From a virus, in the IMG/VR virus record IMGVR_UViG_3300032116_000668, positions 1 to 35,965 of that record: a stretch of 35,965 nt of DNA; one strand, 5' to 3'. The notes under the pieces are model-generated. The model saw only the letters and a program-made list of their open reading frames with translations, was not told the origin of the DNA and ran no database searches. Below, one piece after another: positions 1 through 35,965 of this stretch. Made by a program: the position numbers and the translations under genes. Position 1 is the stretch's first letter. Every line of letters starts with the position of its first letter.

Positions 1-74
1 GTATGAGTGGAGGCGAGGGGAGTCGTCGCATTGTCCAGTGAACGTGTGTACACTACCGAAAAGGGAGAAGGACA
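1..74 (+). promoter_or_regulatory. Leader upstream of integrase
   Basis: Non-coding stretch ahead of the integrase. A purine-rich ribosome binding site, GGGAGAAGGA, ends a few bases before the ATG at 75. A perfect 8-bp palindrome, GTGTACAC, lies at 46-53 and could be an operator half or core. I could not find a well-spaced -35/-10 pair, so no promoter is assigned. If the molecule is circular, this stretch plus 35928-35965 is the divergent control region between the integrase and the leftward early genes. Confidence 0.35.
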
Positions 75-980
75 ATGAAACGCATGACGTTGGAAGAGTT
101 GTTTGAGCGGTATGCCGATCTGCGGAATCTCAACCCAAAGACTGTGTTGCTGTACCGGATGCTGCTGGATCGCCTGCGTGCGTTCCTCGAGCGAGAGCCA
201 ACGGTGGCGGACTTAGATGACCTTGTGATCAGTCGATACCTACGGTGGCGTGCTACGCAGTCCTGGGCGGGCAAGCCCGTGCGGCCCGCGTCAGTGCAGA
301 AGGACAAGGTGATGCTGCAGGCGGTCTGGAACCTAGCCGCCCGCAAGCGTTGGGCGAGAGACTTCCCCGAGTTGCCACGCATTAAGGTGGCCAAGTCGAT
401 CCCTGTCGGCCGGGCCTACACAGCCGCAGACGTGGCGCTGCTGATTCGCCGGGCCAAGATTCGCAAGGGACGCACGGGCGGCAAGCCTTCCTGTTGGTGG
501 TGGGCCACGCTGATCTATATGGCCTACTGCACGGGCGAGCGGGCAACGGCCCTGCTGTCGCTTAAGTGGGGCGAGCTCGACCTAGAGCGGCGTCGGGTGC
601 TGTTCCGTGGCGAAACCCGCAAAGGGCAGACGCACGACATCGAAAGGGACTTCACCGAGCAGCTGGCCCACATGCTGCTGGCCCATCGTGGCCAGCCGGA
701 CGAACTGGTTTGGGCCTGGGACCGGGCGAGGGGCTCGCTGTGGACATCGCTGAAACTGCTCTGCAGGCTCTCTGGCGTGAGATACAGAGGCTTCCACGGG
801 CTTAGGCGTACTCGGGCCTCCTACGCTGCCCTAGCGGGCGGTACGGCCGCAGCCACGCAGGTGCTCGACCACAGCGACCCGAAGCTGCAGGAGCGGTACG
901 TAGATCCCACCATCTGCCCTACTGAGCAGAGCAGCGTGGATTGCCTCCCGCCGCTGGATCTCAACGGGCCGGCGGCGTGA
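75..980 (+). CDS. int: Tyrosine recombinase / phage integrase
   Basis: Site-specific recombinase of 301 aa, expected to join phage and host attachment sites through a covalent 3'-phosphotyrosine intermediate. The C-terminal catalytic set looks complete: R156 (in CTGER), K183 (RKGQ), H241-x-x-R244 (FHGLR), H266 (LDHSD) and nucleophile Y275 (ERYVDP). The N-terminal 100 or so residues fit a SAM-like core-binding domain; there is no obvious extra arm-binding domain. It is the only convincing + strand gene and converges on the late operon. A strong Shine-Dalgarno supports the ATG at 75. It shows that the element is temperate or derived from a temperate phage. No excisionase was recognised nearby. 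Confidence 0.93.
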   Translation: MKRMTLEELFERYADLRNLNPKTVLLYRMLLDRLRAFLEREPTVADLDDLVISRYLRWRATQSWAGKPVRPASVQKDKVMLQAVWNLAARKRWARDFPELPRIKVAKSIPVGRAYTAADVALLIRRAKIRKGRTGGKPSCWWWATLIYMAYCTGERATALLSLKWGELDLERRRVLFRGETRKGQTHDIERDFTEQLAHMLLAHRGQPDELVWAWDRARGSLWTSLKLLCRLSGVRYRGFHGLRRTRASYAALAGGTAAATQVLDHSDPKLQERYVDPTICPTEQSSVDCLPPLDLNGPAA

Positions 981-990
981 ACTAGGCGCA

Positions 991-1040
991 GGGCGAGCGG
1001 ACGGCGAGGAAAGGTAGAAAACTCGCCGCCGCTCAAGCCC
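991..1040. terminator. Long GC-rich inverted repeat between convergent genes
   Basis: GAGCGG (995-1000), a one-base bulge, then CGGCGAG (1002-1008) pair with CTCGCCG (1022-1028) and CCGCTC (1029-1034) around a 13-nt loop. GGGC (991-994) can also pair with GCCC (1037-1040) across a 2-nt bulge, giving up to 17 pairs. It lies exactly between the 3' ends of the integrase and the leftward late operon, as a bidirectional terminator would. Neither side carries a T-run, so Rho-independent action is uncertain. A role at the attachment site is an alternative, as attP often lies beside int. Confidence 0.5.
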
Positions 1041-1049
1041 TGGCCTAGG

Positions 1050-1229
1050 TCATGAGTCCAACCGTCTCGCCCGCTCTACTGCGGACTCGCCCTTCACGCG
1101 GCTGAGCTCAGCCAGCAGACGAAGCACGTCCGCTGCCAGCGTGCCCGAGGTGCCCGTGTACGCACCGCTGAACTGGCGGGCACGCATCTCAGCCTCAAGC
1201 AAGTAGGCGTCAGTAAGCGGTTCAGCCAT
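1050..1229 (-). CDS. Small hypothetical protein
   Basis: Last gene of the leftward operon, 59 aa. The ATG at 1229 is preferred over an ATG five codons upstream because it overlaps the end of the previous gene (ATGGCTGA) and has a GAGGG motif about 6 nt upstream. The protein is probably helical and soluble, with an acidic N-terminal half and a basic C-terminus. No motif was recognised. Coupled translation with the gene before it supports it being real. Confidence 0.6.
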   Translation of the reverse strand: MAEPLTDAYLLEAEMRARQFSGAYTGTSGTLAADVLRLLAELSRVKGESAVERARRLDS

Positions 1230-1779
1230 CGCGGCCCTCATCAAAAAGCACTATAGCTAGCAGGCTATAGGCGCTCAGATCAAGCAGCGTGTCCCTGACG
1301 CCTTCGTGCACAAGCCTGCCCGTCTGGCAATACGTCCTGAGCCGCTGCACCTTGTCTGCGATGCGAACCATGCAGCCACGCCATGGCTCAATGCCGACGA
1401 ACTCAGCGCCTTGGCGGATGTTGGCTAGCGGGTCGCTCTCGCTCCCGTAATCCTGCGACTTGCTCAGGTGCAGCTGCCGCACCTCCTCGAGCAGTTCCAG
1501 AAACGGCAGCGAGCCGGGCCGCTGCTCGTGCGTGATGCCGTCGCCTCGCAACCGCTCAATGGCTTCATCTAGCTCGTCTTGCGTCAGCCCGGCCCGGTGC
1601 AGGTGGTGCTCGTGGATGTCATGTCGCTCAGGCAGCGTTTCGGTAACAGGTTGAAACGAATCTGTTTCACTTGGTGACACGTACCACTCTTCATGCGGCT
1701 TGCCTGCCGCTTGGCTCTCTCTGCGGATCTCGACGGCCTGGCGTAGGGCGGCGTTTGCTTCTGCGATTGACGGGCTCAT
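1222..1779 (-). CDS. DUF1599 / Nmad1-like protein
   Basis: 185 aa from the ATG at 1779, which follows a GAAAGGAA ribosome binding site; an in-frame ATG at 1818 lacks one. The C-terminal half has a K-x-x-DYG motif, then helices with a G...R-x-x-D-K-x-x-R-L core and a closing D-L-x-x-Y segment. This resembles the DUF1599 (nucleotide modification associated domain 1) proteins found in phages and bacteria. Members are linked by context to modified nucleotides, but the reaction here is not known. The first 90 residues are charged and low in pattern. It sits downstream of the metallophosphoesterase in the terminal small-enzyme group. Family assignment is from remembered motifs only. Confidence 0.55.
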   Translation of the reverse strand: MSPSIAEANAALRQAVEIRRESQAAGKPHEEWYVSPSETDSFQPVTETLPERHDIHEHHLHRAGLTQDELDEAIERLRGDGITHEQRPGSLPFLELLEEVRQLHLSKSQDYGSESDPLANIRQGAEFVGIEPWRGCMVRIADKVQRLRTYCQTGRLVHEGVRDTLLDLSAYSLLAIVLFDEGRDG

Positions 1780-1814
1780 GGGCTTCCTTTCGGTAAGAAA
1801 AAGTGCAGCGTATT

Positions 1815-2720
1815 TCAATCGTCAACGTTGGCGTCATCCCGTGGCGAGTCATGAAACGACGCACGCAACTCGGTGTGGTCTGTGTTCCACCGCAGCAGCA
1901 TCCACCAACCGCCAAGCGGCCGGGCGCTCATGCCCTTCTCGACGGCCCAGCCATCGGTCAAACACTCCTGCTTGTACGCAGCCGAGCGGACTAGATGAAT
2001 CGGGCGAACCTTCACCAGCCCAGTAGGCGAGAGCCGCTGCCGGCTAGCCTCAATCATCGTCCGCTGATGGACGTGCCCAGCGTGGATGCAGTCGGCGTCC
2101 ACGTCTACGAGATAGCGGCTGTAATCAATCACGCCGCGTGTTACCGGGCCACCGCCGCCATAGCCATGGTGATACCAGAGTCGGTACATGGCGGTGCTCG
2201 TCTTGCTGGCCCTGGCCCGGAACATCACCCAGCCTGAGTAGCCAGCGGCCCTGCACTTACTGCCACGCACCCGCAGCTGCTCCACGAGCCGCGTGGTCAA
2301 GCACGTCTCCATGCGTTTCCGCACAGCCGTCTCATGGTTGCCCGGCGTGATCAACGCCATCTGCTCGCGGTACGGCTCGAGGTACTCGGCGCACTGCGTC
2401 ACAATGTCATCGTAGTAGTTGCCGCGTTGAAACTCCGGCCTTACGTCCCACTTGCCATTGCTTCGCGGGTCGTACTTGCCGCCCATCGCATCGAAGTGGT
2501 CGCCAATGGAAAGCACTGCGGCGTTTAGTTCCTTTGCTAACCGTAGATCCGCAGTGAGCTTCTCGCGGTTGCACTTCACAGAGTCCCAGTGCCAATCGCT
2601 AGAGAGCAGCACCCAGAGCCGCATATTGAAATCAATGCGGGTCACGCTGCCATCTAGGCTTGTGACGTTCCAGGCGTCGCTGGCGTTCTTGCGGCGGAAG
2701 GTGCTACTGCTGCGGCCCAT
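1815..2720 (-). CDS. Calcineurin-like metallophosphoesterase
   Basis: 301 aa. The order of metal-binding motifs matches the calcineurin-like phosphoesterase fold: D42-x-H44 (SSDWHWD), GD73-74 (IGDHFD), GNHE 127-130, HH 184-185 and GHVH 215-218. These would bind two metal ions and hydrolyse phosphomono- or diesters; the substrate cannot be read from sequence. The ATG at 2720 follows GAGAGGTAA and overlaps the end of the upstream zincin-like gene by 17 nt, so the two are co-translated. The gene lies beyond the tail genes, where phages often keep accessory enzymes. It could act on nucleic acid or nucleotides during infection. Confidence 0.85.
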   Translation of the reverse strand: MGRSSSTFRRKNASDAWNVTSLDGSVTRIDFNMRLWVLLSSDWHWDSVKCNREKLTADLRLAKELNAAVLSIGDHFDAMGGKYDPRSNGKWDVRPEFQRGNYYDDIVTQCAEYLEPYREQMALITPGNHETAVRKRMETCLTTRLVEQLRVRGSKCRAAGYSGWVMFRARASKTSTAMYRLWYHHGYGGGGPVTRGVIDYSRYLVDVDADCIHAGHVHQRTMIEASRQRLSPTGLVKVRPIHLVRSAAYKQECLTDGWAVEKGMSARPLGGWWMLLRWNTDHTELRASFHDSPRDDANVDD

Positions 2721-2997
2721 GGCTTACCTCTCGGTATCCGAGACTCCAGAGCACGCGGGCAATATCCTTGCCCTGCTGCTCTACGTGCTCCTCAGACTGC
2801 GTGGGATTCAGAGCGTGCAACAACTCATGAACTAACACCTCGAGCTTCTTGCGCCCACGCATGCGAGCGTCAAGGATGATCCTCGGATGCTTGGCCTTCT
2901 GTGAGAACGTGTACCCGTAGGCCGCACCCTTAAGCGTGGTGAAACGAAGCAGCCACCGCTCGTCGCCGTTCAACGTGAATACGTGGTCTTCGGGCAC
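2704..2997 (-). CDS. Small zincin-like metallopeptidase
   Basis: 97 aa starting with GTG at 2997, preceded by AAAGGAG. The centre carries an HExxH zinc-binding helix, HELLH at 57-61, followed by N-P and a Glu-rich segment (E69, E70, E73) that could supply the third ligand as in minigluzincins and SprT-like domains. A basic stretch, RMRGRKK, precedes the helix. No signal peptide, so it should act in the cytoplasm or within the virion. It overlaps the phosphoesterase gene. The target is unknown; processing of a structural protein or of a host factor are both possible. Confidence 0.7.
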   Translation of the reverse strand: MPEDHVFTLNGDERWLLRFTTLKGAAYGYTFSQKAKHPRIILDARMRGRKKLEVLVHELLHALNPTQSEEHVEQQGKDIARVLWSLGYREVSHGPQQ

Positions 2998-3030
2998 GGC
3001 CGCTCCTTTGCCCGTAGGGTGGCAGGGCTG

Positions 3031-3345
3031 TCAACCAATGCCGATCTTGCGGCCGAGTTCGTTGAGCTTCTCTTGCCTTTTGGTGCAGCCGCAGTCGCCG
3101 CCAACCACCAAGGCGACGCGCTCTTTCGTGATGCCGATGGCCGTGAGCGCGGAAGCCACCATGTCACCGAGTCCTGCCTTTGGCGGCGTCGTGCCGGGCC
3201 GCTGCGTCCTTGGATAGGCAGGGTGGTCAACGTCAACTTCAAACCACCCGCCGCCGAGGTCTTGCGTCAGGCAGGGCGTGATTTCCTCCCATGAGTAGCC
3301 ACGCTCGACGCAGCGTGCCATCACGTCAGTAGCGTGGAGTTTCAT
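3031..3345 (-). CDS. Small CxC-motif phage protein
   Basis: 104 aa. The ATG at 3345 overlaps the stop of the Cys-rich gene (ATGA) with GAGG just upstream; an in-frame ATG at 3384 lies inside that gene and is disfavoured. The C-terminal end has G-x-C-G-C-T-K-R-Q-E-x-L-N, a short motif seen at the ends of various phage structural-region proteins, where it may bind a metal. The N-terminal part has several aromatic and acidic residues. Its place at the distal end of the tail genes suggests a virion or tail-tip accessory protein, but no function is known. Confidence 0.6.
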   Translation of the reverse strand: MKLHATDVMARCVERGYSWEEITPCLTQDLGGGWFEVDVDHPAYPRTQRPGTTPPKAGLGDMVASALTAIGITKERVALVVGGDCGCTKRQEKLNELGRKIGIG

Positions 3346-4064
3346 GGTGCCTCGTTGATCGTCACCGTAGGGAGTTCGTTGCAATGCTTGTGGGCATCTC
3401 CTCCGCAGTTGATGTTCACGTCTTTATCAAGCAGTGTCAGCACCTCGTCGCCGCAAGCAGTCTTGCAATACGAAAACGTCTTTTGATCTGACCCGGAACT
3501 GCCAAAACTTATATCCCGAGAGCCATCGTTGATAATGATTTCGCCGAGTAGCGAAGTATTGATATTGAACCTTACGCGACAGCAGCCGGTCGAATCTGAA
3601 GCGCGCAGGATGTTTAGGTATTTTGTTTCGTTCTTGTAGGTCGCCGGAAAGTCAGTACCAAACCAGTTTTGAGTACCGCACGCCTTTTCAAATGCGTCTG
3701 GCCCGCTTGTTCCAATGGCAAACGGCGGAAACTGCGGAATAGATCCCAATCCGAACGTCATCGACAGCCCGCACCACGCCACCGTGACGGTTCCGACAAA
3801 AGCGGTAACGAGAGTCGGCGGACTTTCACATTGCGTGCTTTCGCCTACAGAGACACACTGATTTACTACCTTGCAGCACCTTGCCCGCGTATCTGTCACG
3901 CACTGCCCGTTGACGCAGATGCAGCCGGTGTCGCAGTCAGAGTTGTTCGAGCACGGCCCGCTGCACTGCTTGACGCACTGACCGCCGTAGCAGCGGCAAC
4001 CCGTGGCACAGTTTGATCCAGACGTGCATGAGCCTTTGCATGGATTGCAACACGGGCAGGTCAT
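3342..4064 (-). CDS. Disulfide-rich tail-region protein
   Basis: 240 aa with 27 cysteines, 19 of them in the first 80 residues. Two copies of C-x5-C-x3-C-x-C-x4-C (13-30 and 38-55, offset 25 residues) form a tandem knot-like repeat linked by C34. The remaining 160 residues look beta-rich with paired cysteines (GCC, YCKTAC). No signal peptide. The TAATG start overlap with the preceding structural gene and the GAGGGTG upstream place it in the tail operon. It is probably a virion surface or tail-tip protein stabilised by disulfides outside the cell; alternatively the cysteines bind metal. No close family was recognised. Confidence 0.75.
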   Translation of the reverse strand: MTCPCCNPCKGSCTSGSNCATGCRCYGGQCVKQCSGPCSNNSDCDTGCICVNGQCVTDTRARCCKVVNQCVSVGESTQCESPPTLVTAFVGTVTVAWCGLSMTFGLGSIPQFPPFAIGTSGPDAFEKACGTQNWFGTDFPATYKNETKYLNILRASDSTGCCRVRFNINTSLLGEIIINDGSRDISFGSSGSDQKTFSYCKTACGDEVLTLLDKDVNINCGGDAHKHCNELPTVTINEAP

Positions 4065-4669
4065 TACGGCACCCTCACGCGGAGGAATGCCGACGTGTAC
4101 GAATCAACGATAAAGATTGCTGTTTTCTTGCCAGCGGCAACAGAGATCACGAAGTCTTTCGTATCGACAGTCTTTGCGGTGCTGACGCTGATTGTGCAGT
4201 CAGCGGTGTTTAGAGTCGCCGTAATCGCAACATCGGAAAGATAGTTGATCGTATCTTTGTCAACTTCAACTTTGTAGACGTACTCATCACTTTTCGTAAC
4301 TGAGACAAAGACAGCATCGCGCGATTCAAGAACAGGAGCAACTAGCCACCAGTTCGTGCCTTCTCTTCCGACAAGGCAGTTCTCATTGACGTAGCCGCCC
4401 AGCGTGATTGGCCACGAAAGGTTGACAGCGTTCACTGTAGCGGTTGGCTCATGCTTAAACGTCACAACTTTGGTGCTGCCAATCGGCCACGCACCCGTGA
4501 ACGTCGCGGCCCGGACCTGCTTTGGTATTCGCTCTGGAAACCGCTTGTCGAACGTCAGCGGCGATCCAGCTGCAGGCGTGAGCTCGGCCGCACGCACGAC
4601 GCGAGCAACCCGCTCTGCGGATTCTCGCGTGAACTGCACTGCGTCGGCTGGCTTCTTCTGACGTGCCAT
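4064..4669 (-). CDS. Putative distal tail structural protein
   Basis: 201 aa with a basic, helical N-terminal tail (about 35 residues) followed by repeated beta strands, as in many minor tail and baseplate proteins. No catalytic motif is visible. The ATG at 4669 lies 2 nt after the upstream stop and has no clear Shine-Dalgarno, so translation probably depends on coupling. Position after the tape measure and one other structural gene supports a tail-tip or fibre role. Exact identity is unknown. Confidence 0.6.
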   Translation of the reverse strand: MARQKKPADAVQFTRESAERVARVVRAAELTPAAGSPLTFDKRFPERIPKQVRAATFTGAWPIGSTKVVTFKHEPTATVNAVNLSWPITLGGYVNENCLVGREGTNWWLVAPVLESRDAVFVSVTKSDEYVYKVEVDKDTINYLSDVAITATLNTADCTISVSTAKTVDTKDFVISVAAGKKTAIFIVDSYTSAFLRVRVP

Positions 4670-4671
4670 TG

Positions 4672-5571
4672 CTACACAGTTGGCGGCGTACCGAACAGCG
4701 GCGAGAAGTTCACTTCTTCGCAGACGCGACGCTCATTGATGAACGGCGTGGCGGTGAAGTTCATGCCGCCGGAACCGTTGAGCCCGACAGGATTTGCGGA
4801 TGCCACCCATTCGCCATTCTCAAAGTCAAACACCATCGCTCGGCGTTTCTGCCCACCTGCAATGAAGTTCCACCCAACGTCAGGCAGAAACAGGTTCCAT
4901 GTGCTTTGGCGAAACTGAAGCTCTGACGTAGTCCGCCAGTATTGGTGGGCGACGTTGTTGTAGATTTCGGTGACGTACTCGGTATTAACGCCAGCCACCT
5001 TCCACGTATGCACTGGGCATCCAAGATAAAGGCCAGAGTTCAGCTTGTTCGTGGCATTGATGAGATCCTGCGGCCCGTTGGCGGCATCGAAGTCGGAGTA
5101 GTTCTTCGTGACTTTGGCAATCACGATGAGCTCTTCCGTGGTCAGCCCCTCGTAGTAGTCAAACGCAGAGTTTGTGAGCGCTCGCCTGGTCGTGCCGTCC
5201 CAGTAGTAGAGTGCAGCGACTTGGCTCGGCTTTGACTCAAAGCTCCATTCGGCCGTGCGTGACGTTGGAGCCAAGAGTTCATTGGCGGATATGACGCCGT
5301 ACTCGGCCACCACCAGAATGTGGTACGGGGAATCCGAATATCGTTCTGTGATGGTTGCTTTGCGAAGCCCGACGTAGGCATTGGCTATGTCTGGGTGAGC
5401 CGTGCCGTAGTTGTCCAGCCCCAGCGCCGTGATGACAGCGCCGTGCGCGGTGGGATTGTTCTGCAGCGTGTCATCGCTGAGCGTCACCGCCCACGTACGA
5501 ACGGCTTTCGGCTGCCCGCCAAGCTCGTTCTCAAACGTCCGGGCCAGTTCAGTGGATGACGCAATGCCCAT
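4672..5571 (-). CDS. Distal tail protein, unidentified
   Basis: 299 aa immediately after the tape measure gene, joined by a TAATG overlap. In tailed phages this slot usually holds the distal tail or tail-tip hub protein. The sequence has many aromatic residues and a beta-rich pattern, with W and Y clusters around residues 110-140 and 205-240, but no recognised Dit or Tal signature. No signal peptide, coiled coil or membrane segment. Function is inferred from gene order alone; a baseplate component or virion-associated adhesin would both fit. Confidence 0.6.
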   Translation of the reverse strand: MGIASSTELARTFENELGGQPKAVRTWAVTLSDDTLQNNPTAHGAVITALGLDNYGTAHPDIANAYVGLRKATITERYSDSPYHILVVAEYGVISANELLAPTSRTAEWSFESKPSQVAALYYWDGTTRRALTNSAFDYYEGLTTEELIVIAKVTKNYSDFDAANGPQDLINATNKLNSGLYLGCPVHTWKVAGVNTEYVTEIYNNVAHQYWRTTSELQFRQSTWNLFLPDVGWNFIAGGQKRRAMVFDFENGEWVASANPVGLNGSGGMNFTATPFINERRVCEEVNFSPLFGTPPTV

Positions 5572-8500
5572 TAGTTCAGCCTCGCAGCACCGACGATTGC
5601 GACGGGCTGATTGAAGTAGTTGCTGGCCGCTTGGCCAATGCCAAGGGCTACGCGCTCAAGCAGTTTGGTTTGCAGCCTCGCCTGAATCAGTGCGGGGTCT
5701 TGAGCCTGAGCCGCCGTCTGTAGCACAAGGTTGGCACCCTCAACGCTGCGAACGTCGGCCACGCTGATTGATTGCTGGCCCAGCGTATTGAGTTTCCGCA
5801 GCCGCTCTTCCTGTCGCTTCGCTTCAGCCTCGGCGGCCTTGCGTTGCTCTTCAAAGATTCTGGCCTGCTCCTGGGCGTAGGCTTGCTGGGCCTGCTGCTG
5901 CTGCTGTTGGTACGCCTGCAGTGCAGAAGATTCTTCTTTTCGGTACTGCTCAGAAGCTTTTCTGCTAAGTCGCTCTTGTTCTTTCTGTGCGGCGTTTGCT
6001 TCTTTTTCAAACTGCCGCTGTATTGCGTTGGCTTCCTTTTGACGCTCGCGCTGGATTCTGTTTTCTTCAGCGGCGCGATCTCTCGCTGCCTGAGCCTTAA
6101 GTTTTTCCGCCTCACGAACAGCTGCGTCTTCGGCACGCTGCCGCTCTTGCTGCATTCGCTGTGCTTCGTCTTCGCGTGCCTTGGCAGCTCTGTCCCGCTC
6201 CCTTTCAGCCTCTCGGATGTTTTCGATTTCTTGACTAAAAAGCTCTTGCTGCCTGGAGACTTCGGCTTCAAATGCCTCTTTGTTTAAGACACCATCCTTG
6301 GCCTGCTGCTGTGCTGCCTTAATACCCTCCTGCAAACGAACAGCTGCATCAAAGCCGGCTTGCCCAAACTCTTGAGACTTTTCGATCAGTCGGTCAATGT
6401 TTGTATCTACTGAATCAAATGCGGCAGTAAACCCTTCTCCAAAACCCTGCTGCAGGGCTTGCTGCTGTTCTTCCAACTTTGCAGTCAGTTGATCAAGCTC
6501 GGCCTGACGGGAAGCAGCGGCGTCAGCGTCGGCTTGGTTGTTAGCGGCCCTTGCGGCGGCCAGTTGCTCCGAGACTCGGGCCTGCTCTCGCTGAACAGTC
6601 AGCAAGTCTCCTTCAATGCGTGTCCCCTCGTCCTTGGTTTCCATCAGCTGGTCAAGACGCTTCTTGTCAGCCTCGGCTTGCGCAGTAATCGCGTCAGTCG
6701 TTTCCTGCCGCAACTGCTTCTCCTTGGCAAGCTCGGCGTTTAGCTGCTTCATGAATCCATTCATGATCTCAATCTGGTCGGCTGTCAGACCACCTGCGTC
6801 GGCCATGCTTGAGAACGTTTCAAGTGTGGCCACCGATTGCTGCAAGAAATCTGACGTTCCGTCCGTGGCAGTCTTTAGGAAGTTGTCTAGGTCGGATTGT
6901 GCTTGATCTAGATTCGTCTGCAGCTGCACTTCAGGCAATCGTGCTCGCTCAATCTCAGACCGCAGACCACGAACAAACCTTTGGCCAGCACCAGACCCAG
7001 CAGCTTGGGCCTCTGTGCCGCCGGCAAAAATACTGTTGAAAGTGTTTGCCGCATTTGCGGCTGCGGCTTCCATTTCCCTTGAATTGCGCGCGGCCGATTC
7101 CGTTGCGGCGTCAGCTAAGCCTGCACCAAACTGCTCGAGCTCTGTGCTTAAGTAACTGCCGACATTTTCCAGCAATCTGCCAAATGCAATCTGTATCGCA
7201 TCAAGCCCAATCTGAACTGCGTTAAATGCAGTGCGGAAAGACTCGGCAACGGTTAGCAGCGCCTTGGATGAAACATCAAACACATCAGCGGCATACGAAA
7301 ACGCCTCGCCTACATTTCCGAGATTGCTTGAGAACTCATCGAAAATCCCAGCAAATCTGTCGGCGGCCTGCAACAGCACGTCCGTGATGGCATTTGCAAT
7401 GCCGTTGCCGCCGGTCCCTTGAACGCCGGTCCATTGCTCGACAAAACGCAAAAACTGATTGGTAACTGCCGTAACTGCTGGGGCAAGATTGCCAATAACC
7501 TGACCAATGATTCCTTCGACAGTCGCACGCACTTTGTCAAAAGCATCGTTCATGTCAGCGACGTTGTTGATCTGCGTTTCGCTGACGATAATGCCGAGCC
7601 TTTGAGCCTGGGCTTGAAGATCCTCAATGCTTTGAGCCCCTTCACGAAACAGCGGCGCAAGTGCTGCGCCCTGCTTCCCAAAAATAGCCACTGCGGCGGC
7701 GGCTTTGTCGGCAGCTGTGGGCAGCTGGGAAATAGCTGCACCGATTTCAGAAAACTGCTGCTCCGGCGATAGAGCACGCAACTGCTGCACAGAAAGATTG
7801 ATTCCCTTCAGTGCCTTATCAAGTGCATCGCCTGGCGTGGCCTTGCCAATGTTCACCGCCAGCTTCTGCACGGCAGCACCGAACTGCTCCGTATCTACGC
7901 CAGCGAGTTTTGCGGCGAACGCATAACTCTGCAAAGCCTCAACGCCGATGCCGGTGCGTGCAGACAAGTCGTTTATTGAATCAAGAGACGTGCTGACGCT
8001 TGAGACTAGCGAGCCGATTTGATTCGCAACGTCGCGGATGACGCCACCAATCGCTTGCAAGCCGTCAACGAACAGCCGCCCTAACTCGATCCGAGACAGC
8101 AGGCTGACGCTGCGATTCAGTTTTTCAAAGTCGTCGTCAACTGATTTCGCAGAGTTCCCAGTACGATCCAGTTCGGTGCGTGCCTTCTCAAGAGCACGAT
8201 TGTATGTCTCTTGCGATATACGCCCAGCCCGCAGCTGATCGTCTAGCTCCGCAACGGTTTGGTCGTACCGCTCAAGCGAGGAAACGTTGGCCTTCGTGAT
8301 CTCGGCAGCACGCTTAAACGCGGCAGCCTCTTTGTTGATTTCTGCCGTCAGGTCTGCATACCGAGACGCAAACTCTTGGGCGCTGATCTCTCCACGCTTA
8401 AGGCTGTCTGACAAGTCAGACAGGGACTTGGACGCATTGAACTGGGCAACAGCAGCGGTGGCGCTGGTGCCAGCAAACTCGTCAAAAACGCTTGTGGCCT

Positions 8501-8612
8501 TGCTCGCCTGCTTGCCAAGATTTTCAAGCGCCCGCTCAGCCGGCGTCAGATTCTTCACCACGCCAGAGGCGTCGGCGTTCACCTTCAGCGCAAGTGAAAG
8601 AATGGTTGCCAT
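5571..8612 (-). CDS. Tail tape measure protein
   Basis: 1013 aa, the longest gene of the window and directly after the tail chaperone pair, which is diagnostic of the tape measure of long-tailed phages. Residues 1-200 are helical with repeated charged heptads. About 190-420 contain hydrophobic segments typical of the part that enters the host envelope. About 640-960 are a very long E/R/Q/A-rich coiled coil. At the usual 0.15 nm per residue this predicts a tail of about 150 nm. No lysozyme or peptidase domain was seen. The ATG at 8612 lies 3 nt after the chaperone stop. Confidence 0.92.
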   Translation of the reverse strand: MATILSLALKVNADASGVVKNLTPAERALENLGKQASKATSVFDEFAGTSATAAVAQFNASKSLSDLSDSLKRGEISAQEFASRYADLTAEINKEAAAFKRAAEITKANVSSLERYDQTVAELDDQLRAGRISQETYNRALEKARTELDRTGNSAKSVDDDFEKLNRSVSLLSRIELGRLFVDGLQAIGGVIRDVANQIGSLVSSVSTSLDSINDLSARTGIGVEALQSYAFAAKLAGVDTEQFGAAVQKLAVNIGKATPGDALDKALKGINLSVQQLRALSPEQQFSEIGAAISQLPTAADKAAAAVAIFGKQGAALAPLFREGAQSIEDLQAQAQRLGIIVSETQINNVADMNDAFDKVRATVEGIIGQVIGNLAPAVTAVTNQFLRFVEQWTGVQGTGGNGIANAITDVLLQAADRFAGIFDEFSSNLGNVGEAFSYAADVFDVSSKALLTVAESFRTAFNAVQIGLDAIQIAFGRLLENVGSYLSTELEQFGAGLADAATESAARNSREMEAAAANAANTFNSIFAGGTEAQAAGSGAGQRFVRGLRSEIERARLPEVQLQTNLDQAQSDLDNFLKTATDGTSDFLQQSVATLETFSSMADAGGLTADQIEIMNGFMKQLNAELAKEKQLRQETTDAITAQAEADKKRLDQLMETKDEGTRIEGDLLTVQREQARVSEQLAAARAANNQADADAAASRQAELDQLTAKLEEQQQALQQGFGEGFTAAFDSVDTNIDRLIEKSQEFGQAGFDAAVRLQEGIKAAQQQAKDGVLNKEAFEAEVSRQQELFSQEIENIREAERERDRAAKAREDEAQRMQQERQRAEDAAVREAEKLKAQAARDRAAEENRIQRERQKEANAIQRQFEKEANAAQKEQERLSRKASEQYRKEESSALQAYQQQQQQAQQAYAQEQARIFEEQRKAAEAEAKRQEERLRKLNTLGQQSISVADVRSVEGANLVLQTAAQAQDPALIQARLQTKLLERVALGIGQAASNYFNQPVAIVGAARLN

Positions 8613-8615
8613 GGC

Positions 8616-9292
8616 TTACTCAGGGAACGCCAGGAGCTTTTGCAACTCCCGCTTCATCTCGTCTGCGTGCTGTGGTGGTTTCTCAATCGGGTTGAAATCG
8701 TCAGCCTTTGGTGCCTTGCCTTGCTGGGAGTACGGGGCGAGCACCGCACTGGTAAGCAGGCCCGTCTGCCGCCACGGATCTGGGAGAGCGTGGAAGAATC
8801 GCGTGAACGCGATCCACTCCGAGAGCTCCTGCGAATCCATGCGGCGTGACAACTCACGCACCGTCATGCCTAGGTGCCCCGCCAGACGAAAGAGAAACCT
8901 TCTCGTCGGGCGGATGCTCAGTTTTTTGCCAGCTCCTCCACGTCGGTTTCGGTCATGTTGTTGTGTTTCATCGCCTTCTCAAAAAGCTTCGACACGATAG
9001 ACGCAGACTTCTTCGCCAGCTGCTCGATGCCAGCCTCATCAAAGAGACGCTCGCCGCTTTCGGGGTGGCAAAGACAGCGGGCCAGATACTTCGTGCGGAA
9101 GTTGTCGATGCCACGCTCTTTGTTGCCAATCCATTCTTTCTCGTATGAGTCGCGTTCCTCCACCGTCATGACGCGAACGCCAAGCACCAGCGGCTTGCCG
9201 TCAGCGCCTTTCCACTCACGCACCGTCACCTTGAGAACGGGCAGATCGTCAGCCGCGAGAATCTGTGCAGCAAGTTCAGACACGCTCAGCAT
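8616..9292 (-). CDS. Tail assembly chaperone, G-T type -1 frameshift fusion
   Basis: Predicted 225-aa fusion made when ribosomes slip back one base near the end of the G-like gene. The 0-frame ends at the TGA 8920-8918; the -1 frame is open from the slip site to the TAA at 8616 and adds about 101 residues starting LSIRPTRRF. The T part contains G-x-T-V-R-E-L and L-S-E-W-I-A-F, hallmarks of the downstream half of siphophage tail chaperones. G and GT together coat the tape measure during tail assembly and are absent from the virion. The T region could also be read from an internal ATG at 8867, but frame, spacing and family all favour slippage. Confidence 0.88.
8918..9292 (-). CDS. Tail assembly chaperone, G-like
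   Basis: 124-aa product of normal termination, upstream partner of the frameshift fusion. ATG at 9292 with AGGAGC spaced 4 nt upstream. The sequence is acidic and helical, ending E-E-L-A-K-N. It follows the tail tube genes and precedes the tape measure, the conserved place for this gene. It is expected to be made in excess over the fusion and to bind the tape measure and tube protein during tail assembly. Confidence 0.85.
   Translation of the reverse strand: MLSVSELAAQILAADDLPVLKVTVREWKGADGKPLVLGVRVMTVEERDSYEKEWIGNKERGIDNFRTKYLARCLCHPESGERLFDEAGIEQLAKKSASIVSKLFEKAMKHNNMTETDVEELAKN
8921..8927 (-). promoter_or_regulatory. Programmed -1 frameshift slippery site
   Basis: On the - strand the end of the G-like gene reads GCA AAA AAC TGA. 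This contains the canonical X-XXY-YYZ heptamer A-AAA-AAC in exactly the right phase, directly before the stop. Slipping by -1 allows re-pairing on AAA AAA and continues into CTG AGC ATC in the downstream chaperone frame. The stop immediately after the heptamer may add a pause. I did not establish a downstream pseudoknot. Confidence 0.88.
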
Positions 9293-9300
9293 GGTTGCTC

Positions 9301-9618
9301 CTAGCCTTGGACTTTCAGCGTCACGGTGTACCGTGTTACATCGTTCACCTTGCCCGCAAGCGTGAACTTCTCGAGCACGGCCTTACCGGAATACGCCAGC
9401 CCACCACCAGCGATGGTGATGAGCGAACGCTTGCCGTAGTTAGCCGTCGAAATGTTCGCCGTCGTTAGGCACGACATCTCTATAGTGCCTACGTCAAGCG
9501 TCCACGTACTGGCACGAGCCAATGGCATGGCACCGCCGTGAGTTACAGAGAGTTCCGTAACCTCACCGAAGTTGGTGCCGTTCCACGTAGCCGTGACGCC
9601 CGCTGAGTAATCAGCCAT
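9301..9618 (-). CDS. Tail tube-like protein (second copy)
   Basis: 105-aa beta-rich protein between the major tail tube candidate and the tail chaperones. ATG at 9618 follows GGAGG at good spacing. Both this and the upstream 130-aa protein begin with a short loop then a T-W-x-x-T-x-(Y/F) strand and end in alternating beta strands, so they look like diverged copies of the small tail tube fold. One may form the tube while the other acts as a minor tube or terminator-proximal subunit. Sequence identity between them is low by eye. Confidence 0.65.
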   Translation of the reverse strand: MADYSAGVTATWNGTNFGEVTELSVTHGGAMPLARASTWTLDVGTIEMSCLTTANISTANYGKRSLITIAGGGLAYSGKAVLEKFTLAGKVNDVTRYTVTLKVQG

Positions 9619-9637
9619 GACGGGCCTCCGTCACGGA

Positions 9638-10030
9638 CTACGAGCGAGCGATACGAATGGTGGCCTGGCCTCGGATCGCGTCCTGCGTCGCCAGCGTCAG
9701 CGTCGAAGAGTTGACGGTGCCAGCACGGCTGAGCAGCGAGGTGCCGCCAACGGTGATGGAGATTGTGCCAGTCTCCTTGTCGGCAATCAGCGTCTTGCCG
9801 ATGTAGTCGAACTGCACCGTTTGCCCGGTGTCGCCAGAGGCAGCGCCGGCCAGCGGAAGATCAAGCGTCTTGGCGGTTTCGCCAGCCGTCTGGCCAAGGT
9901 GCGAGACGGAAATCTTGTCTTCGGTAGCAGTCGGGTCCGTCATGCTGACGACGACGTTGGTGACGGTGTAAGTCGTGCTCTTCCACGTCAGGACTGTGCC
10001 GGAACCATCATGCGGCGTTTCAAAGGCCAT
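9638..10030 (-). CDS. Major tail (tube) protein
   Basis: 130 aa, beta-rich with small residues (G, T, S, A), a composition usual for tail tube subunits that stack as hexameric rings. It lies directly after the tail terminator gene. The ATG at 10030 follows AGGAGA about 9 nt upstream, 3 nt after the previous stop. No signal peptide or catalytic motif. The order terminator, tube, chaperones, tape measure matches long non-contractile-tailed phages. No sheath gene was seen, so a contractile tail is unlikely. Confidence 0.75.
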   Translation of the reverse strand: MAFETPHDGSGTVLTWKSTTYTVTNVVVSMTDPTATEDKISVSHLGQTAGETAKTLDLPLAGAASGDTGQTVQFDYIGKTLIADKETGTISITVGGTSLLSRAGTVNSSTLTLATQDAIRGQATIRIARS

Positions 10031-10033
10031 CTG

Positions 10034-10450
10034 CTAAGTCTCCTGCCAGAGGATTGAGAACGATTGCGTCACTTGATACACGGGCGGCAAATCACCGCCG
10101 GCGAGTTGAACAAAGCCATCAGACTCGGTGTCTAGGCTCACGTTCCTCACGCTCACGTAGTCTGTCACTTGGCCGCCCCATCCATCCAGAACTGAGCGGA
10201 TTCTGTCTGCCGCCTCGCGGGCCTCTTCGTAGGTGGTGGCAAACACGTCCACCGCCAACTGCACAGACGTGGCACCAATCGGCCCAGACAGCCCCTGCGA
10301 GCGAGTGACGCCCGTGCGCCGCCAGGTGGCGAATGGCAGCGATGCTGATGCCGGTGCAATGACGGGCCAGATCCGCTGGCCGAGAATCATGGCTACGGCC
10401 GGGTCTGCGATCAGTGCTCGAGCAGCTGCCTGCTCTGGTGACTTGAGCAT
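10034..10450 (-). CDS. Tail terminator / completion protein (DUF3168-like)
   Basis: 138 aa matching the DUF3168 (gpU-like) pattern: helical start with A-L-I-A-D-P-A-V, a mid-region L-P-F-A-T-W strand, then V-Q-L-A-V-D-V-F-A-T-T-Y-E-E-A followed by helix A-D-R-I-R-S-V-L-D-G, and a closing Y-Q-V-T-Q-S-F strand. Such proteins cap the tail tube and bind the head. ATG at 10450 follows GGAGG, which lies in the last codons of the gp10-like gene. Position between gp10-like and tail tube genes agrees. Confidence 0.8.
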   Translation of the reverse strand: MLKSPEQAAARALIADPAVAMILGQRIWPVIAPASASLPFATWRRTGVTRSQGLSGPIGATSVQLAVDVFATTYEEAREAADRIRSVLDGWGGQVTDYVSVRNVSLDTESDGFVQLAGGDLPPVYQVTQSFSILWQET

Positions 10451-10452
10451 GG

Positions 10453-11256
10453 CTAGCCTCCAGCCTGGATGGTGGCACTGGTGACGCTGCCGGTGCTGCT
10501 GTACGTCAGCGAATCAAGGGCACGCTCTAGGGAAATGCGGAGCTCCTGCTGCAGCGTGGCTGCCACCTTGCCCTGGTACTCGTTCCACGTCTTACGCAGG
10601 GGAGGCTCGCCGCTTCCGCCAGGATTCATGGCAGGAATGACAATCGGATTCTTTGACTTGCGAAAGAAGGCGTTTGGGTATGCCGGATCTGTTTGCACTC
10701 GCTGGCCTTGTTCGCCGCGTGGGACGCGAGCCGTAGGCAGCATCTTGAAGTTACTGAGTTCCCGGTATGACGATGCTATGTAGGCGTTTTGGCCAGAAAC
10801 TTGATGCGCCCGAATACTGGCCACCTTGCCAGATTTCATGACTCTGCTGTGAGCCTTGCGCTGGTACGGCGTATTTGAAAGCTTCGCAACCACCCGCTGC
10901 CTTGTGCCGAACTCAATCCACCACTGATGAAAAGCACGGTCTGGCCCCGCTTGTATTGAGCCGCCTAGTGCGCTGGTGGATTTTGCAGATGCGGCTTTGT
11001 TGTAGCCAATGAGCCCGACCGCGTTGCCGTCTCGTTTGTAGGGCACAATCTTCATATCTACGGCACGCTTAAGGTTGCCTGTCGGTCCTTCTGGCGTGTT
11101 TTCCCGTAGTCTCCGCATCGCTGGGAAAATCGCTTTATCCAGTGCCTCGGCCAGCGTAACCGCAAGCCCTTCATTGTCGAACACCTTACCGAGCGCTTCC
11201 TGCAGCCGCAGGATCTCAGACGTGTCGAGCGACAGGTTGACGCCGGCAACGGCCAT
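10453..11256 (-). CDS. HK97 gp10-like head-tail protein
   Basis: 267 aa. The ATG at 11256 shares its A with the stop of the preceding head closure gene (TGATG) and follows GGAGG; the upstream in-frame ATG at 11274 is inside that gene. The N-terminal part has an A-M-R-R-L-R-E-N-T-P-E-G-P-T-G-N-L motif, typical of HK97 gp10 family proteins, where a helix leads into P-x-x-T-G-x-L. It is longer than the usual 120-170 aa, with an insertion in the middle and a basic C-terminal half. Likely a tail completion or neck component. Confidence 0.75.
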   Translation of the reverse strand: MAVAGVNLSLDTSEILRLQEALGKVFDNEGLAVTLAEALDKAIFPAMRRLRENTPEGPTGNLKRAVDMKIVPYKRDGNAVGLIGYNKAASAKSTSALGGSIQAGPDRAFHQWWIEFGTRQRVVAKLSNTPYQRKAHSRVMKSGKVASIRAHQVSGQNAYIASSYRELSNFKMLPTARVPRGEQGQRVQTDPAYPNAFFRKSKNPIVIPAMNPGGSGEPPLRKTWNEYQGKVAATLQQELRISLERALDSLTYSSTGSVTSATIQAGG

Positions 11257-11573
11257 CACACGGCCTCCTGGCAAATCAGCTCGTGCTCGCTGCGGTTCCC
11301 GTGCTCGAGCAGGCTAACGATCTCCAGCGTGCGGCCACGCCACACCAGCCGCATGGACTGCGTTAGCCCCGTGAGATACCGCAGGCGGACGCGATGCGAA
11401 ACGCTGATTTGCTGCTGGCCGTAGGTGAGCGACTCGCGCGAAGATACGCCTTCAACGCTGGCCCACCGCTCAGCAAACGTGGCCCACGAAAGCACGGTTT
11501 CGCCTAGGGCGTTCCGCGACTCGGACGCCTGCTGCACCGTGACGCGCTCTCGGAGGCTGCCGGCGTTGATCAT
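11256..11573 (-). CDS. Head-tail adaptor / head closure protein
   Basis: 105-aa protein of the SPP1 gp16 / phage head-tail joining family: begins M-I-N-A-G-x-L-R-E-R-V-T-V-Q, a hallmark opening, then W-A-x-V-E, a Y-G strand and L-R-Y-L-T-G-L-T, with a closing H-E-L-I-C-Q. It plugs the portal/connector channel after packaging and prepares the interface to the tail. Starts at 11573 inside an ATGA overlap. Flanked by the gp6-like connector region and the gp10-like gene, as expected. Confidence 0.82.
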   Translation of the reverse strand: MINAGSLRERVTVQQASESRNALGETVLSWATFAERWASVEGVSSRESLTYGQQQISVSHRVRLRYLTGLTQSMRLVWRGRTLEIVSLLEHGNRSEHELICQEAV

Positions 11574-11971
11574 GTGCCGTACATGACGATTGTGTAGGTG
11601 CTCGTGCCTGCGCTTGTTCGCACTGTTGGCAGTTGCGCCGTGTCATCAAAGTCGCCCACGGCGTTTGAGACGACACTAATGGCGTTTGCGTCAACCGTCA
11701 CGTTTGGCTGAGTTAGGATTAATACGCTTGGCCCTGACTGAATCACGAATCGCTGAATCTCATAAAAAGAAACAAAAGCGCCGCTCGCGTCCCTAAAGGC
11801 TGTCGGTGCGACTTGGATAGTCACGGCGCTAGTCCCGCACGTACCGCTGACGATCGCCACCTTACCGCTGGTGTACGCCCGCGAGTCCTGCAGGCTCGTC
11901 ACCTTGAGCGCCGCCGTGCCATCCTTTTCGTGAAACAGCACGTCGATGCTTATGCGTCCTTCAATGCTCAT
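11570..11971 (-). CDS. Hypothetical neck-region protein
   Basis: 133 aa. ATG at 11971 lies in an ATGA overlap with the connector gene; an ATG five codons upstream is less favoured. Sequence is beta-rich with S/T/V/A repeats and no catalytic motif. Its position between the gp6-like connector and the head closure protein suggests a virion protein, perhaps a decoration or neck component. Family not recognised. Confidence 0.6.
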   Translation of the reverse strand: MSIEGRISIDVLFHEKDGTAALKVTSLQDSRAYTSGKVAIVSGTCGTSAVTIQVAPTAFRDASGAFVSFYEIQRFVIQSGPSVLILTQPNVTVDANAISVVSNAVGDFDDTAQLPTVRTSAGTSTYTIVMYGT

Positions 11972-12579
11972 TGGTAGCCACCCCATTTCTGCGAAGAGAG
12001 CAGCGATTCAACGGCGAACTCAAGCGGCTTACTGATGCTGCCGACGAGCACGGTGCTGCGGTTTTCGTACCAGTAGCCCACGAGCATCAGAATCGCGTGG
12101 CGGATGGCAGCCGGCACGCTGGAGCCCGCGGCACCGTAGCCGGCCCACCACGTCACCACCACGGCGTCATTGTCTTCCATGCTCGCCGGCCAGGTGCCGC
12201 CGTAGACAGTCGTGACACGGCCAGGCGTCTCAAACCGCTGGACGCGAAACTGTGCCGTCGAGAGCGTGGCTGTGCCGCCCGTCTCTGCCGTGTACGTGAT
12301 CGTCACCGCCGTTGCTGTGCCGCTCGACACAACAGGCGGGCGTGGCAACTCAATCGGGTATTGGCTATCCGTTGGAAACCGATGGAGCCGCAGACGCCAC
12401 TGCGTATTCACCAGCGTGCGATCTAGGTAAGCCTCAACCCACTCACGCGCCGCAGTGACGAGCGTGCCTACGTAGGTATCGTCATCGCTCGTATCCACCC
12501 GCAGGTGAGCCTTGGCCTCTGCGACTGTGACGGGCTCAACGGCCGGTGCTGTCTGGCGGCTGAGGCTGAGATACTGCAC
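11968..12579 (-). CDS. Head-tail connector (gp6-like)
   Basis: 203 aa. N-terminal P-V-T-V-A-E-A-K-A-H-L-R-V-D, then a short acidic stretch and L-V-T-A-A-R-E-W-V-E-A-Y, is the usual opening of HK97 gp6 / phiE125 gp8 connector proteins; the C-terminus has I-R-H-A-I-L-M-L-V-G-Y-W-Y-E-N-R. This ring binds below the portal. The start is GTG at 12579 with GAGGA upstream and overlaps the preceding gene by 44 nt. A central beta insertion makes it longer than average. Confidence 0.85.
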   Translation of the reverse strand: MQYLSLSRQTAPAVEPVTVAEAKAHLRVDTSDDDTYVGTLVTAAREWVEAYLDRTLVNTQWRLRLHRFPTDSQYPIELPRPPVVSSGTATAVTITYTAETGGTATLSTAQFRVQRFETPGRVTTVYGGTWPASMEDNDAVVVTWWAGYGAAGSSVPAAIRHAILMLVGYWYENRSTVLVGSISKPLEFAVESLLSSQKWGGYQ

Positions 12580-12775
12580 GGCGTCCTCGTCGCTTGGGTG
12601 TGGCGTCTGTTGTCTCTACTGGCGTCTCTAGAGCCGCCGTCTCGAGTAGCGTGCCTTGATGGTCTTCAACTGCGACACGCTGGGCGAGCAGCTGCTGTGC
12701 CAGCCCGCCTGGAACGTCTGCCGTCTGGCCCTTGGCGTAACCGCGCCACGCTCGGCTGAATCTAAGTTTCACCAT
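12536..12775 (-). CDS. Small phage head protein, hypothetical
   Basis: 79 aa with a common phage opening: M-V-K-L-R-F, a W-R-G-Y segment, then D-V-P-G-G-L-A-Q-Q-L-L, followed by an E/T-rich linker and a basic R-R-G-R-R tail. Similar short proteins often sit just upstream of the gp6-like connector in HK97-type phages. ATG at 12775 overlaps the glycosyltransferase stop as TAATG. Function unknown; the basic tail may contact DNA or the portal. Confidence 0.6.
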   Translation of the reverse strand: MVKLRFSRAWRGYAKGQTADVPGGLAQQLLAQRVAVEDHQGTLLETAALETPVETTDATPKRRGRRAVSQPQPPDSTGR

Positions 12776-13506
12776 TAGCCCACACTCCATGCAGATTCCG
12801 GCGGCTTGTTTGTGTTCGTGAACTCGGTAGTCCACTGGAAAACAGGGGCGGCTAGGTTCTTGCCCGGCCACGTCACGACGTACTCGCCGTGGCCCAGCAC
12901 GACGCGGGGCGAGACAAAGACTCGGTTGCCAGAGTCTCGCCAGTTGCGCCACCACCAGATGTCGGGATCTGTGCGGCCGTCGTTCCACGAGCCCTCTGGG
13001 TCTGGCTTGCTCCAGAACCAAGGCTTCTTGGTTCGCTTGAGTGCGGCGGTGCTGATAACGGTGAGCCCGAAGTGGGCGGTATCGACTTCTTGCACCGGCT
13101 CAGCAAACCACGACGCAGGCAGTTGCGTGTGGCCTTCCTCTGGCGGTGCGTCAAGCGTGCCCTTGAGCGTCAGCATCGGGCGGCCGTCTTCACGTTTCGT
13201 CTGCAATCCAGTGATCGCGTCGCACTGAAACGTCATCGCCATGGCGAAGAGTTGCTCAACGTCCTGCCGGGTGAAGAACGTGTCGTAGTCAATCGTCAGC
13301 AGGTACTCGCACGAGTCGATGAACTGCTCCATCACTCTTGTATTGACTTGGTCCCAGAACGCACCAGTGCCCATCGTAGGGCGAATGCCGAGCGGCATGA
13401 GTGCCTGAGCCCATGCGAAGTGATTGGCCGTAAACGAGAGCCTAGGCATGCTCAGCACGGCCTCGACTCTGATGTCAACTTCGGTGCCACCGACTTTGAC
13501 TAGCAT
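12775..13506 (-). CDS. GT-A-like glycosyltransferase in the head operon
   Basis: 243 aa. A central D73-x-D75 in LTIDYDTFF, followed by a helix, matches the metal- and nucleotide-sugar-binding DxD motif of GT-A folds; a downstream aromatic D-P-D-I-W-W-W-R-N-W segment and H in LGHGEY fit the acceptor side. N-terminal V-E-A-V-L-S-M-P-R-L is the first strand. No membrane segment. It lies between the major capsid protein terminator and connector genes, so it is expressed with the virion and may glycosylate a structural protein. Host envelope sugar modification is the alternative. Donor and acceptor unknown. ATG at 13506 with GAGG. Confidence 0.75.
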   Translation of the reverse strand: MLVKVGGTEVDIRVEAVLSMPRLSFTANHFAWAQALMPLGIRPTMGTGAFWDQVNTRVMEQFIDSCEYLLTIDYDTFFTRQDVEQLFAMAMTFQCDAITGLQTKREDGRPMLTLKGTLDAPPEEGHTQLPASWFAEPVQEVDTAHFGLTVISTAALKRTKKPWFWSKPDPEGSWNDGRTDPDIWWWRNWRDSGNRVFVSPRVVLGHGEYVVTWPGKNLAAPVFQWTTEFTNTNKPPESAWSVG

Positions 13507-13523
13507 GGTGCCTCAAAGAAAGA

Positions 13524-13557
13524 GAGCGGGCGGCCCCGTCGTGGAAGCCGCCCGCTC
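13524..13557 (-). terminator. Intrinsic terminator after major capsid gene
   Basis: A perfect 11-bp GC stem, GAGCGGGCGGC (13524-13534) with GCCGCCCGCTC (13547-13557), and a 12-nt loop. In the - strand direction the stem is followed directly by TCTTTCTTTG, a U-rich tail. It lies between the capsid stop at 13587 and the next start at 13506. A leaky terminator here would raise capsid mRNA above the downstream tail genes. Confidence 0.85.
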
Positions 13558-13586
13558 AAGATTGCACACTCGTCAAGCCGTCAGGC

Positions 13587-14906
13587 TCACGCACCAACCA
13601 GGCCGATGACCGGGCCGGCGACGGTGTCGCTGCCGAGCGTGTGGTGCGAGATGGCAACGCGGGCCACCGCACGAATCACGCTCTGGTCGCTGAGGAAGTT
13701 GACCTGATCGCTTGACGCAATCTCGATGCCCTGGCGGACGCCGTAGATTGACGAGTTCATCAGATCACCGTAGAGAGCCATAACCACGCCCGTGCTGTCC
13801 GAGCCAGCCGGCAGCTGGTCGGTGAGCACCACGGGCTTGCCAAGGAACGTCAGCCCCATGCCCTGCGACAGGCCCACCGAACCGCCCTGGGCGAGGTCGA
13901 GGTTCTGCATGCAGGTCGCAAAGAAGAAGGGCGACACGAACCACTTGGCACCCGCCTGCGAATGCTGAGGCAGGGTGGCCATCATCTTCAGCAGGTTGGC
14001 CTTGGTCACCTCGTCGGGAGTGTCACCGGCAGCCGTCACGAGCGACGCCGCGTAGGTGGCACCAGACGAAGCGTAGAGCCCGCCCGTGTAGCCCGTGGCG
14101 ATGCCGGCCACAGCCGGTGCATTGCTCGGGTTGCCGTTCCACGCCGCCGTTTCAATGGCGGTGGACAGCGTCAGCGAGAGCTCGGCAGCAAGCCAATCGG
14201 CAATGCTCACGATGGAGTCCCGAAGGAGCTCATTCGCAATCGTCACCGCTCCAGTCACCTTCTTCGCAGTCAGGCTGACCTGGGTGCTGGTCGGATCGCT
14301 CGCCGTGATGGCGGTGTTCTCCGAGATCCAGTAGGCAGTGGCACCGGCCGTGCGCTTCGGGAAGAGCACGTAGTCGGAAGCCATGTTCACGTTCATCGCG
14401 TTGGCGGCAAACGCCGAGTAGTCATTGACGAGCCGAAGCACGGTGGCCTCAAGCACGTCAGGCACGAAAGCCGAGCCGGTCGTAGAGCCGGTCGAACCCT
14501 GGGCGCGGCTCTCGACACCGTGGTCATGGCACCACCGCTTGGCGTCGGTGTCGCCGCCCTTCGCCTTGAACCACATTCCGGTCTTGTAGGCGTCCTCCTC
14601 GCTCTTGAACGCACGCAGCTTGCCCGCGTACGGCACCGCCGAAATCCGCACCTTCGGCTCGTCGGCCCGCACTTCGGGAGCCGGCGTGCAGCGATCAACC
14701 ACGCTGCGGAGATTCTTGGAAGCGTCGGCAACCGACTTCTCGAAGTCAATCTTCTTGGCGAGCTTCGCCGCGTCGGCGTTCAGCGTCTCGAGCTCCAGGT
14801 CACGCTCGGCAATCTTGTCAGCGTCGGTGCTCTCAATGGCACGCACGGCGTCGATCCGGTTGGCGAGGGTAACGGCCTCGTCCTGAAGCTTCTTGAGGTT
14901 GTCCAC
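13587..14906 (-). CDS. Major capsid protein (HK97 fold)
   Basis: 439 aa from GTG at 14906, preceded by GGAGA about 8 nt upstream; the frame stays open farther upstream without a good start. Residues 1-70 are a charged coiled coil like the HK97 delta scaffold domain, which the protease gene next door would remove. Then comes the HK97-type body: S-A-F-V-P-D-V near 150, a V-N-M-A-S-D-Y strand, F-P-K-R and W-I-S-E-N in the beta region, V-T-I-A-N-E-L-L-R-D-S, and a late G-V-R-Q-G-I-E-I-A strand. It would assemble T-number icosahedral shells. Confidence 0.9.
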   Translation of the reverse strand: MDNLKKLQDEAVTLANRIDAVRAIESTDADKIAERDLELETLNADAAKLAKKIDFEKSVADASKNLRSVVDRCTPAPEVRADEPKVRISAVPYAGKLRAFKSEEDAYKTGMWFKAKGGDTDAKRWCHDHGVESRAQGSTGSTTGSAFVPDVLEATVLRLVNDYSAFAANAMNVNMASDYVLFPKRTAGATAYWISENTAITASDPTSTQVSLTAKKVTGAVTIANELLRDSIVSIADWLAAELSLTLSTAIETAAWNGNPSNAPAVAGIATGYTGGLYASSGATYAASLVTAAGDTPDEVTKANLLKMMATLPQHSQAGAKWFVSPFFFATCMQNLDLAQGGSVGLSQGMGLTFLGKPVVLTDQLPAGSDSTGVVMALYGDLMNSSIYGVRQGIEIASSDQVNFLSDQSVIRAVARVAISHHTLGSDTVAGPVIGLVGA

Positions 14907-14953
14907 GTATGTGTTCTCCGCCGGCGGTATTGCCGATAGAGTCCACTGTGCCA

Positions 14954-15124
14954 CTACGGCCTTGGAGCCTTGCAGAAGCGAATCTGTGAAAGTGTTGTTT
15001 TCACAAACGCCACGGCACGCTGCCCGCATCGTGGGCAACGCAGATACCGCTGCCGCTCGTCACCGCAAGGGCGACTGCTGCGAGTGCGGAGACGCTCACC
15101 GCATGTGCAACGTGGTTCAGCCAC
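14954..15124 (-). CDS. Small zinc-ribbon protein
   Basis: 56 aa with four cysteines arranged as C-T-C-G ... C-P-R-C-G separated by a basic linker with R-Y-L before the second pair, a short zinc ribbon. The start is GTG at 15124, which overlaps the protease stop as GTGGCTGA, the same arrangement as ATGGCTGA at the far-left gene. It ends 47 nt before the capsid start. Similar to small DNA- or RNA-binding zinc-finger phage proteins (Com-like or regulator-like); function unknown. An upstream in-frame ATG at 15253 would overlap the protease gene by 137 nt and is unlikely. Confidence 0.6.
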   Translation of the reverse strand: MAEPRCTCGERLRTRSSRPCGDERQRYLRCPRCGQRAVAFVKTTLSQIRFCKAPRP

Positions 15125-15785
15125 TGCGAAGCCTGAGAAGGGCAGACCAGGCGGCAGCGACGCCCCGCAGAGCCGAACGCGAGTGAACCGCCTGGGCTGC
15201 CGGCTCTTCGGTGGCCTGCGATGCAAGCCACGCTTCGTACGAACGCTGTGCAACAGTGACGCTGCTTGCCGGATAGGCAGGCGTCAGAACCACGGAAACG
15301 TCTACGAGCGAACTGACTTCCCGCACTTCTCTTACCGCACCTTGCTCGTCGCTCGTCCACCTGTCGCCCTTGCCGGGCTCAAGGCCGAACGCGAAACTGC
15401 TGCCCTTGAGGTCGCGGCGACGAACCAGCTCAAGGGTGTCGCGGCCCACCTGCGTATCCGGCGGAACGACGGTATACCGCAGCCCCTTGTCATCGCTGGT
15501 GAGCTCCAGCGTGCCGCTGGCTGAGCGGCCGAGAATCAGGTCTGGGTTGTGATTCAGCAACGCCACAACGTCGCTCTTGCCACGCTGGCGATTGAGCACT
15601 TTATCGAATGCACCGGGCAGAATGATCTCGCGGAACTGCGAGCCACCTTCACGCAGCGGAAGGCTGAAGCGGTTGTAGACGGCGGCATAGCCCGTCAGCA
15701 CCTGCGTGCCGTTGGCACGAGTCTCAATCGTGAGCTCGGCTTCTGGGCACTCGTCAAACGCAAGGCAGCGGCGCTCAAGTTCCAT
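15117..15785 (-). CDS. Prohead protease (HK97 family, U35)
   Basis: 222 aa. Catalytic candidates: H79 in LLNHNPDLILGR and S129/S130 in LKGSSFAF, followed by the conserved L-V-D-V-S-V-V-L-T-P-A-Y-P segment. This serine protease trims the capsid delta domain and destroys itself during maturation. The ATG at 15785 follows GGAGG and overlaps the portal stop by 11 nt; the longer in-frame extension upstream lies within portal and is not used. The standard order portal, protease, capsid is kept. Confidence 0.9.
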   Translation of the reverse strand: MELERRCLAFDECPEAELTIETRANGTQVLTGYAAVYNRFSLPLREGGSQFREIILPGAFDKVLNRQRGKSDVVALLNHNPDLILGRSASGTLELTSDDKGLRYTVVPPDTQVGRDTLELVRRRDLKGSSFAFGLEPGKGDRWTSDEQGAVREVREVSSLVDVSVVLTPAYPASSVTVAQRSYEAWLASQATEEPAAQAVHSRSALRGVAAAWSALLRLRSG

Positions 15786-17070
15786 CGGGTGTGTCCTCCT
15801 GCTCGGCCTGGTCTTCGGCGTCATCTTCTGGGCTTGTCTCGTCTTCCACGGCTGGCTGCTCGGGAATCGACTCTGGTGCAGGCGGCTCTTGGCCAACCTT
15901 GTCCAGCGTTGTCATGTTCTGCTGAATGAAGTGCTTGTCGCCTTCTGGCCCGATTGGGTTCAGGTTCTCTAACTCTCTCACTTCGTTAATCGTCATGTAG
16001 CCATTGGCCAGGGCTGACGCATAGAACGCCGAGCGGCTCGCGTGGTCGCCTCGGAGCATTCCGCTCACTGAGTGCTCGGCGAAATACCGCTCGTCATCCA
16101 CAATCAGATCGCGGGCAATCGCCGCTTCCCACCGCTTGAGATGCGGGAGAAGGCAGTGCTGCACAAACTCTGTGCCCTGCACTTCAATGTTGCTGTAGGT
16201 GCTGCGGGTGAGATCCTGCACCATGTGCGGCGGCACGCGGAACGCCCGGCAAATCTCAATCACCTGATATTGGCGAGTCTCAAGGAACTGGGCGGCCTCG
16301 TTGCTGCCGCTGAGCTCGTGAGCCTTCACGCCGTTAGGCAGCACGGCGGTACGAAACGCACGGTCGCTGCCGCGGTGCATCCGCTCCCACTGCTCACGCA
16401 GACGCTCGGCCGCTTCTGCCGGGATTGGGTTGTCAGACTCCAGCACGATGCCGGGCCGGGCACCGTTGCCGAAATATGTTGAGCCGTGAGTCTCCAACGC
16501 TTGAGCCAGCCCGATGGCGTTCTGAAAAATGCGGTACGTAGGGATCGGCGTGACGCCGTCTTCAGTCGTGAACCGCAAGCAGAAAATCTGCTCCTGGCTG
16601 TAGATCGTCTCGCGCCCGTTTGGCTCGCGGTACTTGTACCGCACGCTGCCGTTCTCAAGCCGCTCGGGCGTCATCCGGCTGGAGTGCAGCGGCCACAACT
16701 CAGAGACTGCACCACGAGCACCTGGGCGAATCTCGGCGTAAGACGCGCCAAAATGCAGGTACATCCCAGTCATCCAGTCGCGGAACTCTTGGGCCGTCTG
16801 CCACGGATTGGGCTGCATGTGCAACAGCCGATATATCGGGTGGCTCGTGGCCTTGGCCTTGCCGCCGTTGGCCAGCCGCTCAAACACATGCAGCGGAAGC
16901 GATGAGACGGCATCCGAGATGACGCGAATGCACGCCGTGTAGGCCGAGCACGCCATGGAGTTGTCAGCCGTCACGCGAATGCCAGACGGCGTGCGGCTGC
17001 TGCTCACGTCTGGCCAGTCGATACCGCGAAGGTCAATCATGCGGAAGTCTTGGCTGGCGGTTTCGCTCAT
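15775..17070 (-). CDS. Portal protein (HK97 family)
   Basis: 431 aa. ATG at 17070 sits in an ATGA overlap with the large terminase stop. Typical HK97-type portal features: N-terminal A-C-I-R-V-I-S-D-A-V-S-S-L-P-L-H-V, N-P-W-Q-T near 90, a G-x-S-Y-A-E-I strand, then R-V-P-P-H-M-V-Q-D near 295 and L-P-H-L-K-R-W-E. The C-terminal 40 residues are an acidic E/D-rich tail. It forms the dodecameric DNA channel at one capsid vertex and docks terminase. Confidence 0.92.
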   Translation of the reverse strand: MSETASQDFRMIDLRGIDWPDVSSSRTPSGIRVTADNSMACSAYTACIRVISDAVSSLPLHVFERLANGGKAKATSHPIYRLLHMQPNPWQTAQEFRDWMTGMYLHFGASYAEIRPGARGAVSELWPLHSSRMTPERLENGSVRYKYREPNGRETIYSQEQIFCLRFTTEDGVTPIPTYRIFQNAIGLAQALETHGSTYFGNGARPGIVLESDNPIPAEAAERLREQWERMHRGSDRAFRTAVLPNGVKAHELSGSNEAAQFLETRQYQVIEICRAFRVPPHMVQDLTRSTYSNIEVQGTEFVQHCLLPHLKRWEAAIARDLIVDDERYFAEHSVSGMLRGDHASRSAFYASALANGYMTINEVRELENLNPIGPEGDKHFIQQNMTTLDKVGQEPPAPESIPEQPAVEDETSPEDDAEDQAEQEDTPDGT

Positions 17071-18632
17071 AGCGTCATGATGTCCCAAGACTGTTCCGGC
17101 TTCGGTGCTGTTTCCGCCTGCCATAGGCCGATGGCCATCACCAGGCTGACGATGCCGTCGATGCGTTCTGTGCTCTTCGCCTTGCTCGGTTTGATGTTGC
17201 CTGCCGCGCTGTCCTGCTGAATGGCGACGTTGGAAGCCTGCCAGCCGAGCACGGGGTGTGCTCCGTGCAGCAGCTTGCCGGCCACAACCCAGTTCTCCAG
17301 CTGCTTGCTTGGAGCCGAGAGCGAGCCGTAGCCCTGCCGAAAGTCTCGCATGGGCAACCCGTCGCCTTGCAGTTGCTGTCCCAGTTGCGCCGAGTTCCAC
17401 GGGTCCAATCCGATGGCACGCACGCGGTACTTGCTGGCAATGGCGTTGATGTCAGCACGCACCTGATCAAAGTCGGTGACGTTGCCATCAGTCATGCTCA
17501 AGTGGCCCTGCCGCTGCCACGTCAGATACGGCACCTTGTCGCGTCGCTCGCGCTGGTGGGCGTTTTCGCTTGGTATCCAAAAATGCGGCTGCACCCAAAA
17601 CGTGCCATCGTCTAGCGGGAAGAGCAGCACCAGGGCCGTGGTGTCAAACGTCGTGGCTAGGTCGAGCCCGCCCCAGCACTCGCGCCCCGCGAGATCCACA
17701 GGGCATGGCTTGTCGCCTTGCAGCCAGTGATCCATCCGCAGCCACCTAGTTGACTGTTCCGTCCATTGGTTCAAGTACAGCTGGCGGAAAGTGTTTTCAT
17801 ACGTGGGCATTTCCACGGCACGAGCGCATTCGCTCCGCAGGAAATCCATACGCACGGAAACGCCGAGATTGGGGTTGGCCTGCTCCCACGTCTTTTCCGA
17901 TTTCCAATCGGCTTCAATCGGTGCCGCGTAGATGGCCGGCAGAAACGTCTTGTCTTTCACCGTGCCGGCGGCAACGGCCTCAGCGTATTTCCAGATTTCC
18001 CAGCAGACGCTTTTGCGGTCAAAGCCTGCCGTGGTGAGCGCCACCGTCAGCGGCTGCCGCCGAGCACCCTGGCTGCTAAGCATCACCTCCCACATTTCCC
18101 GGTTGGAAACGTGGAGCTCGTCAAAGATGACGCCGTGAGCCGAGAGCCCATGTTGAATACCGGCCTCCGCGCTTAACGCCTTGTACGTTCCGTGCGTTGC
18201 CTCTCGCACGATCGCGTTGCGGTACACCTTGAGATGCTGCCGAAGCACGGGCGACTGCTCGACGTAGACGCGGGCCATATCGAAGACGAGCCGAGCCTGA
18301 TCCCGCGAGGCCGCACACGAATAGACTTCACAGCCGGGCTCGTTCTCCATCAGCAGCTTGAGTGCGATTCCCGCACATAGGCTGCTCTTGCCATTCTTGC
18401 GCGGAATCGCCAGCAGGCTGGTGCGTACTTTGCGAGCGCCGCCCTCAGTGGCGAAGAGCTTTCGCACGTAGTCCTGCTGCCACGGCTCAAGCGTGAACGG
18501 CTTGCCGCCGAGCTCGCCCTTGGCGTGCGTCAGGTGCTTGTGGAAGAACCGCACCGCCAAGCACGATGAGCAAGTTTCGCACGGGTGCTCAAGCGAACAT
18601 GCGGGCGTCTTCGTCGTCTTCTTGCGGGCCAT
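17067..18632 (-). CDS. terL: Terminase large subunit
   Basis: 521 aa DNA-packaging motor. ATPase: Walker A-like PRKNGKSS (77-84), Walker B VIFDE (168-172). Nuclease: D324 (GGLDLA), D410 (GLDPWN) and D492 (RIDGIVSL), three acidic residues of the RNase H-like metal site. The N-terminus is unusual in having four cysteines, C12, C18, C21, C24, that could hold a metal. ATG at 18632 overlaps the small terminase by 44 nt with only a weak GGCGG upstream. With the HNH gene nearby, a cos-type packaging system of the HK97 kind is likely. Confidence 0.95.
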   Translation of the reverse strand: MARKKTTKTPACSLEHPCETCSSCLAVRFFHKHLTHAKGELGGKPFTLEPWQQDYVRKLFATEGGARKVRTSLLAIPRKNGKSSLCAGIALKLLMENEPGCEVYSCAASRDQARLVFDMARVYVEQSPVLRQHLKVYRNAIVREATHGTYKALSAEAGIQHGLSAHGVIFDELHVSNREMWEVMLSSQGARRQPLTVALTTAGFDRKSVCWEIWKYAEAVAAGTVKDKTFLPAIYAAPIEADWKSEKTWEQANPNLGVSVRMDFLRSECARAVEMPTYENTFRQLYLNQWTEQSTRWLRMDHWLQGDKPCPVDLAGRECWGGLDLATTFDTTALVLLFPLDDGTFWVQPHFWIPSENAHQRERRDKVPYLTWQRQGHLSMTDGNVTDFDQVRADINAIASKYRVRAIGLDPWNSAQLGQQLQGDGLPMRDFRQGYGSLSAPSKQLENWVVAGKLLHGAHPVLGWQASNVAIQQDSAAGNIKPSKAKSTERIDGIVSLVMAIGLWQAETAPKPEQSWDIMTL

Positions 18633-19047
18633 TCTCTACCGCCGAGACTCGGGCCAGGGCAGACGCCGTTAGGCCAAACTCAGACGCGAACTTGAGCATC
18701 TGATTGCGAGCGTCCCGCTTTCGATTCCACGCAGGGTGATTGCTTACCCTACCCTTGTCGTCCATGAACGTGGCCCCGTTGGCCTTGAGTTCACGGTCAG
18801 CTTCGATCATGTCAGCGAGCGAGTCGCAGTAGGCCGCCAGCGTCTGCTGATGCCTTGGGCTCATGACTTTGGACGCCTCAAGCATGGGAAGGATTCGCTG
18901 CCACTCCTCGCGGGCCAGATCCGACAGCCAATGCGGTGACGGCGGCAGTCCCGGTTCAGCGTCGATGCCAGACTTGTGCGGCCCCCTAACGCGAGCGCCG
19001 CGAAGCTTAAGTAAAGGTTTAGGCGTCGGCTTGCGGCCCTTGCCCAT
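18589..19047 (-). CDS. terS: Terminase small subunit (P27 family)
   Basis: 152 aa. The opening G-K-G-R-K-P-T-P, the P-x-W-L-S-D-L-A-R-E-E-W-Q-R-I motif and later A-A-Y-C-D-S-L-A-D and N-H-P-A-W-N-R-K-R-D-A are those of the P27-type small terminase (Terminase_4). It recognises the packaging site and hands DNA to the large subunit. The ATG at 19047 has GGGAG upstream. Acidic C-terminal tail, as usual for interaction with the large subunit. Confidence 0.9.
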   Translation of the reverse strand: MGKGRKPTPKPLLKLRGARVRGPHKSGIDAEPGLPPSPHWLSDLAREEWQRILPMLEASKVMSPRHQQTLAAYCDSLADMIEADRELKANGATFMDDKGRVSNHPAWNRKRDARNQMLKFASEFGLTASALARVSAVENGPQEDDEDARMFA

Positions 19048-19101
19048 TTCTAAACTCCCAATTTCGGCCCTGCCTACACCTGCAGGAACATCGGGTTTTC
19101 C

Positions 19102-19437
19102 TCAGACGGCCCCGTAGCGATCCGACCCACCCTCCCCGCCGCGCCGCTCGTCGTTCGTCTTTCGGCAGTGGCACGACACGCACCGTGCCGCACCGTTGGT
19201 CACGTCATACCGTCGCTCAGGTGCCACGCTCACAGGCTGGACGTGGTCTGCGTGCATCTCTCGCCCATAGGCCACGCGGCCGCAGTCAACGCATTGCCAG
19301 TGGCATCGGTCCAGTACCGCTTGCCTCCACGCCTTGTGAGCGGCTGAGCAATAGCCACGGGCTGCCGCGTGAGGTCTAGCCTCGCGTGAGCGTGGCCCGG
19401 TACGCAGCGGCCTATGGCTGGGGATCTTGGTTGGCAT
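19102..19437 (-). CDS. HNH endonuclease, terminase-associated
   Basis: 111 aa. Two C-x2-C pairs (C49/C52 and C86/C89) hold a structural zinc around an HNH core: H62-A-D64-H65, N81 (TNGAARC) and H90. Basic N-terminal 40 residues. HNH enzymes next to terminase genes in HK97-like phages work with terminase to cut cohesive ends, so this is probably a packaging nuclease and not a homing enzyme. ATG at 19437 shares its A with the previous stop (TGATG). A cos site is expected nearby but was not identified. Confidence 0.85.
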   Translation of the reverse strand: MPTKIPSHRPLRTGPRSREARPHAAARGYCSAAHKAWRQAVLDRCHWQCVDCGRVAYGREMHADHVQPVSVAPERRYDVTNGAARCVSCHCRKTNDERRGGEGGSDRYGAV

Positions 19438-19793
19438 CAGCTCTTGAACATCACGACGCCTGCCGTGCCGGTGCTGTTCGTGGTGGCCGAGACGATCTTG
19501 AGGTACTCGGTGCCAAAGACTTCATCGGGCAGGGCATAGGCTCGCCCATCCGTGCTCGAGGCAGCCAGGGCGAGATCAGCCACGCTGCCGTCGCTCTTGT
19601 AGAGACGGCGGAACGTACCAGTAGGGGCGGTGCCTACCCACATCTGGAGCGTGCTGGCGTTCGTGCTCATGGTGCCAAACGACACGACAGCACCAGCCAC
19701 GTCACGCATGTCCAGCGTGGTGGCGGATGCCGTGGCCGTGGTGAGCGTGATGTCGAGATCGCGTGCCTTGCGGCTCAGAATGTTGTCGGCCAT
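19437..19793 (-). CDS. Hypothetical structural protein
   Basis: 118 aa, rich in A, S, T and V, predicted all-beta, with no charged catalytic cluster. ATG at 19793 with AGGAGA 6 nt upstream. The pattern (L-D-I-T-L-T-T-A-T-A-S, then Y-K-S-D-G, ending G-V-V-M-F) looks like a small capsid decoration, head fibre or receptor-binding stem domain. It lies upstream of the HNH/terminase genes beside the LamG-like gene, which also suggests a virion surface role. Not recognised as a named family. Confidence 0.55.
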   Translation of the reverse strand: MADNILSRKARDLDITLTTATASATTLDMRDVAGAVVSFGTMSTNASTLQMWVGTAPTGTFRRLYKSDGSVADLALAASSTDGRAYALPDEVFGTEYLKIVSATTNSTGTAGVVMFKS

Positions 19794-19843
19794 GGGGTTC
19801 TCCTGTGCGGTTTAGGTTATGGGCTCTAGCGATTCTCTTGCAG

Positions 19844-20122
19844 TTAGACGGGCGGGATCACCGCCTGATACTCGGGCTCTGTGATCTCCTCAACAACGCC
19901 CGCGTCGATCAGTTGCGGCAGCATCTGCGACGGCAGAACGTACTCGCAGTAGTCATCTGCGACGGCTAAATACACGCGGCCTTCTGCATCGTGCGGGCAG
20001 CCTTCTGGTGGTGGCAGCGTAGTATTCGTCTTGGTTTCAGCGTTTGGGTAGCCATAGGCTGCGTCCAGCTGAACGTTGACCTGCGACAATACCTCGTCAG
20101 TGCTGCGGAAATACCTAGTCAT
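19844..20122 (-). CDS. Small hypothetical protein
   Basis: 92 aa. ATG at 20122 overlaps the LamG-like gene stop as ATGA, which decides the start over an ATG five codons upstream. Contains an acidic V-A-D-D-Y-C-E-Y segment and L-P-Q-L-I-D-A-G-V-V. Hydrophobic and acidic residues alternate without a membrane segment. Function unknown; its coupling to the LamG-like gene suggests a partner or chaperone of that protein. Confidence 0.55.
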   Translation of the reverse strand: MTRYFRSTDEVLSQVNVQLDAAYGYPNAETKTNTTLPPPEGCPHDAEGRVYLAVADDYCEYVLPSQMLPQLIDAGVVEEITEPEYQAVIPPV

Positions 20123-20838
20123 AGAGACACGCCCCACTTTTTGTTGAGATCGGAGCGGACGGTCGCCTGCTGCGTGGCATCGAGCTCGGCGTGGTAGTAG
20201 AGGAACTCTGCAAAGCCTGGATGTCCTGACCGCGTGCTGCTGTCCAACGCAAACATCGTCAGCACGTGGTTTCCCGTTGGTGCCGTGACTGACGATGTGT
20301 TGTCAGTGCCTACAGAACTGCCGACAAAGATGCGAGACAGGGCTGACTTGAAGACAGTCGTGACGATGTAGAACTGGCTTTGCGTGATCGTCCTTGAAAT
20401 AGTCCCTTGATTTCCTGCCGCTCGCCGTGCTGCCCATGTGTTGGCGGATGGCACAAGCAGGCTATGGGCACCGTTCACAATGCCTCGCTGCCATGCGTAT
20501 GGCTGGCCAGTCAGGCTGTCAAACTTCAGCACGGCAAACGCTGTGTAATCGCCAGATGTCGACGCAGCAAACGCACTGGCCTGCATCCACTGCGTGCCAG
20601 TCGTGCTGAGCGTGCCCTTTCCGTTGAGTCCCGTGGCGTTGTACGTCGGCTGCAGTGACGCTGATCCTTGGATCAGGTGCCGCCCGTTACCGCTCAGATC
20701 GCTCCACTGCGAGACGGTGCTACCGTTGAGCGTGATGCTAGAAGCCACGCTTGCGTCATACCAAGCGGCCAAGCCGTTGATGCTCTTAGGATTGAAGCCC
20801 GTGGCTCGCGGCCTCAGCAGTCGTGGACTCATTGGCAT
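20119..20838 (-). CDS. LamG / concanavalin-like surface protein
   Basis: 239 aa with the pattern of LamG-like jelly-roll proteins: G-L-A-A-W-Y-D-A-S near the start, W-S-D-L-S-G-N-G-R-H after it, a Y-T-A-F-A-V-L strand, G-F-A-E-F-L-Y-Y in the late strand and a final L-N-K-K-W-G-V helix. Such domains bind sugars or surface ligands and occur in tail fibres and capsid fibres. No signal peptide. ATG at 20838 with AGGAGA upstream. Located far from the tail genes, upstream of terminase; a head-attached or tail fibre adhesin is likely. Confidence 0.75.
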   Translation of the reverse strand: MPMSPRLLRPRATGFNPKSINGLAAWYDASVASSITLNGSTVSQWSDLSGNGRHLIQGSASLQPTYNATGLNGKGTLSTTGTQWMQASAFAASTSGDYTAFAVLKFDSLTGQPYAWQRGIVNGAHSLLVPSANTWAARRAAGNQGTISRTITQSQFYIVTTVFKSALSRIFVGSSVGTDNTSSVTAPTGNHVLTMFALDSSTRSGHPGFAEFLYYHAELDATQQATVRSDLNKKWGVSL

Positions 20839-20841
20839 GGC

Positions 20842-21084
20842 TTAGTTCTCCTGCGTCTCGCGGGCTTGCGGCTGAAGTGCGTACAGCAAACGTGTCTGCT
20901 CGCTCACGGCCCTACTGATCTCGCGCTGCGTCTCGCTGAGTGACTTCACGAACGCACGATGCTCCTCAACGAGGGGCAGCAAAACATCGGCGCGGAGCAC
21001 CCAACCGCAAGCAATTGCGACCAAAGTGGGAAAACCCCACCGCTCAATGATGCCGTATAGCGTGTCCCTGGCGGCCTCAGTCAT
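20842..21084 (-). CDS. Small membrane protein, holin-like candidate
   Basis: 80 aa with one membrane segment at about residues 17-30 (GFPTLVAIACGWVL) followed by a charged helix of about 45 residues. The ATG at 21084 overlaps the upstream stop as ATGACTGA. Size, one membrane helix and a charged C-terminus fit class III-type holins or small phage membrane proteins. Next to another one-helix protein, a small lipoprotein and a peptidase, which together look like a lysis group. Function not proven. Confidence 0.55.
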   Translation of the reverse strand: MTEAARDTLYGIIERWGFPTLVAIACGWVLRADVLLPLVEEHRAFVKSLSETQREISRAVSEQTRLLYALQPQARETQEN

Positions 21085-21424
21085 TGGCTCGTGCCTCCCT
21101 GACAAGTAGACGCATGTGGCTGCGGTTCTCGCCTGTCTCCATCCACCACCGCACAAGGATCTTGACGATCTCCTGCACTAGGGCTGAGAAGATCAGCAGC
21201 GTGAGAAAGCCCATCTGCATATCCGCACGCACGGAACGCTCTACAGTCCGCGTGTAGTACTTGGCCACTACGGCCGTCTCGCCCTCGTCGCACTGCTCGA
21301 GCACCGGCACAGGCCAGCCAGAGACGGCACGCCTGACGATGCGATTGGCGAGGCGTCGCCCGGCCATACGCTGAACCGTTGGCAGGCGATCCCACACGTG
21401 CGACTCAAGATCAGGCAGCGTCAT
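21077..21424 (-). CDS. Membrane protein near peptidase
   Basis: 115 aa. The ATG at 21424 is in an ATGA overlap with the small lipoprotein gene. A basic N-terminal half leads to one hydrophobic segment near residues 72-90 (MGFLTLLIFSALVQ) with a basic aromatic end. It probably spans the inner membrane once. Candidate holin partner or antiholin; other membrane roles are possible. Confidence 0.55.
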   Translation of the reverse strand: MTLPDLESHVWDRLPTVQRMAGRRLANRIVRRAVSGWPVPVLEQCDEGETAVVAKYYTRTVERSVRADMQMGFLTLLIFSALVQEIVKILVRWWMETGENRSHMRLLVREARAND

Positions 21425-21660
21425 TTCTTCCCCGTTCCTTTGCAGACAGGGCAAGGCAGCACGATACGGCCGTCACCAATCTTCCCGGTGCCGTCGCAGT
21501 TCTCGCACTTGTCGGTGGCTGGCGTCGGTGCAATCTCTTGCCGCAACTGCGTCACCATGCGGGCAGTCTCGCAAGCCATGTCAGCCGATACGCCGTGATC
21601 GTCAGGCAGGGTGGCCACGCACCCAATGACAACAACGAGCAGGCAGAGCAGAAACCTCAC
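21421..21660 (-). CDS. Small lipoprotein with CxxCxGxG motif
   Basis: 79 aa. Starts with GTG at 21660 in a GTGA overlap with the peptidase gene. Residues 1-14 (MRFLLCLLVVVIGC) form a lipoprotein signal with lipobox V-I-G-C; the mature chain starts at C14. Near the end are C-E-N-C-D-G-T-G and C-P-V-C-K-G-T-G, a DnaJ-like zinc hairpin pair with 10 residues between. A phage-encoded lipoprotein translationally coupled to a peptidase could act like a spanin or lysis-linked factor, or coat the cell after infection. No close family recognised. Confidence 0.65.
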   Translation of the reverse strand: MRFLLCLLVVVIGCVATLPDDHGVSADMACETARMVTQLRQEIAPTPATDKCENCDGTGKIGDGRIVLPCPVCKGTGKK

Positions 21661-22577
21661 AGCACACCTCGCAGCCAGTTGTCAGGCATCGACGTTGGCT
21701 TGAAGCCGCTGTACCCGGCGTAGACGTAGGAATCACGACCGCTCAGCATTTTCGTGGCAACGTTGGCATCGACCCAGAATGAGCACTTGCGGACGGCATC
21801 CGGCATCGTCTCGGGGAAGTGCTTTCCAACCGTGTTGGAGTCGCCCCACGAGTTGGCACAGAGCAGGCCAGGACGCTTGCCAAACCGCACGCCGATAAAG
21901 CACATGCAGTGCCACCAGACGCCACCCGGCTTGCAGAAGCCGTCAGCGTCGCGGCTCATGCTGAAGCCCTGGCCGCTGCACGGCACGACCGGGTAGCCGT
22001 TGCTGATCGCTGCTGCGGCCTCTTCAAACGTGGTGGCTAGGGTTGTCTCGCTGCAGCGACGCTCTTTGGCAAACCGCTCAAGCACGTCAGGCACGCCATT
22101 GCGGCCCCAGTCGCGTTCCCGCTGGCTGCTGTGCTTCTCAATCACAGTCCCGCCGTAGTCCACGCCGTAGTGCAGGGCACCGTAGTCGCGGATGCTCTTG
22201 GCTGCGTGGAAGCCTGTGCTGCCGTCGCCGCCCGTGTTGACCTTGAGGCCACGGCTTTCCACGCGGCTATACCCGTACAGGCTCGCCTCGATCGTGCGGC
22301 CGTTCCACGCTTCCGGCTCTTTTCGCCAATGGATGTCGCAGGCTGCAAGCACGTCCACGGCCAGGCTCGCGCCCCAGCCAACGCACGAGCCCACGCTGCC
22401 CTGAGAGCCTCGACGCCACGACGGCATGCACTGAAGCAGGGCCGGGTACAGCATCACGTCTTGATCAGCGGCCTTGAGATCAGGCCCGGCTGACGCGAGC
22501 GTTGGGTGTGGCAGCGTGGCCACGAACGCCTCAGAGCCTTCTGGGTCGGGCACATAGCCCATGCCGTGCTCGGTCAT
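21657..22577 (-). CDS. Papain-like C1 cysteine peptidase
   Basis: 306 aa. Papain-family active site is intact: oxyanion Q59 and nucleophile C65 in GSQGSVGSCVGWG, H223 in WWHCMCF, N242 in CANSWG followed by W244. No signal peptide, so export would need a holin or virion delivery. It is flanked by membrane protein genes and a lipoprotein gene, and no muramidase or amidase was recognised elsewhere, so it may be the lytic enzyme, cutting protein or peptide links in the envelope. Alternative roles are virion maturation or anti-host proteolysis. ATG at 22577 after a G-rich tract. Confidence 0.85.
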   Translation of the reverse strand: MTEHGMGYVPDPEGSEAFVATLPHPTLASAGPDLKAADQDVMLYPALLQCMPSWRRGSQGSVGSCVGWGASLAVDVLAACDIHWRKEPEAWNGRTIEASLYGYSRVESRGLKVNTGGDGSTGFHAAKSIRDYGALHYGVDYGGTVIEKHSSQRERDWGRNGVPDVLERFAKERRCSETTLATTFEEAAAAISNGYPVVPCSGQGFSMSRDADGFCKPGGVWWHCMCFIGVRFGKRPGLLCANSWGDSNTVGKHFPETMPDAVRKCSFWVDANVATKMLSGRDSYVYAGYSGFKPTSMPDNWLRGVL

Positions 22578-22580
22578 GGC

Positions 22581-23189
22581 TCAGCCCCCGTTTAAGCCGG
22601 CCCACGCCACGGCCTTAGCAAACGCTGCGTAACGGCTTCTCATGTCTGCCGTGACCGAAACCACGTCAGTGCCAACGGCTTGCCCGTAGGCGGCCTCCAC
22701 GGCCTCCCTGAGCCCTGCCACAGAGCCCGGCGCGTGCTGACCAATGCGACGCCACGCGATCTCTATGGCCAGCGTTGTGAACATCCGCAGCGAGCGGGTA
22801 TCAGTGAACACGACTTCGGTAGTCACGGCGTCGCCGGCCACGACGGTGGCGGCCTTGTTCCACGTCTGAGCCCATAGCATCCGGTCGCCCATTGGTAGCG
22901 ACTTCAGAGCGTCGGCCACGGGCTTCACCAGCTGCTGCATCTCCACGCTCGGCGTCTCCACGTCCACGGTTACGGTTGGAGCGGCCGGCAGCTTCGGCAC
23001 GGGCAGCTTGCCCCATGCCGCCGCAATCAAGAGCAGGGCGGCGGCGATCCGGCCGATGGTGGCACGCTCGGCGTAGGCGGCTTCGGAGGCCTTAGTGACC
23101 CAGCCGGCGAGCTTGTCCCAATACGGGGCGGCCAAGAGAGCAAACGCCGCCACCACGGCTGCGATGCGTATGACGCTTTCATCACTCAC
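22581..23189 (-). CDS. Two-helix membrane protein
   Basis: 202 aa. GTG at 23189 overlaps the preceding stop as GTGA and has GGAGG 7 nt upstream; the longer in-frame ATG at 23219 is inside the previous gene. Two hydrophobic segments at about 6-22 and 43-60 (IGRIAAALLLIAAAWG) are followed by a long soluble domain. It could be a holin-type protein with an extended C-terminal domain or a membrane anchor for lysis. No family recognised. Confidence 0.6.
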   Translation of the reverse strand: MSDESVIRIAAVVAAFALLAAPYWDKLAGWVTKASEAAYAERATIGRIAAALLLIAAAWGKLPVPKLPAAPTVTVDVETPSVEMQQLVKPVADALKSLPMGDRMLWAQTWNKAATVVAGDAVTTEVVFTDTRSLRMFTTLAIEIAWRRIGQHAPGSVAGLREAVEAAYGQAVGTDVVSVTADMRSRYAAFAKAVAWAGLNGG

Positions 23190-23488
23190 CTGGCGGCCTC
23201 CACCTGGAGCAGCGCCCAACGCACGAGCGACTCACCTTGCGGCGTGCGGATGATGTCACCCAGAAGCCTGACGAGCTGATCGTCAGCCTTGGCGTCAGTC
23301 TTGGACGCCAGCCATTCGGCGGCCTCGGCCACGATGATGGACTTTTTGTACGGGTCCGACTCATTGACGAGCCGCTGGCCGTATCCGATGAGCGGCGACC
23401 ACGCCTGCAGAAGGGCAATCTGCTGCCAGATATTGAGCCCTGCACCGTACTGCTCGAGCTCGGCCGGCGTCGCTTCGTATGACGGCAT
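23186..23488 (-). CDS. Hypothetical helical protein
   Basis: 100 aa, soluble and helical, starting M-P-S-Y-E-A-T-P-A-E-L-E-Q-Y-G and containing W-Q-Q-I-A-L-L-Q-A-W-S-P-L. ATG at 23488 with AGGAGA about 8 nt upstream; that ribosome site lies against a hairpin (see 23498-23522). First gene of the membrane-protein/peptidase group. Function unknown. Confidence 0.6.
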   Translation of the reverse strand: MPSYEATPAELEQYGAGLNIWQQIALLQAWSPLIGYGQRLVNESDPYKKSIIVAEAAEWLASKTDAKADDQLVRLLGDIIRTPQGESLVRWALLQVEAAR

Positions 23489-23497
23489 ATGGTGTCT

Positions 23498-23522
23498 CCT
23501 GCACCGATTTTGCAGGTGCAGG
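23498..23522 (-). promoter_or_regulatory. Hairpin next to ribosome binding site
   Basis: Perfect 8-bp inverted repeat CCTGCACC (23498-23505) / GGTGCAGG (23515-23522) with a 9-nt loop. On the - strand its 3' arm runs into the AGGAGA ribosome site of the gene starting at 23488, so the stem may partly mask it. It also lies 20 nt after the stop of the preceding helix-turn-helix gene, so a terminator role is possible, but no U-run follows. Confidence 0.45.
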
Positions 23523-23541
23523 CCACGCTCCTTGCAGTTTC

Positions 23542-23901
23542 CTACTCAGGTTCAAAGGCGTTTTCGATCTGCTCACGGGCCTCGTCATCAAGTTCAATCC
23601 GCTTGAGAATGAACGGCTGCGGCTTCGTGACTCGCCGGTCGTATTCGGTGTCCTGGCTCCACGTCGCTTGTATGCGTACGCAGGCGGCCTTGATCTCTCG
23701 CGGCGTCGGATCTCGCTGGCGAACCGGCTTAAACCGTAGCCGCCTGTCGTTTCGCAGGGGCAGTTCCCACACGTCACGCAGGCGGATGACTTGGTCCTTG
23801 GAAATCGTCCAACGCTCACAGAGTGCGGCGATGGGTAGGTTCAGTACCCAATCGGCACGAAACGCCGTGACGCTGATGGTGGCGGTTATTCCGCGTGGCA
23901 T
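23542..23901 (-). CDS. Helix-turn-helix protein with DPTPxEI motif
   Basis: 119 aa. Residues 22-50 (A-A-L-C-E-R-W-T-I-S-K-D-Q-V-I-R-L-R) look like a helix-turn-helix; then basic L-R-N-D-R-R-L-R, then R-D-P-T-P-R-E-I-K-A-A-C and a W-S-x-x-x-E helix. A matching DPTPEEI stretch occurs in the double-HTH protein at 26934-27389, so the two may belong to one regulator class. ATG at 23901 overlaps the glycosyltransferase gene by 16 nt. Probable DNA-binding regulator; targets unknown. Candidate late-gene regulator because it precedes the lysis and virion genes. Confidence 0.65.
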   Translation of the reverse strand: MPRGITATISVTAFRADWVLNLPIAALCERWTISKDQVIRLRDVWELPLRNDRRLRFKPVRQRDPTPREIKAACVRIQATWSQDTEYDRRVTKPQPFILKRIELDDEAREQIENAFEPE

Positions 23902-24758
23902 GGCTCAGGCAGCCAGCTCATGATGGTTCGCATGGCAGGGCAGAGGTACAAGTGCTGCCCAGTTGCTCGAGCGATGCTGCGATGGAACGGCACATGCTCG
24001 CAGTCTGCGGTGCCGTCGTATGTGCCTTTCAGAAACGCTTCCGTGCGATAGATGGCCATGCCGCCGAACGCCGATGAGACAAGCACAGGCGGCGAGCCAA
24101 CAGGCGGCAGCCATGTGTAGCCGAATCCGCCGTACCCATTTTGGTACGTGTCGTAGTCGCAGTCGGCCTGGCCTACGCCACGCAAGGCCCAAAGGTCGTA
24201 GTGGTGCCACTGCGGCCCGTTGCCGAAGTCGTACTGAAACAGGCTGACGCTTGCCATGCCGTACGCACCGGGCAACTCAACGAGCCAGCCGAGCCCGCTC
24301 AGCAAGCCTTGGTGGTTCCAGCCGCCCCAAGCGTCCCAGTCAATGACGCAAACGTAGTCGGCATCCGGTGAGCACGCCCGTACCCATCGCTGGCATGAGT
24401 CTCGGTATTCCGCCAGGGCGATGGTGCGTCGGCCGGCGAACTCGGCACCGTGCTGCTCACGGCCAAGAATCTGGTAATGAAACGTCGCCTGCGGCTTCTC
24501 TCGGCAGTAATTGTGCAGCACGTCTAGCGTCGCGTCTTCGCAGTCGTTGCTCTCTATGTGCAGCGACCACGAGCCGCAAAGATCCTGCAACTTCTCAAGC
24601 AGGCCAAGGTTCTGAGCGAGTCGCACGGCACAGTTGCGTGCCAGCCCAACGAAAGCCACCTTGCTGTTTCGCAGGCGGGCTAAGCCTTCCTCTGCACGCT
24701 GTAGGTAGCTATCGGTAAACGGCTCGTCAGGCTGCCAGAGTCGTGCGGGGATAATCAT
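23886..24758 (-). CDS. GT-A-type glycosyltransferase
   Basis: 290 aa. ATG at 24758 is in an ATGA overlap with the GT2 gene and follows GGAGG. The opening region has V-A-F-V-G-L-A-R-N-C-A and a repeated E-S-N-D-C-E-D-A-T-L-D strand; D140-x-D142 (VCVIDWD) is the metal-binding motif, followed by aromatic acceptor-site segments (W-H-H-Y-D-L-W-A). The pattern is near CMT1-like / GT69-type alpha-mannosyltransferases, but this is not certain. No membrane segment. Paired with the GT2 enzyme upstream, it may modify host surface sugars, phage DNA or virion proteins. Confidence 0.75.
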   Translation of the reverse strand: MIIPARLWQPDEPFTDSYLQRAEEGLARLRNSKVAFVGLARNCAVRLAQNLGLLEKLQDLCGSWSLHIESNDCEDATLDVLHNYCREKPQATFHYQILGREQHGAEFAGRRTIALAEYRDSCQRWVRACSPDADYVCVIDWDAWGGWNHQGLLSGLGWLVELPGAYGMASVSLFQYDFGNGPQWHHYDLWALRGVGQADCDYDTYQNGYGGFGYTWLPPVGSPPVLVSSAFGGMAIYRTEAFLKGTYDGTADCEHVPFHRSIARATGQHLYLCPAMRTIMSWLPEPCHAE

Positions 24759-25525
24759 GCGACCTCCACATAGCAACGCTTGCGGGCCATGCCCTTAATC
24801 GTCTCGCGGTCCAGCCCCGCGTATTCCATCCACGCCACGGCGTGCATTCCCATGGTGCGGTAATCGTCATCTGTCCAATCGGGATTGCGTCCGTAGCTTC
24901 GCTCTCGCACGGTGAGCCCAGCACCCTTGGCATGAACGTACGCAGCCCCAAAGAGACACGCCACGGTGCCATAACCCACGCTGTCCATCAGCGGGCCAAG
25001 CGACTCCCAACTCATCCGCCACAGCCAATGCACCATATCGCGGCGTAGTGACGAGCCAATGCCGCTCTCGATCAGATTCGACGGCCCACGCACGCGAGCA
25101 CGCACCTCATCGGCGGATCTGTAGCCGTAGAACTCGCTCATGTGCCAGTGGGTAAACCGTCCAAACTCGTCAAAGGCGTCTGCGTCAGTGAAAACAACTG
25201 GGGCATGAGCATTGCGGCGAACCGCCTCAACCGCAGCAGGGTAGAGCCAGTCATCGGCGGCCAGCCCAATAACGTGATTGCTGGTTAGCGATAGCCAAAC
25301 GTCGCGCTGTGCCGCGTTGTGGTCCTTGGACTTCTCTGGGTGCCGCACGTACTGAACATGCGGATGGCTCTTCTGCCATTGCTGAACGACGCTGTACGTG
25401 GCATCCGTGCTGGCATCGTCCACAACGACAATCTCGTCAGCACCGCCAACGCATGCTGAACCAAGAGCACGGCCGAGCGTGCTGGCCATGTTCCACGTCG
25501 GAATAACGACGGCCACTGTGCTCAC
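24755..25525 (-). CDS. Family 2 glycosyltransferase
   Basis: 256 aa GT2 enzyme: V-V-I-P-T-W-N near residue 6-12, D-D-A-S-T (36-40) for the nucleotide, A-D-D (90-92) as the metal motif in GLAADDWLYP, then a W-x-x-D-D-Y segment near 215. It would move a sugar from a nucleotide donor to an unknown acceptor. Start is GTG at 25525 in a GTGA overlap with RusA; Shine-Dalgarno is weak, so it is probably translationally coupled. No transmembrane helices, which makes a cytoplasmic target more likely than O-antigen polymer export. Confidence 0.85.
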   Translation of the reverse strand: MSTVAVVIPTWNMASTLGRALGSACVGGADEIVVVDDASTDATYSVVQQWQKSHPHVQYVRHPEKSKDHNAAQRDVWLSLTSNHVIGLAADDWLYPAAVEAVRRNAHAPVVFTDADAFDEFGRFTHWHMSEFYGYRSADEVRARVRGPSNLIESGIGSSLRRDMVHWLWRMSWESLGPLMDSVGYGTVACLFGAAYVHAKGAGLTVRERSYGRNPDWTDDDYRTMGMHAVAWMEYAGLDRETIKGMARKRCYVEVA

Positions 25526-25920
25526 GAGATTCGCACGGTAGTCCGTGCCTCCGTGCCGTAGCTCTTCTCCACCACCAGGCGGCCCACCAGCGAGTCATCG
25601 CCCATCACGTCCTGCAATGCGTCGAGCACGGCCTTGGCTAGGTTGTCCACGTCGGGCCTGGGCAACTTCGGTGCGTCAAGTTTCACGCCAGATTTACGCA
25701 GGTGCGACTTCGGCCGCTCAAAGACGGCATCAATCACCACGTTAAGCACCTCGCCGGTTGTCGTGAGCCCAGCACCTCGAGCAGCTGCGGCGATAGCCTC
25801 GCGGTACGCATGCACTGGGTGCTTTCCTGGCACGTACGCACGGGCGAACCCGCCCGCAGTCGAGACACGCGGCCTCGGTTGCGGGACGGGCTGCCCTGGT
25901 ACGGTGAACGTGACGGCCAA
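25522..25920 (-). CDS. rusA: RusA-family Holliday junction resolvase
   Basis: 132 aa. RusA motif P-R-P-D90-V-D92-N-L-A-K, D100 and the G-D-D-S-L-V-G segment (D108, D109) carry the metal-binding acidic residues that cut four-way junctions. N-terminal P-G-Q-P-V-P-Q-P-R-P-R is the usual opening. It would process recombination or replication branches before packaging. The only in-frame start at the right place is TTG at 25920, 3 nt after the previous stop with GGTGAG close by; the start is less certain than the gene. Confidence 0.88.
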   Translation of the reverse strand: MAVTFTVPGQPVPQPRPRVSTAGGFARAYVPGKHPVHAYREAIAAAARGAGLTTTGEVLNVVIDAVFERPKSHLRKSGVKLDAPKLPRPDVDNLAKAVLDALQDVMGDDSLVGRLVVEKSYGTEARTTVRIS

Positions 25921-25923
25921 GGC

Positions 25924-26229
25924 TCACCGATAGCGGATGACGGCGAACCAGCGACGGGCCACGGGCGAGTAGGCAACGCCTTCTTCGACAATGACACGCT
26001 GCCCGAAGAAGCAGCAGTTGCGCCTAGCGGCCTCAGGCGTCGAGCCGGTGCCGATGCCCTCGCACTGGCCGCAGCTGCTGTGAACCAGCGAGCCACGGCG
26101 AGCAATAACGACGGCGTGATCCTGGGCGCTGATCACAGAGCCACGACGAGCCACCACGGTGGTATCGGCGCGAGCCGAGACGGCGCAGGCCACGAACAAA
26201 CAAACGAGCATAGCAATCAAGAAACGCAT
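25924..26229 (-). CDS. Secreted small Cys-motif protein
   Basis: 101 aa. Residues 1-21 (MRFLIAMLVCLFVACAVSARA) are a Sec signal peptide with a likely cleavage after A-R-A. The mature part has paired V-V-A-R-R-G-S-V / V-V-I-A-R-R-G-S-L repeats, then C-G-Q-C-E-G-I-G-T-G and C-C-F-F-G, possibly disulfide or metal-linked. ATG at 26229 follows AGGAGG. A phage-encoded exported protein may alter the host surface (superinfection exclusion) or help lysis. Resembles small exported proteins I associate with planctomycetes; family not named. Confidence 0.65.
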   Translation of the reverse strand: MRFLIAMLVCLFVACAVSARADTTVVARRGSVISAQDHAVVIARRGSLVHSSCGQCEGIGTGSTPEAARRNCCFFGQRVIVEEGVAYSPVARRWFAVIRYR

Positions 26230-26478
26230 AGCAGTCCTCCTGTGACTGGGAAACGATCCACAGCCAGGAGAATGCCAAGCGTGTCAAGCGTTACGGGGTG
26301 CCCGAGTCATATGCGAACGTGTTCTTTCTTCGTCGCTTTTGAGACACGTTCGGGGCTCATGTCGCTGGCGGCGACAGTCGTACTATGCAGCACTCTTACG
26401 CGTCTCGCGGCCGTGCAAGGCGGATTCGGACTGCCGGCGGGGTGTTATGAGGTTCCGCATAAACACTGGTTATGTGGC
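26230..26478 (-). other. Intergenic gap with possible promoter
   Basis: The longest non-coding gap inside the leftward operon, 249 bp. On the - strand it contains a perfect -35 hexamer TTGACA (complement of 26282-26287) about 55 nt before the start at 26229, but no good -10 at 17-18 bp, so promoter identity is weak. A small inverted repeat CATAA/TTATG (26456-26472) lies near its upstream end. Functional mid-operon promoter or terminator is plausible from size and position only. No tRNA or convincing gene seen. Confidence 0.3.
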
Positions 26479-26937
26479 CTACTTCAACCGCTCCAGCAGG
26501 CCGCGCAGCGTGGCGGCTGCGTTAGCATCTGCCTCTCGCGGTGATCGGTGGAACGCCGCGAAATACGCAATCGCCTCCCGCTCCGCTGCGGTGAGGCGTT
26601 CCCGTTCGGGAGTTTTTGCGTTCTGCGAGTGGCATTCCGCCGCCTTGTCGCGAGTTTGTCGCAAGTTTTGTCCCGTTCGGGATATGAGTCCGCGGAGCGT
26701 GGCGGCAGTCTCTGCTGACTCTGGCGTAATCTCGGCGTAACGGTCGGCTGCATCGGCAATCGCAGAACGCTCAGCGTCGGAGAGCGTTGGCTTTGAATCA
26801 ACGCCCGTTGATATACCGGAGGTATACGCCGCGAGAGCGAAGCGAAGCCGCTCAATCTCCGCAGCAGCCTCGTCGGATAACTGCGGCAGATGGATATGCC
26901 GCAGAGAGCGAAGCCGCTCAACGATGTCGTTGCTCAT
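26479..26937 (-). CDS. Repeat-containing hypothetical protein
   Basis: 152 aa, helical. Two related units: L-S-D-A-E-R-S-A-I-A ... A-A-T-L-R-G-L-I-S-R and L-T-A-A-E-R-E-A-I-A ... A-A-T-L-R-G-L-L-E-R (near residues 51-86 and 115-151), an internal duplication. The N-terminal part also has a heptad I-E-R-L-R. ATG at 26937 is in an ATGA overlap with AGGGG upstream. Probably a scaffold or protein-interaction protein of the early region; function unknown. Confidence 0.65.
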   Translation of the reverse strand: MSNDIVERLRSLRHIHLPQLSDEAAAEIERLRFALAAYTSGISTGVDSKPTLSDAERSAIADAADRYAEITPESAETAATLRGLISRTGQNLRQTRDKAAECHSQNAKTPERERLTAAEREAIAYFAAFHRSPREADANAAATLRGLLERLK

Positions 26938-27389
26938 GCCAATCCCCTTGGCTGGCAAATCCCATTCCGCCACTTGCTCACCTTGCTGTGCGTGCTGCAC
27001 GCAGGCTCTTTCCGCCGCTCAGCAAAGTGCCGCTCTCGGCACTCTCTGGCCCGCTCGGCAATCTCCTCTGGCGTCGGATCGTCTAGCGGCATCTTGCGTA
27101 TAGGCTCGCGCGGCGGCAGATTGTGCTGCTTCACCAGCATGGTGACGGTGGACGCCGAGCAACCAAGCTGTATCCCGATTTCTGTCAGCGTCAGCCCCTG
27201 CTGCCACAACGCAAGCAGCTGCTCGCGGTCCACTCGCTTTGCGTGCGTGCCGCTTGCCACCTTGTGGCCGTTCAAGATCCGCCACACCGTGGAACGAGCC
27301 GAGCCAATACGCTCGGCAATCTCGTCCACGGTGACGCCGTAGGCGTACAGGCGGTGTACGTGCTCGTAGTCGTACGTCCTCGTCCTCAT
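26934..27389 (-). CDS. Double helix-turn-helix regulator
   Basis: 151 aa with two resolvase-like HTH units: G-V-T-V-D-E-I-A-E-R-I-G-S-A-R-S-T-V (about 18-36) and G-L-T-L-T-E-I-G-I-Q-L-G-C-S-A-S-T-V (about 65-82). Then comes D-D-P-T-P-E-E-I-A-E-R and a basic R-E-C-R-E-R-H tail. Likely a DNA-binding regulator of the phage; also reminiscent of small recombinase C-terminal HTH or GcrA-like domains. ATG at 27389 in an ATGA overlap with dnaN and GGAGG upstream. It is the strongest candidate regulator of the operon along with the LexA-type protein. Confidence 0.75.
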   Translation of the reverse strand: MRTRTYDYEHVHRLYAYGVTVDEIAERIGSARSTVWRILNGHKVASGTHAKRVDREQLLALWQQGLTLTEIGIQLGCSASTVTMLVKQHNLPPREPIRKMPLDDPTPEEIAERARECRERHFAERRKEPACSTHSKVSKWRNGICQPRGLA

Positions 27390-28492
27390 GCGTCCTCCGC
27401 CAGCGGCATGATGACGCCCGTGTACGGGCCACAGCGAAGCAGCACGCGACTCTGAGCGTCTTTGACGTACACGTCAACGTGCGGCTCTTCGTCCTGCGGC
27501 AGATGAGCCAAGAACTGAGCCAGATACTTCGGGTCCAGCTTCGTCGGTGCCGTCGAGCCAGCCGCAATCGTCGGGCAGATCACGGCGCTTTCGCCGTACT
27601 CGCTCGAGCGGCCAGCCAGGTGCAGCGTGTTTGCCGTCCACGCCAGCGTGATGCCCTTGGACTGCTCACTGGTGACGATGGCAGCGGACTGCACCGCCTG
27701 GAGCAGCTCCACCACGTCGATCACCGTGGCCTCGCCTTCGGGCTCACCGACAACGTCACGCCAGCGTGGGAACTTGCCTTCCACAAGCCGGCCCGTGACG
27801 GTGCAGCCGTCAAGGCTGAACCGAACTTCCTTGGCGTTGGCTTCGATTTGCACCGAGCCGTCACCGCTGGCCATGCTGGCCACGGCAGCCATGAGCCTGC
27901 CAGGAATGATCGTCTGCGAATCGTCCACCGCCTGGTCCGTCTCGGTTTCGACGCACGCGAGCCGGCGGCCGTCAGTCGCAACCCAGGTAGGGTTGCCGTC
28001 CTTCACGTCGATGAGCACGCCACCCAGTGCATAGCGGCTGCTCTCGTTGTCCGTCGCGTAGATGGTCGCCTTCGCGGCCCGGCTGAACTGATCCGCCGGC
28101 AGACGGCAGACGGCCTTGAGCTCGCCTGCCTCCCACGTCGGGTACTCAGCAACGTCCTCAGTCGGCAGCGTCCACGAGCCAGCACCGCACTTCACGACGA
28201 TGCTGCTGCCGCTTGGCTTCAGCACCACCTCGTCGCCGGTCGCGGCCCGCAGAATCGCAGACAGACGATGAGCCGGCAGCAGCATAGGCTCGCCGTGGTA
28301 GTCGATCTCCCGGTCGATCCGCACTTCGAGGTCCGTGCCGCTGAGCAGCCCGTCACCAAGCCTGACGTTTTGCAGCACCGGCTTGGCGCTCTTCGACGGC
28401 ACGGCACGCATCACGTCCGCAAGTGCGGCCCTCAGCGTTGCAGTGTCCAGCGTGATTCCCGTGCTCTTCCGTTCTTTCGTTGCAGTAGCCAT
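27386..28492 (-). CDS. dnaN: DNA polymerase III beta subunit (sliding clamp)
   Basis: 368 aa, about the normal length for a bacterial beta clamp. Signature strands and turns: A-T-D-N-E-S-S-R-Y-A-L-G-G-V near 150, V-A-T-D-G-R-R-L-A near 175, E-G-K-F-P-R-W-R near 240 and C-terminal Y-T-G-V-I-M-P-L. Forms a ring on DNA that keeps polymerase attached. No phage polymerase was found in the window, so it probably recruits host polymerase III or competes with the host clamp. ATG at 28492 with AAAGGA. Host-derived acquisition is possible. Confidence 0.92.
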   Translation of the reverse strand: MATATKERKSTGITLDTATLRAALADVMRAVPSKSAKPVLQNVRLGDGLLSGTDLEVRIDREIDYHGEPMLLPAHRLSAILRAATGDEVVLKPSGSSIVVKCGAGSWTLPTEDVAEYPTWEAGELKAVCRLPADQFSRAAKATIYATDNESSRYALGGVLIDVKDGNPTWVATDGRRLACVETETDQAVDDSQTIIPGRLMAAVASMASGDGSVQIEANAKEVRFSLDGCTVTGRLVEGKFPRWRDVVGEPEGEATVIDVVELLQAVQSAAIVTSEQSKGITLAWTANTLHLAGRSSEYGESAVICPTIAAGSTAPTKLDPKYLAQFLAHLPQDEEPHVDVYVKDAQSRVLLRCGPYTGVIMPLAEDA

Positions 28493-28601
28493 GTGATTCC
28501 TTTCGTGGCTTCAAAGATGCACCAACCAAAATGCCCAAGGCGAACGTCGCCGCAAGCAAGAACTCACCAATCGCAATCCACACAACGTCGGAGATGCTCA
28601 T
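28353..28601 (-). CDS. Small membrane protein overlapping dnaN
   Basis: 82 aa. ATG at 28601 is in an ATGA overlap with the preceding gene. One membrane segment at residues 6-27 (VVWIAIGEFLLAATFALGIL), then K-P-R-K and a long tail that overlaps dnaN in another frame by 140 nt. The coupled start and the clear hydrophobic helix fill the 105-nt gap before dnaN, so at least the N-terminal part looks coding. The overlapping tail is of uncertain value; a frameshift in sequence is possible. Confidence 0.5.
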   Translation of the reverse strand: MSISDVVWIAIGEFLLAATFALGILVGASLKPRKESHGYCNERTEEHGNHAGHCNAEGRTCGRDACRAVEERQAGAAKRQAW

Positions 28602-28861
28602 AGCCCTTCTCCGTTGTCCTCAAGCAGCGGCCAAGTCTTTGGCTGCTCTTGCGCCTCGATCTGCTCGAAATACATCGCCTGCCGCACGAGCCGCTCACGC
28701 AGCTGCTGGTTCTCAGCCTGCTGCTTCTCAATGAGCTTCACGGCGTCGAGAATCCAACTGGCGTGCTGCATGATCTCGTCGTGCATGGCCCAGTTCTCGC
28801 AACTCTCAGCGGCCTTGCTGTGGTAGCGATACAGGCGGCGTAGTGCCTTTAGCGTGTTCAT
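28598..28861 (-). CDS. Small helical protein
   Basis: 87 aa, predicted helical with a coiled-coil-like stretch I-E-K-Q-Q-A-E-N-Q-Q-L-R-E-R-L near the middle. ATG at 28861 is in an ATGA overlap and follows GGAGG. Sits between the LexA-type protein and dnaN, in the replication/regulation group. Function unknown. Confidence 0.6.
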   Translation of the reverse strand: MNTLKALRRLYRYHSKAAESCENWAMHDEIMQHASWILDAVKLIEKQQAENQQLRERLVRQAMYFEQIEAQEQPKTWPLLEDNGEGL

Positions 28862-29094
28862 GCGGCCTCCTTGACGATGCGAATCGTGCGAGCCTTGCCG
28901 TCTTCCCAAGTGATCCTGCCCTTTTTCCGCAACTGGTTCAGGTGAACCGAAGCGGCGTTGGGATTCTTGAAGTTGAAGGCAAAGCAAATCTCACGCACGG
29001 TCGGCCCGTAGTCGTGGACGTTGATAAATCCGACGATCCAGTCGAGCACGGACTGCTGGCGCTGCGTCAAAGGTTTGATGGTTGCTGGGGTCAT
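28858..29094 (-). CDS. LexA-type DNA-binding domain protein
   Basis: 78 aa matching the LexA N-terminal winged helix: L-T-x-R-Q-x-x-V-L-D-W-I, Y-G-P-T-V-R-E-I, the recognition helix around N-P-N-A-A-S-V-H-L, then L-R-K-K-G-R-I-T-W and closing R-T-I-R-I-V. It lacks the C-terminal autocleavage domain, so it cannot self-cleave like LexA. May compete with host LexA or repress phage genes. ATG at 29094 in an ATGA overlap, GGAGG upstream. Confidence 0.8.
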   Translation of the reverse strand: MTPATIKPLTQRQQSVLDWIVGFINVHDYGPTVREICFAFNFKNPNAASVHLNQLRKKGRITWEDGKARTIRIVKEAA

Positions 29095-29912
29095 GTGCCC
29101 TCCTTGGCGGCTGCAAGTTTTCTACGGGTACGGTCAAACGCTTCGGCTACGTCGCCGGTGAATGCTCGTGGCGGTGCAGGTGCGTCCGCGAAGTCACGGC
29201 CAGACTGCTTGCCGGGCGCATCGTCAAACGAGCCCGCCAGCACCTTGTCAACGAAGCCGGGCGAGAACAGCTGCAGCATCGTGGCCGGCGTCTTGAAAAA
29301 CCGGCACTTGGGCAGCCGCTCAATGGCAGCCATGGCATCGCGGCACCAGTCGGGATCGTCCGCCAGGTGGGCGTTCTGCTTTGGCGGGCGTTCCAGCTTC
29401 CATGGCTTCAGCCCGCTGGCTTCCCATGCTTTTAGGATTTCCTGCCAAGTCACTCGCGTGGAGGAGGATGAATTTCTCTTCTCTTCTCCTCTTAATTCTG
29501 GGGCGCACGAGCGCCCAGGGTCCGACGCATCAGCGCCCTCACCCTGGGCGCATGAGCGCCGCACCTCCCTGTCCTTGGCATGACGGACGGCAGCCTGCAC
29601 CCGAGCCTTGGCCGAAGAAGAGAACCGACGCTCCCATCCTGGGATCGCCACAGTCCCCGTAGCCTCGTCCACCTCAAGCCAGCCGACACGCTGGACGCCC
29701 GCCCAGAACGTGTCACTGCCACCAATCAGCCGGGCCAGACGCCGCACTGTCATGCGGGCGGTGCCGTCCTCAGAGTTCATTGCGGCCCAAAGCCACAGTT
29801 GCACCACGCGGCCAATCACCGCGTCCTGCGGCTCGCCAGTCTCGTCCACGAGCTCGAGCACTTCGGGCTTCGTGGCGAGGTTGCAGTCGATGGGAATCCA
29901 TTCACCGGCCAT
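29091..29912 (-). CDS. DnaT/DnaD-like replication protein
   Basis: 273 aa from ATG at 29912 after GGAGG; longer in-frame sequence upstream lies in another gene. N-terminal M-A-G-E-W-I-P-I-D and L-A-T-K-P-E-V-L-x-L, then R-M-T-V-R-R-L-A-R-L-I-G winged-helix part, are typical of phage replisome-organiser proteins. The middle is a Ser/Arg-rich linker; the C-terminal half has W-Q-E-I-L-K-A-W and R-L-P-K-C-R-F-F-K-T-P-A-T-M. It probably binds the origin or loads helicase; no AAA+ loader was recognised beside it. Confidence 0.65.
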   Translation of the reverse strand: MAGEWIPIDCNLATKPEVLELVDETGEPQDAVIGRVVQLWLWAAMNSEDGTARMTVRRLARLIGGSDTFWAGVQRVGWLEVDEATGTVAIPGWERRFSSSAKARVQAAVRHAKDREVRRSCAQGEGADASDPGRSCAPELRGEEKRNSSSSTRVTWQEILKAWEASGLKPWKLERPPKQNAHLADDPDWCRDAMAAIERLPKCRFFKTPATMLQLFSPGFVDKVLAGSFDDAPGKQSGRDFADAPAPPRAFTGDVAEAFDRTRRKLAAAKEGT

Positions 29913-29925
29913 GCGTGGCCTCCTT

Positions 29926-30378
29926 TCACCCAGCAACCTTCGGACGAAGTACGCTGTCAATCGCCTGCTTTGCGTTAAACGTCCACGCCACCGCGAACTC
30001 GCGCCATCCTTCCCCGTCAAGACCGACTTTCTTAGTCCCTGCGTCGAAGTAGATGGTCGCGGAGATAATGTCGTTAGCCGTGTCGATTGGCTTGGACATT
30101 GAGAAAAGTCCGTGACGCAGTAACGCAACGCAATGAGTGCCGTTGAGCCTCGCCAGCGTCTGAAGAAGAATCCGCTGGCCTGTTGCGAGGTCTTCCAAAA
30201 ACTCGTGGTCGCGACTGAGTTCGCAAAACAACGCAGAGCCGTATGACTCAACCAGCATGTCGATGTCGCTGGGCGTAATCTTGCCCCTCATTTTTCCAGA
30301 CCACCAACTGTGGTCCAGCATCTTGCCTTGCGCGTATGCCTCGGGGCAGCGAATCCCGCCAGCCGTAAAACTGTTCAT
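29926..30378 (-). CDS. Possible PD-(D/E)xK-like phage protein
   Basis: 150 aa. ATG at 30378 is in an ATGA overlap with the ParB-Dam gene. The layout S-D-I-D-M-L-V-E ... A-L-F-C-E-L-S ... G-Q-R-I-L-L-Q-T-L resembles the D ... E-x-K ... Q core of small phage PD-(D/E)xK-like proteins: D38/D40, E53 and Q68. The expected Lys after the Glu is Ser55, so the active site may be lost or shifted. Function uncertain; it could be a nuclease remnant or a DNA-binding relative. Confidence 0.5.
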   Translation of the reverse strand: MNSFTAGGIRCPEAYAQGKMLDHSWWSGKMRGKITPSDIDMLVESYGSALFCELSRDHEFLEDLATGQRILLQTLARLNGTHCVALLRHGLFSMSKPIDTANDIISATIYFDAGTKKVGLDGEGWREFAVAWTFNAKQAIDSVLRPKVAG

Positions 30379-31496
30379 GAAAAAACCTCCATGCAGAAAC
30401 CAAACTGCGAGAACGCACAAGCGAACTCGTCAGGATTTGGGCCGAGATACAGGATTGCTTGGCCCTGAAGTGGCACGGCGACTTTTCGCGGATGCCAAAA
30501 CTTCACGCGGCCCTTTGGGAAGCAGGCTGCCGATGCCTGCTCTGCAATCGACTGAAACCATCTTGTTTCAGTGGCGTTATTAACCAGAACAACGGCGCTC
30601 GTTACATTGCCGCTCGCGTAAGAGTCGCAAAGCTTTTCAGCGAACTGGCCAATAAGGCCAGACTCATATGGCGGGTTCATCCAAACCGTACCCTGCCAAT
30701 CCTTATCAAGCCCGCTGTCTTCTGCCGTGTAAAACGTCGCGGCCCCGATGATTTCGTTTGCTACAGGATTCGACGCTGGGTCAACGTCTATGCTCCCGAG
30801 CACCAGGCGAGCGGCTTCTATGTATTCCTCGGGCGTGTACCACTCGTTATCCCCGCTGTTGTTGGCAACGTGCGGGCGAGACTTCACGGCCTCAACGGCG
30901 TCGGCCACTTGCTCCTGCGTAGGCTGTTCTGGCAGCGCCTTTGCGGCCGCCACGATCTCGTGCTTCGGGGCGTCGATTTCGCCAGCGACAATTTCACGCT
31001 CGATACCAAGAGCTTCAACGGCCTCGGCGAACTCGCCGTCGCGGCGGATCGTCTTCTCGTTGACGCCGTGCTCGGCAGCCAGGGATTCGGCAGTGGACAT
31101 TTTGTCCGCTGCCTCTGTGTGCTGATTGCCACGGCTCCCGTCGTTCGCCTTCTTCGTCCGGTTGTACCGCCGACCTCGCAGCAGGCTCATCTGCCTAGCG
31201 TCGAGATTGCGACGGCCCAACTGGTTCTTGTCGATCCAGTCCTCGGCCTCGTCTCTGCTTTTAAACCGCAGCTCGTGAATGTCGAACGGCAGTTCCAGCC
31301 GCGTGCAGATTTCGTAGCGGTTGTGCCCGTCCAGCAGCGTAAGCGTTCCCTTGCTGGCCCATACCACTAGCGGATCTCGAGCACCGCCGTGCTCGGCAAT
31401 GTTCTCTTCCAACTGCTGGCGCTCTTCGGCTGACAGCGGCGGAATGAGTGCAGCAAACTCTGCATCAACGATGATGTCTTCAAAAACCTGTGGCAT
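30375..31496 (-). CDS. ParB-like / phage Dam methyltransferase fusion
   Basis: 373 aa. ATG at 31496 follows GGAGG. Residues 1-110 hold a ParB-like fold with D-G-H-N-R-Y-E (56-62) and L-G-R-R-N-L-D-A-R-Q; 132-152 look like an HTH; 215-373 are a phage-type DNA N6-adenine methyltransferase with N-E-W-Y-T-P (217-222), D-V-D-P-A-S (237-242) and catalytic N-P-P-Y (274-277). It probably methylates phage DNA at a short site, with the N-terminal part giving targeting or nuclease activity. Such fusions are known in phages. Could protect against restriction or mark DNA for packaging or replication. Confidence 0.85.
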   Translation of the reverse strand: MPQVFEDIIVDAEFAALIPPLSAEERQQLEENIAEHGGARDPLVVWASKGTLTLLDGHNRYEICTRLELPFDIHELRFKSRDEAEDWIDKNQLGRRNLDARQMSLLRGRRYNRTKKANDGSRGNQHTEAADKMSTAESLAAEHGVNEKTIRRDGEFAEAVEALGIEREIVAGEIDAPKHEIVAAAKALPEQPTQEQVADAVEAVKSRPHVANNSGDNEWYTPEEYIEAARLVLGSIDVDPASNPVANEIIGAATFYTAEDSGLDKDWQGTVWMNPPYESGLIGQFAEKLCDSYASGNVTSAVVLVNNATETRWFQSIAEQASAACFPKGRVKFWHPRKVAVPLQGQAILYLGPNPDEFACAFSQFGFCMEVFS

Positions 31497-31549
31497 ATGC
31501 CTGCCTCCTTGCTTCGTGTCGTTCACCCGTGGCTACCGTGCCACATGCG

Positions 31550-31867
31550 TCAAGTGGATTTTTTCCAGATCACCGCCATCCGCCCTGATACTGTCCGCCT
31601 GGTGCCGGCCTCCACGATCAGCCCTCGTCGTGCCAACTCGCCACGACGTGGCCGCACCGTTGACGGGTTCATGCTGAGCTCGCATGCAATCTCTTCGTCA
31701 GTGCTCGGCCTGCGGCATAGAAGCTCGTACACGCGCCGCTGCATGGCGTTCAGCGTTGCCGGTGCCAGCGAGTCCGCAGCTGCGGCCGAGGTGGCCGAGC
31801 CGTTAACGCTCGGGGCGCGATCCGCGAATAGCGGCAGCGGTGTTTCTTTGATGCCGTAGTGATTCAT
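31550..31867 (-). CDS. Winged-helix protein
   Basis: 105 aa. The C-terminal 65 residues hold a MarR-like winged helix: R-R-V-Y-E-L-L, S-T-D-E-E-I-A-C-E-L, recognition helix N-P-S-T-V-R-P-R-R-G-E-L, then R-R-G-L-I and a beta wing with R-T-V-S-G-R. The first 40 residues are Ala/Ser-rich and probably disordered. ATG at 31867 is in an ATGA overlap with the methyltransferase gene and follows GGAGG. Likely DNA-binding accessory or regulator of the methyltransferase genes. Confidence 0.7.
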   Translation of the reverse strand: MNHYGIKETPLPLFADRAPSVNGSATSAAAADSLAPATLNAMQRRVYELLCRRPSTDEEIACELSMNPSTVRPRRGELARRGLIVEAGTRRTVSGRMAVIWKKST

Positions 31868-32757
31868 GCCACAGCCTCCGCATCGAATAGCGTGCGGCTG
31901 TTGGCCGCGTGCGTCCGCTCAGCCTTGGCTAGATTCTTCAACGCCTGGGCGTGGTACTCGGGCTTGAGCTCGCAGCCGTAGAAGCGGCGGCCACGCTGGA
32001 GCGAAACGTAGCCTTCGCTGCCGATGCCGGTGAATGGTGAAAAGACAACCTCGCCGGGATTGCTGTACAGCCTCACAAGCCGGTCAATCACGTCTAGCTG
32101 AAGCGGGCAGATGTGCTTCGTGTCCTCTTCGCTGCGGGCCTCTTTGACGTTCAGCGTGTTCGTCTCGCGGATGTCGCTCCAGCAGCATTCGGCCCAGTCA
32201 ATCCACTCGTTCCGCGAAACGTCGCCGTCTGAGTCGATTGCTACCTTGTTCTCGCCAGGTGCCCGAAACTTGATGAGGTAGTCGGGCAGGCAGCCACGCT
32301 GCTTGGCCCTGTCGCTTTCCAGGCCGGCGAACTGGAGCTCACGGCTTCGCGTGCGAATCGCCTGGGCCTGCGGATTCTTTCGCACCACCCAGTCGTATTC
32401 GTAGACGAGCCCAGCACGCTCACCTAAGCGGATATTAAGCCCGCGATAGTCGTGCAGGCCGACTTCGCCGGAACGCTTGAGCCTCGGGATCTGCATGACG
32501 TGAACGACAACGGCCCGTCCCGGTTTCAGCACGCGAGCCAGCCCGCGAAAGAAGTAGGACAGATGGATCTTGGCTTCGCCTTTCATGTTCTCGCTATTGC
32601 CGATGTCTTCAGCCTTTGACGTGTATGAAAACAGGCTTGGAAACGGCGGCGAGAAAACGGAGAAGTCAACCGACTGCGGCGGCATCTCCTCAAGCATGTG
32701 CGGAATGCAGTCGCCGTGGTGAATGGCGTACGGTGAGTGGTCAGGCAGTAGCGTCAC
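31864..32757 (-). CDS. Beta-class DNA methyltransferase (SPPF motif)
   Basis: 297 aa. H-H-G-D-C-I then catalytic S-P-P-F (36-39), with the AdoMet motif F-S-P-F-T-G-I-G-S-E-G near the C-terminus and R-F-Y-G-C-E-L after it, the motif order of beta-class N4-cytosine / N6-adenine enzymes. GTG at 32757 is chosen because GGAGG lies 8 nt upstream; the gene overlaps the helicase stop by 17 nt. Coupling with a helicase resembles phage restriction-like pairs, but no restriction nuclease domain was seen. Target sequence unknown. Confidence 0.85.
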   Translation of the reverse strand: MTLLPDHSPYAIHHGDCIPHMLEEMPPQSVDFSVFSPPFPSLFSYTSKAEDIGNSENMKGEAKIHLSYFFRGLARVLKPGRAVVVHVMQIPRLKRSGEVGLHDYRGLNIRLGERAGLVYEYDWVVRKNPQAQAIRTRSRELQFAGLESDRAKQRGCLPDYLIKFRAPGENKVAIDSDGDVSRNEWIDWAECCWSDIRETNTLNVKEARSEEDTKHICPLQLDVIDRLVRLYSNPGEVVFSPFTGIGSEGYVSLQRGRRFYGCELKPEYHAQALKNLAKAERTHAANSRTLFDAEAVA

Positions 32758-34195
32758 GGAACATGGCCTCCTGCTCACGGGTGTCTGCCTCGACGCGACG
32801 TGCCTTACGCAGCACGTTCTCAACCATCGGGCGTTCGATGTCAGTCACGGGAACGTGGACGTTGAGCGGACGCCACGAGCCGACGCGGTTGCTCCTTTTC
32901 ACGGCTTGGTAGTACTCCTCGTAGGAGTCCTGCAGGCCGCTGAATACCTGTCGCGTGCAGATTTGCAGATTGAGTCCGAAGCCCAGGATCTTGGGCTTGG
33001 TGATGAGCACCTTGATGCTGCCAGCCTTGAACTCGTCAACGAGCCGCTGACGTTCTTCCTGCGGCGTCTTGCCGTCGATGCTGGCGGCCTCGGGAATCAT
33101 TCGGGCAAGCATGTCCTGCTCGTCGTTGTAGCGGCACCAGATGATGGTGCTTTCGGTTGGCCACTCTCGCACCATGTCAACGATGTACTGCGGCTTGATG
33201 CTGCTTTCGCACTTTGCCATACGCGAGAGCTTGGCCCTGGTCGTGATGCCGCCGAGCTCGGTGACGAATAACTGGCCAGTCGTTGCACGTACGGCCTGCT
33301 CCTGCTCAGCAGACAGCCGCACGTCATCAATGTGGACGTGAATGGGCGGGATGTTGTGAACGTTGTCCTTCCAGCCGTAGGTGCTGGGATCTGTCAGGAA
33401 GATGCACCAGTGCGAAAGAGCACGGTAGAAGGGCCGTAGTGCGTGCGGCTTCAGTTCCCACCGCTCCATCGTCTGGCCACGGTTAATGAAGAACTTGGCT
33501 AGGAATGAGTTGACGTTCGGGAATGCGTCGAGAAATACGGCGTGGTTCGCATATTCGATGCGGTCGTTTGGCGCAGGAGTGCCGGTAAGGGCCAGCTTCC
33601 ACTCGACGCCTGCGCCCATGCGGAGGCACACCTGCCCCCACTTTCCATAGTGGCTCTTGAGCATGGACGATTCGTCCAAGATGAGCCCGGCGAGGTCGCC
33701 GTCGGGCGTATCGTCTCGCAGTGCGTCGTAGTTGGTGATGCCAAGCCGGCCGCCTGGCTTCTTCATCCACTTGACGAGATCCTTGGCAGCCACCTGCTCA
33801 ATCGGCAGCGTGTCGCCGTAGAACTTTGCGGCCTCGGCCATCGTCTGCTGCACCACCATCAGCGGCGAGACAATGAGCACTGGCTTGTCTGGCACCGTCT
33901 CACGGACGTGCCGGGCAAACTCCAGCAGCATCAGCGTCTTACCGAGCCCGCAGTCAGCGAAGATTGCGTAACGCTTCTTCTCGACTGCCAGCCGTACGAT
34001 GTCACGCTGATAGTCGAACAGGCCAGGCCGTGGCTCGTAGCCAGCCGTCTCTTGCGTTGCGGCTTTGACTCCGATGTCGCCTGCGTACTCGTCTGGAAAC
34101 CACGCCATCCGGCCGTGAATCTCATAACGCGGAAGCGACTTGATGCGCAGAAATCTGCGGTATGAGTCGATGGAATCGTCAAGATAAACCTGCAC
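32741..34195 (-). CDS. SNF2-like DEAD/DEAH-box helicase
   Basis: 484 aa. Motif I A-D-C-G-L-G-K-T (80-87), motif II D-E-S-S (174-177), motif III L-T-G-T-P-A-P-N-D (203-211), C-terminal domain with G-F-G-L-N-L-Q and Q-A-V-K-R-S-N-R-V-G (motif VI-like). Uses ATP to move along or remodel DNA. Starts with GTG at 34195 after AAAGGA. It follows a 157-bp structured gap and is joined to the methyltransferase gene. Likely helps phage replication or recombination with RecT. Confidence 0.9.
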   Translation of the reverse strand: MQVYLDDSIDSYRRFLRIKSLPRYEIHGRMAWFPDEYAGDIGVKAATQETAGYEPRPGLFDYQRDIVRLAVEKKRYAIFADCGLGKTLMLLEFARHVRETVPDKPVLIVSPLMVVQQTMAEAAKFYGDTLPIEQVAAKDLVKWMKKPGGRLGITNYDALRDDTPDGDLAGLILDESSMLKSHYGKWGQVCLRMGAGVEWKLALTGTPAPNDRIEYANHAVFLDAFPNVNSFLAKFFINRGQTMERWELKPHALRPFYRALSHWCIFLTDPSTYGWKDNVHNIPPIHVHIDDVRLSAEQEQAVRATTGQLFVTELGGITTRAKLSRMAKCESSIKPQYIVDMVREWPTESTIIWCRYNDEQDMLARMIPEAASIDGKTPQEERQRLVDEFKAGSIKVLITKPKILGFGLNLQICTRQVFSGLQDSYEEYYQAVKRSNRVGSWRPLNVHVPVTDIERPMVENVLRKARRVEADTREQEAMFRDATA

Positions 34196-34352
34196 AACGC
34201 ATCCTTTCGTGTATTTGCCCAGTGACGTTGGGCGTACGGCTGACTCACCGCGTAAGGGAGGCCGCCAGCGTCAGCTGCCGTGGTTACTCGCCACCTACGG
34301 CTAGGCGGCCAATGCGGCTGTAGATACTCAGCCGCTGAGCCAATGGCGTGGC
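34196..34352 (-). promoter_or_regulatory. Structured leader of helicase/methyltransferase genes
   Basis: 157-bp gap with three inverted repeats read on the - strand: CTCAG/CTGAG (34327-34339, 3-nt loop); GGCCGCC/GGCGGCC (34260-34266 with 34304-34310) enclosing GCCGT/ACGGC (34277-34281, 34297-34301); and GCCCA/TGGGC (34217-34233, 7-nt loop). The last ends about 20 nt before the GTG start of the helicase. Could be a terminator plus leader, or a structured RNA controlling the methyltransferase operon. No known riboswitch was recognised and no U-run follows the stems. Confidence 0.45.
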
Positions 34353-34592
34353 CTAGAAACCCTCGCCGTAGCGAGCCTCCATCTCGTTGTCGTATGCGTC
34401 TTCACAGCCGTTCCGTCTGGCAGCAGCTGCGTTGCCTGGCACCACTGGCACGGTGCATGGCGCTGGCACTCGGCATGGCTCAGTCACGAAGAGCACGTCG
34501 CCTTCCGTGTCGAGATCAGCTGACAACTCAGCACGCATGTCGAGCCACCGCTGCCGGCGGTTGTGCTCGCGTCCAAAGTTCTGCTCGCTCAT
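34353..34592 (-). CDS. Small hypothetical protein
   Basis: 79 aa, acidic overall with a basic N-terminal R-E-H-N-R-R-Q-R-W and a central Pro/Val-rich stretch with two cysteines. ATG at 34592 is in an ATGA overlap with the RecT gene. Placed between RecT and the structured leader. Function unknown. Confidence 0.55.
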   Translation of the reverse strand: MSEQNFGREHNRRQRWLDMRAELSADLDTEGDVLFVTEPCRVPAPCTVPVVPGNAAAARRNGCEDAYDNEMEARYGEGF

Positions 34593-35512
34593 GTGGTCAC
34601 CTCGTGCTGGGCGGCTTCGTGCGGGAAGTCCGTGCCACGGTCCTCGGGCTCGCTGCTCAGCCAGTCGAGCTTGCCGTTGATTAGGTTGAGCAACTCGTCA
34701 GCCTGGGCCGGCGTGTAGAAACCCGTCTTCAGACGCTCCTCTGTCACCGACTGCATCTTCTCCAAGGCTGCAACGTTGGCCGCCTTGTTGACCGCCAGCC
34801 GGCTACGCTCCATGTCGCCCGGCGTCGCAGCAGCAACGGCCGTGGCCTGCGGCTCAAACCGCTCGACGTGTGCCACCGTGATGCCGTTGCCGGAGTCCTT
34901 GACACTTTTGGTCAAGGGCTTGGCTGGCTGCCCCTGCTGGCGGATCATGGCCGGTTCTTTGGCCGCTTCCGCCTGCGGGTAGTCCCGTGCCTCCTCGGCC
35001 GTGATAAGCCCACGCAGGGCGTCTGCGAACGCATTACGCAGGGCGAATCCCCGAGCCCGTAGCGTCAGCATCCTTTGCGGGTACTGCGTCCACGGGCCAG
35101 ACTTGCCCCACAGCCCGGCCTTTTTGGCGTCGGCCACCGAGAAGCGGCTGACGCTGGGCGACGGGTAGCCCTGTCTCTTTGCCTCGCAGACGGCCGTCAG
35201 GTTGTCGCCGTCACCTTCCAAATACTCGCGGACGTACTCGCAGACGGGGCTCGACTGCACCAGGGCCAGGGCGGCATCGCCCCAGATGGTGGGCCTGCCG
35301 TTGATGACGGCAATGCTCTGCAGGCTCTGCATCGGGCTGAGCCCGACTTCGCTGCCGTGCTGGATCGCCAGCAGGCAGGACTCGGGCTTGCCCTTGAAAT
35401 CCTTGGGGGCAAACTCGCTGCCGCTCACCATCTTGGCAAAGCGGAAAGCGTCATCAAACGTGGCGAGGGCCAGCCCTGCTGTGGCCCGTTGTGTGCTGAT
35501 TTCTGTGGTCAT
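34589..35512 (-). CDS. recT: RecT-like single-strand annealing protein
   Basis: 307 aa from ATG at 35512, with AAAGGA 7 nt upstream. The core has F-A-P-K-D-F-K-G-K-P-E-S, then I-Q-H-G-S-E-V-G-L-S-P-M-Q-S-L-Q and A-V-I-N-G-R-P-T-I-W-G-D-A, all typical of the RecT family. These proteins anneal complementary single strands and drive phage recombination. A RecE-like exonuclease was not found. With RusA and the helicase it forms a recombination set. Confidence 0.9.
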   Translation of the reverse strand: MTTEISTQRATAGLALATFDDAFRFAKMVSGSEFAPKDFKGKPESCLLAIQHGSEVGLSPMQSLQSIAVINGRPTIWGDAALALVQSSPVCEYVREYLEGDGDNLTAVCEAKRQGYPSPSVSRFSVADAKKAGLWGKSGPWTQYPQRMLTLRARGFALRNAFADALRGLITAEEARDYPQAEAAKEPAMIRQQGQPAKPLTKSVKDSGNGITVAHVERFEPQATAVAAATPGDMERSRLAVNKAANVAALEKMQSVTEERLKTGFYTPAQADELLNLINGKLDWLSSEPEDRGTDFPHEAAQHEVTT

Positions 35513-35687
35513 GCTGCGTCCTTTCGTTTTCTGGAAACTGGAATGTCCGTAGTTCGTGAACTGCGAACATCGTTGGTATGGCCCGCTTTGCGTCATGCTC
35601 CACGGGTAGTTGTTGCGTCCTTGCTGCTGGTGCTCCGCACCACTCCTTCCGCTTCACGGCGTCCTGCCGTTGGCGGTCCTTTGTTTG
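35513..35687 (-). promoter_or_regulatory. Leader of RecT gene with inverted repeats
   Basis: 175-bp stretch between the first leftward gene and RecT. Contains overlapping repeats: AGTTC-GT-GAACT (35551-35562) and GTTCG-N7-CGAAC (35552-35568), about 40 nt before the RecT start, an operator-like arrangement. GAAC/GTTC elements recall LexA boxes in some bacteria, which fits the LexA-type protein in the phage, but spacing is not the standard one. No clear promoter hexamers were assigned. No gene convincingly fills it. Confidence 0.4.
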
Positions 35688-35927
35688 TCAGTGCGTGATG
35701 TCCGCCATGGGGACGTACTCCCAGCTGCTGCCGGTGTTCACGCAGATTTCGCGGCCCGTAACCCACTCGACGCGCCCGCTCCAGTAACGGCCTGCGGTCT
35801 TGCCGCTGACGAAATCGCCAACGGCGGGCTCGGGCTTCTTGAATGCAGGGCTCAGCGTCTGCTCGTGCAGACCAGCCACAGCGGCGAGGTACTCGTTTTC
35901 GTGGGGCGAAGCGTCGTTCGTCATCAT
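35688..35927 (-). CDS. Small hypothetical protein, first leftward gene
   Basis: 79 aa. Two consecutive ATG codons at 35927 and 35924, with GGAGAG 7 nt upstream of the first. The second half (V-G-D-F-V-S-G ... W-S-G-R-V-E-W-V ... I-C-V-N) has alternating strands like a small SH3-type barrel. It opens the leftward transcription unit as seen in this window. Function unknown. Confidence 0.6.
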   Translation of the reverse strand: MMTNDASPHENEYLAAVAGLHEQTLSPAFKKPEPAVGDFVSGKTAGRYWSGRVEWVTGREICVNTGSSWEYVPMADITH

Positions 35928-35965
35928 CGTGGGGCTCTCCTTCGTTTGGGTTGGCGAACTATACG
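35928..35965 (-). other. Right edge, upstream of first leftward gene
   Basis: 38 bp holding the ribosome binding site of the gene starting at 35927 and nothing else visible. No direct repeat of more than a few bases matches the left edge, so attachment-site halves or terminal redundancy are not shown. Confidence 0.4.

Follow-up and report, generated by a model that had tools for sequence, protein, structure and literature searches.

A C1A-like cysteine peptidase in a conserved block of membrane-protein and lipoprotein genes forms a candidate lysis cassette of an uncultured tailed phage group

In phages with the HK97-type gene order, the lysis genes are commonly located ahead of the HNH and small terminase (TerS) genes. 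Holin-endolysin-spanin cassettes of HK97/lambda-like phages are compact, translationally coupled blocks upstream of HNH-TerS-TerL, in which a lipobox lipoprotein accompanies small membrane proteins and a soluble hydrolase without an export signal. Lipoprotein genes are uncommon in phages and offer the strongest clue to spanins, in which a lipoprotein with the lipobox consensus [LVI][ASTVI][GAS]C and a short Pro-rich chain is found beside membrane proteins (PMC6139136). Cysteine peptidases of the broad papain-like superfamily are used in lysis as well: CHAP, NlpC/P60 and the N-terminal peptidases of mycobacteriophage LysA. The C1A papain family, which contains the cathepsins and the bacterial Xylellain (PDB 3ois), shows a Gln-Cys-His-Asn site, an NSWG motif and a catalytic Cys that opens the central helix. 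In a survey of papain-like families, the muralytic NlpC/P60 and CHAP fall in another cluster (PMC10318531), and the main text of a survey of viral lytic proteins does not mention papain (PMC12596118).

The window analysed here, 35,965 bases long, is a whole IMG/VR virus record from a phage known from environmental DNA alone. Between 20842 and 23488, on the minus strand, it shows a block of six genes in the order g100, TM212, papain-like peptidase, lipoprotein (LPP), TM125 and TM104. The first gene, g100 (23186-23488, -), encodes a 100-aa soluble protein, and TM212 (22581-23189, -; start GTG at 23189) a 202-aa membrane protein. The peptidase gene (21657-22577, -) encodes 306 aa and is followed by LPP (21421-21660, -; start GTG at 21660), a small lipoprotein with a VIGC lipobox and two CxxC motifs. 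TM125 (21077-21424, -; start ATG at 21424) encodes 115 aa, of which the N-terminal part is soluble and the C-terminal part has one transmembrane segment, and TM104 (20842-21084, -; start ATG at 21084) encodes an 80-aa holin-like or i-spanin-like protein. Neighbouring genes overlap by 4-8 nt in NTGA-type junctions, with the exception of the 3-nt gap between TM212 and the peptidase gene: the g100 stop overlaps the GTG start of TM212, LPP overlaps the peptidase stop with GTGA, and the TM125/LPP and TM104/TM125 overlaps are both ATGA. The coordinates, genes, minus-strand order and coupled lipoprotein given by an earlier sequence-only reading of this DNA were correct, and the start sites of TM212, TM125 and TM104 were moved. 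That reading had also placed three membrane proteins and a lipoprotein around the peptidase; hydrophobicity scans show the hydrophobic segments of all four, and VIGC fits the spanin lipobox consensus. LPP is the sole lipobox lipoprotein noted in the window, and most of the hydrophobic window proteins are also in the block. Just two further window proteins have a hydrophobic segment, in both cases N-terminal; they are small membrane proteins encoded at 25924-26229 and 28353-28601 (-).

The peptidase has the residues Q59, C65, H223 and N242 as first proposed, and they are invariant in 19 relatives. Among 139 distinct homologues, Q, C and H are each kept in 139/139 sequences and N in 138/139, with the Gln located 5-6 residues ahead of the Cys in all 139, and the Gln-Cys-His-Asn set persists even in versions that are 24-28% identical. 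The dN/dS of 0.10-0.15 indicates purifying selection and, together with this conservation, rules out a chance ORF. The single sequence has no match in Pfam, PHROGs or PDB sequences, and none to Pfam Peptidase_C1 (PF00112) even at E 10; a 38-sequence profile against the PDB gave mainly cathepsins, as weak matches (E 0.008 and up). Structure prediction, one of the checks proposed with the sequence-only reading, gave a cathepsin/Xylellain (C1A) fold. The AlphaFold2 model, based on an alignment of 38 diverse sequences, shows a pLDDT of 87 and a pTM of 0.88 (an earlier model from 19 close sequences was poor, with a pLDDT of 53), and places the catalytic Cys where the long helix begins. Foldseek ranks Xylellain and cathepsins B, L and S as its best solved relatives (E 6e-9 to 1e-6), and among the 50 PDB matches listed all 50 are C1A peptidases. 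A GG(D)G segment ahead of a helix resembles the papain GG motif. Site, NSWG motif, Cys position and fold are therefore those of C1A peptidases, whereas the phage protein is about 12-19% identical to them, lacks a Peptidase_C1 match, shows neither a hydrophobic N-terminus nor an obvious inhibitory propeptide, and sits in a membrane-protein cassette. Sequence and model together describe it as an active-looking C1A-fold enzyme outside Pfam's Peptidase_C1. It differs from the papain-fold endolysins of the same superfamily in its Asn-containing tetrad, its C1A topology and the lack of an attached cell-wall-binding domain. Viral models related by Foldseek include some annotated as N acetylmuramidase, Peptidoglycan binding-like and mycobacteriophage Lysin A, which suggests that papain-like domains occur in lysins; this comparison was made with the first, poorer model and rests on annotations, and some of the matches are weak, the LysA models being among the weaker ones.

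The other block proteins are less readily classified. The g100 gene is directly upstream of TM212 in most relatives and has no confident Pfam or PHROG match. TM212 shows one or two N-terminal hydrophobic segments followed by a conserved C-terminal domain of about 135 aa, probably on the periplasmic side, with W106, W110, K112 and W146-R148 invariant in the alignment; it has no match in Pfam, PHROG or the PDB. In LPP, a consensus or near-consensus lipobox and the residues C52, C55, C70 and C73 are kept in 17 aligned sequences. The CxxC pair resembles half of a DnaJ zinc-binding domain, with weak matches to DnaJ, Anti-TRAP and phrog_3931, and this zinc-ribbon-like pair, in place of a short Pro-rich chain, would be unusual in a spanin. 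In the divergent clade of L438 (4079-4372), the LPP homologue retains the Cys-rich motif but seems to lack the lipobox, and a lipid anchor may therefore not be common to all members. TM125 has a hydrophobic segment in all members and is fast-evolving or exchanged between relatives. TM104 contains one weak N-proximal transmembrane segment and a charged helical tail of about 45 aa, shorter than is typical of i-spanins, and no clear i-spanin whose periplasmic part forms a long coiled coil is seen. In some relatives its slot holds a divergent variant, which matches an Rz-like PHROG weakly (E 0.14). A possible resemblance of TM104 to BhlA-like holins finds no support in Pfam. In other phages, the TM104 variant adjoins genes for a phosphoesterase, a kinase and fibres, and no lysin can be recognised in the vicinity. 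Three of these phages (L412, 4255-4542; L420, 4033-4323; L434, 4694-4981) contain a small protein with the HExxH-like motif HECLHxLYPTVSEEHITESARDL, encoded a few genes upstream and adjoining a calcineurin-like phosphoesterase gene; it is possibly a small metallopeptidase.

Relatives of the peptidase are numerous in viral contigs: 94 were found in a first scan and at least 547 with a broader profile. No match was found in 50,697 records of deposited phages. Among 81 loci, made up of the window and the first 80 relatives, LPP and TM125 each occur in 80, TM104 in 77 and TM212 in 71. Since this set was picked by the peptidase, the comparison was repeated with flanking-gene baits blind to it; the counts that follow are not all of independent viruses, since some loci come from the same contig cut differently, and the contigs, classed as linear, may be incomplete. 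With TM104 and TM212 as baits, 140 new loci were found: 127 contain the peptidase, and the contigs of the other 13 begin inside or after its slot. The bait g118, an unrelated protein encoded upstream of the HNH gene, gave 56 new loci: 36 contain the peptidase, and 20 stop short of the slot, in four cases after some extra genes. A divergent TM125 bait gave seven new loci, and all seven show the full order g100-TM212-peptidase-LPP-TM125-TM104. Wherever a contig spans the slot, the peptidase is recovered, which argues that the co-conservation is not an artefact of the query. The six-gene order persists down to 24-28% peptidase identity, and the comparison of gene order with relatives that had been proposed as a check thus finds the order kept, also by the peptidase-blind scans.

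Downstream of the block are LamG/fibre-like genes, HNH, TerS, TerL, portal, S78 prohead protease and major capsid protein (MCP) genes. HNH endonuclease, small terminase and large terminase (17067-19437, -) were assigned by PHROG matches and follow an HK97-like packaging order. The g118 gene (19437-19793, -), just upstream of the HNH gene, encodes a small protein without PHROG match, conserved across at least 311 viral loci and well suited as a marker for these phages. The block stays intact while TerL identity drops from 94% to 34%: two relatives (L014 and L015) show a peptidase 92% identical with a TerL of 37-44%, another (L051) shows a peptidase 78% identical with a TerL of 92%, and a 63-kb contig with an SU10-like portal has the same block. 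By these sequence comparisons, the block behaves as an exchangeable module.

We interpret the block as a holin-dependent lysis cassette with the C1A-like peptidase as its envelope-degrading enzyme, and give this reading a probability of about 0.6. It is suggested by the usual lysis position of the block, next to HNH-TerS-TerL-portal-S78-MCP, by the strict linkage seen with peptidase-blind baits and the modular exchange, by the clustering of membrane proteins and lipoprotein, by the absence of any other recognisable muralytic enzyme, by the active-site conservation and purifying selection of the peptidase, and by the papain-like domains of its lysin-annotated Foldseek relatives. The sequence-only reading had proposed such a cassette, and position, co-conservation, exchange and clustering strengthen that part; its substrate of proteins or cross-link peptides and not glycans finds no support, and the protein-rich envelope of the host is speculation. 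In the proposed mechanism, the phage would be an HK97-type tailed phage, and a temperate one, as an integrase in the window suggests. The peptidase, which was said to lack a signal peptide and indeed shows no hydrophobic N-terminus in the hydrophobicity scan, would, lacking an export signal, accumulate in the cytoplasm and need a hole in the inner membrane. TM104 and/or TM125 would be the holin that opens it; TM104 is a candidate by its weak transmembrane segment, charged tail and exchangeable variants. The peptidase could then reach the periplasm and cut a stress-bearing layer, either peptide cross-links of the wall or envelope and wall-anchoring proteins, and LPP with a membrane partner might help to disrupt the outer membrane in spanin fashion, the lipobox suggesting a diderm host and an outer-membrane role. 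A further step, which we consider improbable, is that lysis in this widespread, uncultured group depends on a genuine protein-cutting enzyme of cathepsin type in place of a peptidoglycan hydrolase; if true, host envelope integrity would rest on protein cross-links or wall-anchoring proteins.

Other lysins were sought throughout. The claim that the window contains no lysozyme, amidase or transglycosylase holds within the sensitivity of the tools: a Pfam scan of most window proteins, including the tape measure and distal tail proteins in which a cryptic domain might have been expected, gave no muralytic domain, and a PHROG scan of the block and main structural proteins gave no muralytic match. 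In six-frame family searches, Phage_lysozyme (PF00959) is absent from 31 relatives other than the window, Amidase_2, SLT and over-cut-off M15_4 from 37 records, M23 from 44, and GH108 and CHAP from 26, the last three sets including the window. A below-threshold M15_4 match in one relative (G029; 12.9 bits over 26 residues) was taken as chance. Pfam scans of two sets of representative ORFs from 15 relatives listed no muralytic family for the smaller set of 38 ORFs, and none among the first 25 of 48 families for the larger set of 143. Against the lysis-cassette reading, the fold has its nearest relatives in protein-cleaving cathepsins and not in the NlpC/P60-CHAP branch, which is known to act on peptidoglycan, TM104, TM125 and TM212 have no significant Pfam or PHROG match to known holin families and no block membrane protein matches a known spanin family, and four flanking-gene baits found no relative with a recognised endolysin in the slot of the peptidase. 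The block thus shares its layout with the HK97/lambda-like cassettes and differs from them in lacking a recognised muralytic domain and known holin or spanin families, and in its C1A-like hydrolase.

The main and most serious rival is that the true wall enzyme is TM212, with a signal-anchored periplasmic domain of novel muralytic fold, or some other phage protein that escaped recognition, and that the peptidase has an accessory role, either in activating, releasing or protecting this enzyme or in degrading envelope proteins. TM212 adjoins the peptidase in nearly every relative, its hydrophobic anchor or anchors and its conserved domain with invariant Trp, Arg and Lys make a SAR-endolysin-like layout conceivable, and the absence of a family match does not mean that it is inactive. 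However, it shows no recognisable catalytic signature or profile match and varies more than the peptidase (42-60% identity where the peptidase has about 70-86%), and we regard this rival as unlikely. Quite improbable is an anti-host or superinfection factor, in which the peptidase would cut defence, receptor or envelope proteins and the membrane proteins and lipoprotein would alter the cell surface: the C1A fold is typical of protein endopeptidases, lipoproteins can act in superinfection exclusion and a glycosyltransferase gene lies just upstream of the block, but such genes are usually accessory and patchy, whereas the block is present in every informative relative and adjoins packaging or fibre genes, and no second lysis cassette can be recognised. 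Least probable is a virion protein acting as an assembly or entry protease, an alternative of the sequence-only reading that a LamG/virion-protein-like gene directly after the block would favour and that is weakened by the separate Peptidase_S78 gene (15117-15896, -; Pfam E 1.1e-39), which leaves the papain-like peptidase unneeded for head maturation and its prohead protease role rejected, and by a peptidase chained to small membrane proteins and a lipoprotein, not to structural genes, and kept with them when structural modules change.

If the lysis-cassette reading is true, a C1A-like peptidase would join the catalytic types for tailed-phage lysis in at least about 550 environmental viral contigs, supplying a new class of lytic enzyme to examine and a recognisable lysis marker for these phages and bearing on host envelope chemistry, and the functions of the TM212, TM125, TM104 and CxxC lipoprotein families would become directly testable.

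Two scans of GTDB genomes for a host gave no relative, and two large contigs (G049 and G050) show no recognisable host flank. Just upstream of the block, the region 23886-25525 (-) contains a GT2 glycosyltransferase gene and a second conserved gene, the latter common to 39 of the first 81 loci. A phage-encoded DNA polymerase III beta clamp (27386-28492, -) is conserved in many relatives. The 73-kb contig of L395, which includes loci L447-L450, seemingly contains two structural gene sets and a repeated ORF (15940-16545 and 63493-64098), and is perhaps two phages or a chimeric assembly.
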